A stretch of DNA of 64,000 bases from the NCBI GenBank assembly GCA_963676515.1, contig OY781061.1, positions 310,001 to 374,000 on the forward strand, read 5' to 3'. A program made the translations under genes and the position numbers. This stretch comes from G963667145 sp963676515 [NCBI: Candidatus Cloacimonadota bacterium] (lineage in GTDB: Bacteria > Cloacimonadota > Cloacimonadia > G963667145). The notes beneath the pieces are model-generated. The model did not search any database and was not told the DNA's origin. It worked only from the letters and a program-made list of their open reading frames with translations. Below, piece by piece: positions 1 through 64,000 of this stretch (its first letter is position 1; each line of letters opens with the position of its first letter).

Positions 1-1526
1 TTAATATACGCCATTATAAAACCAAAACTCAAAAACAAATAAACAACAAAGCGTAAAGTGTCAGACAATAAAAACTCTTTGCGAATATTTTTGATAACTT
101 CCAACGATTGAGCGTCGTAACGATCTGAGGACGAAACAAAAGAGAATTGCCCAGAAAAGAGGTAAACTAACAAACCAATTCCAAAAAATATAGCAAAATT
201 TATAAGCACTACAGAGTAAAGTTTCTCTTTTTTATTTTGTAAAACATCACTAAGACCATATCCAGCAAGCACTGCCAAAATGAACTCCACCAAAATCAAG
301 ATCATCGAAGGAACTCTGAATTTGTTGAATCCAGGGACAAAATTGAAAAATAAGTCGTAAACCAAAGAAAAATGCCGACCAAAAGAAAGAAACACAGCCA
401 AGAGAGCTAAAAAAACCAAACTCTTCACCATCTTTTTCTGCCAATTTAAACCGATACCGATAAAAGCTAAAAAAATAAGCACCACACCTGCATAGTCTGT
501 CCCTTGCGAAAAAGGCATATCACCCCAATATCCAGGAATGTCTCTACCCACCAAGTGAGGATAATCGGGATTGCTAATATCGTATCTCTCTCCACTGGCT
601 CCACCAAAAGCTCGCGGGATGAGCAAAGTCAAAATTTCTTTGGGCGAGCAGCTCCAAGAAGTAGCATAAGATTTGTTCAGACCGACTCTACCATTCTCTG
701 TCTTTGCCCCTCTGATAGTATATTTGGAGTACTCTTGAGTAAGATACATGGGCTGAAAAGCTATACCAACGACGATAATCAAAGAAAGAAAAATAAAAAC
801 ACCGCTTCTAACTAGATGTTGGGCATTTTTTCTGTATTCAATTAGCTTGGCAATCGTAACGACTCCCATAAGCATCGCTGTATAATATATGATCTGATAA
901 TGATTTGTTTGAATTTGCCAAACTTGGAAAAAGGAGAAAAAAACCAAACTTTGCCAATTAGGTTTATCGAGTAACCTTAAGTAAAAAAGCAGACAAGCAG
1001 GAATGAGTAAAACTGCCCAAAACTTCCAGATATGACCAATAGCAAACAACACTCCCCAGTGGGGAATAAGGATGAAACCTAAAGCGGCAAAAAACGAAGC
1101 CATCCTACCGATTTTTAGATGACGAAGTAAAAAAAATAGTCCCAACACTCCCATAAGCAAATACACTCCACCATGTCCAACGATATGATTCATACCTACA
1201 TACGAATACAATTGAGATGCTTTGGGATGGCTAGCAGTAAAAGCGTAGTCAGGTTCACCAGAAAACATAGTCAAATTATTAATTATCCGTTCACCAGTTG
1301 CTTGCCTCCATTGTTTACTTAAGCTATTACTACTAGAAATAGAATCGTAGCCAGCAGTCCGAAGTCCACCGAAGGTAATAGGAAAAAACAGAAACAACAC
1401 CAACAAAGAAAGAGCTAAAGGATAAAGCCAAGCTTGATTTTTAGCAAAGAAATTATTTCCAGTTTTTTCTACAATTTTTGCTTTGCTACTTGCAGCACTC
1501 TTTTTCAATCCTTTTTTTTTGCCCAC
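1..1526 (-). CDS. YfhO-like large membrane protein, 3' end cut by window
   Basis: An open frame of about 508 codons runs from a GTG at 1526 off the left edge, so the C-terminus is missing. GGAAGGA lies 6 nt upstream of the GTG and no ATG fits better. The N-terminus is Lys-rich and cytoplasmic (GKKKGLKKSAASS), then a first membrane helix (WLYPLALSLLVLFLFFP), then a long extracytoplasmic stretch and repeated hydrophobic segments. The pattern and the string GFNKFRVPSMILIL are typical of YfhO-type multi-spanning proteins, some linked to sugar transfer onto envelope polymers. The substrate cannot be told. The downstream end, and so operon membership, is outside the window. Confidence 0.7.
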   Translation of the reverse strand, partial: MGKKKGLKKSAASSKAKIVEKTGNNFFAKNQAWLYPLALSLLVLFLFFPITFGGLRTAGYDSISSSNSLSKQWRQATGERIINNLTMFSGEPDYAFTASHPKASQLYSYVGMNHIVGHGGVYLLMGVLGLFFLLRHLKIGRMASFFAALGFILIPHWGVLFAIGHIWKFWAVLLIPACLLFYLRLLDKPNWQSLVFFSFFQVWQIQTNHYQIIYYTAMLMGVVTIAKLIEYRKNAQHLVRSGVFIFLSLIIVVGIAFQPMYLTQEYSKYTIRGAKTENGRVGLNKSYATSWSCSPKEILTLLIPRAFGGASGERYDISNPDYPHLVGRDIPGYWGDMPFSQGTDYAGVVLIFLAFIGIGLNWQKKMVKSLVFLALLAVFLSFGRHFSLVYDLFFNFVPGFNKFRVPSMILILVEFILAVLAGYGLSDVLQNKKEKLYSVVLINFAIFFGIGLLVYLFSGQFSFVSSSDRYDAQSLEVIKNIRKEFLLSDTLRFVVYLFLSFGFIMAYI

Positions 1527-1558
1527 TGTTATCCTTCCTTTTACTCTGAGAATTAAAC

Positions 1559-2248
1559 CTATTTATAATCCCGCTGCCCAAAAATAGAACTACCCACTCT
1601 AAGCATATTAGCACCACATTCCAAAGCCAGTTGATAATCTCCGCTCATTCCCATTGAGAGCCATTTCATCTTCGCACTAGGAATTGCCTTACACTTCTCA
1701 AATATCTCTGCCAGCATCATAAAACAGCTTTTGGTCTCTTGAATATCGGGACTCAAAGAGCCGATAGTCATAAGCCCCATAACCTCTAAGTGAGGGAGTT
1801 TAGACACATCTGCCACCAAATTAAAAGCTTCATCTTTACTTGCTCCAGATTTAGAAGATTCTTGAGAGGTGTTGATCTGCACGAGCACTTTTTGCTTTTC
1901 CCCAGTAGATGCTAGAGATTTATTAAGCTTTTCCGCAGTGGAGAGCTTATCCAAAGAATGGATAAGTGCGGGTTTGAGTAACAAAAGTTTGTTGATCTTA
2001 TTACTCTGCAGATGCCCAATAAAATGAAATTCTTTGTGTTCTTGAAGCAAAAGTGGGAGCTTCTCCGTCGCCTCCTGCACCTTGTTTTCCCCAATATACT
2101 TCGCTCCCGCTAATATGGCTTCGTCCACTTTTGGTGCTGTGTGTGTCTTAGTAACCACAATCAGTTTGACATCGCGACTCTCATCACCTATCTTTTGCAA
2201 AGTTTTTTTGATAGCTTTTCTCACTTCTTGCAAATTATCCGCTATCAT
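1559..2248 (-). CDS. yggS: YggS/PROSC-type PLP homeostasis protein
   Basis: A 229-aa protein of the YggS family: a single TIM-barrel domain like the N-terminal half of alanine racemase that binds pyridoxal 5'-phosphate and buffers the free vitamer. The expected PLP lysine is K34 in VVTKTHT. Other family marks are the GENKVQEA segment, FHFIGHLQSNK, LVQINTSQE and the phosphate-binding end SMGMSGDYQLALE. Length is normal. Its ATG overlaps the stop of the upstream acidic-tail gene as ATGA, so translation is probably coupled. It is the last gene of the fumarase run before the GTG-started membrane protein. Confidence 0.93.
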   Translation of the reverse strand: MIADNLQEVRKAIKKTLQKIGDESRDVKLIVVTKTHTAPKVDEAILAGAKYIGENKVQEATEKLPLLLQEHKEFHFIGHLQSNKINKLLLLKPALIHSLDKLSTAEKLNKSLASTGEKQKVLVQINTSQESSKSGASKDEAFNLVADVSKLPHLEVMGLMTIGSLSPDIQETKSCFMMLAEIFEKCKAIPSAKMKWLSMGMSGDYQLALECGANMLRVGSSIFGQRDYK

Positions 2249-2559
2249 AAATTCTCCAAATCGTCTAAGTCATCCAAAAAGTCATCATCATCATCGAAAT
2301 CTTCGTCGTCGTCCAACCCTTCATCCGTTATCCAGTCGGGACAAAAAAATACTGGGTCACGATAATCATAACCTGAGATATTTCCCACACCCAATTTCTC
2401 CAAAATCTCTTCTTCCCATACGGTGTAATAAACAAAATCGTCGTCCGTTTTATAACTCAATATCGGCTTGTTATACCGCTCAAAATCTATCTTTCTTTCT
2501 AAAAGTTCCAGAAACTGCTTTATCTTTTTTTTGTCATATTCAAACTGAAAATCACTCAT
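2245..2559 (-). CDS. Small hypothetical protein with a highly acidic C-terminal tail
   Basis: A 104-aa protein not recognised as a named family. The N-terminal 75 residues are mixed charged and aromatic (ISGYDYRDPVFFCPDW). The last 26 residues are almost entirely Asp and Glu with a few Leu and Phe. No membrane segment or signal peptide is visible. It is very likely real: its ATG overlaps the stop of the fumarase beta gene as ATGA, and its stop overlaps the yggS ATG in the same way, so it sits in a translationally coupled chain. The acidic tail could be a protein-binding or nucleic-acid-mimic segment; that is speculation. Confidence 0.75.
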   Translation of the reverse strand: MSDFQFEYDKKKIKQFLELLERKIDFERYNKPILSYKTDDDFVYYTVWEEEILEKLGVGNISGYDYRDPVFFCPDWITDEGLDDDEDFDDDDDFLDDLDDLENL

Positions 2560-3047
2560 AATATACTCCTTCCCTGAGCATCAACGCCAACCCAAAGGGG
2601 CATTTTGTCAACCAATAGTTTCCGGATTGCTTCCGTGCCTAGCTCTGGATAAAGCACTATTTCCTGAAAGATAATAGATTTAGCATAAAGCACACCACAT
2701 CCGCCTAAAGCCAAAGCGTACACCGCTTTGTTCTTTTGCAAAGATTTTTGTACCTCACTATTTCGAGGACCTTTGCCAATCAAAAGTTTCACTCCTTTTT
2801 CCAATAAAGCTGGTGTAAACTTGTCCATTCTGGCAGAAGTGGTAGGACCACAAGAGATTATCTTTTCCTGATTCAGTATCGGACCAGCGTAAAATATAGC
2901 CTGATCTTTCAGAGAAAAAGGCAAATCTTTCCCCTCTTGCAATAATTCCCAAAGTCTTAGGTGAGCAGCGTCGCGTGCCAGTAAAATCTCGCCACTGTAA
3001 TAAAACATCTCTCCCGCTTGTAAACTCTGTAACTCTTGTCTGTTCAT
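2556..3047 (-). CDS. Class I fumarate hydratase, beta subunit (C-terminal domain)
   Basis: A 163-aa protein matching the swivelling C-terminal domain of iron-sulfur fumarases and tartrate dehydratases. Family strings are LLARDAAHLRL, IFYAGPI, GPTTSARMDKF, LIGKGPRNSEV and ALGGCGVLYAKSI. It pairs with the alpha subunit upstream to interconvert fumarate and malate in the cytosol. Its ATG overlaps the alpha stop (ATGA at 3047-3044), giving 1:1 coupled synthesis. L-tartrate dehydratase beta is an alternative that sequence reading cannot exclude, but the lack of tartrate genes nearby favours fumarase. Confidence 0.88.
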   Translation of the reverse strand: MNRQELQSLQAGEMFYYSGEILLARDAAHLRLWELLQEGKDLPFSLKDQAIFYAGPILNQEKIISCGPTTSARMDKFTPALLEKGVKLLIGKGPRNSEVQKSLQKNKAVYALALGGCGVLYAKSIIFQEIVLYPELGTEAIRKLLVDKMPLWVGVDAQGRSIL

Positions 3048-3865
3048 AGCGTTAACTCGCTGTGTCTATTGACATAGCAACCCAAATTTATGGCAACAGG
3101 AAGGCTGGCAATATGGCAAGGAGCTGTCAAAATCTTCACCGCCAAGGCTGTAGGCTCATCTTCCAAACCTTGCGGACCTATCTTTAGCGATTGAATTTTC
3201 TGCAAAATAGATTTTTCCATCTGGGCGTAATCTTCATTTTGATTGGGCTCGTCTAAAGACAAAGCTAAAGATTTTTTCGCCAAAAGTGCTGCTTGCTCAA
3301 AATTACCGCCAATACCTATGCCCACTATATACGGTGGACAAGCGGCTGCACCCGTCTTGCGTATCCACTCCACGACAAAATTTTCTATCTCTATACTTGA
3401 TGCTGTGGGGTCGAACATCCGCAATGTGCTTTTATTCTCCGCACCTCCTCCCTTTGCCAGCAAGGTAAATTGCAGAAACTCACCCGGCACAAGCTCCGTG
3501 TGAAGCACAGCTGGAGTGTTGTCACCAGTGTTTACTCTATCAAACAGAGGATCTTCGACTATCGATTTGCGTAGATTCACATAACCAGCACGCACTCCAG
3601 AATTGACCGCTTCTACAAAATTACCGCCTACGATATGCACCTCTTGACCTATTTCAGCAAAAACCACCACCGTCCCTGTATCTTGGCAAATTGGCAGTTT
3701 TTCCGATTTTGCCAATTCGATGTTTTTTAGCATCATCGACACAACGCCTTGAGGTTGCTCGTATTTTTTCAGAGCATCGGCAATATTAGGGTCTAAATCT
3801 GTTGCCATCTCACGACAAACCTTAGCTATCTCGCTAATTATTCGTTTACAATCTATCTCTCTCAT
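3044..3865 (-). CDS. Class I fumarate hydratase, alpha subunit ([4Fe-4S])
   Basis: A 273-aa N-terminal domain of class I fumarase, which carries the oxygen-sensitive [4Fe-4S] cluster that binds the substrate hydroxyl. Likely cluster cysteines are C60 in PICQDTG and the one in AACPPYIVGIGIGG, with a third near the C-terminus (TAPCHIA). The GGGAENKS motif is also diagnostic. Length fits a stand-alone alpha subunit as in archaea and many anaerobes. It lies 10 nt downstream of mnmA and is followed by beta with a 4-nt overlap. The cluster type fits anaerobic life. Tartrate dehydratase alpha is the main alternative. Confidence 0.88.
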   Translation of the reverse strand: MREIDCKRIISEIAKVCREMATDLDPNIADALKKYEQPQGVVSMMLKNIELAKSEKLPICQDTGTVVVFAEIGQEVHIVGGNFVEAVNSGVRAGYVNLRKSIVEDPLFDRVNTGDNTPAVLHTELVPGEFLQFTLLAKGGGAENKSTLRMFDPTASSIEIENFVVEWIRKTGAAACPPYIVGIGIGGNFEQAALLAKKSLALSLDEPNQNEDYAQMEKSILQKIQSLKIGPQGLEDEPTALAVKILTAPCHIASLPVAINLGCYVNRHSELTL

Positions 3866-3875
3866 GACTAAACTC

Positions 3876-4919
3876 CTAACCTAACTCTCCACCGCCTACC
3901 AGCAGATCATCGTTATAAAACACAGCTGACTGACCAGGAGCGATACTATTGACTGGAATTTGCGTTTCGACTAAATAACCTTTCGATAGAGCGGTTACAC
4001 TCGTAACGGGCACAGGAGCAGTATGATAACAAGTCTGCACAGACAACCCTTTCAGCTTCTCGAAATTTTCCACGAAAAAATTCACATTCTTGATATAAAA
4101 AACAGAACTCTCCAACTGCTTTCTATCTTCGACCACTGTAATCGAATTACTCTTGGCATCTTTGGACTTCACATACAGCGGCGTAGCATAAGGAATCTCC
4201 AAGCCTCGCCTTTGCCCGATGGTGTAATAGGCTATGCCTCTATGCTCACCAATCTTCTTGCCATGCAGTCTCACCGCTCCAGGGTAGTTCCCAATCAAGC
4301 GGCAAAGAAGCTCTTTATAATCGTTTTCAATAAAACAAACGCCTTGACTCTCCTTACTCGACTCCACTAGACCCAACTCCAATGCAATAGCTTTGATTTT
4401 TGCTTTTTCCATCTGAGCCAAGGGAAAAAACATCTTCTCTAATTGATTAGGAAGCAAACGCCAAAAAAAGTAGGTCTGATCTTTGCTGTCGTCTTTCGCC
4501 TTGTAGATATAATGCTTGCCATCTTTGATCACCACTTGGGCGTAATGACCGCTGGCTACCTTGCTAAATCCTTTCTCCAACAACTTTTGCACAAACACGC
4601 CCCACTTAATCTGGAAATTGCAATCAACACAAGGGTTCGGCGTAAAACCTAGCTGGTATTTTTTCAGGAATACAGACAAAACTTTTTCTTTGAATTCTGG
4701 TCGTAAGTCGATGATATGGAAAGGCAAACCCAACTTTTCAGCGACAGCTTTAGCTTTTTTTATCGTCCCTGTGCAACCGCTATCGCCTGTAAATCCTAAC
4801 TCCTGATCGTCAAAAAGTCGCATCGTGAAGCAGTGCACATCGTATCCTTGCTCTCGCAAAAAATAAGCACAAACCGAAGAGTCTATCCCTCCAGACAAAG
4901 CCAAAGCAATCTTTTTCAT
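3876..4919 (-). CDS. mnmA: tRNA-specific 2-thiouridylase MnmA
   Basis: A 347-aa MnmA/TrmU enzyme that thiolates U34 in the anticodons of Lys, Glu and Gln tRNAs using persulfide sulfur and ATP. The PP-loop is LSGGIDSS at residues 9-16. The two catalytic cysteines are visible: C97 in NPCVDC and C195 in GVCFIENDY. The tRNA-binding SKDQTYFFW motif follows near residue 145. Length is slightly below the usual 360-370 but complete. Its ATG overlaps the kdsB stop as ATGA, so it is coupled to kdsB. Confidence 0.96.
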   Translation of the reverse strand: MKKIALALSGGIDSSVCAYFLREQGYDVHCFTMRLFDDQELGFTGDSGCTGTIKKAKAVAEKLGLPFHIIDLRPEFKEKVLSVFLKKYQLGFTPNPCVDCNFQIKWGVFVQKLLEKGFSKVASGHYAQVVIKDGKHYIYKAKDDSKDQTYFFWRLLPNQLEKMFFPLAQMEKAKIKAIALELGLVESSKESQGVCFIENDYKELLCRLIGNYPGAVRLHGKKIGEHRGIAYYTIGQRRGLEIPYATPLYVKSKDAKSNSITVVEDRKQLESSVFYIKNVNFFVENFEKLKGLSVQTCYHTAPVPVTSVTALSKGYLVETQIPVNSIAPGQSAVFYNDDLLVGGGELG

Positions 4920-5644
4920 CCCTCTAAAATTTCCCGTGCCTTTTGCAAATCTTCAGGAGTGTCGATGCCCAAAATGTTGTTCTCTATCAAAGCCATCTTT
5001 ATCTTTTTCCCGTTTTGCAAAAACCTCAGTTGCTCCAAATTCTCCGCAATCTCCAAAGGCGACTTCTCTTCCTGCACAAACTCGCCCAGAGCTCTCCGAG
5101 TGTAGGCGTACAAACCCACATGTCCAAAGTAATCGACATTGCTCTCATCACGATTGTAGGGGATGATGCTTCTAGAGAAGTAAAGTGCAAAATTTTCTCG
5201 ATTGCACACAACTTTCACGCAGTTCGGGTCTTTTAGTGCTTGTCTGTCTTGGAATAGGTACATCGCCGAGGCAACATCGACATGACTATCGGTGAATAAC
5301 GATAAGACAGATTGCACTGCCTTCCGTGGTAAAAATGGCTCGTCACCCTGAATATTGCACACTACATCGCAGGGGGCGTCCTTCACCACTTCCCACACGC
5401 GGTCGCTGCCAGAACGGTGTGCTGCGGATGTCATCACCACATCACCGCCAAAAGATGACACTGCGGCAAAAACCCGCTGGTCATCGGTAGCTACCACCAC
5501 TCGCTCGAAAAGTCCGAAGCTCAGCGTATTTTCGTAAACTCGTTGGATGAGCGGCTTGCCTGCCAAATCTTGCAAAGGCTTGCCGGAAAGTCGCGTAGAT
5601 GCATAGCGAGCAGGGATTACTGCCCAAATATTTTTTCTTTTCAT
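4916..5644 (-). CDS. kdsB: 3-deoxy-manno-octulosonate cytidylyltransferase
   Basis: A CMP-Kdo synthetase, which activates Kdo with CTP for lipopolysaccharide inner-core synthesis; its presence argues for a Gram-negative envelope. Motifs are VIPARYASTRLSGKPL at the start, VATDD, NIQGDEPFL and YFGHVGLYAY. I place the start at the ATG at 5644 (MKRKNIWAVIPARY), 242 aa. It lies 5 nt after the miaB stop and follows AGGA. A longer in-frame version from a GTG at 5680 would run into miaB and adds a non-conserved lysine-rich leader. Confidence 0.95.
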   Translation of the reverse strand: MKRKNIWAVIPARYASTRLSGKPLQDLAGKPLIQRVYENTLSFGLFERVVVATDDQRVFAAVSSFGGDVVMTSAAHRSGSDRVWEVVKDAPCDVVCNIQGDEPFLPRKAVQSVLSLFTDSHVDVASAMYLFQDRQALKDPNCVKVVCNRENFALYFSRSIIPYNRDESNVDYFGHVGLYAYTRRALGEFVQEEKSPLEIAENLEQLRFLQNGKKIKMALIENNILGIDTPEDLQKAREILEG

Positions 5645-5649
5645 TTTTC

Positions 5650-6942
5650 CTATATTACCCTCTTTCCTTTTAGCGTCCACCCAATTGCCGAGGTGATCTG
5701 AACATCAACATACTGACCTATCAGGCTTTTACTGCCGGGAAAGATCACCATCTTGAAATCTTCGGATTTGCCTGCCACCTCTTGATCATCCTTTTTGCTC
5801 ACTCGCTCCACCAGCACCCGTTTTACTTTGCCCATTTGCTCTTTATACTTCTGTGTGGTAATCGTGCTTTGCACCTCGATTATCTCTTGCAATCTTTTCA
5901 ATCTTTCCTCTTCTGGGATTTGCTGATCAAAATCTGCCGCACTCGTGCCTTTTCGCGGTGAGTATTTGTAAAGGAAAGCGTAGTCGAAACGGATTTTCTT
6001 GAGCAAATTGACCGTATCCAAATATTGAGCGTGAGTCTCCCCCGGGAAGCCGACGATAATATCTGTCGTGATAGCTATTTCGGGGATAGCCGCTCGCAGG
6101 TCGGTGACCATTTGCAAATACTGGTCAGCTGTATATTTTCGGTTCATCCTCTGTAATATTTCGTCGTTCCCCGATTGCATTGCCACATGCAGATGCGGAC
6201 AAACCTTGGGAAGCTCCTTCATTACAGCGATAAGCTCTGCCGACATATCTTTGGGATGAGAGGTCACAAATCTAATTCTTCGTAAGCCTTCCATCGTGTG
6301 CAATTTTTGTAAAAGTCCCGCAAAATTTAGACCCTCGTAGAGATAAGAATTTACATTTTGTCCCAAGAGGGTAATTTCGGAAAACCCTTGCTCCACAGCA
6401 CTGCTAACATCTTCCCATATCTGAGAAACAGGTCGTGATCGCTCTCGCCCTCGCAGATGTGGCACTATACAATAAGTGCAAAAATTATCACAACCCCGCA
6501 TAATCGTGACAAAAGCTGTCGTGTCTTGTTCACGAAAAGGGTAACAAGAGTCATAAACTTGCTGAAAATCAAAATCTGCTCTAAGCTCTCTTTTGCCCTG
6601 CTCCAGCGACTGCAGCACTTCAGGCAACGCATTGTATTGATCGACCCCCACCACAAAATCCACTCCCCTGCTGAAGAGCTCTGCCTGTATCCTCTGTGCC
6701 ATACAGCCTATGACTCCCAGATAAAACTTCTTTTTCTTCTTCTTATAAGCCAGCACACTGGCTATGCGACCTAGCACCCTCTGCTCAGCGTGCTCACGCA
6801 CACTACAGGTGTTGAATATCACCAAATCGGCTTGCTCTATATCGTCCACCTTGCAATGCCCAGCTTTTTGCAAGATCCCCATCACTAACTGACTATCAGC
6901 GATATTCATCTGACATCCATAACTTTCTATTTTAAACTTCAT
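5650..6942 (-). CDS. miaB: tRNA-2-methylthio-N6-dimethylallyladenosine synthase MiaB
   Basis: A 430-aa radical SAM methylthiotransferase that adds the 2-methylthio group to i6A37 of tRNA. The N-terminal UPF0004 domain has C10 (YGCQMN), C46 (NTCSVRE) and C80 (GVIGCMAQ) for the auxiliary [4Fe-4S] cluster. The radical SAM cluster is C151-C155-C158 in CDNFCTYC. A C-terminal TRAM domain (about residues 365-430) binds RNA. The conserved VPHLRGRERSRP and FVTSHPKDM strings separate MiaB from RimO and MtaB. With mnmA it forms a small tRNA-modification group around kdsB. Confidence 0.95.
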   Translation of the reverse strand: MKFKIESYGCQMNIADSQLVMGILQKAGHCKVDDIEQADLVIFNTCSVREHAEQRVLGRIASVLAYKKKKKKFYLGVIGCMAQRIQAELFSRGVDFVVGVDQYNALPEVLQSLEQGKRELRADFDFQQVYDSCYPFREQDTTAFVTIMRGCDNFCTYCIVPHLRGRERSRPVSQIWEDVSSAVEQGFSEITLLGQNVNSYLYEGLNFAGLLQKLHTMEGLRRIRFVTSHPKDMSAELIAVMKELPKVCPHLHVAMQSGNDEILQRMNRKYTADQYLQMVTDLRAAIPEIAITTDIIVGFPGETHAQYLDTVNLLKKIRFDYAFLYKYSPRKGTSAADFDQQIPEEERLKRLQEIIEVQSTITTQKYKEQMGKVKRVLVERVSKKDDQEVAGKSEDFKMVIFPGSKSLIGQYVDVQITSAIGWTLKGKRVI

Positions 6943-7028
6943 CTTTTCCTTTACATCTCTTAATTTTTTGCCAATGAGCCAAAGCGAAGAAATTCGGTCA
7001 AGCGTGTTTGGACATTTTATTTGAAGAC

Positions 7029-7060
7029 AAAAAAAAGCGACCCTTTTTCAAGAGTCGCCT
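7029..7060 (-). terminator. Rho-independent terminator after the PLP enzyme gene
   Basis: On the minus strand GCGAC (7058-7054) pairs with GTCGC (7041-7037) across a 12-nt loop and is followed by a run of U (7036-7029). It lies 18 nt past the stop of the 7079-8557 gene and separates it from miaB. Confidence 0.85.
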
Positions 7061-7078
7061 TAAATTTTAGCAAAAATA

Positions 7079-8557
7079 CTAGTCTTTCAAAAGACCAACA
7101 TCTTTGTTGAATTGTTTGATTTTATTATCCCAAAATTCCATGCAGTCAAATCTCTCGTCCCAGTAGTTCTCATCGTACCATTGAGCGTTGATCTCTTCCA
7201 CACTTTTACCTTGTTGCTCGATCCAAGTGAAATACTTCAAGTTGTGCATTCTTCTTTGGTCTAAATAGCTAAGTTCCATTGTATGCTCGATATTCAAGCC
7301 CATCAAAGAAGCCTCGAAAGCAACAGCAGCAGCAACATTATCAAACTTGCCTTTCTTCTCTGCTTGCTCTATCATCCGAGATTGGTACATCTCCATAGAG
7401 TCAGTAGCCACGGTGAAAAGACAATCGTTCTCATTCATTTCGTAGTATTTAGCCATCTTGATCACGCCCATCATATTAGCAATACTAGAAATACCCAAAA
7501 GGCTCAATTGATCGATAAGTTCTTTGCTTACGCCTTTGGCTGCAAGAAGTTTTTTCCCTTCTGGCTCATTGAATAAACGCATGATTTCCATGTTAGCTTC
7601 ATCATCGATACCAATAACCATATCGGTGCTTTTCAAGTTGTGAATCCATGGAACATGTTTGTCACCGATACCTTCGATTTTGTGTCCACCGAAACCATTT
7701 TCAAGCAAAGTAGGACATTGCAGAGCCTCACCAGCAGCCAATTTAACGGTTGGAGAGTGGTATTTTTTCAAGTAATCTGCACAAGCAAGGGTTCCAGCAG
7801 AACCTTGTGTAAGGAACACGCCAGAAAGTCTTTGACCTTTTTTAGCATTAGCATCAAAAACCTCTTTCATAGCTCTACCTGTCACATTATAATGCCACAT
7901 ACTATTTCCGAAGTTCTCAAATTGGTTGAAGTTCAAGACAGTATCGCCTCTTTCAGCCACGATCTCTTTAGCCTTGTCATAAATCTCTTTCACATTTGAC
8001 TCACAGCCAGGAGTAGCAAAAACTTCCGCACCAATCTCACGAAGCCAGTCAAATCTTTCTTGGCTCATCTCTTCTGGAAGGATGGCAATAGAGCTATATC
8101 CCAAAAGATAAGAGTCATAAGCACCACCACGGCAGTAGTTTCCTGTAGATGGCCAGATAGCTTTTTGGGTAGTAGGATCGAACTCACCCATAGTCATCGC
8201 TTGGATAAGCGGACCATAAGTAGCACCCACTTTGTGAGCACCAGTTGGGAAATATTTTCCTACCAAAACAAACATTCTGGAATCTATGCCAGAAATAACT
8301 TTGGGGATTTCAATGAAATTTACTCCCCCAAAACCTTTTCCTTCATTTTGAGGATCAGCTACTATCTCATTTTTCCATGTAATACGGAAAAGGTTAGCAG
8401 GATCAAGACCCCAAATAGACAATTTCTTCAATTTGTCTTTGATGCTTTGTGGAACTGTTTCAGGATTGATTTGTTGAGCCAAAGTCGGTAAAATTACATT
8501 TTTTCTGCGACACTGATCAACAGCGGTTTGGTAAACCTCTTGTTTGGTTTTAGCCAT
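7079..8557 (-). CDS. PLP-dependent fold-type II enzyme (cysteine synthase/tryptophan synthase beta-like)
   Basis: A 492-aa cytosolic enzyme of the tryptophan-synthase-beta superfamily. The Schiff-base lysine is most likely K109 in FPTGAHKVGAT. The asparagine-loop equivalent is STGNYCRGGA, and GSAGT is the glycine-rich phosphate cradle. It is longer than O-acetylserine sulfhydrylase (about 310 aa) and lacks the TrpB signature, so the substrate is open: a cysteine, threonine or related amino-acid lyase or synthase are all possible. It has a strong AAGGAG ribosome site and its own terminator. The transporter gene upstream, 57 nt away on the same strand, could be functionally linked. Confidence 0.75.
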   Translation of the reverse strand: MAKTKQEVYQTAVDQCRRKNVILPTLAQQINPETVPQSIKDKLKKLSIWGLDPANLFRITWKNEIVADPQNEGKGFGGVNFIEIPKVISGIDSRMFVLVGKYFPTGAHKVGATYGPLIQAMTMGEFDPTTQKAIWPSTGNYCRGGAYDSYLLGYSSIAILPEEMSQERFDWLREIGAEVFATPGCESNVKEIYDKAKEIVAERGDTVLNFNQFENFGNSMWHYNVTGRAMKEVFDANAKKGQRLSGVFLTQGSAGTLACADYLKKYHSPTVKLAAGEALQCPTLLENGFGGHKIEGIGDKHVPWIHNLKSTDMVIGIDDEANMEIMRLFNEPEGKKLLAAKGVSKELIDQLSLLGISSIANMMGVIKMAKYYEMNENDCLFTVATDSMEMYQSRMIEQAEKKGKFDNVAAAVAFEASLMGLNIEHTMELSYLDQRRMHNLKYFTWIEQQGKSVEEINAQWYDENYWDERFDCMEFWDNKIKQFNKDVGLLKD

Positions 8558-8614
8558 TTTAATCTCCTTAAATTATGTATTTTATAAATTTACAAAACAA
8601 AAAATAAATTTTGT

Positions 8615-9481
8615 TTACACTTTAATTTTTACCTTAAATTGAGAAACGACAATTCCTGTCAACATAAAAACGCAACCGATTTGTTCCCTTAGGGTTATAG
8701 TTTCTCCTAAAACAAAATAACCGCCCACAGCGGCAAAAACTACCTCAAAACTCAAAATAATCGCAGCTGCTGTCGGTTCTACTTTTTTTTGTCCCACTAT
8801 CTGTAATGTGTAGGCAACTCCCACAGACAGTACTCCCCCGTAGATAAGCGGCCAAAAGCATTCTCTAAAACCTGCAAATGTTACAGATTCCCAAAACAGA
8901 GCGAAAATAAAACTGAGCAAGCTACAAGAAGCAAATTGAACAAGACTGAGCTCCAGCGAATCTACAGATTTCAAAAATAAATCAATGCTCACCACATGAA
9001 AAGTAAAAAAGATGGCACTTAAGAAAATTAGAAAATCTCCACCATTCACCTTCCCTCCAATATCGGCTACAGCCAAAAGATACAATCCCCCAAAAGCCAA
9101 GATACAACCTATCCACATTGCTTTACTCGCTTTTTTCCCCAAAAAAATCCCCAAAAAAGGCACTAATATTACATATAACCCCGTGATAAATCCCGCTTTT
9201 CCGCTCGTAGTGTACTGGATACCCATCTGTTGCAAACTTGCTCCAGCAAACAATAACAACCCACAAACCAGACCACTGATAAGATTTTTTTTACCGAAAA
9301 GATTAACTTTCTTACCAAAGAAATAATAGAATATCCCCAAAACTAAAAATCCTAAAGCAAAACGCAATCCATTATAATAAAAAGGCTGCAAAAAATCTGC
9401 CCCTATCTTTTGAGCGACAAAAGCGGTACCCCAAATGAAAGCAGTAAGAAACAAGAGACCTTGCGAAAACAAACGATTCAT
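8615..9481 (-). CDS. DMT/EamA-family transporter
   Basis: A 288-aa inner-membrane protein with about ten hydrophobic helices in two EamA repeats. The first repeat starts at FLTAFIWGTAFVAQKIGADF and the second near residue 140. Members export amino acids or other metabolites. I take the ATG at 9481 (MNRLFSQGLL), 4 nt past the rnhC stop; longer versions would overlap rnhC by over 100 nt and carry a non-membrane leader. Substrate unknown. The next gene on the same strand is the PLP amino-acid enzyme. Confidence 0.85.
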   Translation of the reverse strand: MNRLFSQGLLFLTAFIWGTAFVAQKIGADFLQPFYYNGLRFALGFLVLGIFYYFFGKKVNLFGKKNLISGLVCGLLLFAGASLQQMGIQYTTSGKAGFITGLYVILVPFLGIFLGKKASKAMWIGCILAFGGLYLLAVADIGGKVNGGDFLIFLSAIFFTFHVVSIDLFLKSVDSLELSLVQFASCSLLSFIFALFWESVTFAGFRECFWPLIYGGVLSVGVAYTLQIVGQKKVEPTAAAIILSFEVVFAAVGGYFVLGETITLREQIGCVFMLTGIVVSQFKVKIKV

Positions 9482-9485
9482 CTTA

Positions 9486-10421
9486 CTATTTATTCCCTTG
9501 CTGGGAAGTTGTGGACAAGACTTCTTCATAAGTCTTGAAGTGCGTTTTGCAGACGAAAGGAAGTTTCTCTGCGGAAAATTTTGCAATAAACTTGCGGGCA
9601 TCTTTCTTTACCAAGCTGGAAGCCCCTTTGTGCAAAGGGAATCCACACTTTTCCGACAAGAAATCCATTTGCTTGAGAAACTCCGCTCTAGCCAAAATGG
9701 AAGCCGCTGCTACAGCTACATCGTCTTCAGCTTTCTCTCTAAAAATGCAAGGAATCTGGCTGAACTCCCTTGGAGCATAGGTAGTCAAAGTGCTTTGGCT
9801 GGCGAACTTATCGATGACAACGCCCTGAAAGTCTATCTGATTTTTTAGCTCTAAAGTAGCTTTGGTGTGCAGCCAAACCATCAACTGGTTCAACTTTTGC
9901 CCTTTGGCACGAAATTGGCTGTAAACTTTGTTGTAATTTTTGGGAGACAACGCCAGAACTTTGCAATGCGAGGGAAACTCTCGATAAAGAAAAGCGGCAA
10001 TTTTTGCAATATTCTTGTCATCCACTTTCTTACAATCGTCCACGCCTTGTTCCTGCAATCTCTGTAAAATAGCCTTCTCAGCCACAAACCCTGCCACCAC
10101 TAACGGTCCAAAAAAATCACCTTTCCCCGACTCGTCTGTGCCTGCCCACTTTTCCCAATTGTGTCTTTGCTCTGTCACCTCTTGCTTTAGCCCACAAATC
10201 TTTTGCAGTGCCGCTGCTAGAGAGGTACTTTTCTTGCCACCCAAAACCAAAGAAAGACCTTTTTTGGCAGAGTGATAAACATTGAGGTTGTTTTTTTCTT
10301 TTCCCAACTGAAATTGTAAAGCTACCCCGTAAGGGATAGCTTTTTTTTGTATAAATTTAACGCTTGGCAGCTTTCTTACTTTCACCAGCAGCTGCTCTAC
10401 AGCTTGCTCCAAAGGGCTCAT
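9486..10421 (-). CDS. rnhC: Ribonuclease HIII
   Basis: A 311-aa RNase HIII, which removes RNA from RNA-DNA hybrids. The N-terminal 80-90 residues form the TBP-like substrate-binding domain typical of RnhC (YHSAKKGLSLVLGGKKS). The catalytic domain begins with GTDESGKGDFFGP, where D96 and E97 start the acidic D-E-D-D set. VIDKFAS and KAEDDVAVAAASILAR follow. The N-terminal extension separates it from RNase HII. Its ATG overlaps the protease stop (ATGA, 10421-10418). Confidence 0.94.
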   Translation of the reverse strand: MSPLEQAVEQLLVKVRKLPSVKFIQKKAIPYGVALQFQLGKEKNNLNVYHSAKKGLSLVLGGKKSTSLAAALQKICGLKQEVTEQRHNWEKWAGTDESGKGDFFGPLVVAGFVAEKAILQRLQEQGVDDCKKVDDKNIAKIAAFLYREFPSHCKVLALSPKNYNKVYSQFRAKGQKLNQLMVWLHTKATLELKNQIDFQGVVIDKFASQSTLTTYAPREFSQIPCIFREKAEDDVAVAAASILARAEFLKQMDFLSEKCGFPLHKGASSLVKKDARKFIAKFSAEKLPFVCKTHFKTYEEVLSTTSQQGNK

Positions 10422-11995
10422 TTGTCTTGCGGATGACTCTCAAGATATTTTTTAGCGTTTTTGAAAACTTGGGCAGTATTTTCTGCACCTTGCAATATTT
10501 CCAAAGCTACCTTCACATCAGGATCGATACTCAGCAGTTTTTTTTGTGCCACATTAGAAGAAAATTTCCTGCGGAGAATATTCGACTCTAGGTTCACTTT
10601 TATTTTATTGTAAATAGAATCGACAGCACTTTTTTCCATTTCGATTTTTTGCGTGTTCTTTACATACTTCACAAAATCTACCACCGTCCGAGAGTCTGCT
10701 GCAAAATCTTCTTCGATTTCAGCAGAATTTTCTTTGAAGTAGTTCACGGAAAAATCAAAATAGGAGTTATTCAAGATAAAATCTTTTTCCAACTTGCTCA
10801 ATTCCAACCCTTCCACTTCGACATCTGGAGCGATACCTCCGCCTCCGTAAACTTTGCGTCCGCCTACAGTTTTAAATGCTTTGTCTTTATTGCTCTCTTT
10901 GTACTCTTCCATCTTCTTTTCCAAAAACTCCTTGCTGGTAGTGTCACTATAATTTTTAATAATGGAGTCGTTGAAAGAGTTGTGTACGCAACGCCCAGAG
11001 GGAACATAATATTTTGCGATCGTCATCTTGATGCCTTCGGCGTTTGGCAAGGTGTAAGTCTGTTGTACAGAGCCTTTTCCATAAGATTGCGTACCGATGA
11101 TCAGAGCTTTGTCATAATCTTGCAAAACACCTGCAAAAATCTCCGAAGCACTGGCAGAGCCACCATTTATCAAGACAATCACAGGCACATCACCTATCGA
11201 AGCAGGATAGTTGGAATAGTAATTTTTGGTAAAACTGCTGTTTTTACCTTTGGTGGTAAGCAAAAGCTTGCTCTTCTCCACAAACTCATCCAAGATAACA
11301 AGTGCCTCTTGCAGAAGTCCGCCCGGATTGTTCCGCAAATCTATCACATATTTGGTAGCACCTTCTTCGCCCAATTCGCTCAAAGCTTTAATGAAATCGT
11401 CTACCGTGTTTCCCGTAAATTGGCGAAGTTTGACATAGCCAACTTCGTCTGCAATCATCAGCTTATAAGGCACGCTAGAAACATTGATCTCTGCTCTTTT
11501 TAAAGCAAATTTTTTGGTCTGGTCGAACCTTTTGACGGTAACATTTACACTCGTTCCGGGCTTGCCTTTTAGCAACTTTATCAACTTGTTAATATCTAGC
11601 CCTACGACATCCTTACCATCAACAGCTATTATCTTGTCCCCAGACATCATCCCCGCTTTGATCGCAGGAGAATCCTCTATCGGCTCTACCACCGTGACAT
11701 ATTTGCCCATCGTGGAGATCACTATTCCCAATCCACCAAAATGCCCACTTGTCTGCTCAAAAAAACTTTTAAACTCTTTTTCTGTATAAAAAGAAGTATG
11801 CGGATCCAAATCTTCTATCATTCCTTTGATAGCATTGTTTACTAGTTCTTTGGTCGAAATGTCGCCGTCGTAATTTTGCCTGATGAGTTTCAAAACCTGC
11901 ATCAAAGACTGTACATCTCTGAAATTGTCGCCTTCGGATGCCGAAACAGAAAGTGGAACTAGCAGTATCCAAACCAATATAAAAAACTTTCTCAA
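10418..11995 (-). CDS. C-terminal processing peptidase (S41, CtpA/Prc-like)
   Basis: A 525-aa periplasmic serine protease. A signal peptide covers about residues 1-19 (FFILVWILLVPLSVSAS). A PDZ domain follows (FGGLGIVIST, VVEPIEDSPAIKAGM, about residues 85-165). The S41 core holds the catalytic serine in GGSASASEIFAG and the lysine in TQSYGKGSVQQ. The C-terminal 150 residues resemble the helical tail of longer CTPs. Such enzymes trim or clear outer-membrane and peptidoglycan-linked proteins. The downstream rnhC start overlaps its stop. Confidence 0.93.
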   Translation of the reverse strand: MRKFFILVWILLVPLSVSASEGDNFRDVQSLMQVLKLIRQNYDGDISTKELVNNAIKGMIEDLDPHTSFYTEKEFKSFFEQTSGHFGGLGIVISTMGKYVTVVEPIEDSPAIKAGMMSGDKIIAVDGKDVVGLDINKLIKLLKGKPGTSVNVTVKRFDQTKKFALKRAEINVSSVPYKLMIADEVGYVKLRQFTGNTVDDFIKALSELGEEGATKYVIDLRNNPGGLLQEALVILDEFVEKSKLLLTTKGKNSSFTKNYYSNYPASIGDVPVIVLINGGSASASEIFAGVLQDYDKALIIGTQSYGKGSVQQTYTLPNAEGIKMTIAKYYVPSGRCVHNSFNDSIIKNYSDTTSKEFLEKKMEEYKESNKDKAFKTVGGRKVYGGGGIAPDVEVEGLELSKLEKDFILNNSYFDFSVNYFKENSAEIEEDFAADSRTVVDFVKYVKNTQKIEMEKSAVDSIYNKIKVNLESNILRRKFSSNVAQKKLLSIDPDVKVALEILQGAENTAQVFKNAKKYLESHPQDK

Positions 11996-12023
11996 TTTTC
12001 CTCCTCGTTAAAAAATAAGGAAA

Positions 12024-12626
12024 TTATTTATCTTTTAGAGCGGTTAATATCTTTTGATGTATCGCCTCTACAGGCAAATGTCCATCAATCACAACCACTC
12101 TTTCGGGATTGAGCTGTGCCAACTCATCAAACCCTTTTATAAGTTTGCGATGGCTATCCAATCCAGCTTGCTCAAATTTATCTTTTTTCTTCGTACTCAA
12201 TCTTTTTTGGGACTCTTGCAAACTCACTCGCAAATAAAAAGTGATGTCTGGAGTCAATCCACTCGTACTAAATTTATTTATCCAATCAATATCTTCTATC
12301 GCCAAATCTCCAGCCAACCCTTGATACACAAGCGACGAATCGCTGAAGCGGTCACACACCACTTGGTAGCCGTTTTGCAATTTAGGCAAAATATATTTCG
12401 CACAATGCTCGCTCCTGACAGCACTAAATAGCAAAAAAGCACTTTTATCTAACAAATCTATCTGCCTATTATGGAGTAAAATATCCCTGATGCTATCAGC
12501 AAAATAGAAGCCACCTGGCTCTCTGGTCAAAAAACTTTTTTTGTGAGAATTTTGGAAATGCTGATACAAAAGAGAAGCTTGCGTGCTTTTACCACAAGCT
12601 TCTACACCTTCAAAAGTAATAAACAT
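12024..12626 (-). CDS. tmk: Thymidylate kinase
   Basis: A 200-aa dTMP kinase that forms dTDP with ATP. The P-loop is GVEACGKST near residues 7-15, with an unusual Ala-Cys where many orthologues have Gly-Ser. REPGG follows (LTREPGGFYFADSIR), then CDRFSDSSLVYQG, which includes the DR(Y/F) substrate motif. The lid is near KRLSTKKKDKFE. It lies 10 nt after frr and 28 nt before the protease gene, at the end of the tsf-pyrH-frr run. Confidence 0.95.
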   Translation of the reverse strand: MFITFEGVEACGKSTQASLLYQHFQNSHKKSFLTREPGGFYFADSIRDILLHNRQIDLLDKSAFLLFSAVRSEHCAKYILPKLQNGYQVVCDRFSDSSLVYQGLAGDLAIEDIDWINKFSTSGLTPDITFYLRVSLQESQKRLSTKKKDKFEQAGLDSHRKLIKGFDELAQLNPERVVVIDGHLPVEAIHQKILTALKDK

Positions 12627-12636
12627 AAAAGACGAG

Positions 12637-13191
12637 TTAAACCGTCAAAAGATCTTTTTCTTTGTTTTTGACAGCTGCTTCCACTTTCTCCACCCACTCG
12701 TCCGTCAAATTTTGGATATCTTTGAGCAAACTTTTTTGGTCGTCTTCAGAGATATCTCCAGCCTTCTCTAATTTCTTGCCCTGCTCGTTCGCATCTCTTC
12801 TGATGTTCCGCATGGCGATCTTACAACTTTCGCCTCTTTTCTTCACATCTTTGACAATCTCCATCCTCTTCTCTTGAGTAAGTGGAGGAAAAGGCAACCT
12901 AATAACCACTCCGTCATTTTCTGGAGTAACGCCAAGATTAGAAGAAAGAACAGCTTTTTCGATCTCTTTGAGAGTAGATTTGTCCCAAGGTTGCAACACT
13001 ATTAGCCTTGCCTCTGGCACAGAAATCTTACACATCTGCTTTAGGGGCGTCTGCTGTCCGTAGTAATCCACCACCACTTTGTCCAGCACTCCAGCGTTAG
13101 CTTTGCCTGCCACTATCCTACTGTAATCGCCTAGCAAACTATCAAAGGTCTCTTTCATTTTTTTGCTAGCGTTAGCTAAAGTTTCTTTCAT
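12637..13191 (-). CDS. frr: Ribosome recycling factor
   Basis: A 184-aa RRF, which with EF-G splits post-termination ribosomes. Visible family strings are YYGQQTPLKQMCKISVPEAR, PWDKSTLKEIEKAV and NDGVVIRLPFPPLTQEKRME. Length is the normal 185. It follows pyrH by 14 nt, the standard rpsB-tsf-pyrH-frr order. Confidence 0.97.
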   Translation of the reverse strand: MKETLANASKKMKETFDSLLGDYSRIVAGKANAGVLDKVVVDYYGQQTPLKQMCKISVPEARLIVLQPWDKSTLKEIEKAVLSSNLGVTPENDGVVIRLPFPPLTQEKRMEIVKDVKKRGESCKIAMRNIRRDANEQGKKLEKAGDISEDDQKSLLKDIQNLTDEWVEKVEAAVKNKEKDLLTV

Positions 13192-13205
13192 CTTATCCGA
13201 CTCCT

Positions 13206-13904
13206 TTAGTCTGTTACCACCGTGCCTATACTTTGCTCCAAGACAGCCTTCCTTAGATTACCTTTTTGGGTAATATCAAAAACGACTATCTTCTTCTGAT
13301 TCTCTTGTGCCAGAGCGAAAGCAGTAGCGTCCATAATCCGTAGATTTTCTTGTAATGCTTGCCCATAGCTCAAACATTTGTAGAGCTTGGCATCGGCAAA
13401 CTCTCTCGGGTCTTTGTTGTAAACTCCTGCCACATTGGTACCTTTGAGCAACACTTGACATTCAGTCTCTATGGCACGCAAAACGCCAGCTGTGTCTGTG
13501 GTAAAGTAAGGATTGCCCACGCCTCCAGCAAAAAAGCAAATATTGCCTTTCCCCAGAGCCAGCTTTGCCAAAGATGGATTATAAGACTCACAAACATAAG
13601 GCATCTGAATTATGGAGAAAACCCTTGATTTGTAGCCTTTATTCCTAATCACACCGCTGAGCATCAAAGCATTTTGGATGGTGGCTAGCATTCCGATGTT
13701 GTCACCTGTCGGCTGATCTATCCCCACGCTCTTCGAGCCGATACCACGGAAGAGATTGCCTCCCCCAATAACAATAGCGAGTTCTACTCCCGCTTGGTGA
13801 ATTTCGATTATTTCGTCCGTGATTTGATTTAATATACTTTCATCAAATCCCTTGCTGGAAGCTCCAGCTAAAAACTCTCCACTAAGCTTGAGTAAAACTC
13901 GCAT
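13206..13904 (-). CDS. pyrH: UMP kinase
   Basis: A 232-aa bacterial-type UMP kinase of the amino-acid-kinase fold, making UDP. Motifs are LLKLSGEFLAG at the start, VIGGGNLFRG, GDNIGMLATIQNAL, FAGGVGNPYFTTDTA and MDATAFALA. Slightly short at the N-terminus, beginning directly at the first strand. It lies between tsf and frr. Confidence 0.96.
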   Translation of the reverse strand: MRVLLKLSGEFLAGASSKGFDESILNQITDEIIEIHQAGVELAIVIGGGNLFRGIGSKSVGIDQPTGDNIGMLATIQNALMLSGVIRNKGYKSRVFSIIQMPYVCESYNPSLAKLALGKGNICFFAGGVGNPYFTTDTAGVLRAIETECQVLLKGTNVAGVYNKDPREFADAKLYKCLSYGQALQENLRIMDATAFALAQENQKKIVVFDITQKGNLRKAVLEQSIGTVVTD

Positions 13905-13932
13905 AACAAATCCTTTTAAATTTACTTCCTAA

Positions 13933-14526
13933 CTACTCGCCAAGAGCAAATCTAGCAAATCTACTAATCTTGATGTTTTCTCCTAGTTTGGCTATCACCT
14001 CTGTGATAAGATCGACCACTTTTTTGTCGTTGTCTTTCACAAAATCTTGCTCCAACAAACTGTTTTGCTGGATGTATTTCAAGACTTGACCTTCGACGAT
14101 TTTCTCGACAATTTTCTCAGGCTTACCATCGTTGAGAGCTTTTTGAGTGAAAATCTCTCTCTCTTTGGCGATCAAATCTTGGTCTAAATCTTCTTTACTC
14201 ACAGCCAGCGGATCTGATGCAGCGATATGCATACAAATATCTTTGCACAAGTTTGTAAAATCTTCTGTCTTAGCCACGAAATCTGTCTCGCAACTCATCT
14301 CCAAAAGCACTCCCAACTTGTTGTTGGAATGGATATAAGAGTACACAACACCTTCGTTGGTATCTCTCTCCGACTTGCTCTCAGCTTTGGCTATGCCTTT
14401 CTCACGCAAATATTTGATAGCTTTGTCCGCATCTCCCTCGCTTTTAAGCAAAGCTTTTTTGCAGTCCATCATACCCACGCCAGTTCTTTTCCTTAGGTCC
14501 ATTACCTCTTTAGCACTAATTGACAT
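13933..14526 (-). CDS. tsf: Elongation factor Ts
   Basis: A 197-aa EF-Ts, the nucleotide exchange factor for EF-Tu. The N-terminal UBA-like module has LRKRTGVGMMDCKKAL and the core has TDFVAKTEDF. The length is that of the short form (about 200 aa) rather than the 280-aa E. coli form, as the second core subdomain is reduced. It follows rpsB by 25 nt. Confidence 0.96.
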   Translation of the reverse strand: MSISAKEVMDLRKRTGVGMMDCKKALLKSEGDADKAIKYLREKGIAKAESKSERDTNEGVVYSYIHSNNKLGVLLEMSCETDFVAKTEDFTNLCKDICMHIAASDPLAVSKEDLDQDLIAKEREIFTQKALNDGKPEKIVEKIVEGQVLKYIQQNSLLEQDFVKDNDKKVVDLITEVIAKLGENIKISRFARFALGE

Positions 14527-14551
14527 CTTCTAAACTCCTAAATTAAACTAA

Positions 14552-15397
14552 TTAAGCGGAAGCGTTTTCTTCGCTAGCTACGGCTTCTACGGGAACTTCG
14601 CTTTCTTCAGCCTTCTTGTCAGCCTTCACTTCTGGCTTACTAGACTCTGCTACTTCTGCCACTTCAGCTTGTTCATCGTTATTGACTGTCGACTCAACAT
14701 CTTCGCCTTCGTTCAATATTTTAGAACCTTCCACTACAGCGTTAGAGATGGTATCAAAAATAAGACTCACGGCTCTGATAGCGTCGTCATTAGACGGAAT
14801 AGGAAAATCGATAAAATCTGGATTAGAGTTGGTATCCACCAAAGCAACGATAGGAATATTTTTCTTCACAGCCTCTTTGATGGCGATATCGTCGTTGTTG
14901 GTGTCGGAAATTACGACAACTCCCGGCAGACGATCCATCTTGCGAACACCGCCCAAAGACCTTATTTTCTTATTATACTTTTTTTGCATCTTACCGATTT
15001 CAAACTTGGTGTAATTGTTGATAGAACCATCTTCCATCATCGAGTCGAACTTGTCCAGCTCGCGAATACTCTTGCGGATAGTTGCCATATTGGTAAGCAT
15101 ACCACCGAGCCATCTGGAGTTTACAAAAAACGCTCCACATTTCTCAGCAGCCTCTTTTACAGAGTCTTTAGCTTGTTTTTTGGTGCCGACAAATAGTACA
15201 GGCTCGCCTCTTTTGGCTACACCTTTTACAAATTCGTAAGCTTCTTCTATCTTAGTCACGGTTTGACCAAGATCTAAAATATGAATCCCATTTCTTTTGA
15301 TGAAAATGAACTTCTTCATCTTTGGATTCCATTTATGAGTTTGATGACCGAAGTGAACTCCAGCCTCCAAAAGTTGTTTCATAGATACAACTGACAT
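14552..15397 (-). CDS. rpsB: 30S ribosomal protein S2
   Basis: A 281-aa S2 protein: LLEAGVHFGHQTHKWNPKM at the start, FVGTKKQAKDSV, NSRWLGGMLTN and PDFIDFPIPSNDDAIRAV. The last 50 residues are an acidic Ala/Glu-rich extension beyond the usual core. It heads the rpsB-tsf-pyrH-frr-tmk run and has a clear AAGGAG site. The 135 nt separating it from rpsI probably contain its promoter, but no convincing consensus is seen. Confidence 0.97.
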   Translation of the reverse strand: MSVVSMKQLLEAGVHFGHQTHKWNPKMKKFIFIKRNGIHILDLGQTVTKIEEAYEFVKGVAKRGEPVLFVGTKKQAKDSVKEAAEKCGAFFVNSRWLGGMLTNMATIRKSIRELDKFDSMMEDGSINNYTKFEIGKMQKKYNKKIRSLGGVRKMDRLPGVVVISDTNNDDIAIKEAVKKNIPIVALVDTNSNPDFIDFPIPSNDDAIRAVSLIFDTISNAVVEGSKILNEGEDVESTVNNDEQAEVAEVAESSKPEVKADKKAEESEVPVEAVASEENASA

Positions 15398-15532
15398 TTT
15401 TTAATCTCCTTAACTAGCGGTTAATTTTTTGTCTCAGTTCAGGCAACATCTTGCAGACTTTGGTTTTCATCGGAAAATAAAGCACCGCCCAAAACATCTA
15501 AGCCTATATCGAGACAAGTTTTTAGTAACAGA

Positions 15533-15919
15533 CTATCTTTTAGAAAATTGCGGTTTTTTACGAGCTTTGGGATGTCCGACAATCTTTCTTTCCACGATTC
15601 TCGAGTCCCTTGTCAAAAAACCTTCTTTCTTGAGAATTCCTCGCAAAGCCTCGTCGTACTCCAAAAGAGCTTTGGAAACAGCGAGCTTCAAAGCGTCGGC
15701 TTGGGCAGATTTTCCTCCACCTTTCACTTGTGCTTTCACATCGAACTTCTCAGAAAGCTCCACCAATTTCAAAGGTTGCTCTATGATTTGGAGCAAAATA
15801 TCTCTTTCAAAATAATCTTTCATCGATAAGTCGTTGACGATTCTTTTGCCTGTACCCAAAGAGATTCTCACTTTACCGATAGCTGTCTTTCTCTTTCCAA
15901 CGGCGTCAAAATATTGCAT
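15533..15919 (-). CDS. rpsI: 30S ribosomal protein S9
   Basis: A 128-aa S9 protein with the classic ends: AVGKRKTAIGKVRI at the N-terminus and RDSRIVERKIVGHPKARKK then PQFSKR at the C-terminus, whose basic tail reaches the P-site tRNA. It lies 9 nt after rplM, the usual two-gene pair. Confidence 0.97.
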   Translation of the reverse strand: MQYFDAVGKRKTAIGKVRISLGTGKRIVNDLSMKDYFERDILLQIIEQPLKLVELSEKFDVKAQVKGGGKSAQADALKLAVSKALLEYDEALRGILKKEGFLTRDSRIVERKIVGHPKARKKPQFSKR

Positions 15920-15928
15920 AAAATCTCC

Positions 15929-16357
15929 TTAAACCTCTAAATCTTTTGGGGTTTGTGCTATGTGTGGATGCTCTGTGCCAGCGTAAACTTTCAGCTTAGT
16001 GAGCATTTGTCTTCCCAAAGGTCCTTTGGGCAACATCCCTTTTACAGCATGAATAATAATTTGCTCAGGTGTCTCCTCGAGCATCCTCTTGAATGGCTTT
16101 TCTTTAAGACCACTTTGGTAACCACTATAAGTTTTGTAAACTTTGGAATCAGCTTTGTTTCCGGTTAACCTGATCTTTTCGGCATTCACTACCACAACGA
16201 AATCTCCAGTGTCAAGATTCGGCACGAAATAAGTTTTGTGTTTACCTCTGAGTATCGAGGCAACTTTGGTAGACAATCTACCCAAAACTTTATCCGTAGC
16301 GTCCACTTTATGCCAGACTCTTTCGATGTCACTCATCTTTGGTGATACGGTTTTCAT
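15929..16357 (-). CDS. rplM: 50S ribosomal protein L13
   Basis: A 142-aa L13 protein: WHKVDATDKVLGRLSTKVA, LRGKHKTYFVPNLDTGDFV, VYKTYSGYQSGL and AVKGMLPKGPLGRQML. First gene of the L13-S9 pair. The long AT-rich leader upstream (16358-16440) probably carries its promoter. Confidence 0.97.
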   Translation of the reverse strand: MKTVSPKMSDIERVWHKVDATDKVLGRLSTKVASILRGKHKTYFVPNLDTGDFVVVVNAEKIRLTGNKADSKVYKTYSGYQSGLKEKPFKRMLEETPEQIIIHAVKGMLPKGPLGRQMLTKLKVYAGTEHPHIAQTPKDLEV

Positions 16358-16821
16358 CTTTTATTTTCTCCTTCAAAAAAAACTCTTTTGCTACAAATCT
16401 TCTCTAAAATTTGCTATCTTATACTTTCTTTAGGCTACACCACGGGACTACACAGCACAGCCACAGAAAGCAAAAGAAAAATTAGAAGATAAAATGTCAA
16501 ATCATTTTTCGCTTTCAGCTGGACTCCTCTTTTCTTTGACTGCTATCGCAGGATATTACCTTTCTTGTTTTAGTGATAAAAAAGAAAGGTAACGCCAAAG
16601 AAAAAAATCAAAGTCATAAACCTCAATTCTAACTTGCAAAACTACCTTCGCAGTGGCTATAATTCGGGCTTAAAGTCTTTCACCCAAGCCTAAAGAAGAG
16701 ACCTAAGCTCCTCACACAGCCACTAACTCAGTCGTTTAAACAAGTTCACGAATATCGGCTTGAATGACTTGCTAGCCCAACTCAACCCTAACGGCATTCT
16801 TAAAGGATGTGTTTTTTGTGG
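16358..16821. other. Intergenic gap between rplM and the accessory region
   Basis: 464 nt without a convincing gene. The first 80 nt are the rplM leader. A perfect 11-bp inverted repeat (TTACCTTTCTT at 16556-16566 and AAGAAAGGTAA at 16582-16592) is the clearest structure. A 32-codon plus-strand frame from the ATG at 16494 covers it, starts MSNHFSLSAG and has one hydrophobic stretch; it has no good ribosome site and is not called a gene. The rest (16600-16821) holds nothing I recognise. Confidence 0.5.
16556..16592. repeat. Perfect 11-bp inverted repeat (hairpin)
   Basis: TTACCTTTCTT and AAGAAAGGTAA are separated by 15 nt. It could fold in either strand and lacks a clean U-run, so a repeat remnant is as likely as a terminator. 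Confidence 0.6.
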
Positions 16822-17436
16822 CTAATCTACGCCCAACTGGTCTATCTCTTCCATCATCTTGCTGGTGTGGTAGAGGCTGCAAATTATCTTTTGGTAATGC
16901 AGGATTTGCTCAAATCCGAGTGTTCTGCCGACTCTGTCTTTGAGCCACTTTTGTGCGGGCTGATAGCCACCGATGTAAAATTCCCAAGCGACCAAAGGCA
17001 CTAGGTCAAAATATTGACTGTCGTTTATCCAGACTTTGCCCATCTGCTGGTCGTCTGATTCGGCTACCCAGCCGGGATTTTTTTGCGTCATCTTGTGGGT
17101 TATCACATTGTCGCCGTCTATGGGATAGCTGGTGATGTACTGCTCCACCAGCGGACTTTCCAGCAAGTGCAGCCCTCTTAGGTTGCCACCCAACTTCACC
17201 AATTGCCAAAAAGTGTCTTTGTCTTTTGGATAAGGAACTCTGGGGAAATCAATTTTGAGGAACTCTTTGTATTTTTGGCGATAGTGGGGACTGTGCAACA
17301 CGGCGTAGATGTAATCTAGCAAATCTACGGGGGCAAAAGTCCCCTGCTCGCCGCTTGGCTCTGGGACGAACTGCAAGCCGATGGAGTTGGCTATCTCTTT
17401 TACTAGCTCGGGGTTAAGATTGGGGGTGCGTGTCAT
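16822..17436 (-). CDS. Type ISP-like restriction enzyme, detached C-terminal specificity domain
   Basis: A 204-aa protein equivalent to the C-terminal specificity domain of ISP-type restriction-modification enzymes. In intact relatives the segments NLNPELVKEIANSIGL, GTFAPVDLLDYIYAVLHSP and EFLKIDFPRVPYPKDK directly follow the methylase half. Here it is a separate ORF with its own ATG at 17436. Removing the inserted DNA upstream would place this ATG in an ATGA overlap with the end of the 858-aa protein, so the two were probably co-translated subunits before insertion. Whether it is still expressed depends on read-through from the DUF5677 gene, which overlaps it by 23 nt. Confidence 0.8.
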   Translation of the reverse strand: MTRTPNLNPELVKEIANSIGLQFVPEPSGEQGTFAPVDLLDYIYAVLHSPHYRQKYKEFLKIDFPRVPYPKDKDTFWQLVKLGGNLRGLHLLESPLVEQYITSYPIDGDNVITHKMTQKNPGWVAESDDQQMGKVWINDSQYFDLVPLVAWEFYIGGYQPAQKWLKDRVGRTLGFEQILHYQKIICSLYHTSKMMEEIDQLGVD

Positions 17437-18385
17437 TTAATTTCCTCTCCGCTTCAATAAATTTTTCAGCTATCAACTTTATTTGCAAACTCAACAACAT
17501 CAATTCTTTCAAATATTCTTTTTTAGGGTCACAAAGCAAGAAAGATATAACAGATTCTAATAATGAATGAGCTACCAATTGAGCTGGGTCAGCGAAACCA
17601 ACATTACTTCTATTACACAAAATAGTTTCACCCGAGACACCATTAATGTGACCAATATTATAAAAAAGTCCTGTTGGTCCACTATGTATAGGAATATTAG
17701 AATGTTTATAAAAATGCATTAATTCATCACTCTCTTTATTATATGAAAAAAAGTTATAAAGATTTATATTGTTTTTATTCAACACTTCATGTGCCCATCC
17801 ATAGTGTTTATCAAACCCTTTTCCATATTTATCTATACATTTATTTCTTTTTTGCTTCCAAAACTCTAAGTCCTCTTGTATATTTTTTCTTTCTTCAGGT
17901 CTAAATTTAATATAAGTTTCTGCTTCTCTCACTTTTTCAACATTAAGATAATCTAAATACTTTTCTGCTAAACTTTCATCATTTTTTGCCAAACATTTTG
18001 CGAAAGTTACAGTTTCAAATAAAGTTCTCCAACTTGAAAGAGCACCAGAAGCAAATCCATTTTTTACCAAACATAGAATTTCATTAGCACACAAAATAGA
18101 TTTGCCATTTAAAAATTTTAGAGCAGTAAATTTGTTATTATCTAGCAAAGTACAACCATGGTCAAAACGCTTAGACAAGCTTAAACATTCTTCAATAAAA
18201 ATTTCTAATAAATGAATTCCTTCAGTATAATTTTCTAGCAATCGAGCAAGATAACCAACAGAATAATCTCTTATCTTTAGGATGTGTTTATATCCTTCCA
18301 AATAATAATTATCTACAAAATTATCCTCAATCTTTGTTTTTTTTCTATCTTTCACAAGATTTAAATAATAATCTAGAAGTTCCAC
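17414..18385 (-). CDS. DUF5677-like protein inserted inside the restriction system
   Basis: A 323-aa protein with features of the DUF5677 family: a mostly helical fold with SSWRTLFETVTFAKCLAKND in the middle and conserved histidines near HFYKHSNIPIHSGP. Function unknown; relatives are scattered near mobile and defence genes. It starts at a GTG (18385) lying within the 125-bp repeat, with GGAAA upstream. The base composition is much more AT-rich than the flanking restriction genes, pointing to transfer. Its last dozen codons are read from the target DNA: the frame crosses the 9-bp direct repeat and runs 23 nt into the specificity-domain ORF. Confidence 0.65.
   Translation of the reverse strand: MELLDYYLNLVKDRKKTKIEDNFVDNYYLEGYKHILKIRDYSVGYLARLLENYTEGIHLLEIFIEECLSLSKRFDHGCTLLDNNKFTALKFLNGKSILCANEILCLVKNGFASGALSSWRTLFETVTFAKCLAKNDESLAEKYLDYLNVEKVREAETYIKFRPEERKNIQEDLEFWKQKRNKCIDKYGKGFDKHYGWAHEVLNKNNINLYNFFSYNKESDELMHFYKHSNIPIHSGPTGLFYNIGHINGVSGETILCNRSNVGFADPAQLVAHSLLESVISFLLCDPKKEYLKELMLLSLQIKLIAEKFIEAERKLNDTHPQS
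17442..17450. repeat. Direct repeat TTCCTCTCC, left edge of the DUF5677 insertion
   Basis: The same 9 bp occurs at 18638-18646, where it encodes the last residues of the 858-aa restriction protein. It resembles a target-site duplication enclosing about 1.2 kb. Confidence 0.55.
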
Positions 18386-18667
18386 TATTCGTTTCCTATT
18401 TCCATTTGCTGGGTTTCTCTCTCACAGACTTTACTCTGGGAGTGTGTCTTGTCGCGTATGCATTCCCAAGCTGGAGCTTGGGAACGAGGAGAAGGTTTAT
18501 TTGTTCCCACTATTCGTCTCCTATTTCCATTTGCTGAGTTTCTCGCTCACAGACTTTACTTTGGGAGTGTGTCTTGTCGCGTATGCATTCCCAAGCTGGA
18601 GCTTGGGAACGAGGAGAAGGTTTATTTTTTCCCACTATTCCTCTCCTATTTCCATTTGCTGGGTTTC
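18382..18667. repeat. 125-bp tandem repeat, 2.3 copies, with palindromic core
   Basis: Copies start at 18382 and 18507, and a partial third at 18632, with a strict 125-bp period and few mismatches. Each copy begins with about 35 bp equal to the 3' end of the 858-aa restriction gene, then unrelated sequence ending in the near-palindrome CCAAGCTGGAGCTTGG (18472-18487 and 18597-18612). I recall this TTCCCAAGCTGGAGCTTGGGAA-like core, split here across two mentions, as a dispersed repeat in many bacterial genomes, but cannot check it. Small plus-strand frames across it are artefacts. Confidence 0.85.
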
Positions 18668-21211
18668 GTCTTCTTCATAAAGATAGAGAGGAAAAATTGA
18701 AGTCAAAAATCTATCACTTAGTCTAGCTTCAATCATATTAGTGCTAATAAAAACACTACTAAACTCTTTTTCTTTATTTATCCTAATCGTTGCCAATCCC
18801 AAATTGTCCCCTTTCAAAAAATGTTGCATCACATCTAACCGACTTCTTTCAATAAAATTAGAATTATAATATAACCATCTATCATCAAAAGGTCGATAAG
18901 AAACTCTTTTCACACATTCATTATCAAAACAATCAACTTCATTTTTTACTTCATCAATTTTCCAACTTTTATTTTCTTTCAAACCATATTTAAAAACTAA
19001 AGTGTCTTTATCTAAAAGAAAAAAATCGTTTATTCGGGATTTTAAAGTTTCTTGACTCTCATCAATCACAAATTTATCCCTTGAAGTAACAATACCAACA
19101 TTATTCACAGGAAACAAATCTTTCACAGAAAACCCTTTTTCATATTCGCCTAGCAGTTCGTTATCTTTGGGCACAAAGAAATAGTTCGGCTCTTTGCATT
19201 CCAGCTCTTGCCAAGCGATATTATCGACACTGTGCTCATTCAAGAAATTATACTTATTCTCTCGCTTGCCATAGAGGTCGCAGTGTCTGACTTTCGCCAA
19301 ATCTTTATTGTCGCCTTTCTTGACGAAGATGTTGATGCTCACCCCTTGCATAATGTCGAAGACATTGTCGTCTTTGCTTCCGTCTGGGCAAACCTCTTTT
19401 TTCTTGGCGTTGCCGTGTAAATCTAATGTGTAAATCTTATCAAAACTTTGCAGAAGATTCCAACGCATTCCCCTAAAAGTCGGGTTGTCCAAAAATCCGT
19501 GTGGATTGATAAAAGCCAAAACCCCCTCGCCGTTCTTATCGATGTAATGTTGACCGAAGCGGATAAATTTCACATAATCGTCGTTGATCCATTTGGAGTT
19601 TCGCTCTTGCAATTTTACTTTGCCCCCTGGCTCTTTTTTGTAATTTTCCATTATGTTCATTATCCAGTCGCCCTTGTTTGAGCTTTCCCCTGAATACGGT
19701 GGATTGCCGATGACGCACATTACTGGTGTGTCTCGCTTGATGTGGTTGGCTTCGTTCGCCTCGGTGCTGAGCCAAGCAGAAAAGATGCTTCCCGTGTCGG
19801 GGTGTTCCTCCTCAAGTGAGTTGGTTAGGTAGATGTTGAACCGCTGGTCTTTGGTCGCCAGATAGCCTGTCTCCCGCAGGAGCATGTCTAGCTTGAGATG
19901 AGCCATCGAGTAGCTCGCCATCAGCAGCTCAAAGCCGTTGAGCCGTGGTATGAGATGCTCCTGTACATATGAGCTCCACGCACCTTGCATCGCCTTGAAT
20001 TTCTTGCCATAGATATACTTTACCACTTCTACCAAAAAAGTGCCTGTGCCTGTGGCTGGGTCCAAGATTTGCACCTTGTGAACCTCTTTTTCCGCTTGCT
20101 TATATCCTGTCTTGGAGCGGTTGTCGGGAGTTTGGGTGTCCACTTTTATCTTGGTTTTGCTGGTGTCGGCTAGCCCCTCTGGCAGTCCAAACTCTTGCTT
20201 GAGGATAGCGTCCACCGACCTTACGATAAACTTCACCACTGGCTCTGGCGTGTACCACACACCTCTGGCTTTTCGCAATTTGGGGTCATACTCTCCCAGA
20301 AAGGTTTCGTAGAAATGGATTATCGGGTCTTGCATTTTGGTAGGTTTACCAAAGTTTTTCAGAAGCTCTTTGATGTTGGTAGCTCGATACACATCGGCGA
20401 GGTTGTCCACGGTGGTTTTTATCCTCTCATCGATGTCTGGACCGGCTATGTAACCAAATAGACGACGCAAAAATGGATTGGACTTGGGGATTAGCTCTGC
20501 TGCCTCGTATCTACTAAAATCGTCTAAAGTTTTATCGTTGAGTCTTGCGGCAAACATCCCATAAGCCAAAGTTTGCGAGTAAATGTCAGCAAAAGCTCTG
20601 GGTGTTAGGTCGTGGATCAAGATGCTTTTAAAAGTTTTATACTGCCCTTGCAAAGAGCTATTTTCCGCAGTTTGTTCATCTGCGCGCAAAGCCTTTTCCA
20701 AAATATTTTGCAAAAGTTTTGCCTTGCCTGCCATCATCTTAGCCAGCTTAGAGGGATATTTTATCGTCTGTCCGATGTATTGACAAAAATCTACCAGTAA
20801 ATTCTCGAAATGTGCAAAATTTTCTGGGCAAGGCACTATCTTGCCATCCACTATTTCAGCTATTCGCACTTCATGCACCAGTTTTTCGCTTTGATAAAAT
20901 CTGAACCACAAATAGTCGGTAATTATCAGATTGTCCAAGGCTTTACGATAGCGGTCAAATTGTTCTTTGTAAAGTTTCGCCGTTAAATCTTTCCCTACAT
21001 CTTTTGCCTCTATGTAGCCAATGGGTATTTTCCCTTTGGTTAATACATAGTCGGGATTACCACAATCTGTCACATTCGCTGGCTCGTTCGTTACCTCCAC
21101 CCCAGAAGTCAGATTTCTAATCAAATCTTCCAAGTCTCCCCTATACGAGTGTTCACGGCTGATACCCGAAGCATATCTGGTGCTAACTTTTGCTAAATAT
21201 TCACTTATCAT
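18635..21211 (-). CDS. Type ISP/IIG-like restriction-modification enzyme (nuclease + N6-adenine methylase)
   Basis: An 858-aa protein. The N-terminus carries a PD-(D/E)XK-type nuclease motif (NPDYVLTKGKIPIGYIEAKD, about residues 52-71). A helical coupler follows. The methylase has motif I DPATGTGTFLVEV near residue 382 and the N6-adenine motif NPPYSG near residue 503. No SF2 helicase motifs are seen, so it resembles the shorter helicase-less ISP-annotated or type IIG enzymes. The C-terminal specificity domain is absent and encoded separately at 16822-17436. The last 170 codons are clearly more AT-rich than the rest, suggesting a swapped recognition segment. The 3' end is duplicated in the adjoining 125-bp repeats. 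Confidence 0.85.
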   Translation of the reverse strand: MISEYLAKVSTRYASGISREHSYRGDLEDLIRNLTSGVEVTNEPANVTDCGNPDYVLTKGKIPIGYIEAKDVGKDLTAKLYKEQFDRYRKALDNLIITDYLWFRFYQSEKLVHEVRIAEIVDGKIVPCPENFAHFENLLVDFCQYIGQTIKYPSKLAKMMAGKAKLLQNILEKALRADEQTAENSSLQGQYKTFKSILIHDLTPRAFADIYSQTLAYGMFAARLNDKTLDDFSRYEAAELIPKSNPFLRRLFGYIAGPDIDERIKTTVDNLADVYRATNIKELLKNFGKPTKMQDPIIHFYETFLGEYDPKLRKARGVWYTPEPVVKFIVRSVDAILKQEFGLPEGLADTSKTKIKVDTQTPDNRSKTGYKQAEKEVHKVQILDPATGTGTFLVEVVKYIYGKKFKAMQGAWSSYVQEHLIPRLNGFELLMASYSMAHLKLDMLLRETGYLATKDQRFNIYLTNSLEEEHPDTGSIFSAWLSTEANEANHIKRDTPVMCVIGNPPYSGESSNKGDWIMNIMENYKKEPGGKVKLQERNSKWINDDYVKFIRFGQHYIDKNGEGVLAFINPHGFLDNPTFRGMRWNLLQSFDKIYTLDLHGNAKKKEVCPDGSKDDNVFDIMQGVSINIFVKKGDNKDLAKVRHCDLYGKRENKYNFLNEHSVDNIAWQELECKEPNYFFVPKDNELLGEYEKGFSVKDLFPVNNVGIVTSRDKFVIDESQETLKSRINDFFLLDKDTLVFKYGLKENKSWKIDEVKNEVDCFDNECVKRVSYRPFDDRWLYYNSNFIERSRLDVMQHFLKGDNLGLATIRINKEKEFSSVFISTNMIEARLSDRFLTSIFPLYLYEEDETQQMEIGEE
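18638..18646. repeat. Direct repeat TTCCTCTCC, right edge of the DUF5677 insertion
   Basis: Partner of 17442-17450. It lies inside the last codons (GGA GAG GAA on the minus strand) of the 858-aa gene. Confidence 0.55.
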
Positions 21212-21304
21212 TGCGTTACCTTCTTTTATCTCTTAACCAAAATTAAAAGATTCTAGACACCAATAAAAATCAAGTGTTATTTAGTTTTTAATTGTTCTCC
21301 TCGA

Positions 21305-21601
21305 CTACTTTCCTAAAAAAGATTCCAAATTATGCACATACTCTAAAAACTGGTCTCTGCCTTTTGCCGTTAAGCTATAAACGGTTTTCGGCTTGTTATT
21401 TACAAACTTTTTCTCTACCCCGATGTACTGCACCTCTTCCAACTTTTTCAAGTGTGTGGAGAGATTGCCATCGCTCGCCTGAGTAATTTCCTTGAGATAA
21501 TTGAAATCAGCTTTTTCTACCGTTACCAGAGTAGAGATGATCGCCAAGCGAATCGGCGAATGGATTATTTTGTTAATCTTCTGGTAATTAATTTTTTCCA
21601 T
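21305..21601 (-). CDS. Winged-helix transcriptional regulator (HTH_34-type)
   Basis: A 98-aa DNA-binding protein with one winged-helix domain: HSPIRLAIISTLVT, then the recognition region FNYLKEITQASDGNLSTHLK and the wing VNNKPKTVYSLTAKG. Proteins of this kind usually sit next to a small membrane protein and control it. Here the start overlaps the 3' end of the 192-aa membrane protein gene by 14 nt, so the two are co-expressed. The signal sensed is unknown. Confidence 0.87.
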   Translation of the reverse strand: MEKINYQKINKIIHSPIRLAIISTLVTVEKADFNYLKEITQASDGNLSTHLKKLEEVQYIGVEKKFVNNKPKTVYSLTAKGRDQFLEYVHNLESFLGK

Positions 21602-22166
21602 TTTTACTTCTCTTATAAATAATAATTCCCGGAACTACTTGCAGCAAAATCAACAATCCTGCAAAAACTAGGAGAGAATTTATAGAAATCCAAAGTGAAA
21701 AAACGATCGCGGCTGCTAACCAACAAAAGGAAATAAGTCTTAACAAATTGTCCTGATACAAATTTCCAGTAATATAAAAAGCTACGAAGAGAATCACACT
21801 GGGGAAAATGGGGATTATCCGTGGGGCGATGTAAGGAGAAAACGCAGCCACAAGAAGCAAGAAAATCAAAGCGACAATAGATGCTATCCAAACATTGCCT
21901 ACTATCTTGTCCAAAAAGTTAGTCGCTCCTAAATTTCTTCTTTTGTTAATCGTAATCGAGAATGCTATGCCTACGATGTTGGCTACCGTCCAAATTAAAC
22001 CCTTATAGACTGAATTTGAGATTAGGAGATAAGTCGCGACGCTAGCAATAGCTGTCAGTATCCCCCAGGCAATATAGTGCAATCCGTTGTCTGCAAACCT
22101 TCTTTTCGATTTTTCGATGGTCTCTTTTATTAAATTTATCTCTTCACTGAGTTTATGGTTTTCCAT
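21588..22166 (-). CDS. Small multi-spanning membrane protein, partner of the regulator
   Basis: A 192-aa protein of no named family. A charged N-terminal helix (about residues 1-27) is followed by five or six hydrophobic segments (for example YIAWGILTAIASVATYLLI, LIWTVANIVGIAFSITI, IASIVALIFLLLVAAFSPYI) and a basic tail. The overlap with the winged-helix gene downstream suggests a regulator/membrane-protein pair. It is the first gene of the pair, with no RNA structure apparent in front. Confidence 0.7.
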   Translation of the reverse strand: MENHKLSEEINLIKETIEKSKRRFADNGLHYIAWGILTAIASVATYLLISNSVYKGLIWTVANIVGIAFSITINKRRNLGATNFLDKIVGNVWIASIVALIFLLLVAAFSPYIAPRIIPIFPSVILFVAFYITGNLYQDNLLRLISFCWLAAAIVFSLWISINSLLVFAGLLILLQVVPGIIIYKRSKNGKN

Positions 22167-22302
22167 AAATCCCCCTCTTTTTTATTATGCAAAGAACTTT
22201 GTTTTACAAAGTGAAAAGTGTCAAGGAGTTTTTTGAGGTTTTCTCTTACCAGAGTTGCTCTTCATCTTTTCGTTGGTCGAAAAGACGAAGCAGAAAAGCC
22301 CA

Positions 22303-22456
22303 CTCTGCTCCCTAAGGTGGCAGTCGTTTCGCGTCACCAGCAGAGCGATAAGTGTGGTCGTTCCCGTATTATATACCTAGCTTGCTATTTTCTTATTTCT
22401 AGCTCTAGCGTTTTTATTACGAAGTTTTGTGACTGCCACTTTGGTAGTGAGCAGAG
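22303..22456. repeat. MITE-like element with about 24-bp imperfect terminal inverted repeats
   Basis: The left end CTCTGCTCCCTAAGGTGGCA (22303-22322) continues GTC. The right end 22431-22456 is its reverse complement with two or three mismatches and a small indel (it includes GACTGCCACTTT and GTGAGCAGAG). Total length is 154 bp, with an AT-rich centre and no coding capacity. This fits a small non-autonomous transposon or a folded RNA; no transposase is nearby. Confidence 0.5.
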
Positions 22457-22556
22457 AAATTTCAACCTATCCCCATCACCTAGCAAATACAAAGTAGCTA
22501 TGTGAAACTCACCCTTTAAAAATACCATCAGGGTGGGGCAGGTTAATAAAAAACAT

Positions 22557-22702
22557 TAAGCGAGTAGCTTACAATTACTTACGCCGAGCGAGCTACGCTG
22601 AAAAGCGATGTGCTATATCACCAAAAAATGATAAAATGTGATTCATAGCACGAGGTTTGTCAGCGTGCGAGAGAAGGCTTAGTAATTTTGCTAGTTGCTT
22701 AG
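22557..22702. repeat. Long imperfect palindrome, possible MITE or structured RNA
   Basis: Arms 22557-22601 and 22660-22702 are inverted copies with scattered mismatches: TAAGC...AATTACT...CGCTGA against TCAGCG...AGTAATT...GCTTAG. Inside them a second pair, GTGCTAT (22610-22616) and ATAGCAC (22645-22651), continues the stem. The whole could fold into one hairpin of about 146 nt. Confidence 0.5.
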
Positions 22703-22724
22703 GTTTTTTTGACTTTACCTTTTG

Positions 22725-22760
22725 TTACTTTTAGCTTTGGTCAGCCAAAGGGAAAAGTAA
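22725..22760. repeat. Strong hairpin with TCAG loop
   Basis: TTACTTTT, AG, CTTTGG, TCAG, CCAAAG, GG, AAAAGTAA: 14 paired positions with one symmetrical 2-nt internal loop. It begins 22 nt past the large palindrome and may be part of it. Confidence 0.65.
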
Positions 22761-22856
22761 GACCCTCCGTCAGGAGAACAAATTAAAGAAGAAATGTAAT
22801 CCCTCTGCGTTAGCAGGCAAAGAAAGGCAATAAACCAACTACAAAAGAAAAATAAC

Positions 22857-23030
22857 CTATTTTTGTTTTTTGCTTTTTTTTTCAAAAAGAGGAAACTCCC
22901 CTCTCACCTTCTCCGCCAGCTTCTCGCCCACACCTTTGACTGTCTGAAGCTCTTCCATAGTCGCCTCTTTCACGCCCTGCACCGAGCCAAACTCCCGCAG
23001 GAGGTTATACTTGGTCTGCTCGCCCACCAC
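22857..23030 (-). pseudogene. Displaced copy of the uvrC 3' end
   Basis: On the minus strand 23030 to about 22895 matches the uvrC segment 26014 to about 25878 at roughly 92% (about 11 differences in 130 nt), nearly all at silent third positions. The encoded residues VVGEQTKYNLLREFGSV and TVKGVGEKLAEKV (the second helix-hairpin-helix) are the same in both. The copy then diverges to a different tail (RGEFPLFEKKSKKQK) and a TAG at 22859-22857. It has no start and abuts the ORF6N gene stop. It looks like the former 3' end of uvrC, cut off when the island entered. Confidence 0.85.
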
Positions 23031-23039
23031 AAGAGACCC

Positions 23040-23909
23040 TTAACTCTCCAACCTGCCGAGTATCTCCACAGCTCCCATCTCAAATTTGTTAAATGCGAAC
23101 CAGCGTTTACCGAGGTCTTTTAGCGATGCCCCAAAATGGTAAACTTCTTTGCCATCAATTATCAAAAACCTGTCGTGGGAGTTTTTGAAAACTTCCACTT
23201 TGATGGGGAAATACTGAGCCGTAAATTTCGCCAGATCCAATGAAAGCTTCTTGTTTATCTGCTGCGTATATATTGTGATTTTGATGCCCTTGCATTTTGC
23301 GAAGAGAAGAAAAGTATTCTCGTCGATGTAATTGTCTATCAAGACGATTTGCTTTTTGGCGGTGCTGATCAAATCGATGACAAATCTATAAGCATCAAAT
23401 ATTTGCCCATCGAAAAACACCCCTTGTTTGGAAACTAAGCTCTTGTCTTCTAGTGCTTTAAAAATTTTGTCAACTTTTTGGTCTGTTTTTATTAGCTTTT
23501 GTTCAACACCTTCCAGCCTTTGGAAAATTCCCGCATTTTGGGAGAGGAAATTTTTTACAGAAACGAAAGCTCTCATAATTTTAATGTTTATTTCTATAGC
23601 TCTGTCACTTTTCAGGACACTAGAAATCATCGCCACTCCTTGCTCTGTAAAGGCGTATGGCTTAGCACCTCCAAGGTGCTTTTTGGATGGTATCACAAAT
23701 TGTGACACCATCTTTTCTATTTCCTGCGTTGTTAAGACAAACATAAAATCTGCTGGAAATCTTTTGATATTTCTGTTTACTGCTTGTTTTAGCACTCTTG
23801 TCTCCACGCCGTAAAGTTCAGCTAGGTCTCTGTCGAGCATCACCTGATGCACACGGATAGTGAAAATTTTGCCTTTGATGTCAGCTTCTATTGCCTCTAG
23901 TTCGCCCAT
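23040..23909 (-). CDS. ORF6N-domain protein
   Basis: A 289-aa protein. Residues 10-95 form an ORF6N domain (HQVMLDRDLAELYGVETRVL, RFPADFMFVLT), a KilA-N relative of phage and mobile DNA. A coiled-coil-like linker follows (RLEGVEQKLIKTDQKVDKIF). The C-terminal half has the PLD-like string HDRFLIIDGKEVYHFGASLK. ORF6N proteins are abundant in FCB-group genomes, but their role is unsettled; antirepressor and anti-phage roles have been proposed. GGGAGAG lies just before the ATG. It is the leftmost gene of the island flanked by the two uvrC ends. Confidence 0.85.
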   Translation of the reverse strand: MGELEAIEADIKGKIFTIRVHQVMLDRDLAELYGVETRVLKQAVNRNIKRFPADFMFVLTTQEIEKMVSQFVIPSKKHLGGAKPYAFTEQGVAMISSVLKSDRAIEINIKIMRAFVSVKNFLSQNAGIFQRLEGVEQKLIKTDQKVDKIFKALEDKSLVSKQGVFFDGQIFDAYRFVIDLISTAKKQIVLIDNYIDENTFLLFAKCKGIKITIYTQQINKKLSLDLAKFTAQYFPIKVEVFKNSHDRFLIIDGKEVYHFGASLKDLGKRWFAFNKFEMGAVEILGRLES

Positions 23910-24100
23910 TTTACTCTCCCAATTTTGTTTGGTTTCGCAATAATATTGGTTTGTCTCTGGCTCTGCCCATGAAGCGGAGGAAACCCAGTCCTGCCTAGCA
24001 AATTAATTTTTCATGTATCCACTTATTTTTATTGACAGATATTTTATTCTTTTGTCTCTTCGAAAAAAAATCAAAATAAAACAAAAAAGGAATGAAAATT

Positions 24101-24891
24101 ATGATTGAAACTCTTTATAGAAGCGACACATTATTTCGATTCAGTGAACCATGCAAAAATTATAAAAATCCTTCTGATTGCCAAAATTGTCTGGAAAAAA
24201 GCTGGTACAATAAAGAAGAAGAAAATACGATTGTATAAAAAAAAACTCTTATTATGCTTTAAATTATGGACTATCATATAGTAGTGAAATATATCACTAT
24301 TTGGCTCATACAAAAATTTTAGAAAAAAAAATTTCTGGTAAAGAAATTAAAGTATTATCGCTTGGATGTGGCTTTTCTCCAGATCTAATCGCACTAGAAA
24401 AATATATCGAAGATAAACAATTACAAATAAAGATTAATTATACTGGCATTGATAACTCGAATATTTGGAAATATATAAGAATCAATTCAAACAAAGCAAC
24501 ATATGAAAATAAAGACATTTTAGACGGATTTTGTTTGAAAGATTTTGATATAGTTTTTATGGTTAAATTATTTTCAACTTTACTAAACAATTCATTGCAT
24601 GAAAAATTCCTTAATTTATTACGAGAAGAAATTAGAACAAATTTAAAAGAAAACTCTTTTTTAATTTTTGCAGATATAAATCATCACGAAAAAGGCAAAG
24701 ACCTTTTTGATAAAAATATAAAAGATTTGTTCAAAAAGAAACAATCCTTTTTTTTCCCCATTGAAAATGCATACAAAGGCGACTACGAGCCTATACGCAA
24801 CACAAAAATCGTGTATGAAATTCCTGAAAATCTGGCTATATCCCCCAAAGATACTGTTTGCAAAACTGTAATTTTTGAATATAGGAAATAA
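24101..24891 (+). pseudogene. Class I SAM-methyltransferase-like gene, apparently frameshifted
   Basis: An N-terminal piece (ATG 24101 to TAA 24238, preceded by AAGGA) has a cysteine motif, CKNYKNPSDCQNCLEK. The frame then breaks at the A-rich site 24235-24245. The next frame continues through YYALNYGLSYSSEIYHYLA to the stop at 24891. Adding one base would give one 263-aa protein. The body carries a Rossmann motif I (VLSLGCGFSPDLIALE) and YTGIDNS, typical of SAM-dependent methyltransferases. The strong AT bias matches the DUF1848 gene after it. Either it is a broken gene, a sequencing error in the A run, or a slippage-dependent one; a shorter product from the TTG at 24301 is possible. Target unknown. 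Confidence 0.6.
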
Positions 24892-24895
24892 ACCT

Positions 24896-25834
24896 ATGAT
24901 TATAAGTGTAAGCAGAAGAACTGACATACCAGCATTCTATTCAGATTGGTTTTATGAAAGAATAAAGAAAGGATTCGTTTATACAAGAAATCCAATGAAT
25001 ATACATCAAATAAGCAAAATTGATTTAAATCCTAAAGTCGTTGATTGTTTTGTTTTTTGGACAAAAAATCCTACCCACTTTATGAAGAACCTTAATAATC
25101 TAGATTATTATAATTATTATTTTCAATTTACCATAACTGGTTATGGTAAAAAATTAGAGCCGAATGTTCCCAGTCTTAAAAATTCTATAGAAAACTTTAA
25201 AAAATTATCAAGACTTATTGGTAAAAATCGTGTTATCTGGAGATACGACCCAATTATCATCACTGAAGATTGTGACATCCATTATCACATAAAAAATTTT
25301 GAATTCATTGCATCACAACTTACTAAATATACTGATAAATGCATAATTAGCTTTGTTGACTACTATAAAAAGACAGTAAAAAATATGGTTCACATAAAAG
25401 ATACACCCATAACAAAAGATCAAATTTACAAATTAGCAACGAATTTTGTCTCGATTGGTAAAAAGTATGGCTTAATCATCAACAGTTGTGCTGAGAAAAT
25501 CAACTTAGAAAACCAGGGAATTGAGCATGGCAAATGTATCGACAATAGACTAATTGAAGAGATATCAGACTATAAACTAAAAATTTCTAAAGACAATACT
25601 CAACGCACTGAGTGTGGCTGTGTTACAAGCATTGATATTGGTGCATATAATACATGCCTACACGGTTGTGTTTACTGTTACGCAAACTATATTTCAAACA
25701 AAGTAAAAGAAAACTACGCATTACACGATAAAAAAGGAGAACTTCTATATGGTTCTATTTCGGAAGAAGATAAAATAACAACAAGAAAAATAAAAAGTTA
25801 TAAAATTACACAACAAAGATTATTCGGTTTATAA
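24896..25834 (+). CDS. DUF1848 family protein with radical SAM-like cysteine motif
   Basis: A 312-aa protein. The start ATG at 24896 (MIISVSRRTDIPAFYS) follows a GGAAA site and lies 4 nt after the methyltransferase-like gene. The N-terminal SRRTDIPAFY and WTKNP strings and the late Cys motif CLHGCVYCYANY (preceded by CGCVTSIDIG) are hallmarks of DUF1848. The C-x3-C-x2-C spacing is that of radical SAM clusters, although it sits near the C-terminus rather than the N-terminus. Its function has not been established to my knowledge. The very AT-rich codon use differs from uvrC next door, in line with recent gain. Confidence 0.85.
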   Translation: MIISVSRRTDIPAFYSDWFYERIKKGFVYTRNPMNIHQISKIDLNPKVVDCFVFWTKNPTHFMKNLNNLDYYNYYFQFTITGYGKKLEPNVPSLKNSIENFKKLSRLIGKNRVIWRYDPIIITEDCDIHYHIKNFEFIASQLTKYTDKCIISFVDYYKKTVKNMVHIKDTPITKDQIYKLATNFVSIGKKYGLIINSCAEKINLENQGIEHGKCIDNRLIEEISDYKLKISKDNTQRTECGCVTSIDIGAYNTCLHGCVYCYANYISNKVKENYALHDKKGELLYGSISEEDKITTRKIKSYKITQQRLFGL

Positions 25835-25846
25835 CTGGTACTCTTC

Positions 25847-27634
25847 TTAAATTTTATTAACACTGTTTAGTTCCCCCAGCTCCCCCTTCACCTTCTCCGC
25901 CAACTTCTCCCCCACACCTTTCACCGTCTGAAGCTCTTCCACAGTTGCTTCTTTGACGCCCTGCACCGAGCCAAACTCCCGCAGGAGGTTGTACTTGGTC
26001 TGCTCGCCCACCACGCTGTCCAACTCGCTAGCTAGCGTCCGCATCGAGCGGCGTTTGCGGTGATAAGTAATCGCAAAGCGATGAGCCTCGTCCCGCAGGT
26101 GGACGATCATCTTCAGAGCCAGCGACTTGCGAGGAAGCATTATCGAGTCAGATTGCCCCGGCAAAAAAACCTCTTCCAGCCTTTTGGCGAGGGAAACTAT
26201 CGCTATATCGACCTTCATCTCCTGCAAAATCTCCAAAGACGACGAGAGCTGACCTTTGCCGCCATCCACCACGATCAGATCGGGCTTTTCGTACTGGTCG
26301 AGCTTCGCTAGATACCGCCGCAGAGTTTCCTGCATACTGGCAAAGTCGTCTTGCCCCTGCACCTCTTTCATCTTGAAGTGCAGATAGTTCTTCTTCTTGG
26401 GTTTGCCGTTCTCAAAAAAAACCAGCGAAGAGACGGTGTCGCTACCTTGGATGGTGGAAATATCTATGCAGATAATCTTGGTAGGTAGCACCGACAAGCC
26501 CAACGCCCGCTTCAGCTCCAACACTGGCACTGCTGTGCGTGCCGACCGCCTTAGGTATTTCAGCCTCTCTTGTTCCACCAAATCGAAGGCGTTTTGCCTT
26601 GCCATCCAGAGCAGTTTACTCAGCTTCCCTTTTTGCGGTACAAAGAGGCTTAATCGCTCCAGCAACTCTTCGTCCAACTCGCCTTGAGGGTCTAGCTCTA
26701 GCAGTATCTGCCACGGCAACACATCCAGCCTCGGCAAATAGTACTGCTTCAGGAAAGCTGACAAGACCTCTTGCATACTCTTACCCGCTATGTTTTTCAG
26801 CGGATAAGTCTCTTTGCCGACCAATCTGCCTTCCACTAGCTTCAGCACCGCTATCGCTCCCAGATTTTCTTCCAGATAACCCACAACCACATCTCTTCTT
26901 TTATTGTCTTCAAAATAAACCGTCTGCTTCTGCCCCAGCTTTTGCAAGCTCTCCCACTGCAATTTGTAAACCGCCGCTTTTTTGTAATCCATCTTTTCCG
27001 CCGCAGAATCCATCAGCCGCTGCAAATCCGCACTTATCACTTTGCTCGCACCCGAAAGGAACTTTTTCACCCTCTGCACCAGCAACTTATATTCCTGACT
27101 CAGGCTTTCATCGGCTTCGCACACGCCCACACATTTGCCTATTTGATAATTAAGACACCGCTTTTTCGCCATCGTGTTGCATTTTCGCAAAGGAAAAATC
27201 TCTTCCACCATCTGCTTGACCCTGTGCATCGCACTGGCATCGGTGAAAGGTCCGAAGTAGTCGCCCTTATCGTGCTTTTGCTCTCTGGTTACCACTAGGC
27301 GTGGATACGGCTCGTCCGTCAATTTCAGAAATGGGTAGCGTTTGTCATCTTTGAGCAAGATGTTATATTTTGGGCGATATTTTTTGATGAGGGTGTCTTC
27401 CAAAATTAGAGCCTCGTGAGCACTGGAGACCATTATGTAGTCCAAATCGGTCACATTTTCCACCAGCTTACGGGTTTTCAGGTCGGACTTCTTGCCAGCG
27501 AAATAGCTCCGTACGCGGTTTTTCAGACTGGTGGCTTTGCCCACATAGATTATTTTGCCCGCTTTGTTTTTCATCAGGTACACGCCAGCCTGATCGGGTA
27601 ATGTCACCAGCTTCTGCCTGAGATTCGGATTCAT
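25847..27634 (-). CDS. uvrC: UvrABC excinuclease subunit C
   Basis: A 595-aa nucleotide-excision-repair nuclease. The N-terminal GIY-YIG domain (DQAGVYLMKNKAGKIIYVGK) makes the 3' cut. A UVR motif follows (about residues 200-235). The RNase H-like C-terminal half with ICIDISTIQGSD and VVDGGKGQLS makes the 5' cut. Tandem helix-hairpin-helix motifs (TVKGVGEKLAEKV) close it. The last 45 codons also exist as a diverged copy at 22857-23030, so the present 3' end was probably supplied by the incoming island. It starts 1 nt after the murJ stop. Confidence 0.96.
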   Translation of the reverse strand: MNPNLRQKLVTLPDQAGVYLMKNKAGKIIYVGKATSLKNRVRSYFAGKKSDLKTRKLVENVTDLDYIMVSSAHEALILEDTLIKKYRPKYNILLKDDKRYPFLKLTDEPYPRLVVTREQKHDKGDYFGPFTDASAMHRVKQMVEEIFPLRKCNTMAKKRCLNYQIGKCVGVCEADESLSQEYKLLVQRVKKFLSGASKVISADLQRLMDSAAEKMDYKKAAVYKLQWESLQKLGQKQTVYFEDNKRRDVVVGYLEENLGAIAVLKLVEGRLVGKETYPLKNIAGKSMQEVLSAFLKQYYLPRLDVLPWQILLELDPQGELDEELLERLSLFVPQKGKLSKLLWMARQNAFDLVEQERLKYLRRSARTAVPVLELKRALGLSVLPTKIICIDISTIQGSDTVSSLVFFENGKPKKKNYLHFKMKEVQGQDDFASMQETLRRYLAKLDQYEKPDLIVVDGGKGQLSSSLEILQEMKVDIAIVSLAKRLEEVFLPGQSDSIMLPRKSLALKMIVHLRDEAHRFAITYHRKRRSMRTLASELDSVVGEQTKYNLLREFGSVQGVKEATVEELQTVKGVGEKLAEKVKGELGELNSVNKI

Positions 27635-27635
27635 C

Positions 27636-29171
27636 TTATTTTCTTATTTTTCCTAATAAGTTCAGCCATTGCTGGACTTGCAGTGCATACGCCAACACTA
27701 AAAAGACCAGCGAACCCAAAAATCCCAAGGCTATAAATTTAACCAAAAGAGGAAAAAATCCAGCATTATTAACAAAATAATTGTTGAGAATATCGACCAA
27801 AAACCAGACAAAAATCCCCGCAATTAAAATCTTGGTGACTTCTTGCAGTGGAAATTGCAAAAATTTGTAGCGAACGCTTACCCAGCAAAAGAGCATTACG
27901 CTTTGCAATACCGCCGAGCACAGTGTAGCCAGAGCCAAGCCAGCAGCACCCATATATTGCATAAACCAAAGGTTGAAGCCGATATTTGCCAGCAGTGCCA
28001 CCACCGACACCTTGACTGGCGATTTGGTGTCGCCATGTGCATAAAAGAGGCTGACCAAGATATGATTGAAGCAGAAGAAGGTCAAAGCCAACACATAGTA
28101 AAAAAATGGAGCATAGGTCATCTCCACGGCTGTCTGGTCGAATATACCGCGAGCAAAGAGAATGGTGATGTATTCCCGACCCAAGCTGACCATCAGAGCG
28201 GTGATAGGGACCATCAGGAAGGCAGACAGCACCAAAACATGGGAGAAGGTCTTTTGCAGCTCCATGCGGTCATTTCTAGCCACCAACTTGGAAAAGACAG
28301 GCAAGCTCGCCGACCAGATAGGCACACCCAGCACGCCTAGTGCCAGCTGCATCAGGCGATAAGAGTAACTAAGGCTAGAGGCACTGCCGACCACCAAAAA
28401 GGATGCCAAGAACAAATCTACATAGGTGTTGAGTTGACGCACGCCGATGCCAAAAATCCCCGGCAAAAATCTTCGCCAAACTTGGTCTAAGTGATCTGTG
28501 CTCCACACAAATTTTAGCTTGTAACCGATTTTCTTCAGAAAAGGAAGATTGACTAGCAGCTGCAGCACTCCACCGACCACGATGCCCCAAGAGTAAGCTT
28601 CTACTTTCTGCACAGAATCGCCACCTACCCAGAAAACAAATCCACCGATAACCGCAATCGCACCCAGATTAAAAAAGGCTGCCGAAAGAGCTGGCCAAAA
28701 GAAGTAGTCATGATAGTTCAAGATAGCGATCAGCATCGACGCAGTTCCTATCAAAAAGAGGTAAGGCATCATTATTCTGGTCAAGCTGATGGTCAAGAGC
28801 ACAGTGCTATCACTTAGCCCGGGAGCGACTATCTTTACCAAGTATGGAGCAAATAGTGTCCCCATCACCGAAAAAAGCAGCAAAATCACCGACAAGAGGG
28901 TGAGCAAGGAAAGACCAAACCGCACTTGAGCCAAGCGACCATTTTTCTCTTCCACCTCCCCATACAGGGGGATAAAGGCTGCAGCCAAAGCTCCTTCGCC
29001 GAAGAGAAGTCGCAAAAAATTGGGAATGCGGTAAGCGTAATTGAAAGCGTCTGCCAGATAACTAACGCCAAAGAAAGCGGTAAAAATAATGTCTCGCACC
29101 AAACCCAAGACCCTTGAAATCATTACCGCCGAAGACATCGAACCGACTTTTTTCAGCATTTTTACACTCAT
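27636..29171 (-). CDS. murJ: Lipid II flippase MurJ
   Basis: A 511-aa inner-membrane protein with about 14 helices of the MVF/MOP superfamily, moving lipid II to the periplasm for peptidoglycan synthesis. The start SSAVMISRVLGLVRDIIFTA and GALAAAFIPLYGEV are characteristic. It lies 11 nt after an mltD-like gene and 1 nt before uvrC, a cell-wall and repair run. Confidence 0.94.
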   Translation of the reverse strand: MSVKMLKKVGSMSSAVMISRVLGLVRDIIFTAFFGVSYLADAFNYAYRIPNFLRLLFGEGALAAAFIPLYGEVEEKNGRLAQVRFGLSLLTLLSVILLLFSVMGTLFAPYLVKIVAPGLSDSTVLLTISLTRIMMPYLFLIGTASMLIAILNYHDYFFWPALSAAFFNLGAIAVIGGFVFWVGGDSVQKVEAYSWGIVVGGVLQLLVNLPFLKKIGYKLKFVWSTDHLDQVWRRFLPGIFGIGVRQLNTYVDLFLASFLVVGSASSLSYSYRLMQLALGVLGVPIWSASLPVFSKLVARNDRMELQKTFSHVLVLSAFLMVPITALMVSLGREYITILFARGIFDQTAVEMTYAPFFYYVLALTFFCFNHILVSLFYAHGDTKSPVKVSVVALLANIGFNLWFMQYMGAAGLALATLCSAVLQSVMLFCWVSVRYKFLQFPLQEVTKILIAGIFVWFLVDILNNYFVNNAGFFPLLVKFIALGFLGSLVFLVLAYALQVQQWLNLLGKIRK

Positions 29172-29182
29172 TTTTTTTTCCG

Positions 29183-30676
29183 CTAATACAGCAACTTTTC
29201 CCCAGGAGGCAAAACATAAGTTTTCTTCAAATGATTTAGGTTTATCAAATAGTTAGCCGAAACGCTCAGTTTTTTGGCAATTTTCTCCAAACTGTCTCCT
29301 GTGCGGATTTGGTAAGAGCTTTTCTTTCCATAAACATAGTCGCCCTTTATGTACCGCCCATTGATCGTCAAAATTTGCCCAGGGATTACCTTGTCAGATT
29401 TCATTTTGTTCTCTTTGCGGATTATGTTGGTGTAGGTTTTAAACTTTTTGGCAATTTTGAAAAGATTGTCGTTTTTCTGCACGCGGTAATAGATGTTTAT
29501 CGCATCGTTCTTTTTCGCCAACTCTTCTTCTGCTTCTTTGAGAATCGCAAAGTTCGGCTGAGCATCTTTTGGTATCCAAAATTCATAATCACCGAAAGGC
29601 AAAATGACATTATTCACCTTGGCATAGCGACTTCGTTGATGTTTATAAATCTTAATCCAATAATTATTTTGCCAAATTGTGCCGATATTCGTGCCCTGAG
29701 CGATAGCCCATTTGTCCAGTTTGTGGTAACCACGCAGGGTGATATTCACTCTCTTGAACTGCTTCTCTATCGGTTTATCTCTTCTTATCACTTCGCCGAA
29801 AATCTCCTGCTCGTTGTCGAAAATAATCTTGATCGCCACAGCACGCCAAACATAGCGATTGGTCTCCTCGGCACTCATTATCAACTCCGAGAAAGCTTTG
29901 CCACCTTGCTTTTCTATTACTCTGCTAATATTTCTCACGCCAGCGTTGTAAGCACACATCGCCAAAAGCCAACTGTCTCCGCCTTTTTTTGCCAAATATT
30001 TTTTATTGAATTTTAGCAAGCGAATTGCGGCTTTAGTGGATTTGATGATGTCTCGTCTCTCGTCCACAAAGTTATCTATCCGCAGGTTATAACCTTTGGC
30101 TGTCGCTGGCATAAACTGCCAGATACCATCTGCACCAGCCCAAGACCTAGCCATAGGATTTAGCCCGCTTTCCGCTACCGCTAGATATTGCAAATCTTGG
30201 GGAACATCTTCTTCTACAAAAATTTTTCGGAAAAGGTCGAAATAAAACCCGCTTCTTGCTATATAACTTCGCGAGTTTTTGAGCTCCTGTTTGAAGATGC
30301 CGATGAACTTCTCTCGAATCTTGGGAGCGAAAAGATCTACCCTTTCTCCGGCAAACATCACCACTTTCGGAATCTTGAAGTCCAGATCGCCAGCGGCAAC
30401 TTCCACCTGTCGCCTGAGAGCTTCGTTTTCTAAATAAACGCCGTTGAGCGTGGAGATATACTCTTCGATAACTTTGCTCAGCTCCGCTATCTCTTCGTCG
30501 CTAGATTGCACTCTCCCTTGCAGGTATTGCACAGAGTCTTCCAGATTGTGGATACGATTTTTTTGTTGTTTTACCAAAGATAAATCATCACCAATAGATG
30601 AAATTTTTTCACCTTGCTGACAAGCTGGCAAAAAAAAGAGAACCAGACAAAGAGCAAATAAACAAAAATTTTTCAT
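29183..30676 (-). CDS. MltD-like lytic transglycosylase lipoprotein with LysM repeats (copy 1)
   Basis: A 497-aa lipoprotein. A signal peptide ends in the lipobox LPAC (C19). A predicted coiled coil spans about residues 35-90. The SLT domain has the catalytic glutamate in AVAESGLNP and the typical WAGADGIWQFMP and MCAYNAGV strings. Two LysM repeats follow (YRVQKNDNLFKIAKKF and YQIRTGDSLEKIAKKL) and bind glycan. It cleaves peptidoglycan to anhydro-muropeptides. It is a tandem paralogue of the next gene, with the same domain order, and leads into murJ. Confidence 0.92.
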   Translation of the reverse strand: MKNFCLFALCLVLFFLPACQQGEKISSIGDDLSLVKQQKNRIHNLEDSVQYLQGRVQSSDEEIAELSKVIEEYISTLNGVYLENEALRRQVEVAAGDLDFKIPKVVMFAGERVDLFAPKIREKFIGIFKQELKNSRSYIARSGFYFDLFRKIFVEEDVPQDLQYLAVAESGLNPMARSWAGADGIWQFMPATAKGYNLRIDNFVDERRDIIKSTKAAIRLLKFNKKYLAKKGGDSWLLAMCAYNAGVRNISRVIEKQGGKAFSELIMSAEETNRYVWRAVAIKIIFDNEQEIFGEVIRRDKPIEKQFKRVNITLRGYHKLDKWAIAQGTNIGTIWQNNYWIKIYKHQRSRYAKVNNVILPFGDYEFWIPKDAQPNFAILKEAEEELAKKNDAINIYYRVQKNDNLFKIAKKFKTYTNIIRKENKMKSDKVIPGQILTINGRYIKGDYVYGKKSSYQIRTGDSLEKIAKKLSVSANYLINLNHLKKTYVLPPGEKLLY

Positions 30677-30689
30677 TTAAAAAAAGCGA

Positions 30690-32219
30690 TCAGGAATTTC
30701 TCCTGATTCTCAGAACTTGCCCTATCTTGATGGTGTTGGAAGTTAAGCCATTGAGAGATTTGATCGTCGAAACATAAGTCCTAAACTTTTTAGCTATTTT
30801 GAGCAAAGAGTCACCTGCTCTCACCCGATAATAATTTGATTTTGTTGCCACATATTTTCGCCCAACTTGGATTTTTAACCTTTGACCAATTCTGATCATC
30901 GTTCCCCGAATGTTGTTAATAGCTTTGATCGCCGATATGCTCGTCCGATATTTCATCGCTATCGAACCCAGATTGTCTCCTCTGCGAACCTTATAAGTTA
31001 CCAGCATATTGCCTTTGCTAGTCAATTTTTTTTCTGCTGCCGAGAGAAGTTCTACATTTGCTTTGGCATCTTTTCGCACCAGCACCGTGTACTCCCCAGG
31101 AGGTAATATTATGCTATTTATTTTTGAATATTTGCTTCGCCTCATCTTGTACATTTTTATCCAATGATTGTCCAACCAAATATCTCTAATATTAGTACCT
31201 TGAGCTATAGCCCACTCGTTCAATTTATGGTAGCCTTGCAATTTCACCGTAACCATCCGCATCACATCGAAGATAGATTTTTGCTTCACAAACTTTTTCC
31301 CGAACAACTCTTCCTCGTTTTCAAAAATCAGCTTAATGGCAATCGCTCTCCACACATAGCGATTGGTCTCATCGGCTTTCATTATCAGCTCTTCAAAGTC
31401 TGTAGAGCCTTGCCTTTTTATGTCTTTGGCGACATTGCCCACTCCAGCATTGTAACTGCACATCGCCAGTAGCCAATCTTCACAACCGAATTTTTGCAGG
31501 TATTTATAGCTATTGAGGATATATTTGGCTGCAGCGTCGGTTGACTGCAAAATATCCCGCCGCTGATCGACATAAGAGTTGATTTCCATCTTGTACTGTT
31601 TGCCCGTGCGAGGCATAAACTGCCAAACACCATCCGCTCCTGCCCACGAGTGAGCGATAGGATTAAGGCAACTCTCAGCTACAGCTAGATATTTGGTATC
31701 ATCGGGAACACCTTTCTCCCGAAATACTTTCTCAAAAAGCGGAAAATAAAAGCCACTGCGTTTGATATATTTGTGAGCAAATTTCAGCTCGTTATTAAAA
31801 ATCTTCTGAAACTTATCTCTAATCCGTGGACTAGAGATATCCAGAGTTTTGCCTGCAAAATTCACCGAATCTGGCAAACTAAATCCCATATTAACCTGAG
31901 CGATGCTGGTGACCACTTCCAGCTGATCCACGACCTTATCGTGCTTCGCCTCAGACTCTTCGAGTTGTTTGGATAACACAGCTATCTCGTTATTGAGTAG
32001 CTCTATCGTCTGATCTTTCCCGAGAATCTCTTCATCTTTACTTTGCAAAGCGTTAGAGATATCCTTGAACGGTTTGGGACTAATATTGTTGGTGTTGAGG
32101 ATATCCTCCACCTCTTGGACATAAGCTTTGGACAATAGTTGTTCATTATTGCTCGTCGCACATCCGAAGATAGAACCTACACACAAACAGAAAATCAAGC
32201 TCTTTTTAAAAAACTTCAT
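30690..32219 (-). CDS. MltD-like lytic transglycosylase lipoprotein with LysM repeats (copy 2)
   Basis: A 509-aa paralogue of copy 1. Start chosen at the ATG at 32219 (MKFFKKSLIF), giving a normal signal peptide with lipobox IFGC (C20). A coiled-coil stretch (about residues 50-95) precedes the SLT domain with AVAESCLNP, where copy 1 has Gly in place of Cys after the catalytic Glu-Ser, and WAGADGVWQFMP. Two LysM repeats end it (YKVRRGDNLGSIAMKY, YRVRAGDSLLKIAKKF). It lies 13 nt before copy 1, so both are probably made from one transcript. Confidence 0.92.
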   Translation of the reverse strand: MKFFKKSLIFCLCVGSIFGCATSNNEQLLSKAYVQEVEDILNTNNISPKPFKDISNALQSKDEEILGKDQTIELLNNEIAVLSKQLEESEAKHDKVVDQLEVVTSIAQVNMGFSLPDSVNFAGKTLDISSPRIRDKFQKIFNNELKFAHKYIKRSGFYFPLFEKVFREKGVPDDTKYLAVAESCLNPIAHSWAGADGVWQFMPRTGKQYKMEINSYVDQRRDILQSTDAAAKYILNSYKYLQKFGCEDWLLAMCSYNAGVGNVAKDIKRQGSTDFEELIMKADETNRYVWRAIAIKLIFENEEELFGKKFVKQKSIFDVMRMVTVKLQGYHKLNEWAIAQGTNIRDIWLDNHWIKMYKMRRSKYSKINSIILPPGEYTVLVRKDAKANVELLSAAEKKLTSKGNMLVTYKVRRGDNLGSIAMKYRTSISAIKAINNIRGTMIRIGQRLKIQVGRKYVATKSNYYRVRAGDSLLKIAKKFRTYVSTIKSLNGLTSNTIKIGQVLRIRRNS

Positions 32220-32244
32220 ATCTAACAAAATCTCCCTTGGTTAT

Positions 32245-33165
32245 TCATTTTATAAATCTAAGATCGACGGGTGTCAAAGCTTTACCAGTTTGCACAAATT
32301 CCTGCCAAACTTCCATACTCTCCACACTCATCCTTTTTTTGGCTCCAGCCGTGTACGCTCCTGTATGAGGCGTCAGATATACATTCTCGTATCTTTGCAA
32401 TCGCAAGGCTTTGGTTGGCTCTTTCGCAAAGACATCCAAGCCAGCTCCACGGATTAGCTTCTTCTCCAACCCTTTTAGCAAAGCTTTCTCATCCACTACT
32501 TCACCTCTTGCCACATTTAGCAAGAAGAGAGGCTCTCGGATCTTGTCTAAAATTTTTTTGTCAAAATAGTTAAAAGTATCCGCATACAATGGACAATGAA
32601 AAGTGAGAACATTGCACCAACTAACTCCCTCTTCATACGAACAAAACTCAATATATTGCTGCTGGCTACTATCCAAAAAAGGGTCCACGCCCCGAACTTC
32701 TGCTCCTAAGTACTTCAGCGTATCAGCCACCCTTCGCCCCACTCTTCCCATACCTACCACCAGCACTCGCATATCTGGGAACTCAAAATTTTCTGGCAAG
32801 TTATCTTTCCAGTCACCCACCATTAGGGCACTCCTAGAGCTACGATGTGCTTTCATCAGAGCTACCAAAAGGGAGAGCGTGTGCTCATAAGCAGAATAGG
32901 CGTTCGCCTTGGGAGTGTTGCACACCTGCACACCTCTAGCCACAGCCTCTTTCACCGTTATATTGTCAAATCCGCTTCCAGCTCTGATTATCAACTTCAA
33001 CTTGGGAAATTTGTCCAAATAAGTAGCGTCAAAGTAAGTTTTCGTCCTGATAATCACCACTTGGCTTTCAGGGTCTTCCTCTTGGGTGAAAAACTTTGCT
33101 ACTTTTTTTTCTTCTACCAACTGCCAAAATTCACTCGGCATCGGCTCTAATATTGATGTTCTCAT
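32245..33165 (-). CDS. D-isomer-specific 2-hydroxyacid dehydrogenase
   Basis: A 306-aa NAD-dependent dehydrogenase. The Rossmann motif is VVGMGRVGRRVAD. The catalytic arginine lies in NVARGEVVDE and the histidine in LTPHTGAYT. It has no C-terminal ACT domain, so it is the short type. 3-Phosphoglycerate dehydrogenase, hydroxypyruvate reductase or a related 2-ketoacid reductase are all possible. Neighbours (nnr, lytic transglycosylases) do not settle the substrate. Confidence 0.85.
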   Translation of the reverse strand: MRTSILEPMPSEFWQLVEEKKVAKFFTQEEDPESQVVIIRTKTYFDATYLDKFPKLKLIIRAGSGFDNITVKEAVARGVQVCNTPKANAYSAYEHTLSLLVALMKAHRSSRSALMVGDWKDNLPENFEFPDMRVLVVGMGRVGRRVADTLKYLGAEVRGVDPFLDSSQQQYIEFCSYEEGVSWCNVLTFHCPLYADTFNYFDKKILDKIREPLFLLNVARGEVVDEKALLKGLEKKLIRGAGLDVFAKEPTKALRLQRYENVYLTPHTGAYTAGAKKRMSVESMEVWQEFVQTGKALTPVDLRFIK

Positions 33166-33174
33166 TATTTTCTT

Positions 33175-34599
33175 CTAATTTTTGAAAAAGTTATCTATTA
33201 CTCTAGATGGTGTAATAGCAAAAGTCTGATATGTTTTTGCCAATTTCTCGGCTGTATCGCCCACCAAATAAGCTCCACCTAAACACGCTAAATCTCCACT
33301 AAGCCCTTGTGCCATAAAGGAAGCAATCACTCCAGCCAACACATCACCACTACCACCCGTGGCAAGTCCATCGTTTCCTTTGTGAATAAACCAAATCTTC
33401 TCCTGCTGACAAAACAAAGATGTGCTTGATTTGAGCAGTACGGAGCAATTGTATTTTTGCACAAAAGCTCTCAGCATCTGACAAGGATTTGCCAGCACCT
33501 CTGCCACGGAGCAATCACAAAGTCTAGCGAACTCGCCAATGTGCGGAGTCAATACCGCTCCATCTATCTCTTTCAATAGCTCCTTATTTTTAGCCAACAT
33601 ATTCAGTCCATCGGCGTCTATCACCAGCTTGCCCTTGAACTCACGCAAGCAGTATTCCAAAATCTGGGGGCAATCTACTCCTAGCCCAGGACCTACCAAG
33701 ACAGCATCCGCTTTTATCGATTCCAAATCTGCAAAAGTTTTGCTCATCACCTCGGTCAAAGAGGTCTCAAAGATTTGCTCCATACCCTGCGGATGGTAGA
33801 GATTCACTAGCCCCGCTCCACTGTGCAAAGCAGCTCTGCTACTCAAAATCGCTGCTCCGCTATATCCTAGAGAGCCAGCTATTATCGCTAATCTTCCGCA
33901 ATCGCCCTTGTGTGCCGTCACGCTTCTGCTGGGTAAAATCTGCTTACCAAGATAGAAAAATCTCTCTTCGCTCTTCTTTAGCTCTTCCTCGGGAATGCCG
34001 ATTGGTACTATTTCCAACTTCCCACAAACTTCTTTTCCTCTTCCCAAAAAATGCCCTGGCTTAGCCGCTGCCATACTCAGAGTTATATCCGCCTCCACAC
34101 AGCTATCAGCCAAACCATTGTCGGCATCTAGCCCACTGGGAATATCTATCGCCACGACTTTCGCCGAAGAAAGATTGATTTGGTCTACTATCGCCTTAGC
34201 TGTGCCAGACAAAGCACCTCTGAAACCGATACCAAACAGAGCGTCCACCACAAAATCACACTCAGGGATAGACTCTACATTTTCGTTCACGGGCAGACCA
34301 AACTTCTGACAAGCTTTCCAATTTTCGGCTGTCTCTTGTGAAAATTTGCTCTTTTCTCCGATCAAGATAATCTCCACATCGTAGCCAAATTTTGTCAACC
34401 AACGAGAGATTACAAATCCGTCACCACCATTGTTTCCATCACCACATACCACCACAGCCTTTTTGCCAAAAACTTGCTTGTCTATAATCTGAGCACAACC
34501 TTTTCCTGCGTTTTCCATCAAAACCCGCGAAGGCAAAAAGTACTCACTCATAGCCAAAGCGTCCGCTTCCCGCATCGACTTTTTATCTAAAATGTACAC
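33175..34599 (-). CDS. nnr: Bifunctional NAD(P)H-hydrate epimerase/dehydratase
   Basis: A 474-aa fusion that repairs hydrated NADH and NADPH. Residues 1-210 are the epimerase (MENAGKGCA, CGDGNNGGDGFVISRWL, DALFGIGFRG). The rest is the ADP-dependent dehydratase of the ribokinase fold (GSLGYSGAAIL, VGPGLGVD, LTPHIGEFARL and the catalytic GNDGLATGGSGDVLAG). This is the standard bacterial fusion. It lies 3 nt after upp and 9 nt before the dehydrogenase gene. Confidence 0.95.
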   Translation of the reverse strand: MYILDKKSMREADALAMSEYFLPSRVLMENAGKGCAQIIDKQVFGKKAVVVCGDGNNGGDGFVISRWLTKFGYDVEIILIGEKSKFSQETAENWKACQKFGLPVNENVESIPECDFVVDALFGIGFRGALSGTAKAIVDQINLSSAKVVAIDIPSGLDADNGLADSCVEADITLSMAAAKPGHFLGRGKEVCGKLEIVPIGIPEEELKKSEERFFYLGKQILPSRSVTAHKGDCGRLAIIAGSLGYSGAAILSSRAALHSGAGLVNLYHPQGMEQIFETSLTEVMSKTFADLESIKADAVLVGPGLGVDCPQILEYCLREFKGKLVIDADGLNMLAKNKELLKEIDGAVLTPHIGEFARLCDCSVAEVLANPCQMLRAFVQKYNCSVLLKSSTSLFCQQEKIWFIHKGNDGLATGGSGDVLAGVIASFMAQGLSGDLACLGGAYLVGDTAEKLAKTYQTFAITPSRVIDNFFKN

Positions 34600-34602
34600 A
34601 AT

Positions 34603-35229
34603 CTATTTCGTACCAAATATTTTGTCTCCAGCATCGCCCAAACCTGGTAATATATAGCCAACATCGTTGAGTTTCTCGTCCACAGCAGCCGTATATATCT
34701 CCACATCAGGATGCAATCTTTCGACCTTTTCTATTCCCTCGGGGGCTGCCACGAGGAAGATTCCCTTGATTTGCTTGCAACCAGCTTTTTTCAGAGCTTC
34801 GATAGTCGCTATCAGAGTTCCACCTGTTGCCAACATCGGATCCAAAATCAAAGCCATCCTCTGATCCAGAGAGTTTGTGAACTTTTGGTAATATTGAACA
34901 GCTTCCAAAGTTTCTTCGTTCCGATAAAAACCGACTACGCTAATCTTGGCAGAGGGAATAATATCAATTACACCGTTCATCATTCCTATTCCCGCACGCA
35001 AGATAGGCACTATGGTAATTTTTTTACCCTTAATCTGTTGCACAGTCGTTTCTCCAGCCCAACCCTCAATCTTCTTATCCTCCAGAGGCAAACTCTCTGT
35101 CGCCTTGTAAGTAAGGTAATGAGCAATCTCAGCCGAGAGCTCTCTAAACTTTTTTGTGGAAATTTCCTTATCTCTGAGAAGTCCCAACTTATGCTTAATT
35201 AGGGGATGATTTTCTATGTGAACCAGCAT
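34603..35229 (-). CDS. upp: Uracil phosphoribosyltransferase
   Basis: A 208-aa UPRTase that salvages uracil to UMP with PRPP. Motifs are [22 protein letters not shown], the PRPP loop DPMLATGGT and the uracil-binding [11 protein letters not shown] near the C-terminus. Length is normal. It lies 50 nt after the radical SAM gene. Confidence 0.96.
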
Positions 35230-35279
35230 TCTCTTCCTCCAGTTATTTTTTTTCTTTAGTTATACTTAGATGTATCTTG

Positions 35280-36269
35280 TCAACTACTTTTTACCCTGTG
35301 CAATGCAAACTCTCCATACTTTTTTTTCAGCTTTTTTAGGAGTAATTTGTTGTGCCCTGTGTAATGGGAAATCTTGTCATCTCTTACCTCCAACTCTTGC
35401 AAGCCATCAGGATTTTCTCGCAAAATTTTTTGATAAAGAGTCTCTATCTGCACCAACTCTCCAAAAGACGGGTGATACGCTCCAGCCACTATCTGCTCGG
35501 GATCGAGAGCAACATCGGAATGAAGACCAACCTTTATCACTCTAATGCCTTTTTCTTCTAGCTTACCTTTCCACTCACAGCAAACCTGCACACACTCATC
35601 CAGCTTGGCAGGCAAATATTTGCCAGACAGATACATATTTTCCAAAGCGGTATTAGCCAAAACCAATGTAGGATAAATTCTCACCTCTTCTGGTCGCAAA
35701 TCCAAAACTGTTTGCAAAGTCGCTGCCAAGCTCTGTTGGTCACAGCCCGGCAAAAAAGGCATCAATTGCAAAGTAACCCGAAACTTTTGGCTTTGCAGAA
35801 GTTTAACCGCCGCAAGAGCTTGATTTCTAGAGTATCCCCGACCAGAAGCTTTTAGCACCTTGTCCGAGAAAGATTGTATCCCTAGCTCCACAGTCTGCAC
35901 ATTGTACTTTCGCAAAAGTTCTAAATTTCTAGCGGTCAAGCAATCTGGTCTAGTGGACAAGCGGATAGTGTCTTCTGGCTCTTGGCATGAACGCACCGCC
36001 TGCAGATAATCTTCTTGCACATTGCTAGGCAAAGCGGTAAAAGTTCCTCCAAAAAAAGCAACCTCTTTCTTTTGCCCTTTTCGATAACTTACGAATTTCT
36101 GCACCACTTGAGAAACTTTGCTGGGACTCCAAACTTCTGACTGAGCGGTAATCGTGTTTTGCTGGCAGTAGATGCACCGAAAAGGACATCCCAAAAAAGG
36201 TAAAAAAATGGGAAGCCTTACAGCTTCCCTATCATTTGCTAATTTTCTTTCTTCTTTATTTTTTGCCAT
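35280..36269 (-). CDS. Radical SAM protein, Elp3/HemN-like fold
   Basis: A 329-aa radical SAM enzyme with the cluster motif CPFRCIYC (C-x3-C-x2-C) near residue 28, after LPIFLPFLGC. FFGGTFTALP, STRPDCLT and ELGIQSFSD match the Elp3/coproporphyrinogen-oxidase-like group of unknown substrate often placed beside rnc in low-GC bacteria. No acetyltransferase domain is present. The ATG at 36269 lies 31 nt inside the end of rnc, so the two overlap and are likely co-translated. Confidence 0.85.
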   Translation of the reverse strand: MAKNKEERKLANDREAVRLPIFLPFLGCPFRCIYCQQNTITAQSEVWSPSKVSQVVQKFVSYRKGQKKEVAFFGGTFTALPSNVQEDYLQAVRSCQEPEDTIRLSTRPDCLTARNLELLRKYNVQTVELGIQSFSDKVLKASGRGYSRNQALAAVKLLQSQKFRVTLQLMPFLPGCDQQSLAATLQTVLDLRPEEVRIYPTLVLANTALENMYLSGKYLPAKLDECVQVCCEWKGKLEEKGIRVIKVGLHSDVALDPEQIVAGAYHPSFGELVQIETLYQKILRENPDGLQELEVRDDKISHYTGHNKLLLKKLKKKYGEFALHRVKSS

Positions 36270-37000
36270 ACATCTTTAGCAGCCTCTTGTTGAGCAGATT
36301 TTTTGTTTACTCCAGAGCCTTTGCCCCAGAATTTACCATCAAAATAAACTTCCACGAAAAAAGTCTTATCATGCTCAGGTCCTTCTTCAGAAACGATCTT
36401 ATATTTGGGCAAAGTCCGAAACTTCCCCTGAAAATACTCTTGCACAAGGCTTTTGTAATTTTGCAAATAGTCACGCGTAACCTCTTTCTCAAAGCCTTGC
36501 AGGCACTTATCGTTGACAAATTTTCGCGCTTCTCCTATCCCACCATCAATATAGATGGCACAAATCAGAGACTCGACAACATCGGACAAGATAGAGTCCC
36601 GCTTCCGTCCCCCGCTCTTACTCTCTTCGTTAGACAAAAAAAGCGTTTGCCCGAGGTTAAACCCTTTGGCTATATGTGCCAAGTACTTTTCTGAGCCTAC
36701 TTTGGATTTCAGCTTGGAAAGATAACCCTCTTTCTTGCTTGGATATTTGTTGAACAAACACTCTGCCACCAAAAACCCCAGAATAGCATCACCAAAAAAC
36801 TCCATCCTCTCGAAAGAGCCCAACTTACTGCTCGATTTACGCACGAAAGAAAGATGAGTCATCGCCTTTTTCAGATAGTCTATATTCTTAAACTTGTAGC
36901 CAATTTTCTTTTGTAACTCTTCGGCTTTTTCGTTCCACTTCTTATCGCCCTGAGGCAACTTGCCTTTGACCTTACCAAAAATCTTAAGATTAAACTTCAC
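36239..37000 (-). CDS. rnc: Ribonuclease III
   Basis: A 253-aa double-stranded-RNA endonuclease for rRNA and mRNA maturation. The RNase III signature is ERMEFFGDAILGFLVAE, with a second acidic site in DVVESLICAIYIDGG. The dsRBD occupies the last 75 residues (YKSLVQEYFQGKF, GVNKKSAQQEAAKDVW). It is 8 nt downstream of fabF, the common fab-rnc arrangement. Confidence 0.95.
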   Translation of the reverse strand: MKFNLKIFGKVKGKLPQGDKKWNEKAEELQKKIGYKFKNIDYLKKAMTHLSFVRKSSSKLGSFERMEFFGDAILGFLVAECLFNKYPSKKEGYLSKLKSKVGSEKYLAHIAKGFNLGQTLFLSNEESKSGGRKRDSILSDVVESLICAIYIDGGIGEARKFVNDKCLQGFEKEVTRDYLQNYKSLVQEYFQGKFRTLPKYKIVSEEGPEHDKTFFVEVYFDGKFWGKGSGVNKKSAQQEAAKDVWQKIKKKEN

Positions 37001-37007
37001 CTACTTT

Positions 37008-38252
37008 TTAACCTTTATACTTTTTAAAAATCAACACACCATTATGACCACCGAAACCAAGCGAATTACTCAAGGCAACATCGATGTTCAGCTCTTCTGC
37101 TCCACCGCTTACATAATCCAAATCGCACTCTGGGTCAGGATTGATTATATTTATCGTGGGATGCACTTTACCGCTCTGGATAGATTTGCAACAGACCAGA
37201 GCCTCTATCGCCGCAGCTCCACCCAATGTGTGAGCTATCATCGATTTGGTAGAGTTGATCTTCAGCTTCTTCACATGCTCACCAAACACGGTTTTAATCG
37301 ACTGTGTCTCAAATTTATCGTTGTAAGGTGTAGAAGTGCCGTGTGCACTCAAATATTGCACATCCGTAGGTTTCAACTTGGCATCTGCCAACGCAGCTCT
37401 CATCGCCCTCGCTCCACCTTCTCCACCTTCTGCTGGTGCGGTAATATGATGAGCATCACAGCTGGCACCGTAACCCATCACCTCAGCATATATCTTGGCT
37501 CCTCTAGCCTTGGCGTGCTCCAACTCCTCGAAAACCAACACTCCTGCACCTTCTCCCATCACAAAGCCATCACGGTCTACATCGAAAGGGCGACAAGCTG
37601 TCTTAGGGTCATCATTGCGAGTGGAGAGAGCCTTCATAGAGCAGAATCCTGCCAAAGACAAAGGCGTAACCGCAGCTTCTGATCCACCAGTTACCACGAT
37701 GTCGGCATCCCCGTACTGCACAGTTCTGAATGCCGTACCTATCGCGTGATTGGCAGAAGCACACGCAGATGAGCAAGTAAAATTTGGACCTTTCAAATTG
37801 TATTTGATGGCTACCCCTGCAGCGGCAGCGTTAATTATCATTTTCGGAATAAACTGAGGAGAGACCCTTCTAGGACCTTTTTCCAAGAAATTTTTTGCTT
37901 CATTCTCAAAGGTGGACATTCCCCCTATTCCACAACCCATAATGCATCCAGCTCGGAAAGGGTCGAAACTGCCTTCCTCTGTAAATCCAGCGTCAGCCAT
38001 GGCCTCTTTTGCCGCCACAAGCATAAAAATGGAATAAGTGTCCAACTTCTTCGCAGCTCGCTTATCCAATTTTTCTTTGGGATCAAAATTTTTCACCTCG
38101 CCAGCCATTTGCGATGCAAACCCTTCTACATCAAACTTACTAATTTTATCAATTCCGTTCTCTCCACGAAGAAAAGCATCCCAGCTCTCCTCCACGCTAT
38201 GACCTACGGAATTCAGTGTACCAAGACCGGTAACAACAACTCTTTTTTTCAT
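37008..38252 (-). CDS. fabF: 3-oxoacyl-ACP synthase II
   Basis: A 414-aa KAS II condensing enzyme for fatty-acid elongation. The Cys-His-His triad lies in TCSSACAS, SAHGTSTPYND and NSLGFGGHN. The start VVVTGLGTLNSVG is typical. It follows acpP by 101 nt, a gap that holds an 11-bp inverted repeat. Confidence 0.96.
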   Translation of the reverse strand: MKKRVVVTGLGTLNSVGHSVEESWDAFLRGENGIDKISKFDVEGFASQMAGEVKNFDPKEKLDKRAAKKLDTYSIFMLVAAKEAMADAGFTEEGSFDPFRAGCIMGCGIGGMSTFENEAKNFLEKGPRRVSPQFIPKMIINAAAAGVAIKYNLKGPNFTCSSACASANHAIGTAFRTVQYGDADIVVTGGSEAAVTPLSLAGFCSMKALSTRNDDPKTACRPFDVDRDGFVMGEGAGVLVFEELEHAKARGAKIYAEVMGYGASCDAHHITAPAEGGEGGARAMRAALADAKLKPTDVQYLSAHGTSTPYNDKFETQSIKTVFGEHVKKLKINSTKSMIAHTLGGAAAIEALVCCKSIQSGKVHPTINIINPDPECDLDYVSGGAEELNIDVALSNSLGFGGHNGVLIFKKYKG

Positions 38253-38286
38253 ACTAACTTAACTCTCCTTGTCAATTAAAACAAAA

Positions 38287-38341
38287 GCTACTCTTTTTTT
38301 TAAGAAAGCGATTTTGAACTTTCCTCATCCAAAAGAGTAGC
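38287..38341 (-). other. Inverted repeat between acpP and fabF
   Basis: GCTACTCTTTT (38287-38297) and AAAAGAGTAGC (38331-38341) are perfect inverted copies, 33 nt apart. On the transcribed strand this makes an 11-bp stem after the acpP stop, with a U-poor exit. It could stabilise or process the abundant acpP message rather than stop transcription. Confidence 0.5.
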
Positions 38342-38353
38342 AAATTTGAAATC

Positions 38354-38587
38354 TTAATTTAACTTTTCTTTGAGATACTCTATAGATTCGCCCACTGTTT
38401 TTAGTTTGCCTGCATCCTCGTCAGGGATTTCGATATCGAACTCTTCTTCGAACTTCATAATAAGTTCAACTGTATCCAAGGAATCTGCACCCAAATCGTC
38501 GATATAGCTGGCAGAAGGTATAACCTCAGCAGCATCCACATCCAACTCTTCTACAATAATATCTCTTACTTTAGCTTCAATTTCCAT
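38354..38587 (-). CDS. acpP: Acyl carrier protein
   Basis: A 77-aa acidic ACP. The serine that takes 4'-phosphopantetheine is in [12 protein letters not shown]. Length and the [13 protein letters not shown] ending are standard. It lies between fabG and fabF as in most bacteria. Confidence 0.97.
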
Positions 38588-38630
38588 TTTCAGTCCTCCT
38601 AAATGGTTCTAACTTATTTTATTTTTACTA

Positions 38631-39365
38631 TTACATCACCAGTCCACCATCGACATTGATGGTTTGTCCAGTAATATATTTTGCTTTATCACTTGCCAAA
38701 AACAAACAAAGGTCGGCGACATCTTCTACCGTCCCCAGTTTACCTAGAGCAATTGCTTTTTTATATTCAGCTACCATTTCTAGTGGCAAGTTATCGGTCA
38801 TCTCCGTTTGGATAAATCCAGGAGCTATCGCATTGCACCGCACACCTCTTGTGCCAAACTCCTTGGCAACAGATTTGCTAAAAGCTATCACTCCGCCCTT
38901 ACTGGCAGCATAGTTGGCTTGTCCTGCGTTACCTATAATCCCTATCACAGAAGCCATATTGAGGATCACGCCCGATCTTTGCTTCATCATTATCTTGCTC
39001 GCTTTTTGTGTGCAAACAAAAGTCCCTTTAAGGTTCACATCCATCACGGTTTGCCAATCATCTTCTTTCATCCTCATCAAAAGCCCGTCTCGGGTAACCC
39101 CAGCGTTGTTGACCAAAATATCTACAGAACCTTCGTTTTTTTTTAGCTGAGCAAAAATCTCTTGCATCTTAGCAGAGTCGGTAACATCGCCGACGAAACC
39201 TTGCACTGCTCCCAAAGATTGCAAAGATTTTACCGCTTTATCAACAACATCTTTTTGCAAATCTATTATCGCTACCTTGGCACCGTTTTGGGCAAAAAGC
39301 CGAGCCATAGCCAAGCCAATTCCTCCAGCAGCACCAGTTACGACAGCAATTTTATTTTTCAACAT
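38631..39365 (-). CDS. fabG: 3-oxoacyl-ACP reductase
   Basis: A 244-aa SDR reductase using NADPH. TGAAGGIGLA binds the cofactor; NNAGVTRDGLLMRMKEDDW, the Ser in MASVIGIIGNAGQ and the YAASK Tyr-Lys pair are catalytic. The ATG at 39365 follows GAGGGA at good spacing and gives the normal start MLKNKIAVVTG. A TTG 5 codons upstream would overlap fabD and lacks a site. Confidence 0.96.
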   Translation of the reverse strand: MLKNKIAVVTGAAGGIGLAMARLFAQNGAKVAIIDLQKDVVDKAVKSLQSLGAVQGFVGDVTDSAKMQEIFAQLKKNEGSVDILVNNAGVTRDGLLMRMKEDDWQTVMDVNLKGTFVCTQKASKIMMKQRSGVILNMASVIGIIGNAGQANYAASKGGVIAFSKSVAKEFGTRGVRCNAIAPGFIQTEMTDNLPLEMVAEYKKAIALGKLGTVEDVADLCLFLASDKAKYITGQTINVDGGLVM

Positions 39366-39376
39366 CAAGATTTCCC

Positions 39377-40333
39377 TCAAAGCTCTTTGAGCTTGGTTAC
39401 AACCTTCGCCACATCTTCCAGCTTGTCAACATTCACTACATTTGCTTTGCGGAAAATCTTTTTGATCATCCCGCTAACTACCTTGCCAGGACCAAATTCA
39501 ACAAAGAGTTCCACACCCTCAGCAAGCATTTTTTCCACCGAAGCGATCCACTGCACAGAGCCACAAACCTGCTTTATCAAGTTGTGCTTTATCTCATCTA
39601 TACTTGTGTGTAGCTGAGCATCCACATTACTCACCAATGGGCAACTTCCGACCTCTAAGCCTATGCTATTCAAGTCATTAGCCAGTTTATCGGCAGCCTG
39701 CATCATAAGTGGGCTATGGAAAGCACAGCTCACTGCCAAAGGCACGACCCGCTTTGCTCCAGCCTCTTCTGCCAATTTTGCCGCTCTCTGCACCGCTAGA
39801 CCATCACCCGATACCACCACCTGCACAGGCGTGTTATAATTGGCGATCACCACTTTTTTGCCGTCATCACCACTCGCTTTCGCACACAGCTCTTCCACAT
39901 CCTCCACACTCATACCCAAGATGGCACACATCGCACCATCGCTGCCCTCACCAGCTTTGCTCATATAGAGCCCTCTTCTGTGTACCAGCAGCAAAGCATC
40001 GTCTAGCGACAACACTCCCGAAGCTACTAAAGCCGAAAATTCACCCAATGAGTGACCTGCCACCAAATCTGGTTGCAAATCTAGCTCTTTTTGCAGGGCT
40101 CTCATCGCCGCACAAGAGTGCAATAAAATAGCTGGTTGCGTGTATTCTGTTTGAGCCAATTTACCTTCAGGTCCATCATTCATAAGGTGCAACAAATCAA
40201 ATCCTGCTTTTTGGGAAAAATCTTCTCCACTTTTCCGCAACTGAGCATCAGCTGCCAAAAAATCTCCAGCCATTCCCACATATTGAGCTCCCTGACCGGG
40301 AAAAATAAAAGCTACTTTTTTACCTTTAAACAT
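39377..40333 (-). CDS. fabD: Malonyl-CoA:ACP transacylase
   Basis: A 318-aa enzyme that loads malonyl groups on ACP. IFPGQGAQYVGM at the start, the nucleophile serine in AGHSLGEFSAL and the histidine in CAFHSPLM are all present. It lies between fabH and fabG. Confidence 0.96.
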   Translation of the reverse strand: MFKGKKVAFIFPGQGAQYVGMAGDFLAADAQLRKSGEDFSQKAGFDLLHLMNDGPEGKLAQTEYTQPAILLHSCAAMRALQKELDLQPDLVAGHSLGEFSALVASGVLSLDDALLLVHRRGLYMSKAGEGSDGAMCAILGMSVEDVEELCAKASGDDGKKVVIANYNTPVQVVVSGDGLAVQRAAKLAEEAGAKRVVPLAVSCAFHSPLMMQAADKLANDLNSIGLEVGSCPLVSNVDAQLHTSIDEIKHNLIKQVCGSVQWIASVEKMLAEGVELFVEFGPGKVVSGMIKKIFRKANVVNVDKLEDVAKVVTKLKEL

Positions 40334-40343
40334 CTTGTTCTCC

Positions 40344-41336
40344 TCAAACTCTTAGTAACATCGCCCCAGAAGTAAGACCAGCACCAAAAGCGGTCATCAT
40401 TACCAAATCGCCTTTCTTTATCTTACCTTCTTGCAGAGCACTATCAAAAGCGATAGGCACAGTAGCAGCAGAGGTGTTACCAGTCTTATCAATATTTACC
40501 ACCACTTTCTGCGAGTCTATCTTCATCTTCTTCCCCAAACCATCGATAATTCTCTGATTTGCCTGATGAGGAATGAGAAAATCTATATCGTCAAAAGTTA
40601 TGTTGTTGCGTGCTGCAAGCTCCTTGCACACACTATACATACTCTTGATAGCCAGTTTAAATATTTTATTTCCATCCATCTGCAGAGTATGCAGATTTTG
40701 AGCAACCGTCTCTTTGCTAGCGGGCATCTTCGAGCCACCTGCCTTTTGGATCAAGAGGTCGCCATCTTTGCCATTAGCTTCCAAGTAAGAGCCGATAAAT
40801 CTAGAAGTGTCTTCCAGCTTTGCTCTGGAATAGATGCAAGCTCCTGCTCCATCACCGAAGAGGATGCAAGTGTTTCTATCTTGGTAATTGGTAATTCTGG
40901 TGAGAGTCTCTGCTCCGATTACCAGCACCCGCTTGTGAAAGCCTGCTTCTATATAAGCTCTTGCCATATCGCTGGCATAAATAAAACCTGTGCATCCAGC
41001 CGAGATATCCATCGCCGCCGCTTTCTCCAGTCCCAACATCTTTTGCACCAAACAAGCTGTAGATGGAAAAGCATAGTCAGGTGTGACCGTCGCTACCAAG
41101 ATCAAATCAATATCTCCAGCAGACACCTTTGCATCTTTTATCGCATTTAGTGCAGCTAAGTACGCTATATCACTTGTAGCTTGATTCTTAGCAGCCCGAC
41201 GCCTTTCTTTCATCCCTGTCATGGATGATATCCACTCGTCGGAAGTGTCTAAATACTTTTCGAAATATGAGTTGGTAATTATCTCATCCGGTACATAATG
41301 CCCAGTACCGTCTAATTTTGCTTGAAATTTTGCCAT
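40344..41336 (-). CDS. fabH: 3-oxoacyl-ACP synthase III
   Basis: A 330-aa KAS III, which starts fatty-acid synthesis from acetyl-CoA. The Cys-His-Asn triad is in ISAGCTGF, IPHQANQRI and DKTGNTSAA. The start ATG at 41336 (MAKFQAKLDGTGHYVPD) follows AAGGA by 7 nt. The plsX reading frame runs 53 nt past this start. Confidence 0.95.
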   Translation of the reverse strand: MAKFQAKLDGTGHYVPDEIITNSYFEKYLDTSDEWISSMTGMKERRRAAKNQATSDIAYLAALNAIKDAKVSAGDIDLILVATVTPDYAFPSTACLVQKMLGLEKAAAMDISAGCTGFIYASDMARAYIEAGFHKRVLVIGAETLTRITNYQDRNTCILFGDGAGACIYSRAKLEDTSRFIGSYLEANGKDGDLLIQKAGGSKMPASKETVAQNLHTLQMDGNKIFKLAIKSMYSVCKELAARNNITFDDIDFLIPHQANQRIIDGLGKKMKIDSQKVVVNIDKTGNTSAATVPIAFDSALQEGKIKKGDLVMMTAFGAGLTSGAMLLRV

Positions 41337-42336
41337 TATCATTTCCTTTGTATTCAAAAAAATCTCTACTATATCTCACAATCCCCGATTGGGCACTTTT
41401 GGCAGCAAACTCTATTCCTTTGGCGATAGCTTCTTCGCTACTAGAGCCGTGCCCTACCACAGTCAGACCTTTTAAGCCCATCAACAACGCACCACCATAC
41501 ACCGCAGGATCCATTCTCTTTTTGAGCAATACGAATACAGACTTCATCAACAGAGCACCCACTTTCGCCAGCAAGCTCTTTTTTACGCCTTTTTTTAGCA
41601 AGCCCAAAACAAATCTCGCGGTTCCTTCTGCAGTTTTCAGAAATATGTTTCCTGTGAATCCATCGCAAACCAACACATCCACATCGCCATACACGCCCGA
41701 TGGTTCTACATTTCCGATGAAGTTTACAGAGTTTTCTTTTTGCAAATCTTCGTGAACTTTAGTATAAAGTTTCGACCCTTTGCTACTTTCTTGACCTATA
41801 TTCAGAAGTCCCACTTTGGGACGATCTATATCAAAACAAAAATGTGAGTACAAACTGCCCATTTGGGCAAACTGCACCAGAACCTCTGGCTTACAGTCGG
41901 CGTTCGCTCCCACATCTAGCACAATCTTATCACACTTATTACCGGGGAACAAGGTAGCAATAGCTGGACGCAAGATGCCTTTTAGCCTGCCATACACCAA
42001 AAGTGATGCCGACATTACAGCTCCAGTGTTACCCGCAGAAAAAACTGCGTCCACCCTCTTGTGCTTGTAAAGCTCCAATGCTTTCACCAGAGATGAGTCT
42101 CTTTTCTTGCGAACGACCCGAGCTCCTTTGTCTTCCATGGTGATGACCTCGCGAGCGTCCACCACTTCTACTTTTCCCTCGTCGTAGCTATATTTACTCA
42201 GCTCTTGGGCTATCTCCTCCTGTCTGCCTACCAGCACGATTTTCCCACAATAACCTCTATTCAAGGCTTTTATGCTACCGGCTACTTCACAAACAGGAGC
42301 GAAATCTCCACCAAAAGCGTCTACAGCTACTATCAT
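41284..42336 (-). CDS. plsX: Phosphate acyltransferase PlsX
   Basis: A 350-aa enzyme forming acyl-phosphate from acyl-ACP for phospholipid synthesis. VDAFGGDFAP at the start, FSAGNTGAVM, LDVGANADCKPE and CDGFTGNIFLKT are diagnostic. The last 18 or so residues (from GNDNGKISSKIRR) are read out of the fabH start region and do not look like a normal PlsX tail, so the stop codon was probably lost and replaced by one inside fabH. The core is complete. Confidence 0.94.
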   Translation of the reverse strand: MIVAVDAFGGDFAPVCEVAGSIKALNRGYCGKIVLVGRQEEIAQELSKYSYDEGKVEVVDAREVITMEDKGARVVRKKRDSSLVKALELYKHKRVDAVFSAGNTGAVMSASLLVYGRLKGILRPAIATLFPGNKCDKIVLDVGANADCKPEVLVQFAQMGSLYSHFCFDIDRPKVGLLNIGQESSKGSKLYTKVHEDLQKENSVNFIGNVEPSGVYGDVDVLVCDGFTGNIFLKTAEGTARFVLGLLKKGVKKSLLAKVGALLMKSVFVLLKKRMDPAVYGGALLMGLKGLTVVGHGSSSEEAIAKGIEFAAKSAQSGIVRYSRDFFEYKGNDNGKISSKIRRYWALCTG

Positions 42337-42351
42337 CTAATCACTTATTAA

Positions 42352-42534
42352 TTAAGCTTCTTTTACTTCCACTATCTCTTTGTCACCATAGTATCCACAG
42401 CTAGTGCAGAGGTGATGAGGTCTAGTGGTAGCGCCACAATTTGAGCATTGAGATATGCCCGGCAAAGTAGCTTTGTAATGAGTTCTTCTTTTCCTTTTTC
42501 TTTGCTTAGATGTTTTTCTCTTAGGTACTGCCAT
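42352..42534 (-). CDS. rpmF: 50S ribosomal protein L32
   Basis: A 60-aa zinc-binding L32. MAVPKRKTSKQRKRKRR is the classic start, and the CSNC and CTSC pairs make a four-Cys zinc ribbon. It heads the plsX-fab run, as is common. A TTGACA lies about 75 nt upstream, but no clean -10 box is seen. Confidence 0.97.
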   Translation of the reverse strand: MAVPKRKTSKQRKRKRRTHYKATLPGISQCSNCGATTRPHHLCTSCGYYGDKEIVEVKEA

Positions 42535-42652
42535 CTTAAATCTCCTAAATGATATTATTTCTTAAAGATTACAAGAATTTATTACTCGAGTATGTGTCAA
42601 GTTAAATAAGTCGCAATCAAAGGGTTCTAATCCCTTAAAAAGCCCTAGTTTC

Positions 42653-43909
42653 CTACATTCTGTACTCAAATCCCAAAGCTATAACATCGTTTCTTTTGGA
42701 GTAAGTAACACCTTTCTCACTGTCCGTGTCATCTTCGTAAAGGTTTATCATATAGGAGAGATTCACGCTCATATCTTTGTTTATTTTGTAGCCACCACCT
42801 ACACAATAAGAGTTGCAATCTAAAGCTGGACTCATTTGCTCGGACAAGCCGTAATCGGCGGCAGACAGGTAATTCTCTGTCCTCATATAACCTGCAGTCG
42901 CCCAGATTTGCTCGGTGAAGTTGTACTTAGCCGAAAAAGATAAATCGTGTGAGTTGCTGGAAACATCTTTTTCCTCTCCTTCCCAATTAGCACCTTTTTC
43001 CAGATAGTAGGTAAAAGTGGTCGCAAAGCTCAGCTTGTCGTCAACTTCATAGTTCGCACCAAATCCCAAAAGTCCCGGCAAATCGCGACGAGCAGTAGAG
43101 CCGTCCTCTTTGTTCAAACCAGCCAAGACTGCTGTCCCATAAGCATTTGACTTGTCATCCAGCTCAAACTCCAAGTTCACTTGGCTCTCGTAACGCAAAG
43201 CCAAACGCAAAGCGTCCAAAGGCAGATAGTCCACACTGACAATGCCACCAAAACCGTGAGCTGTCTCGTCATATTTCAAAGACAGTTCTTGCGTACTTCC
43301 ATCAGCATACACAAAATCGGCACTAGCTTCTATATTCTTACTTGCATACACATAACGAGCACCCAAAGCTACGGAAACTTGCTCATTCACCTGATAAGAG
43401 CCTCCCGAAGCAAAAGTGTAATAAGCACTGAAAGCTTTTACTTGATCATTCTTGAAACCAGCTGCTCCAAAAGATGAAAAAGATTTAGCACAAATTCCAT
43501 AAGAAACAAAGTTTCCATCCTCATAATCTACTGTGCCACCACCACCGCTGGCGGTCATACTTCCGAAAAGTCCCCAGTTGTCTTTTTTGTAAGTCGCAAA
43601 CAAGTTGGGAATAGGTGACGGAGCTGTTTGCTCTTCGGTTACCTTTTCGCCTGCAATTTGGTCTGTGTAAGCGTGCCCATAAGTTTTGAGGATATACTGC
43701 ATATCCACGCTGATTCTCATTCCCTCATCGCCAAGCATCACTCCCGCAGGATTGTAGACCGCTATGTCCGCAGCGTCGATAGCCACATTTCTGGTTGGTT
43801 CTGCCATATAGCGAGAGCCAAGGTTTTGCTTGTTGTCGATTCCGCCAGCAAGTAGCTGTCCTACGACAACCAATGACAAAGTAATTCCTGTTAATTTCTT
43901 CATTTTCAT
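42653..43909 (-). CDS. OmpP1/FadL-family outer-membrane transporter
   Basis: A 418-aa beta-barrel precursor. The signal peptide covers residues 1-22 (ITLSLVVVGQLLAGG). The mature N-terminus has ADIAVYNPAGVM, the family's hatch NPA motif. Alternating aromatic strands continue to a terminal aromatic-rich strand (DVIALGFEYRM). Such channels take up long-chain fatty acids or aromatic hydrophobic compounds across the outer membrane. It is monocistronic; a perfect 12-bp palindrome lies 103 nt upstream of the ATG. Confidence 0.88.
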   Translation of the reverse strand: MKMKKLTGITLSLVVVGQLLAGGIDNKQNLGSRYMAEPTRNVAIDAADIAVYNPAGVMLGDEGMRISVDMQYILKTYGHAYTDQIAGEKVTEEQTAPSPIPNLFATYKKDNWGLFGSMTASGGGGTVDYEDGNFVSYGICAKSFSSFGAAGFKNDQVKAFSAYYTFASGGSYQVNEQVSVALGARYVYASKNIEASADFVYADGSTQELSLKYDETAHGFGGIVSVDYLPLDALRLALRYESQVNLEFELDDKSNAYGTAVLAGLNKEDGSTARRDLPGLLGFGANYEVDDKLSFATTFTYYLEKGANWEGEEKDVSSNSHDLSFSAKYNFTEQIWATAGYMRTENYLSAADYGLSEQMSPALDCNSYCVGGGYKINKDMSVNLSYMINLYEDDTDSEKGVTYSKRNDVIALGFEYRM

Positions 43910-44011
43910 CTCCTAATCCTTAATGGATTTGTTTCTCAATTTTTTATTGTTGAGACAGACTTTTTTTTACAACCACTATGTCAAAGCCAAAAAGAACTAA
44001 TGCAGAAAAAA

Positions 44012-44023
44012 TACCAATTGGTA
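44012..44023. promoter_or_regulatory. Palindrome TACCAATTGGTA upstream of the FadL-type gene
   Basis: A perfect 12-bp dyad in the 210-nt gap between the porin gene and the NifX-like gene. It may be an operator; no regulator gene is adjacent. Confidence 0.3.
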
Positions 44024-44059
44024 GGTTTTGGTGCAAATTTACAGCTAACTGTCTATTTT

Positions 44060-44101
44060 ATAAAAGAAAATGCCCCCTTGCAATAACGCAAAGGAGCATT
44101 T
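44060..44101 (-). terminator. Terminator after the NifX-like gene
   Basis: On the minus strand AAATGCTCCTTTGC pairs with GCAAGGGGGCATTT across a 6-nt loop (12 of 14 positions), followed by a U-rich stretch. It begins 20 nt past the stop. Confidence 0.75.
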
Positions 44102-44120
44102 AAAATAGCTTTACCTACCT

Positions 44121-44492
44121 CTAGTCACAACATCCCTTGTCCCCTTTGCAAGAACTCTCGACGGTAAATTCTGACATTCCGACCTGATTAAATTCTACTA
44201 TGTTTTTCTTTACTGTGCCCACTATCCCCTTGTAAACTTTGACACCAGAGGCGTTGAACATCCTCACGGCAGCTGTTCCTATTCCACCGACCACTACAGC
44301 ATCTATTTTCGTTTCCTGGAATGATGCCATCGGATTGCACTTTTCGTGCTGATGATCTAGGTCTTTGTTTTTCACGGTAACAAATTCCTTGCTACTGTCA
44401 TCATACACGATAAAAAAAGGTGCCGAACCAAAACTGTCCCGCACCATACTCTTCTCTGCTTTGTCGCTCTCTACAGGAAAACAGATTTTCAT
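44121..44492 (-). CDS. NifX/NifB-domain (dinitrogenase cofactor-type) protein
   Basis: A 123-aa protein with the small alpha/beta fold that binds iron-molybdenum cofactor precursors in nitrogenase systems, also widespread in anaerobes without nitrogenase. Strings are MKICFPVES, SFGSAPFFIVYD, HEKCNPMASF and VVVGGIGTAAVRMFNASGV. A Cys-rich end (SSCKGDKGCCD) may bind metal. The ATG at 44492 has an excellent AAGGAGG site; a longer frame from 44558 is not supported. No nif genes are near, so an iron-sulfur or metal-handling role is more likely. Confidence 0.85.
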   Translation of the reverse strand: MKICFPVESDKAEKSMVRDSFGSAPFFIVYDDSSKEFVTVKNKDLDHQHEKCNPMASFQETKIDAVVVGGIGTAAVRMFNASGVKVYKGIVGTVKKNIVEFNQVGMSEFTVESSCKGDKGCCD

Positions 44493-44847
44493 AATTTCCT
44501 CCTTAACCTCTTTATTTTCTTTTAGAGCAAAATTTGCTGGAATAAAAAATAAAGTCAAGAAAAAAGAAAATCGTCTTTATTTCGTATAGAAGCACTTACA
44601 CTCCATTTCCGATAATTTCTTTTGAAAGAGAATACAGTCTATTTGGGAAAGGTGATAGTCGTCCATTCGTGCCACAGGAATTTTCGTAGAGATGTTTCTC
44701 GCTAACCCAAAATTGCTTGTATTACTTTGAAGTAAGTTGTCTAGTTCTGCCTATTTCTTTTGGGAATTTTGCTCTTTTCAGTTGACATCCACATAAAAAG
44801 TTTCACTTTTCGAAAGTTGGTTTTTTTAAAGAATAAAGGAGTTTGTT

Positions 44848-46329
44848 TTGGAAAACAATGTCATCATTTCATTATCGATAGTTATTCTATTCCTCATCGG
44901 CATTATCGTCGTGGGCAAGGTCGCTTCCATGAGAATAAATAGCACGGAAGATTATCTCGTGGCGAATCGCAAAGCTCCTTTGTATTTGCTGATTGGCACG
45001 CTTTTTGCCACCTTTTGGGGAGGCGGCACTATTATCGGAGCAGCTGGTTCTGCTTTTGAGGGAGGACTTTATAATGTTATCGGAGACCCTTTTGCCGCTG
45101 GACTTTCTCTGGTGTTATTAGGTCTTTTTTTCGTCAAAACCCTGCGTAAACTCAAAATCCGCTCGCTGGGTGAATTATACACTTTCCGTTTCGGCAAGAC
45201 GACAGGATATTTCGCCTCGGCTGTGATGATACCTACATATATCATCTGGACTAGCGTCCAACTTCTGGCTATCGGCAAGATTATCAATGTCTTACTGGGC
45301 ATAGATTTTATTACCGCCTTCTTGGTGGCTACTGCTGTAGTGGTCTGTTTCACTTATATGGGTGGCATCGTGGCAGTGATCTGGACAGATCTTATCCAGA
45401 TGGTTATTATTCTCATAGGGCTAGTGGCTATTCTGTATGTGAGCATAGAGGCGATAGGAGGTGTCGGAGAGTTGAGAGCCCACACTCCAGCAAACTTTTG
45501 GCAATTTTTGCCTAGCGAAAGAGGTATAATGCCGTGGATTACCTACCTAGCTATGTGGGTAGGGATGGCTCTGGGCAACATTCCCAGTCCAGATATCGCC
45601 CAAAGGGCTTTCATCGCCAGAGATGTCCAAACCGCAAAAAAGGGAATGATCATCACGGGGATACTCTACTGGACTATCGGATTTGTCCCCATAATGCTCG
45701 CTCTTATCGCCATAGTCTTCACCAGCAAAGGTTTCATCCCAGCAGATCTAATAAGCCAAGATAGTGAACTTTTAGTGCCCATCTTAGCACAAAAGCTCTT
45801 TGGACCTATAGGTCTAGGAATCTTTATCGCATCTCTGGTGGCTGCCATCTTGTCCAGTGCCAGCACCTCTTTGTTTGCCACGGCTGTTTTGTTTTCCAAC
45901 GATATCTTTCGACCTCTATACCAAAATAAGATGAGTAAAGAAAAGCTAGAAAAAAGAATGATGGGTGCTACCAAAATCTTTGTGCTGATAGTTGGTATTT
46001 TGGCGGCTATCTTCGGGTTGTCTTCTAGCAGCATCTATGACTTGACAATCTTCGCTTTTACTCTTCAATTTGGAGTGCTATTTTTCCCATTTATTTTTGC
46101 TCTCAAGCTGAAAAATGTAACATCTCAGGGAATTATCGCTGGGATGCTCACTGGTGTCGGCATAAACTTGCTTGGCTCTATCGTCAAAAGAAGCGTCATT
46201 CCTGAGCCATGGGAATTTTACACACTCGTGCCTGCTCTGGCTAATATGATCGTGATACTCGTAGTTTCCCATTTTACTCAGAATAAGAGCCAAGGAAGAC
46301 CGCTCTCGGAGCTGTATATAAGCGATTGA
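44848..46329 (+). CDS. Sodium:solute symporter (SSS family)
   Basis: A 493-aa inner-membrane protein with about 13 helices. It starts at a TTG with AAGGAG 6 nt upstream. STEDYLVANRKAPLYLL, FATFWGGGTIIGAAG and ASLVAAILSSASTSLFATA (the sodium-site helix 8 region) mark the SSS family. The substrate is unknown; amino acids or polyamine precursors are plausible from context. It converges on the Lrp gene with no spacer at all. Confidence 0.9.
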   Translation: MENNVIISLSIVILFLIGIIVVGKVASMRINSTEDYLVANRKAPLYLLIGTLFATFWGGGTIIGAAGSAFEGGLYNVIGDPFAAGLSLVLLGLFFVKTLRKLKIRSLGELYTFRFGKTTGYFASAVMIPTYIIWTSVQLLAIGKIINVLLGIDFITAFLVATAVVVCFTYMGGIVAVIWTDLIQMVIILIGLVAILYVSIEAIGGVGELRAHTPANFWQFLPSERGIMPWITYLAMWVGMALGNIPSPDIAQRAFIARDVQTAKKGMIITGILYWTIGFVPIMLALIAIVFTSKGFIPADLISQDSELLVPILAQKLFGPIGLGIFIASLVAAILSSASTSLFATAVLFSNDIFRPLYQNKMSKEKLEKRMMGATKIFVLIVGILAAIFGLSSSSIYDLTIFAFTLQFGVLFFPFIFALKLKNVTSQGIIAGMLTGVGINLLGSIVKRSVIPEPWEFYTLVPALANMIVILVVSHFTQNKSQGRPLSELYISD

Positions 46330-46812
46330 TTACTTTTTGAAATCGCTACTAACAGGAATCCAGCTGTCTATATTATAGAGTATTTTCGGGATGATGAAAA
46401 AATTGATAACTTTTACACCTTTGGTTTTCCCCAAGTTTTCGTTGATGAACTTATACATTTGCTCATTGTCCAAAAACCTGGTCTCTATAGCCAGATTGGC
46501 TTCTCCCCAACCAGATGCTATGTAGCAAACATTGGGATTTTGCTTACAAAAATCTACAAAATCATCGTAAACATCGTCATCCACTTTTAGATTTATATCG
46601 GCAATAGAGTGATAGTCAAACATACTCGGCTCGACGATAGTAGCTATGCGGATAGCTTTTTTGCTTATCAGCTTATTTATCCTACGGTTCACAGTCCGCT
46701 CGTTTGCACCTATTTTTTTGGATATTTTTGCAGCCGATGCTCTAGCGTCTTTGGAAAGCTCTTTTATTACTTTATAATCTAATTTGTCGAAAATTTTCTT
46801 TTTTTCTAACAT
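46330..46812 (-). CDS. Lrp/AsnC-family transcriptional regulator
   Basis: A 160-aa regulator. The N-terminal HTH (LDYKVIKELSKDARASAAKI and GANERTVNRRINKL) precedes the RAM ligand-binding domain (CYIASGWGEANLAIET). These proteins sense amino acids. Its place between the symporter and the agmatine operon suggests it controls one or both. The stop abuts the symporter stop tail-to-tail. Confidence 0.9.
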   Translation of the reverse strand: MLEKKKIFDKLDYKVIKELSKDARASAAKISKKIGANERTVNRRINKLISKKAIRIATIVEPSMFDYHSIADINLKVDDDVYDDFVDFCKQNPNVCYIASGWGEANLAIETRFLDNEQMYKFINENLGKTKGVKVINFFIIPKILYNIDSWIPVSSDFKK

Positions 46813-46894
46813 TTTTCCCCCACAACTTTTAGTTTACATTCTTTAACTTAAAATTTTGATAGTTCCATTTTGTCAATATCATAAAATGTTTGCT

Positions 46895-46938
46895 TAAAAA
46901 AAGGTCTGCCGTCAGGATTTATTCCAAAGACAGACCTA
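46895..46938 (-). terminator. Terminator of the agmatine operon
   Basis: On the minus strand AGGTCTG (46937-46931) pairs with CAGACCT (46908-46902), with GGA/TCC pairing inside the loop, followed by seven U residues. It lies about 50 nt past the antiporter stop. Confidence 0.85.
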
Positions 46939-46985
46939 ATTTCTACTCACATCATAGAGTATTAAATAAGTGCAAAGTTTTTATT

Positions 46986-48341
46986 CTACTTTTGTTTACT
47001 TCTATAATATAGATACATCCCATACAGTGTGGTGACGATAGTACCGATGATTAGTGTCAAATGGTAGAGAGGGTCAAATCCTTCGCCTGTATAGAAAAGC
47101 AACACTATTCCCAAAGCTATAAAGAGAAATCCTATCACTCCTGAAACGATAATTCCTGCATTTCCAAAAGGCACTTTGTACGGTCTAGGAACATCGGGAT
47201 CAGAAAATCTGAGTTTGATAGCAGTTGGAAAGAGCCACAAATAAGGCAAGAAGAATATCAAGAAACTGAAAGAGAGAATCGTCCAAAAGGCGTCGTTGGC
47301 ACTGCCACTGAGGATAAAATTAAGCACAATCAAAAGCGTGGAAATCACACCCATCAAGATGTAAGAATAGTCTGGAGTCCCATATTTAGCGTGTCTGTGT
47401 CCCAGCATCTTGGTTTTGGCAGTAAATTCGGCTTCGTCCAAAACTTCTACACCTCCCAGAGTCCAGGAAATCATATTAGATACCAAAGTAAAACATGCCA
47501 ACAAGATGATAATATAGAATATTGGCATTTGCATCGGTCCCAGCACAGAGGTCAGGACTTTGATAGCTACGAAGAAACCATCTAGTGGGTCTATCGTGTT
47601 TGCAGGAATAGCCACCAAAACACCAAAAGTACCGACGATATACAACACTGCAATAAGCAATCCAGCAAGAATCGTCATCTTGGGTATATTTACTTGAGGG
47701 TTATCCACCTTGGAAGCGATAGAGCTAATCAGCTCAAATCCAAGCAGATTATACACGATAGCAGAGCTGTAAGAGATTGTGTTGAAATCGATAGACAGCT
47801 TAAACTGACTAAGGGCAAAAGAGTTAGCTGAGCCAAATTTGATAAAATAAATCACGCCCAACAATCCAAAAATGAGCAGAAGTGCTACTTTGGTAATCGC
47901 TGCGATATTGGTGACTGTGATGCTCAAATCTACGCCTCTAATGCCGATAAACACTATCAACCAGCACATACCTATGGAGATCACAGCTTGCATAAACAAG
48001 CCCATATCGGGAGCGAAAGCCATCGTGAACCAAGTGGTAAAAGCAATAAAAACTGCTGGCATCCAAAAGGCAACATTCACCCAATAAAACCAAGCTACTA
48101 AACTTGCTTGGAAATCTCCATACGCCCTTTTCACCCAAGCGTAGATTCCACCATCGTCTGGATATGCTGCTCCCAGCTCTGCGTTAATTAAACCATAGGG
48201 AATAAAAAACAGTATCGCTGTCAATATCCAAACACTGATAGACGAAACCCCCATAGCCGCTGGTGCTACGAAAGTATCCAAAACCACAATTCCGCAAACA
48301 GTGAAAGATATCATCTTAAATAAACTTACTTTCTTTTCCAT
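46986..48341 (-). CDS. APC-family amino-acid/polyamine antiporter (agmatine-putrescine type)
   Basis: A 451-aa, 12-helix APC permease. Start chosen at the ATG at 48341 (MEKKVSLFKMISFTVCG), after AAAGGAG and 14 nt past the agmatine deiminase stop. YPDDGGIYAWVKRAYG and NLLGFELISSIASKVDNPQ are typical of the glutamate/polyamine antiporter branch. Being third in the carbamoyltransferase-deiminase operon, it most likely swaps agmatine for putrescine, as AguD does; that role is inferred from context. Confidence 0.85.
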   Translation of the reverse strand: MEKKVSLFKMISFTVCGIVVLDTFVAPAAMGVSSISVWILTAILFFIPYGLINAELGAAYPDDGGIYAWVKRAYGDFQASLVAWFYWVNVAFWMPAVFIAFTTWFTMAFAPDMGLFMQAVISIGMCWLIVFIGIRGVDLSITVTNIAAITKVALLLIFGLLGVIYFIKFGSANSFALSQFKLSIDFNTISYSSAIVYNLLGFELISSIASKVDNPQVNIPKMTILAGLLIAVLYIVGTFGVLVAIPANTIDPLDGFFVAIKVLTSVLGPMQMPIFYIIILLACFTLVSNMISWTLGGVEVLDEAEFTAKTKMLGHRHAKYGTPDYSYILMGVISTLLIVLNFILSGSANDAFWTILSFSFLIFFLPYLWLFPTAIKLRFSDPDVPRPYKVPFGNAGIIVSGVIGFLFIALGIVLLFYTGEGFDPLYHLTLIIGTIVTTLYGMYLYYRSKQK

Positions 48342-48355
48342 TTTTTCTCCTTTAT

Positions 48356-49453
48356 TTATCTGGGTTGTTGCTGGGTAATACAATGAATATCACCGCCACC
48401 TAACAAAATCTCTCGGGCATAAATACCCACAACTTCTCTATCTGGAAACACTTTTTGCAAAGTCTCTAACGCCAACTTATCGTATTTGGGGTCGTCAAAG
48501 ATAGGCACGATTACCGACTTGTTAGCTATATAAAAATTGGCATAAGAAGCTGCCTGACGGTCGCCTACTTGCCTTGGCAAGGTGCCAGCTACGCTGTCCA
48601 CCCCTTCGCTCTCTTCTTGGGTAATCATGATTGGTGTGGGCGTATGGAGCTTGTAGACCTCCAATTTCCGTCCTCTGGCATCGGTCTGCACGCTCAGTAT
48701 GTCATAAGCCGCCTTGGACATCGCATATTGGGGGTCGTTCTCGTCGTCTGTCCATGCCAGTACTACCTTCCCCGGTGCACAGTAATGGAGGATGTTATCC
48801 ACATGCTCGTTGGTCTCATCTAGATATATGCCTTGTGGTATCCAAATCACCTTCTCTAGGTTCAAATACTGCTTGAGCGTGTCTTCTATCTGTTGCTTGG
48901 TCATACTCGGGTTACGCCCTTCGCTGAGCAAACAAGCCTCGGTCACAATCAGTGTGCCTTGCCCATCGACATGGATAGAGCCACCTTCCAACACAAAGTC
49001 ATCCAAAGAGTAGTAATCTTTGTTCTCAATCTCGCAAACTTTCAGGGCGACTTCATCATCTTTGTCCCACGGGAAATACAAGCCATCGACCAGACCACCC
49101 CAAGCGTTGAAACGCCAATCGATGCCTCTGACTTCGCCCTTATCATTCGTAACGAAAGTCGGACCGCAATCACGCATCCAAGAATCGTTGTTGGACATCT
49201 CCACCACACGAATGCTGCTATCCAACGCTTCCCTTGCTGCTAGGTATTGCCCAGCGGAGACACACATAGTCACCGGCTCATGGCGAGCGATGGTCTCTGC
49301 CACTTTTTTAAAAGCTTTTTGAGCGGGCTTGCCACCCATCCGCCAGTTATCTGGTCGCTCTGGCCAGATCATCCAGCATCCAGCGTGAGGTTCAAACTCT
49401 CCGGGCATCCGAAAGCCGTCTTTTTTCGGCGTAGAATTTATTAGCTTTGCCAT
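48356..49453 (-). CDS. aguA: Agmatine deiminase
   Basis: A 365-aa enzyme of the guanidino-group-modifying superfamily, converting agmatine to N-carbamoylputrescine and ammonia. Motifs are [43 protein letters not shown] and the catalytic cysteine in [13 protein letters not shown] at the C-terminus. It lies between putrescine carbamoyltransferase and the antiporter. Confidence 0.95.
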
Positions 49454-49474
49454 AATTTTACTCCTTATATTCTT

Positions 49475-50521
49475 TTATAATTTTTTAAGAAAATTTTTGA
49501 TAATATCTTCGTGTTTTTTCTTCGTCTGCTCAGATGGATTTTCAGCAAATTTGTGCGTAAAATAAACCAAAATCGCCATCTGGGCTGTGAGTCTATTTTC
49601 TGCCTCGTCAAAAGCCAAGCTGTAATCGCCTTCCAGAGCTTCGCGAGTGATCTCCTCTTTGTCATTGGCTGGCAAACAGTGCAAAAGCAAAGCTCCCGGA
49701 GCGGCTTTTTTCATCAGCTCATCGGTAATCACATAATCGGGCATAAAAGCTGCCAAGCGTTCCTTCTTCTCATCCAGCTGAGTCGTCCAGTAGAAGCTGT
49801 CACCATAGACGACATTGCACTCTGCTATCTTGGAAACATCGTCCGTAATCTCGTAAGATGCACCTGTCTTTGCACAATTTTTGTCAGCTAACTCTTGCCA
49901 CTCTTTTTCCATTTGATACTTCTTTGGTCCTATCTGTTTAAAGTTCATCCCATATTTGGTGCAGGTAAGCAGAAGCGAGCGACATACATCCGTGGCGTCT
50001 CCCATAAAAGCCAAAGTGACATCTTCCAGCCGCATTCCTTGTGGTAGATGCTCCTGAACAGTGAAAATATCCGCAAGCATCTGAGTGGGATGATACACAC
50101 AGTCCAGCCCGTTAATGACCGGCACGGTGGCATACTTACTCAGAGCAGCTGTCGTCTCGCCACTATTTGTCCTAGCCATAATAATATCGCACATCCGACT
50201 GAGAACCCTCGTGGTATCCTCGATGGACTCTTTGCCACCTAGGTGGATATCTTTGGGAGACAAAAATAGAGCATGTCCACCCAAAAGCTCCGCTGCAACC
50301 TCAAAAGAAACTCTGGTGCGAGTAGAGCCAGCCTCGAAAATCATCGCCAGAGATTTGTTTCGGAAAAGCTGCGGAACAGCTCCGTCTCTACGGGCATTTT
50401 TCAAAAGAGTCATCAGCTCCATCATATCATCAATCTCTTTTCGGGAAAAATCGTTCATTGTGATCATGTGTTTGAGACCTTTTTTATAAAGGTCGGTCGC
50501 ACTGGAAGAGGGATTTTTCAT
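49475..50521 (-). CDS. Putrescine carbamoyltransferase
   Basis: A 348-aa carbamoyltransferase. The carbamoyl-phosphate site is GSTRTRVSFE; HPTQMLADIFT and HCLPANDKEEI are the second-substrate regions. The long form and its pairing with agmatine deiminase identify it as the enzyme that phosphorolyses N-carbamoylputrescine to putrescine and carbamoyl phosphate, rather than ornithine carbamoyltransferase. The ATG at 50521 follows AAGGAG. A carbamate kinase needed to make ATP from carbamoyl phosphate is not seen in the window. Confidence 0.9.
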   Translation of the reverse strand: MKNPSSSATDLYKKGLKHMITMNDFSRKEIDDMMELMTLLKNARRDGAVPQLFRNKSLAMIFEAGSTRTRVSFEVAAELLGGHALFLSPKDIHLGGKESIEDTTRVLSRMCDIIMARTNSGETTAALSKYATVPVINGLDCVYHPTQMLADIFTVQEHLPQGMRLEDVTLAFMGDATDVCRSLLLTCTKYGMNFKQIGPKKYQMEKEWQELADKNCAKTGASYEITDDVSKIAECNVVYGDSFYWTTQLDEKKERLAAFMPDYVITDELMKKAAPGALLLHCLPANDKEEITREALEGDYSLAFDEAENRLTAQMAILVYFTHKFAENPSEQTKKKHEDIIKNFLKKL

Positions 50522-50601
50522 TTTACACTCCTTAATTTTCATTATATTACCATTTGAAATTATTTTTGTCCGATTGTCAATATCTTTTGTCTTTTTTAGA
50601 C

Positions 50602-50622
50602 TTTTACCTGTCTACTTTAGCA
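50602..50622 (-). promoter_or_regulatory. 21-nt motif shared with the dicarboxylate symporter promoter
   Basis: On the minus strand this reads TGCTAAAGTAGACAGGTAAA plus A, matching 18 of 21 positions at 54897-54917. It ends 81 nt before the carbamoyltransferase start. A likely promoter (CGGACA, 17 nt, TAATAT at 50548-50543) lies downstream of it. Confidence 0.45.
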
Positions 50623-50790
50623 TATAATGAAAAAATCACACACTCCAAACCTTAATATATTGTCATTTTGGGGTCTAATTACGGAAAAAACTAATGCTTA
50701 AAAATTTTTACTATCTTTGCTTTTTTTGATGTAATATCTAGCATAAAACTTTTATTATCCGAAGATGCTATCTAAGAAAATCAGCCTAAA

Positions 50791-51666
50791 CTAATCGTTA
50801 ATATGATGAAAACTTTGCGGCTCTATGTGAATAGTTGCTTCTATATTGCATTTTTCGCTGATAGAACGCTCGATCTTGGTAGCGATTTTGTGTGCCTGAT
50901 ACAAGGAAAAATCGTCTCGCAGCTTGATATGAAAGGTCAACTCCTGTCTATGAACATAATTGTGCAGATGGAAATGATGTGCAAAAATCTCTTCGCTGTG
51001 AGCTTCCGCGACAAGTCCTCGAATCTGAGCAAGCAACTCTTCACTGACATTTTCTCCCAATATTTTGGTAATAGACTCTCTGACTATCTGATAAGCTGCA
51101 AAAGAGATCATCGCTGCCATAACAAAAGCCAAGGCACTGTCTATCCACCAGAATTTTTGCCCAAAAAAGATACCGAAAAGTAGTACCACGGAAGATAAAG
51201 CATCACTGCGATGATGCCAACCGTCAGCATTGATCGACAAGTTGTTTAACCTCCTCCCTAGATAAAAAGCGTACTGAGCAAGAGATTCTTTGACCACAAT
51301 GGATACGATGGTAGTCACTATCGCCAAAGTCCCAAAAATTACAGCTTCCTGCTGTTGAAATCTTTCTATCGCTTTTACAAAAAATTCATAAGCTACAATA
51401 CAAAGCATAAATCCAATGAAAATAGCGGAGATATACTCCCATCTGCCATGTCCAAAAGGATGTTTGTCATCAGGTTTGGCAGTGGACAATTTCACTCCCA
51501 AGATCACCGCTACAGAACTCAAAGAGTCGGACAAAGTGTGCCAAGCATCTGCTGTAATAGCCAAAGAGCCACAAACTATTCCCGTCCAAAATTTCAAGAA
51601 AAACAGAGCCAAGTTGGCAACAATAGAAACAACTCCCTCTCGATAACCTAATTTTTCTTTATTTAT
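50791..51666 (-). CDS. Cation diffusion facilitator (CDF) metal exporter
   Basis: A CDF transporter with six helices and a C-terminal cytoplasmic domain; it exports Zn, Fe, Co or Cd by proton antiport. Metal-site motifs are the Asp and His pairs in ITADAWHTLSDSLSS and NADGWHHRSDALSS, and HPFGHGRWE. A usual-start search gives only a TTG at 51612, inside the first helix. In-frame residues upstream (NKEKLGYREGVVSIVAN) are clearly part of the family's N-terminus, and AAGGGAG lies just before an ATA at 51666, so a non-AUG start is proposed. Confidence 0.85.
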   Translation of the reverse strand: MNKEKLGYREGVVSIVANLALFFLKFWTGIVCGSLAITADAWHTLSDSLSSVAVILGVKLSTAKPDDKHPFGHGRWEYISAIFIGFMLCIVAYEFFVKAIERFQQQEAVIFGTLAIVTTIVSIVVKESLAQYAFYLGRRLNNLSINADGWHHRSDALSSVVLLFGIFFGQKFWWIDSALAFVMAAMISFAAYQIVRESITKILGENVSEELLAQIRGLVAEAHSEEIFAHHFHLHNYVHRQELTFHIKLRDDFSLYQAHKIATKIERSISEKCNIEATIHIEPQSFHHIND

Positions 51667-51691
51667 AACCTCTCCCTTAGATTTAAAATTC

Positions 51692-52792
51692 TCAATGTTT
51701 TTTCAAACCGTGACCTGTAAAAGTCGAAACTATTACTTCTTGTGAATCTTGTTTGCCCAAAAGATAACTTTCGACTCCGACATAAGCAGCTACAGCTGTG
51801 GGTTCTATGTAGATGCCCATTTTTTTGACTTTTACCAACGCTTTCCTAATTTGCTTATCATCTACTTGGATGAACTCTCCATTTGTGTCGGCGACAGCTT
51901 GCAAAATCTCTAACCATCGCACTGGCTTTTGGATAGCTATCCCTTCTGCCAAGGTATGCTCACTCTGCACATTTACCAAGTTATCCCATTTTGGCTGAAG
52001 ATAAGTTTTTGCCAAAGGAGCACAGGCTTGGGACTGCACGGCTACTATCTTGGGAATCTTGGCGATAACTCCACTCTCGTGCAGATGCTTAAAGCCTAAA
52101 TAAGCTCCCAAAAGCAAAGTTCCATTACCTACTGGCAAAACGACGGTGTCGGGAGAGTTCCACCCCAGCTGTTCAGCCACTTCGTAGGCAAATGTTTTTG
52201 TCCCTTCAAAAAAGAAAGGATTATAGCTGTGACTCGCGTAGTAGGTGTCTTCTGCCAATTGCAACGCTCTATCTGCCACCGCCTGCCTAGAGCCTTTCAC
52301 GGCTGTGAGCTCTGCTCCTACAGAGGAGATTTGTTGCAATTTTCCCGCGGAATTATCAGCCGCGACTAAAATCTTACTCCTAATTCCAGCTTTGGCACAA
52401 TAAGCAGCAATCGCAGCTCCTGCGTTGCCAGAAGAGTCTTCGACCACCTCTTTTATCCCTAGCTCTAGTAGCTTGCTCACCAAAACCGTGGCTCCTCGAT
52501 CTTTGTACGAGCCACTGGGAAAGATGTAATCGAGCTTGAACAACACTTTTCTCGTTCCGACATTGACATCCTCTAGCGGTGTCAGACCTTCTCCCAAGCT
52601 GACTCGATAACGCAAATCTATGGGTAACGCGTGAGCATACCGCCAAAGGGAAAAAACCGATTTATCAACTTTTTCTATTTGAAATTTGGAAAGGGTTTTA
52701 TATCTCAACAATCCACCGCATTCGCATCTCCAAACTGCATCTTTTTCGGTAAATCTTTTCCCACATTTTTCGCAAAATAAATATCCACTCAC
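51692..52792 (-). CDS. thrC: Threonine synthase
   Basis: A 366-aa fold-type II PLP enzyme. An N-terminal zinc-ribbon-like region (CEKCGK, CECGG) is followed by LGEGLTPLED. The PLP lysine is in PSGSYKDRGATV, and DSSGNAGAAIAAYCAKAG and LPVGNGTLLLGAY hold the phosphate. This layout fits threonine synthase of the thermophile/plant-like class, making threonine from phosphohomoserine; another amino-acid lyase is less likely. Its ATG overlaps the racemase stop (ATGA). Confidence 0.85.
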   Translation of the reverse strand: MSGYLFCEKCGKRFTEKDAVWRCECGGLLRYKTLSKFQIEKVDKSVFSLWRYAHALPIDLRYRVSLGEGLTPLEDVNVGTRKVLFKLDYIFPSGSYKDRGATVLVSKLLELGIKEVVEDSSGNAGAAIAAYCAKAGIRSKILVAADNSAGKLQQISSVGAELTAVKGSRQAVADRALQLAEDTYYASHSYNPFFFEGTKTFAYEVAEQLGWNSPDTVVLPVGNGTLLLGAYLGFKHLHESGVIAKIPKIVAVQSQACAPLAKTYLQPKWDNLVNVQSEHTLAEGIAIQKPVRWLEILQAVADTNGEFIQVDDKQIRKALVKVKKMGIYIEPTAVAAYVGVESYLLGKQDSQEVIVSTFTGHGLKKH

Positions 52793-53508
52793 AAAGCCTC
52801 CTTGACTATGCGTTTAGCTAGAATAAGCCCTGGATCTAGCAATGGCTGAGTAAAATCTTGCTGCCGCATCGCCAAAGGTATCTCCGTGCAACCCATGATG
52901 ATCGCCTGTGCTCCCTGCTTGATTAACCCACGAGCAACCTCATTAATTTGTCGTCTCGCCCAAGAAATTTCGGCACCACTTTTCACACCTTTTTGGGGGT
53001 CGTAAATTGCCCTGCTGACGATTTGCTTCTCCTCATCACTCGGATAGAGCAGCTCTCCGCAACCTGTTTTTGCAAAGTAGCTTTCATACACGCCACTGCC
53101 ATAAGTTCCCAAAGTGGACAAAAGCCCGACTTTTCCTAATTTCAGGGATTTAAGATGCAAACAAGTCTCTTCCACTAAGTTCAAAAACTTTACTTCTTTG
53201 CCTTGTAAAAAATCTAAAAATGGAGAAAGAATCTCCACAGAATGTGCGGTATTGCAGGGAATAGCCAAAATTTCTGCACCTATGCTCAGCAATTTCTCCG
53301 CGACATAAATGAGCCCTTCGGCTGGATGAGGCAAAGATTTATCTTGCAAATAAGCACTGCGATCCCCTATCCTCTGGGAAGCAGATAGATGATAAATCTC
53401 TAAGTGCTCTTGATCTGTAGTGGCTGGTGTGCTGTCTAATATTTTATGATGAAAATCTACACCTGCGTATGGTCCCACTCCTCCGATTATGCCAACTATC
53501 TTGCTCAT
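52789..53508 (-). CDS. Aspartate/glutamate racemase family protein
   Basis: A 239-aa cofactor-free racemase of the YgeA/RacX type. The two catalytic cysteines are visible in IPCNTAHSV and MGCTEIPLAM. IGGVGPYAGVDFHHKI is the usual start. Which amino acid it acts on (Asp, Glu or broad) is not clear. It is translationally coupled to threonine synthase. Confidence 0.87.
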   Translation of the reverse strand: MSKIVGIIGGVGPYAGVDFHHKILDSTPATTDQEHLEIYHLSASQRIGDRSAYLQDKSLPHPAEGLIYVAEKLLSIGAEILAIPCNTAHSVEILSPFLDFLQGKEVKFLNLVEETCLHLKSLKLGKVGLLSTLGTYGSGVYESYFAKTGCGELLYPSDEEKQIVSRAIYDPQKGVKSGAEISWARRQINEVARGLIKQGAQAIIMGCTEIPLAMRQQDFTQPLLDPGLILAKRIVKEAL

Positions 53509-53524
53509 AATTCTCCTTACTATT

Positions 53525-53566
53525 TCAAAAAAAAGGTGTCATTGCAACAATAACACCTTTTATTCC
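53525..53566 (-). terminator. Strong terminator after the dicarboxylate symporter gene
   Basis: AAAGGTGT, ATTG, CAA, CAAT, ACACCTTT form a stacked hairpin (53532-53560) followed by eight U on the minus strand. It ends the 53584-54864 transcript and, with a shorter U run, could also work on the plus strand. Confidence 0.88.
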
Positions 53567-53583
53567 ATCAAAATCTAAAAAGA

Positions 53584-54864
53584 TTAACTCCACTTACTCT
53601 CATCCAAGAGCCCTTCACTTTTCGCAATAATAGTAGAGCAAGTCATATCTCCAGTTACATTTATGCAAGTACGCCCCATATCCAGAATCGCATCGATTCC
53701 CAAAATCATAGCATAAGCCGCTGCGACAGGAGATCCAGCCTCCAGCGGCATACCGATACTCTCCAAGACAAGCATCAGCATAATAGCACCAGCACCTGGT
53801 ACACCAGCAGTGCCGATAGAAGCCAAGACGGCAGTAAGAATCACCGTGATTTGCGCACCAAGGCTCAAAGGCATACCCACGGCAAAGCCAATGAACATAG
53901 CACACACACCTTGATAAATCGCCGTGCCATCCATATTGATCGTAGCACCCAAAGGCAAAGAGAAAGAGTAAACATCTTTGTGAATCCCGAGCTCTTCATC
54001 GGCAGTCTTCATAGACACAGGCAGCGTGCCACTACTGCTACGAGTCACAAAAGCGGTAATCATAGGAGCTTTGATCTTGGCAAGAAACTTAAAAGGCTTG
54101 ATACCAGAAAATTTAGCAATCAACGCATAAACTACCACCACTTGCAAGATATAGCCAGTAAAAGCCGCCAGAGTCACTGTTCCCAAAGGACCTAAAGCTT
54201 TTAGCCCTTGCTTACCAAAAACTACCGCAATAAGAGCAAAAACACCCACAGGTGCATACTGCATCACCCATCGCACGATAATATACATCACCTCGGCAGA
54301 AGCGTCGAAGACACTGAACAAAACATCTCCAGCTTTCTTAATCCTCGCATCCTTGCTAATTTTGAGATAAGACAAAGCTATCCCAAAGATAATCGCAAAA
54401 AAGATCGAAGGCAAGATTTTATTAGAGACGATATCTCCCAGAGGGTTCTTAGGAATAATGTTTATAAAGGTGTCGGCAAGACTCGGAGAGTTGACCACTT
54501 TACCTGCAGCTGCTCCGATATTTCCCAGATTAAGACCTAATCCTGGTCTAAACAAATTACCCATCAACAAACCCACAGCCACAGCGAAAGCACTGGTGAC
54601 CATATAGAAAGCAACTGCTTTGAGCCCAATTTTGCCCAGTTTGGCAGGGCTAATGCTGGCTGCACCGACTACCAATGTGCTCAGCACTACTGGCATCACG
54701 ATCATCTTCAAGAGTCGCACGAAAATATCACCCAGAGGCTTTAGCCAAGAGATACTTTCTCCTCCCACTAACCCCACAATCGCTCCTAAAATAAGCCCTA
54801 GCAAGATTCTTACCAGCAGATTGGTTTTGAAATACCAATCAAACATTCCTTTTTTATCCGACAT
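53584..54864 (-). CDS. Dicarboxylate/amino acid:cation symporter (DAACS)
   Basis: A 426-aa GltP/DctA-type transporter with the re-entrant-loop serine-rich string TRSSSGTLPVS, the NMDGTAIYQG sodium/substrate motif and AAYAMILGIDAILDMGRTCINV. Probable substrates are glutamate, aspartate or C4-dicarboxylates. It is monocistronic with its own terminator. TTGACA (54932-54927) and TAAAAA (54909-54904), 17 nt apart, make a likely promoter overlapped by the 21-nt shared motif. Confidence 0.93.
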   Translation of the reverse strand: MSDKKGMFDWYFKTNLLVRILLGLILGAIVGLVGGESISWLKPLGDIFVRLLKMIVMPVVLSTLVVGAASISPAKLGKIGLKAVAFYMVTSAFAVAVGLLMGNLFRPGLGLNLGNIGAAAGKVVNSPSLADTFINIIPKNPLGDIVSNKILPSIFFAIIFGIALSYLKISKDARIKKAGDVLFSVFDASAEVMYIIVRWVMQYAPVGVFALIAVVFGKQGLKALGPLGTVTLAAFTGYILQVVVVYALIAKFSGIKPFKFLAKIKAPMITAFVTRSSSGTLPVSMKTADEELGIHKDVYSFSLPLGATINMDGTAIYQGVCAMFIGFAVGMPLSLGAQITVILTAVLASIGTAGVPGAGAIMLMLVLESIGMPLEAGSPVAAAYAMILGIDAILDMGRTCINVTGDMTCSTIIAKSEGLLDESKWS

Positions 54865-54896
54865 TATTCCCCCCTTTATGGTATACTTTATCAGAT

Positions 54897-54917
54897 TTCT
54901 ACCTTTTTACTTTAGCA
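54897..54917 (-). promoter_or_regulatory. 21-nt motif overlapping the symporter promoter
   Basis: Minus strand TGCTAAAGTAAAAAGGTAGA plus A. It matches the motif at 50602-50622 at 18 of 21 positions and covers the -10 box of the symporter promoter. Confidence 0.45.
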
Positions 54918-55090
54918 ATTTTGAGATGTCAAGGGAAAAAACGAAATCAAATATCGAAACAACCTTTTTGCCTTCTCTGTTTCAGTAGATAAATAGTGGT
55001 TTACAGGAAAACTAGGAACTTGAAAAATATTGCTCTTTAGATTGAGCAACCTTTTGTTGACCAAAAAATATCACAAAGTGAAAACTATCT

Positions 55091-55690
55091 TTATTCTTGG
55101 ATAAGACAACTATCTATGAGCACCATTGCCTGATCGACAAGGTAATCAAGCTTGTTTCTATTACCCATTTTGAGAATCAACTTCAAGCCCAGAAAGTTAC
55201 TTATCCCCATCAAAATATAAGCTAAAATATCTGAATCTATTTTTTTGATCTCCCCTTTCTCTATAGATGCGTCCAGCCCTTTTTGATAGCGAAGAGCAAA
55301 GTCGTGATAATATTTTTTAAAAAGGCTTTTGTCGATATACAGAGATTCCCAAATGATATTATAAGCTTCTGGATGTTTGATAGCGTATTGGAAAAAAGTT
55401 TTTATTCCGATTCTCTGGTTCTTGGAAAATCCTTCCACATTTGCAGTTTTTTCTGCGATCGCTTTCCTGATTTCGTGCTGGTAATATTCCAAAAGGTATA
55501 TATAGAGTGATTTCTTATTCGCAAAATATAAATAAAATGTCCCTGTGGCTACGCCTGCGTTTTTGGTAATATCTACGATGACGGTGTTGGAATAACCTTT
55601 CTTGTAAAATGTTGTGATAGCCGACTCTACAAGGAGTTTGAAGGTTGCTTTGCCATTCCTAGAGGTCGGGATTTTGATACCATTTTCCAT
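55091..55690 (-). CDS. TetR-family repressor of the acyl-CoA locus
   Basis: A 199-aa TetR regulator. The HTH is typical: ESAITTFYKKGYSNTVIVDI, AGVATGTFYLYFANKKSLY. The C-terminal ligand domain resembles acyl-CoA-sensing members in layout only. It is divergent from the thiolase gene, and a TGAACGGTCATTCA dyad of the TetR/FadR kind sits over that promoter, so it probably represses the butyryl-CoA genes until an acyl-CoA binds. Confidence 0.9.
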   Translation of the reverse strand: MENGIKIPTSRNGKATFKLLVESAITTFYKKGYSNTVIVDITKNAGVATGTFYLYFANKKSLYIYLLEYYQHEIRKAIAEKTANVEGFSKNQRIGIKTFFQYAIKHPEAYNIIWESLYIDKSLFKKYYHDFALRYQKGLDASIEKGEIKKIDSDILAYILMGISNFLGLKLILKMGNRNKLDYLVDQAMVLIDSCLIQE

Positions 55691-55752
55691 TATTAAGAAC
55701 TCTCCAAATGTTTATTATTAATGATAAACACAAAGAAAAATAACTTTCATTC

Positions 55753-55780
55753 TTGACAACAAAAATATGCGTTTTATTTA
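55753..55780 (+). promoter_or_regulatory. Promoter of the acyl-CoA operon
   Basis: TTGACA (55753-55758) and TATTTA (55775-55780), 16 nt apart, 87 nt upstream of the thiolase ATG. The -10 box touches the TetR-like operator. Confidence 0.6.
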
Positions 55781-55795
55781 TGAACGGTCATTCAT
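55780..55795. promoter_or_regulatory. TetR-like operator ATGAACGGTCATTCAT
   Basis: A dyad with TGAA and TTCA half-site ends, similar to sites used by fatty-acid-linked TetR regulators. It would cover the transcription start of the thiolase operon. Confidence 0.6.
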
Positions 55796-55866
55796 ATTTT
55801 GAATCATACTTCACTCTTTTGTGTTTGACAGAAAAGTAAAAAAAATAATATATATAAGGAGAAAAG

Positions 55867-57081
55867 ATGAGTAGAGTCTTTATCGTGTCGGCCAAAAGGA
55901 CGGCAATAGGATCCTTCTTAGGGTCGTTATCTACGGTGCACCCTGCAGAACTGGGTGCTACAGTGGTCAAGAACATCTTAGAAGAGACAGGAATCCCAAA
56001 AGAAGATATTGATGAGGTGATCTCAGGTAATATCTTGCCTGCAGCCCAAGGTCAAGGCGTGGGTAGGCAGGTAGCTATCAAAGCTGGGATACCTATAGAA
56101 GTGCCTGGATACAGCATCAACATGGTGTGTGGAAGCGGAATGAAAGCTATCATGACCGCGTATGCGAATCTCAAAGTTGGGATTAGCAATCTGGTAATAG
56201 CAGGTGGTACTGAGTCGATGAGCTTAGCACCTATGCTCGTTCCGTCCAAAGTAAGAAACGGGATGAGAATGGGTAATGTGACGATGATAGACCATATGAT
56301 CAACGATGCACTGACAGACGCTTATGGTAATATCCATATGGGTATTACCGCTGAGAATATCGTGGAGAGATATAATATTTCTCGTGAAGCTCAGGATGAG
56401 TTCGCTGCCTCTTCCCAAAGCAAAGCTATCGTTGCTATCGATAGTGGACGGATGAAAGATGAGATCGTAGAGATGATAGTTAAGAGCAGAAAAGGTGATG
56501 TGATCGTGGATCAGGATGAGTTCCCGAATAGAAACACCGATGCTCAAAAATTAAGCAAGCTTCGCCCTGCTTTCAAGAAGGGTGGCAGTGTGACTGCTGG
56601 TAATAGCTCTGGCATCAATGATGGGGCTAGCTACATGTTGATGGTGAGCGAGCAAGCTCTCTCCAAGTACAATCTTACTCCTCTGGTGGAAATCATAGGC
56701 ATCGGACAAGGTGGCGTGGATCCTGCGGTAATGGGACTTGGTCCTGTGCCTGCCATCAGGAATGTGCTTAAAGATGCTAAGCTGAGTCTAAAAGAGATCG
56801 ACCTGCTTGAGCTGAACGAAGCTTTCGCTGCTCAAAGCCTCGGTGTTATCTCAGATCTGTCCACTGAGCATGGAGTTAGTCAAGAGGATATCATCTCTAA
56901 GTGTAATGTAAATGGTGGTGCTATAGCTCTGGGTCACCCTGTAGGTGCTAGTGGCAATAGGATAGCGACTACCTTGATTCATGAGATGAAGAAGAGAGAA
57001 GTAAAATATGGATTAGCTTCTCTATGTATTGGCGGCGGTATGGGTACTGCCATTATAGTCAAGAATTTGGAGGTTAACTAA
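55867..57081 (+). CDS. Acetyl-CoA C-acetyltransferase (thiolase)
   Basis: A 404-aa thiolase joining two acetyl-CoA to acetoacetyl-CoA, or the reverse. The loading cysteine is in NMVCGSGMKA, the proton-transfer cysteine in LCIGGGMGTA and the histidine in GGAIALGHPVGASG. First gene under the TetR-controlled promoter. AAGGAG lies 6 nt before the ATG. Confidence 0.95.
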   Translation: MSRVFIVSAKRTAIGSFLGSLSTVHPAELGATVVKNILEETGIPKEDIDEVISGNILPAAQGQGVGRQVAIKAGIPIEVPGYSINMVCGSGMKAIMTAYANLKVGISNLVIAGGTESMSLAPMLVPSKVRNGMRMGNVTMIDHMINDALTDAYGNIHMGITAENIVERYNISREAQDEFAASSQSKAIVAIDSGRMKDEIVEMIVKSRKGDVIVDQDEFPNRNTDAQKLSKLRPAFKKGGSVTAGNSSGINDGASYMLMVSEQALSKYNLTPLVEIIGIGQGGVDPAVMGLGPVPAIRNVLKDAKLSLKEIDLLELNEAFAAQSLGVISDLSTEHGVSQEDIISKCNVNGGAIALGHPVGASGNRIATTLIHEMKKREVKYGLASLCIGGGMGTAIIVKNLEVN

Positions 57082-57179
57082 GATGAGGTCGGAAAATAAA
57101 GTAGCTGGCAAAACTGGCCACACCTTGAGCGTAAATGGTGGAATGAGACTTTAGTTTGTTATAATAATAAGGAGAAATC

Positions 57180-57587
57180 ATGAAATTGAGTGATATTAAA
57201 ATTGGTATGGAAGCTTCTGTTTCCAAGACTATTACAGAAGTTGATGTAGTACTTTTTGCCGGTCTATCTTTGGATATTAATGCTGTCCACCTGAACGAAG
57301 AGTATGCCAAAAAATCTATGTTCAAAACTCGCATAGCTCACGGATTACTGAGTGCTGGTTTGATTTCGTCTGCCCTGGGCACGAAGCTTCCTGGAGAAGG
57401 GACTATCTGGCTTAATCAAGACATGAAATTCACCGCTGCTGTAAGAATAGGTGACACCGTAACTGCCACTGTGAAAGTGCTCGAGATGAGACCAGAGAAA
57501 GGCATCGTTACCTTGGAAACCATCTGTACCAACCAAAAAGGTGAAGCAGTAATAGTGGGAAAAGCTGTAGTTCTCAAGAAAGATTAG
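57180..57587 (+). CDS. MaoC-type (R)-specific enoyl-CoA hydratase
   Basis: A 135-aa hotdog-fold hydratase. The catalytic Asp and His are in DINAVHLNEEYA, and the oxyanion-side string is RIAHGLLSAGL. Small stand-alone MaoC/PhaJ proteins hydrate crotonyl-CoA to (R)-3-hydroxybutyryl-CoA. It lies 98 nt after the thiolase gene and ends at a terminator. Dehydration in the other direction is equally possible. Confidence 0.88.
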   Translation: MKLSDIKIGMEASVSKTITEVDVVLFAGLSLDINAVHLNEEYAKKSMFKTRIAHGLLSAGLISSALGTKLPGEGTIWLNQDMKFTAAVRIGDTVTATVKVLEMRPEKGIVTLETICTNQKGEAVIVGKAVVLKKD

Positions 57588-57595
57588 TATCAACA

Positions 57596-57625
57596 ATAGT
57601 CGGGCGAAAGCTCGACTATTTTATT
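57596..57625 (+). terminator. Terminator after the MaoC-type hydratase gene
   Basis: ATAGTCGGGC, GAAA, GCTCGACTAT followed by TTTTATTT: a 10-bp stem with one G-U pair and a GNRA-type loop. It splits thiolase-hydratase from the dehydrogenase genes, at least in part. Confidence 0.85.
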
Positions 57626-57663
57626 TAGCTTAAAATAGAACTAGTATTAATACTGGGGGTAAA

Positions 57664-58809
57664 ATGAATTTTGAAATTCCAGATACACATAAACTTTTTA
57701 GACAAAGTATTAGAGAGTTTGTAGAAAAAGAAGTTAAGCCACTTGCAGAGGAGATCGACGAGGAAGAGAGATTCCCTGTGGAAACTGTCCAAAAGATGGC
57801 AAAAATGGGAATGATGGGTATCCCCATTTCCAAAGAGTTCGGTGGTGCAGGTGGAGACAACCTTATGTACGCTATGGCTGTGGAAGAGTTGTCGAAAGCT
57901 TGTGGGACTACAGGCGTGATATTGTCTGCTCACACTTCTTTGGGTATGGTGCCGATATTGGAGTTCGGGACAAAAGAGCAAAAAGATAAATATTTGCCGA
58001 GAATGGCTACTGGCGAGTTGTTAGGAGCTTTTGGTTTGACAGAACCTAACGCTGGTACTGATGCCGCAGGGCAGCAAACTACAGCTGTTTTCGATGAAAA
58101 GACCAATGAATGGGTGCTCAATGGCTCTAAAATATTCATCACTAACTCTGGCTATGCTCATGTGTATATCATCTTCGCTATGACTGACAAATCTAAGGGG
58201 CTAAAAGGTATCTCTGGTTTCATCTTGGAAAGCGACACACCTGGATTTAGCGTGGGCAAGAAAGAAAAGAAAATGGGAATTAGAGGTTCTGCTACTTCTG
58301 AGTTGATCATGGAAGATTGTAGAATTCCCAAAGATAACCTCTTGGGTGCTGTAGGCAAAGGGTTCAAAATAGCTATGATGACTCTGGATGGTGGCAGAAT
58401 AGGCATAGCCGCTCAAGCTTTGGGCTTGGCTCAAGGAGCTCTTGATGAGACTATCCATTATGTAAAAGAGAGAAAACAGTTCGGTAGATCTATCGCTAAA
58501 TTCCAAAATACTCAATTCCAATTGGCTGATATGCACACCAAAGTGGAGGCTGCAAGAATGCTGGTCTATAGTGCTGCTTGGAAAAAAAGCAAAAAGCTCC
58601 CTTACGGACTAGATGCTGCTATGGCGAAACTATTCGCCTCTGAGGTAGCTATGGAAGTCACAACCAAAGCTGTGCAATTGCATGGTGGATATGGCTATAC
58701 CAGAGAGTATCCCGTAGAGAGAATGATGAGAGACGCTAAAATTACCGAAATTTACGAAGGGACTTCTGAAGTTCAAAAAATGGTAATAGCGGCTTCAATT
58801 TTGAGATAG
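57664..58809 (+). CDS. bcd: Acyl-CoA dehydrogenase, butyryl-CoA type
   Basis: A 381-aa flavoenzyme interconverting crotonyl-CoA and butyryl-CoA. FGLTEPNAGTDAAGQQTTA and MGIRGSATSELIMEDC mark the family; the catalytic base is the glutamate in EIYEGTSEVQKM. The etfB and etfA genes follow directly, as in butyrate fermenters, where the complex can bifurcate electrons to ferredoxin. Short-chain specificity is inferred from context. Confidence 0.92.
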   Translation: MNFEIPDTHKLFRQSIREFVEKEVKPLAEEIDEEERFPVETVQKMAKMGMMGIPISKEFGGAGGDNLMYAMAVEELSKACGTTGVILSAHTSLGMVPILEFGTKEQKDKYLPRMATGELLGAFGLTEPNAGTDAAGQQTTAVFDEKTNEWVLNGSKIFITNSGYAHVYIIFAMTDKSKGLKGISGFILESDTPGFSVGKKEKKMGIRGSATSELIMEDCRIPKDNLLGAVGKGFKIAMMTLDGGRIGIAAQALGLAQGALDETIHYVKERKQFGRSIAKFQNTQFQLADMHTKVEAARMLVYSAAWKKSKKLPYGLDAAMAKLFASEVAMEVTTKAVQLHGGYGYTREYPVERMMRDAKITEIYEGTSEVQKMVIAASILR

Positions 58810-58844
58810 TTGTAGCTGATAAAGAAAATTTGTTAGGAGTAATT

Positions 58845-59627
58845 ATGAAGATAGTCGTTTGTATGAAACAAGTGCCTGATACTACAGAGATTAGACTAGA
58901 TCCTGTAACTGGAACTCTGATTAGGGATGGTGTGCCTAGTATCATCAATCCTGATGATAAAGCAGGTCTGGAAGAGGCACTAAAACTTAAAGATATATAT
59001 GGAGCTCACATTACTGTCATTACTATGGGACCTCCTCAAGCCGATGCAGCATTAAGAGAAGCTATTGCTATGGGCATAGATAGAGCTATATTGTTGACTG
59101 ACCGCAAATTCGCTGGGTCAGATACTTTAGCTACTTCTACCGCATTAGCCGCTGCTCTCAAAGAGCTGGATTACGACCTGATCATCACAGGTAGGCAAGC
59201 TATCGATGGAGATACCGCTCAGGTGGGTCCACAAATCGCCGAGCATTTAAATTTGCCTCAAGTCTCTTATGTGAAAGAGCTCGAATGCAGTGAAGATAAG
59301 GTGTTCAAAATCAAAAGAGCCGTAGAAGACGGATATTACCTATTGGAAGTCAAAGCTCCATGTCTGATAACCGTATTGTCGGAAGCTAACAAACCTAGAT
59401 ATATGTCTGTCGGAAACATTGTAGATGCTTTTGACAGAGAAGTCGAAGTTTGGTCTACAGAGGAGATTACAGTTGATTTAGAGAAATTGGGTCTCAACGG
59501 TTCACCGACTAAAGTAAGGAAGTCTTTCACCAAAGGTGCAAAACAAGCAGGCAAAATTCATGATGTAGAGCCTATGGTCGCCGCTGAGCTTGTCATCGAT
59601 AAACTCAAAGAAATGTTTGTGATATAA
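58845..59627 (+). CDS. etfB: Electron transfer flavoprotein beta subunit
   Basis: A 260-aa EtfB. MKIVVCMKQVPDTTEIRLDP at the start and GRQAIDGDTAQVGPQIAE are characteristic; the latter is well conserved in Etf partners of butyryl-CoA dehydrogenase. The ATG at 58845 follows TAGGAG; a further ATG 5 codons upstream is not preferred. Binds FAD or AMP according to type. Confidence 0.94.
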   Translation: MKIVVCMKQVPDTTEIRLDPVTGTLIRDGVPSIINPDDKAGLEEALKLKDIYGAHITVITMGPPQADAALREAIAMGIDRAILLTDRKFAGSDTLATSTALAAALKELDYDLIITGRQAIDGDTAQVGPQIAEHLNLPQVSYVKELECSEDKVFKIKRAVEDGYYLLEVKAPCLITVLSEANKPRYMSVGNIVDAFDREVEVWSTEEITVDLEKLGLNGSPTKVRKSFTKGAKQAGKIHDVEPMVAAELVIDKLKEMFVI

Positions 59628-59639
59628 TGGAGAGTTAAA

Positions 59640-60653
59640 ATGAACTTAGATGAATATAAGGGAATTATTGTTTATGCTGAGCAACGCGAGGGCGTGATCC
59701 AAAATGTAGCTTTGGAACTCGTGGGAAAAGCAAAAAAATTGGCAGAAACTTTGCAAGTAGAGGTTACAGCCGTTATCTTGGGTGATGCGATTGGTGGTTT
59801 GGCAAAGAAGCTTATCGCTTATGGTGCTGACAAAGTGCTAGTGGCAGAAGATCCTAGATTGAAAATTTATGATACAGAAGCTTATGCCCAAGTCTTTTCG
59901 CAAATCATAAATAGAGATAAGCCCGAGATTGTGCTGATGGGAGCTACCACCTTGGGTAGAGATTTGGCTCCTCGAGTCTCAGCTAGAGTTCAGTCTGGAC
60001 TGACTGCTGACTGTACTAGCCTCGAGATAGGTGACCAAAAAGAGCTCTTGATGACTAGACCAGCTTTTGGTGGCAACATAATGGCTACTATCATTTGCCC
60101 CGATCATCGTCCGCAAATGTCTTCTGTAAGACCCGGCGTGATGGAAAAACTAGAAAAAGATACTACCAGAAAGGGTGTCATTGAGTCTTTCAAGGTGGAA
60201 TTGGACGAATCGAAGCTAAGAGTAAAATTGCTAGAGGTTGTCAAAGAAGAGGGCAACAAAATCGATATTACTGAAGCCAACTTCTTGGTCTCTGGTGGTA
60301 GAGGAGTCGGAAGTAAAGAAAACTTCAGTCTCTTGGAAAAATTCGCTCATGAATTAGATGCACTCGTCTCTGCTTCTAGAGCGGCTGTAGATGCAGGATG
60401 GATGCCACACGATAGACAAGTAGGTCAGACAGGCAAGACTGTACGCCCTAATATCTATTTCGCACTTGGTATCTCTGGAGCCATACAACATGTAGCTGGT
60501 ATGGAAGAGTCTGAGTATATAGTAGCTATCAATAAAGATAAAGGTGCTGCTATCTTCAACAATGCAGACTTGGGAATAGTAGGTGATCTGTTTAAGATTT
60601 TACCATTGCTGATCGATAAGCTCAAGAAAGAGAAAGCCAAAAAAAGTGCTTAG
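59640..60653 (+). CDS. etfA: Electron transfer flavoprotein alpha subunit
   Basis: A 337-aa EtfA. The C-terminal FAD site has SRAAVDAGWMPHDRQVGQTG, VRPNIYFALGISGAIQH and NKDKGAAIFNNADLGIVGD. It pairs with EtfB 12 nt upstream to pass electrons to or from Bcd. No extra N-terminal ferredoxin domain is present. Confidence 0.95.
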   Translation: MNLDEYKGIIVYAEQREGVIQNVALELVGKAKKLAETLQVEVTAVILGDAIGGLAKKLIAYGADKVLVAEDPRLKIYDTEAYAQVFSQIINRDKPEIVLMGATTLGRDLAPRVSARVQSGLTADCTSLEIGDQKELLMTRPAFGGNIMATIICPDHRPQMSSVRPGVMEKLEKDTTRKGVIESFKVELDESKLRVKLLEVVKEEGNKIDITEANFLVSGGRGVGSKENFSLLEKFAHELDALVSASRAAVDAGWMPHDRQVGQTGKTVRPNIYFALGISGAIQHVAGMEESEYIVAINKDKGAAIFNNADLGIVGDLFKILPLLIDKLKKEKAKKSA

Positions 60654-60693
60654 TAGTGCAAGAGTTCTCATTTATAATTAAAATGGAGATATT

Positions 60694-62316
60694 ATGAAAG
60701 TTAAAGTTCTTACTGCTAAAGCTGCAGTAGAGATGATTACAGATAAAGCTACTATCGCCACGGGTGGATTCGTAGGTAGTGCCGTACCAGAAGAGTTGAA
60801 TAAAGCTCTCGGTGAAAGATTTGTGAGCGAAGGGAAACCAGAGAATTTAACTCTAGTCTTCGCTGCAGGTCAAGGTGATGGTAAAGATAAAGGGCTCAAT
60901 TATTTAGGTCATGAAGGTCTTTTGAAAAAAGTTATTGGTGGACATTGGGGTTTGATACCTAAAGTGCAAGCTTTGGCATTAGAGAATAAAATCGAAGGGT
61001 ACAATTTACCTCAAGGTGTGATCTCTCATATGTTCCGCGATATCGCTGCCAAAAAACCTGCTACCATTACTCATGTGGGGTTGAAAACTTTTGTAGACCC
61101 TAGACTAGAAGGTGGCAAGGTCAATAGTGTGACCAAAAAAGATATCGTAGAAGTGATAAAGTTAGATGGAAAAGAGTATTTGAAATATAACACTTTCCCC
61201 ATAGATTTTGCTTTCTTGAGAGGTACTTACGCCGATGAGAATGGTAATATTTCCTCAGAACACGAGGCTATCTCAGGAGAGAACTTATCTATAGCTGCCG
61301 CTTGTAAAAACTCTGGTGGCAAAGTAATTGTGCAAGTGAAAGAGATAGTGAAAGTTGGCAAATTGGATCCCAAGCTCGTCAAGATTCCAGGTATTTATGT
61401 AGATTCTGTGGTTGTTTGTGATAACGAAGAGAATCATATGCAAACTTACTTGGAAAGCTTAAATCTCAGCTACTGCCAAAGTCCAGAGTTGGTGAATTGT
61501 GCTGATGTCCCTAATCATCCAGAAAATGTAAATAGTGACGCTTATCAAGACAACCTTGATGGTCAACCGACTGTTAAGCCTATGCCGTTAGATATTAGGA
61601 AGATTATCGCTAGAAGAGCTGCTATGGAGCTGATCCCTGATGCTATCGTAAATCTGGGTATCGGTGTCCCCGAAGGTGTAGCTGCAGTGGCTAGCGAAGA
61701 GGGTCAGGGCGATAAGATGGTGCTTACTGTGGAATCTGGTCCTATAGGCGGAGTGCCTGCAGGTGGACTTAGCTTTGGAGCTTCTGCCCATCCAGAGGCT
61801 ATCTTGGATCAACCTTATCAGTTCGACTTCTATGATGGTGGTGGTTTGGATTTGGCATTCTTGGGACTGGCTCAATGTGACAAAGGTGGCAATATCAATG
61901 TCTCCAAATTTGGTCCAAAAATAGCTGGCTGTGGCGGCTTCATCAACATCACACAAAATGCTAAAAAAGTTGTTTATTGTGGAAGTTTCACCGCTGGAGG
62001 ATTGAAAGTCAAAGCTGATAATGGAAATCTGGTAATCTTGTCTGAGGGTAAAGTGAAAAAGTTCCTCAACAAAGTAGAACAAATCACTTTTAGTGGCGAG
62101 TACGCTTTGGACAAACGGCAACCAATTCTATATATCACGGAGAGAGCTGTCTTCGAGTTGAGTAAAGAAGGTCTAGTATTAACAGAGATAGCTCCCGGGG
62201 TGGACTTGCAAAAAGATGTCTTAGATTTGATAGAGTTCGACCCCATCATCTCTGGTAACCTAAAAAAGATGGATGCTAAAATATTCAAAGATGAGTTAAT
62301 GAATTTGAATATATAA
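60694..62316 (+). CDS. Fused acyl-CoA:carboxylate CoA-transferase (propionate/acetate type)
   Basis: A 540-aa class I CoA-transferase with both subunits in one chain. The alpha half has ATGGFVGSAVPEELN near the start; the beta half has the catalytic glutamate in TVESGPIGGVPAGG and GGGLDLAFLGLAQ. It moves CoA between acetate, propionate or butyrate, fitting final butyrate release or fatty-acid activation. It lies 40 nt after etfA. Confidence 0.92.
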   Translation: MKVKVLTAKAAVEMITDKATIATGGFVGSAVPEELNKALGERFVSEGKPENLTLVFAAGQGDGKDKGLNYLGHEGLLKKVIGGHWGLIPKVQALALENKIEGYNLPQGVISHMFRDIAAKKPATITHVGLKTFVDPRLEGGKVNSVTKKDIVEVIKLDGKEYLKYNTFPIDFAFLRGTYADENGNISSEHEAISGENLSIAAACKNSGGKVIVQVKEIVKVGKLDPKLVKIPGIYVDSVVVCDNEENHMQTYLESLNLSYCQSPELVNCADVPNHPENVNSDAYQDNLDGQPTVKPMPLDIRKIIARRAAMELIPDAIVNLGIGVPEGVAAVASEEGQGDKMVLTVESGPIGGVPAGGLSFGASAHPEAILDQPYQFDFYDGGGLDLAFLGLAQCDKGGNINVSKFGPKIAGCGGFINITQNAKKVVYCGSFTAGGLKVKADNGNLVILSEGKVKKFLNKVEQITFSGEYALDKRQPILYITERAVFELSKEGLVLTEIAPGVDLQKDVLDLIEFDPIISGNLKKMDAKIFKDELMNLNI

Positions 62317-62384
62317 ATTCAGCCGTATGAGCTTTTTAACTAAAGCTTAGATAAATAAAAAAAATAAAAGAAAAGGATGTAAAA

Positions 62385-63704
62385 ATGCAAATTTTAGGAA
62401 TTATTATTTCTTTAGCATTACTGATGTATCTTGCTTATCGAGGCATATCAGTGCTAGTGTTGGCGCCATTGATGGCTATTACTGCTGTTATTTTGAGTGG
62501 TGATGATTTGGGTATTTTCGACGCTTATGGCAACAAATTTATGCCTGCTTTAGCTGGTTATTTAGCTAAATATTTTCCTGTATTTATCACAGGAGCTATC
62601 TTCGGTAAATTGATGGGCGTCTCGGGTGCCGCTGAATCTATTTCTAAGTTTATCTCACTAAAAATCGGCAAAGACAAGGCTATCATAGCTGTTGTCTCAG
62701 CTACCGCTCTTTTGGTTTATGGCGGAGTGTCACTTTTCGTAGTGGTATTTGCTATCTATCCATTTGGTGCTGCTCTTTATAGAGATGGTGGCGTACCGAA
62801 AAGGCTGCTTCCTGCTTCTATCGCCTTGGGAGCTTTCACTTTTGCTATGACCGCACTGCCAGGAACTCCACAATATATCAACACTATGCCTATCCCCTAT
62901 TTTGGTACTGACACTTTTGCGGCCCCATTCTTGGGAATAGCTTGTGCTATTGTCATGTATGGATTGGGAATCTTGTGGTTAACCTATAGAGCCAAAAAAG
63001 CTAACGCAAAAGACGAATTTTATGGCGACCATGAAAACGAAGGTATCGTGGTAAATGCAGAAAAAGTTCCTTCTTTCTTAGCAGCTATCTCACCTATCCT
63101 TCTTGTGTTTGTTATCAACTTGTTTCTTACCAAAGCAGGCATCTTGACAGGTATATGGCCAGTTGTAGTAGCTTTGACTATAGCTATAGTTTACTCTATC
63201 TTCCTCTTCAAACCTTATATCGATGATGTCAAAAAAGAGGTGAATGGCGGTGCTTTAGGTGCTCTCTTGCCTATTATGAATACAGCTTCTGAAGTTGGTT
63301 ATGGTGGAGTTATTAAGTCTTTGGCTGCTTTTGCTATCCTTAAGGCTCTCATCACCTCACTGCCTGGTCCTCCACTTATCTCTGTTGCTGCTTCTACTAC
63401 CGCTTTGGCTGGTATAATAGGCTCTGCTTCTGGTGGTACTGGTATCGCTCTTGAGACTCTTAGTGAGACTTTCAAGCAGATAATGGTAGTCAACTCTATC
63501 CCAGCTGCTGTCGTACATAGGATCATGATCGTAGCTGCAGGTGGCTTGGACACTCTGCCTCATTGCGGTGCTGTGATCACCTTGCTCTCTGTGACTAAAC
63601 TGACACACAGACAATCTTATGCAGACATAGCTATGTGTACTATGGCGATTCCTCTTGTTGCGACTGTTGTCGGTATTATCTTGGCGTCTATGGGTGTTGT
63701 ATAG
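62385..63704 (+). CDS. GntP-family permease
   Basis: A 439-aa inner-membrane protein with 11-12 helices of the GntP/CitMHS group. ITGAIFGKLMGVSGAAESIS, LPGTPQYINT and ALSETF-like segments are family-typical (here LETLSETFKQ). Members carry gluconate or other organic acids; in this operon a short-chain or hydroxy fatty acid such as 3-hydroxybutyrate or butyrate is a reasonable guess. An AAAAGGATG site precedes the ATG. Confidence 0.87.
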   Translation: MQILGIIISLALLMYLAYRGISVLVLAPLMAITAVILSGDDLGIFDAYGNKFMPALAGYLAKYFPVFITGAIFGKLMGVSGAAESISKFISLKIGKDKAIIAVVSATALLVYGGVSLFVVVFAIYPFGAALYRDGGVPKRLLPASIALGAFTFAMTALPGTPQYINTMPIPYFGTDTFAAPFLGIACAIVMYGLGILWLTYRAKKANAKDEFYGDHENEGIVVNAEKVPSFLAAISPILLVFVINLFLTKAGILTGIWPVVVALTIAIVYSIFLFKPYIDDVKKEVNGGALGALLPIMNTASEVGYGGVIKSLAAFAILKALITSLPGPPLISVAASTTALAGIIGSASGGTGIALETLSETFKQIMVVNSIPAAVVHRIMIVAAGGLDTLPHCGAVITLLSVTKLTHRQSYADIAMCTMAIPLVATVVGIILASMGVV

Positions 63705-63719
63705 CTGTTTATAGTTGAG

Positions 63720-63754
63720 AAGACGTGTTCTCTAGTGGGATGCGTCTTTTTTTA
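63720..63754 (+). terminator. Weak terminator after the GntP permease gene
   Basis: AAGACG (63720-63725) pairs with CGTCTT (63743-63748), loop 17 nt, followed by a T run. The short stem makes read-through to the next gene likely. Confidence 0.6.
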
Positions 63755-63845
63755 AAAATTCAAGTTAGTTTCAATAGATAATAAGCAGATTTCAGAGAGC
63801 TTATAGCTTGTTTATTATTTATGTAAGTTTAAAGGAGATTAGATT

Positions 63846-64000
63846 ATGGATATTAGTACTTTTGGTGTAATAGGTGCAGGTCAAATGGGTAACGGTATAG
63901 CTCAAGTGATAGCTAGTCAAGCTGGACTTGATGTAATCATTTGTGATATCAAAGATGAATTTTTGGCTAAGGGAATGGCTACGATAGACAAGAATTTGAG
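63846..64000 (+). CDS. hbd: 3-hydroxybutyryl-CoA dehydrogenase, 5' end only
   Basis: The first 51 codons before the window edge. [20 protein letters not shown] is the Rossmann NAD-binding start of the HAD family, followed by [20 protein letters not shown] precedes the ATG by 9 nt. These enzymes act on (S)-3-hydroxybutyryl-CoA, completing the C4 pathway with thiolase and Bcd. Confidence 0.9.

What the first reader, a model, noticed from the sequence alone, without database searches (positions are those of the whole stretch)
22857..26014. Island bounded by two diverged copies of the uvrC 3' end
The 3' end of uvrC (25878-26014) recurs at about 22895-23030 in the same orientation, about 92% identical with almost only silent differences, then with a different tail and stop. 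Silent divergence means both were selected as working uvrC ends in separate lineages. The simplest reading is that foreign DNA carrying its own uvrC end joined the chromosome and left the resident end stranded on the far side. The 2.8 kb in between carries ORF6N, methyltransferase-like and DUF1848 genes; no integrase is seen.
Basis: partly seen in the sequence, partly recalled or inferred. Interest (0 to 1): 0.8.

Follow-up and report, generated by a model that had tools for sequence, protein, structure and literature searches.

The report
Defence genes stranding a uvrC end
A small block of candidate anti-phage genes probably entered this bacterial chromosome together with another lineage's end of the DNA-repair gene uvrC, leaving the old end behind as a scar, and similar scars turn up beside related solitary defence genes in other bacteria.

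Summary
The repeat is real. The last 45 shared codons of uvrC (25880-26014) recur at 22896-23030: 124 of 135 bases identical, 9 of 11 changes silent, dS 0.35, dN 0.02. E. coli prophage e14, which displaced the end of icd, gives nearly the same figures (165 nt, 92.7%, dS 0.36). The block between holds a complete ORF6N gene (PADLOC PDC-S05), a methyltransferase-like gene and a DUF1848 gene, and no integrase.

It is not a uvrC peculiarity. In an Omnitrophota sample 14 of 101 ORF6N genes are flanked by direct repeats, against 3 of 195 size-matched genes. In four of them the 3' end of a neighbour (leuS, carB, yifB, a restriction-modification gene) is repeated beyond ORF6N. One of 140 other uvrC loci has the same scar, around a DUF4143 gene (PDC-S01).

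Best mechanism: RecA exchange inside the host gene on one side, a non-homologous join on the other. Rival: an e14-like element without its integrase. New variant of a known kind; the recurrence around solitary defence-candidate genes is what matters.

The parts
25847..27634 (-). intact uvrC (595 aa), the working gene with its present 3' end
   Evidence: TIGR00194 527 bits; Pfam domains
25880..26014 (-). 3' end of the working uvrC, the part shared with the stranded copy
   Evidence: 124 of 135 bases identical to 22896-23030
22857..23030 (-). stranded uvrC 3' end: 45 shared codons (22896-23030), 12 codons of its own and a stop
23031..23039 (.). 9-nt join between the ORF6N stop and the stranded uvrC end (inferred non-homologous join)
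23040..23909 (-). ORF6N-domain gene, complete (289 aa), phage-defence candidate PDC-S05
   Evidence: PF10543 7.4e-33; PDC-S05 6.8e-112; plasmid homologue aligned over residues 8-288 at 57%
24301..24891 (+). methyltransferase-like gene; listed open frame, true start unclear, N-terminal part perhaps in another frame (24101-24238)
   Evidence: PF13847 24.5 bits, under its cut-off of 27; L021 homologue 4e-13
24875..25834 (+). DUF1848 gene (likely start ATG at 24896)
   Evidence: PF08902 361 bits; RTasDUF1848 3.5e-53
25835..25846 (.). 12 nt between the convergent DUF1848 and uvrC stops

Best explanation
A piece of DNA from a related lineage, carrying the end of that lineage's uvrC followed by a small defence-candidate cassette (DUF1848 gene, methyltransferase-like gene, ORF6N/PDC-S05 gene), entered the cell. 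It paired with the resident uvrC and recombined inside the gene (homologous side). Its other end was joined without homology just behind ORF6N, inside the resident uvrC end. The cell kept a working uvrC with a new end and gained the cassette; the old end was pushed to the far side, where it lies as a scar without a gene body. Shown: the repeat, its silent divergence, the complete ORF6N gene, the tight joins, no integrase among the genes of the block, and the recurrence of this architecture elsewhere. Inferred: which copy is foreign, the recombination route (homology-facilitated illegitimate recombination, or a self-ligated circle entering by a single crossover, which leaves the same product), and the anti-phage role of the cargo.
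For: Silent divergence dS 0.353, dN 0.020: both ends were selected before they met. Same anatomy and figures at e14/icd. No integrase in the block. Independent cases without an integrase in the insert: L062 uvrC around a DUF4143/PDC-S01 gene; L176 leuS, L177 carB, L243 yifB, L260 Eco57I-type gene, each around one ORF6N/PDC-S05 gene. The fragments begin at different codons (24 to 66 shared codons; 45 in the window; 27 in L062), which fits a join at varied points better than one attachment core. 14 of 101 ORF6N genes flanked by direct repeats against 3 of 195 (P = 4e-5). Published models: PMC5361080, PMC2884548 (passages).
Against: No empty site and no donor seen. HFIR is rare where measured (3e-10 per recipient in E. 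coli conjugation, PMC3240628, passages). Tight joins (9 and 12 nt) would also fit an element with fixed ends. Genes other than ORF6N in the ORF6N loci also show flanking repeats (9 of 198), and most of the 14 repeats are not gene ends.
Confidence: 0.6

Rival explanations
1. Remnant of a site-specific integrative element of the e14 kind: an integrase recombined an element-borne uvrC end with the chromosomal one, and the integrase and most of the element were later lost.
For: e14/icd looks the same in length, identity and silent bias, and has defence genes (lit, mcrA) towards its two ends. In L017 a methyltransferase-like/DUF1848 pair lies directly behind a tyrosine integrase. The first 23 nt of the repeat are identical.
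Against: No integrase or other recombinase among the block's genes. No phage or plasmid record with only a uvrC end was seen among the rows listed (40 of 42 and 40 of 83). The comparable loci break in different genes and at different codons.
Confidence: 0.22
2. Duplication of the uvrC end inside this lineage, followed by divergence in place.
For: Needs no foreign DNA.
Against: A stranded end without a gene body is under no selection, yet 9 of 11 changes are silent (P = 8e-5). The cargo has other base composition.
Confidence: 0.05
3. Assembly artefact joining strain variants.
For: No genome is held for the window, so it may be a metagenome record.
Against: The two ends share at most 35 consecutive bases (my count); the same architecture exists in a complete genome (e14) and in several other contigs.
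Confidence: 0.05

Closest known systems
E. coli prophage e14 at icd, with the pseudogene icdC
   Same: Diverged direct repeat of a housekeeping gene's 3' end, almost only silent changes, working gene restored with the incoming end, displaced end on the far side, defence genes near both ends (PMC6379469, passages).
   Different: e14 is 15.2 kb and has intE; the window's block is about 3 kb and has no integrase.
Homology-facilitated illegitimate recombination (HFIR), as proposed for V. cholerae T6SS effector arrays and measured in transformation and conjugation
   Same: Homology at one side only, non-homologous join at the other, older gene ends shifted back (PMC5361080, PMC2884548, PMC3240628; passages).
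   Different: There the exchanged genes are effector modules or markers; here a core repair gene is the anchor and a defence-candidate cassette the cargo. The event itself was not observed here.
PADLOC phage-defence candidates PDC-S05 and PDC-S01
   Same: The window's ORF6N protein matches PDC-S05 (6.8e-112); four other ORF6N cargo proteins match it too, and the L062 cargo matches PDC-S01 (5.9e-66).
   Different: In the PMC12988326 passages that I saw, many PDCs are said not to be associated with known defence islands and most lack validation; how they enter genomes was not described there.

Membership tests
Site-specific integrative element in a gene 3' end (e14 type) | diverged direct repeat of the target gene's 3' end at both edges, gene restored | tested here: met
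   e14 measured the same way
Site-specific integrative element in a gene 3' end (e14 type) | integrase or other site-specific recombinase in the element | tested here: not met
   none among the ORF6N, methyltransferase-like and DUF1848 genes
Site-specific integrative element in a gene 3' end (e14 type) | same attachment site used in other strains; empty site | not testable with these tools
   no genome held; no near relatives found
Product of homology-facilitated illegitimate recombination | homologous exchange on one side | tested here: inconclusive
   the shared 135 nt fit; the exchange point cannot be placed without a relative
Product of homology-facilitated illegitimate recombination | non-homologous join on the other side | tested here: inconclusive
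   similarity starts abruptly 9 nt behind ORF6N; the donor sequence beyond the join is unknown
PADLOC PDC-S05 (ORF6N gene) | sequence match to the family model over nearly the whole protein | tested here: met
   PDLC04869, residues 8-287 of 289, 6.8e-112
PADLOC PDC-S05 (ORF6N gene) | anti-phage activity | not testable with these tools
   bench test needed

The most novel reading that the evidence does not exclude
Solitary defence-candidate genes (ORF6N/PDC-S05, DUF4143/PDC-S01) form an integrase-free class of mobile cassettes that spread between species by riding on the conserved 3' ends of housekeeping genes (uvrC, leuS, carB, yifB): the gene end is the homology arm, the target gene is restored with the donor's end, and the old end is left as a datable scar. 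ORF6N may itself help the exchange.
Probability: 0.25. Interest if true: 0.78.

Novelty: new variant of a known kind. Interest (0 to 1): 0.6.

Why it matters
How single-gene defence systems move without mobile-element machinery is not well explained. Displaced gene ends are a sequence-only scar that marks such arrivals, tells which gene served as anchor and, through silent divergence, how distant the donor was. If the pattern holds, arrivals of integrase-free cargo can be counted in any genome collection, and the apparent hot spot at yifB can be tested.

Tried and rejected
Relatives: no genome is held for the window. Scans of viral contigs with UvrC, ORF6N and DUF1848 confirmed no relative. 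Megablast of 16800-27700 against plasmids and phages found nothing. Tail-only uvrC carriers: among the rows listed (40 of 42 phage and 40 of 83 plasmid records) I saw UvrC-like hits and weak hits, some in DNA ligases, and no clear tail-only carrier; sensitivity for a 45-aa tail from another phylum is low.

uvrC as a special hot spot: unproven. 140 uvrC loci were fetched out of 191 genomes with a match, roughly in listing order with some passed over. One has a 3' copy, L062; the second set of 60 has none. In one search, 71 of 80 loci had 2 kb or more behind the stop; matches of 20-31 nt in L073, L075 and L078 were dropped. Other gene-end copies met: comEC start in L051, decayed HAD-hydrolase end in L127 and 37 nt of a uvrC start in L147. 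Dropped as kinship of the UvrB and UvrC motif: L076, L113, L114, L115, L117, L128, L131, L134, L137 (all nine are UvrB by Pfam). Also dropped: repeat gene L038, L136 (copy not partial), weak L073 and L166.

Flanking-repeat hits not counted as gene ends: L200, L205, L209, L221, L227, L231, L249, L265 (non-coding or unclassified) and L239 (repeat at the start of a uvrC-like frame, not alike as protein). L173 has yifB-end fragments on both sides of ORF6N but no intact yifB in its 2.7 kb, so it is not among the four. The uvrC-locus controls used wrong locus ids and are replaced. ORF6N in the phylum of G003: too few (1 of 249 genomes at E 1e-20). The accessory-gene control with DUF4143 could not be run. 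Of 8 ORF6N loci in the first look, L173 and L176 showed flanking repeats. PDB sequence relatives of ORF6N: two weak helicase matches.
Full report
Observation. The 3' end of uvrC (25880-26014) recurs at 22896-23030 on the same strand, 135 nt, 11 differences. Eight of the ten changed codons are silent; dS 0.353, dN 0.020. At a seed of 14, no other direct repeat of 40 nt or more exists in the 64 kb except a 125-bp tandem duplication. The right copy ends an intact 595-aa UvrC. The left copy has no gene body: 45 shared codons, 12 further codons of its own and a stop.

The block between. ORF6N (23040-23909, -) is complete: the closest plasmid homologue aligns over residues 8-288 of 289 at 57%, and PADLOC files it as PDC-S05 at 6.8e-112. 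The DUF1848 gene (24875-25834, +) scores 361 bits against Pfam and matches PADLOC's RTasDUF1848. The methyltransferase-like gene directly before it is weak against Pfam (24.5 bits, cut-off 27), and its N-terminal part may lie in another frame. A methyltransferase-like gene also precedes a DUF1848 gene in two records deposited as phage: in L017 directly behind a tyrosine integrase, in L021 with a transposase behind the pair and a transposase-like frame before it (by eye). The similarity of these methyltransferases to the window's is clear for L021 (4e-13, 190 positions) and weak for L017 (7e-5, 68 positions). In the other seven DUF1848 loci compared the best was a weak hit in L023 (3e-4) and a weaker one in L019 (0.003). 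GC separates the pieces: DUF1848 and methyltransferase-like genes 0.29 and 0.26, ORF6N 0.39, uvrC 0.50, mean of 28 core genes 0.44. No integrase is among them. The joins are tight: 9 nt from the ORF6N stop to the stranded end, 12 nt between the DUF1848 and uvrC stops.

Positive control. In E. coli K-12 the prophage e14 lies between the end of icd and the pseudogene icdC. Measured the same way: 165 nt, 12 differences, 9 silent and 2 changed codons, dS 0.364, dN 0.016. PMC6379469 (passages) describes e14 as separating 163 bp from the 3' end of icd and supplying the end itself. The window looks like this, but fails the integrase criterion.

Base rate at uvrC. I fetched the surroundings of uvrC from 140 genomes of four phylum samples. 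One, L062 from the phylum of G004 (Omnitrophota, by the record title of L004), has a second uvrC end: 80 nt, 86%, 1.4 kb downstream, with one gene between. That gene is DUF4143 and PADLOC PDC-S01. Its first 21 shared codons give dS 0.33. None of the 60 loci of the second set has one. So the scar is rare, and the fragment begins at another codon than in the window.

The scar and the cargo. Eight ORF6N loci from the same phylum included L176, in which ORF6N stands between leuS and a second leuS end. I then searched PF10543 there: 210 of 384 genomes have a match, up to ten each. With 30 loci from that call and 60 more I had 98 loci (at least two places held twice), 108 ORF6N genes, 106 distinct, 101 testable. 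Fourteen are flanked by direct repeats of at least 45 nt within 600 nt on each side. Controls: same phylum 3 of 195 genes of 100-350 aa and 1 of 161 larger ones; other phyla 3 of 618 and 0 of 456. Fisher P against the size-matched same-phylum set is 4e-5. Among the control positives are L051 and L062, named above or below. Genes other than ORF6N in the ORF6N loci gave 9 of 198 (P = 0.006 against ORF6N), so part of the signal belongs to the neighbourhoods.

What the repeats are. In four of the fourteen the repeat is the 3' end of a neighbouring gene, with the displaced copy beyond ORF6N: L176, class I tRNA synthetase (leuS by eye), 24 codons, 10 silent and 0 other changes; L177, carbamoyl-phosphate synthase large chain, 54 codons, dS 0.61, dN 0.037; L243, Mg-chelatase-like protein (yifB/comM, name recalled), 66 codons, dS 0.36, dN 0.041; L260, Eco57I-type methylase, 27 codons with one stop in the fragment. 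Families; the four ORF6N proteins match PDC-S05. L173 has yifB-end fragments on both sides of ORF6N, which would fit successive displacements; no intact yifB is in the fetched DNA. Of the other nine, eight are non-coding or unclassified repeats and one (L239) lies at the start of a uvrC-like frame. By protein comparison 4 of 106 ORF6N genes have such an end, against 0 of 141 size-matched genes (P = 0.033). Of the 68 ORF6N genes within 400 nt behind a gene end (genes of 150 aa or more), 4 do; of control genes (270 aa or more), 1 of 236 in the phylum and 6 of 607 elsewhere, of which five are UvrB/UvrC motif kinship. P = 0.006 with these five kept, 4e-4 with them dropped.

A hot spot. yifB homologues occur in 12 of the 98 ORF6N loci, from 12 genomes: nine with ORF6N behind yifB (one of them a fragment only, L173) and three before it; uvrC-like genes occur in 2. 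I chose yifB after seeing it in L243, and the chance expectation (0.33) assumes six genes per locus and 1800 per genome, so this is a lead. An old neighbourhood or shared function would also explain it.

Mechanism. The loci share: target gene with one end; cargo close behind; a diverged, mostly silent fragment of the same end beyond; no integrase in the insert; varied break points. One-sided recombination predicts this: RecA exchange inside the conserved gene, then a non-homologous join that must lie behind the cargo and before the next needed gene. PMC5361080 (passages) proposes it for V. cholerae effector modules that shift older gene ends back; PMC2884548 (passages) for dimorphic loci in E. 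coli. PMC3240628 (abstract and passages) measured it in E. coli conjugation at about 3e-10 per recipient, and found a route by ligation and single crossover, with the same phenotype, about ten times commoner; that route would leave the same scar here. I cannot separate the two. An e14-like element stripped of its integrase remains possible at uvrC, less so for the whole class.

Novelty. Displaced gene ends and one-sided recombination are known. I did not find the link to solitary defence-candidate genes in print: searches for ORF6N (5 papers), PDC-S05 (2), DUF1848 (0), displaced-end terms (1) and uvrC with integration or island terms were seen as listings only, apart from the PDC passages of PMC12988326, which say nothing on how these genes enter. 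Much of the literature is outside this library.

Limits. The window's phylum is unknown (no full-length UvrC above 44% identity).

Noticed in passing
16822-21211: A Type ISP restriction-modification gene is split: 18635-21211 matches Type_ISP_C positions 1-160 and 16822-17436 positions 166-341, with a DUF5677 gene (17414-18385) between. Another accessory gene inside a host gene.
   Followed up: partly
18382-18631: 125-bp tandem duplication (96%) that holds a palindrome and repeats the end of the upstream restriction-modification frame.
   Followed up: no
24101-24300: A possible N-terminal part of the methyltransferase-like gene lies in another frame than the rest: frameshift, sequencing error or an internal start.
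   Followed up: partly
L169, L173, L178, L185, L197, L204, L215, L216, L242, L243, L244, L257: yifB homologues beside ORF6N genes in 12 of 98 loci from 12 genomes.
   Followed up: partly
phylum samples of G004 and G003: ORF6N is in 210 of 384 genomes of the first sample (E 1e-12) and in 1 of 249 of the second (E 1e-20).
   Followed up: no
L051 919-1000 and 1827-3428: A diverged copy (82 nt, 92.7%) of the start of a comEC-like gene lies upstream of it with a gene between: the same kind of scar at a 5' end.
   Followed up: partly
23040-23909, residues 160-270: The C-terminal half of the window's ORF6N protein weakly matches PADLOC models NsnC (3e-4) and DrmC (3e-3); perhaps a phospholipase-D-like nuclease domain (recalled link).
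   Followed up: no
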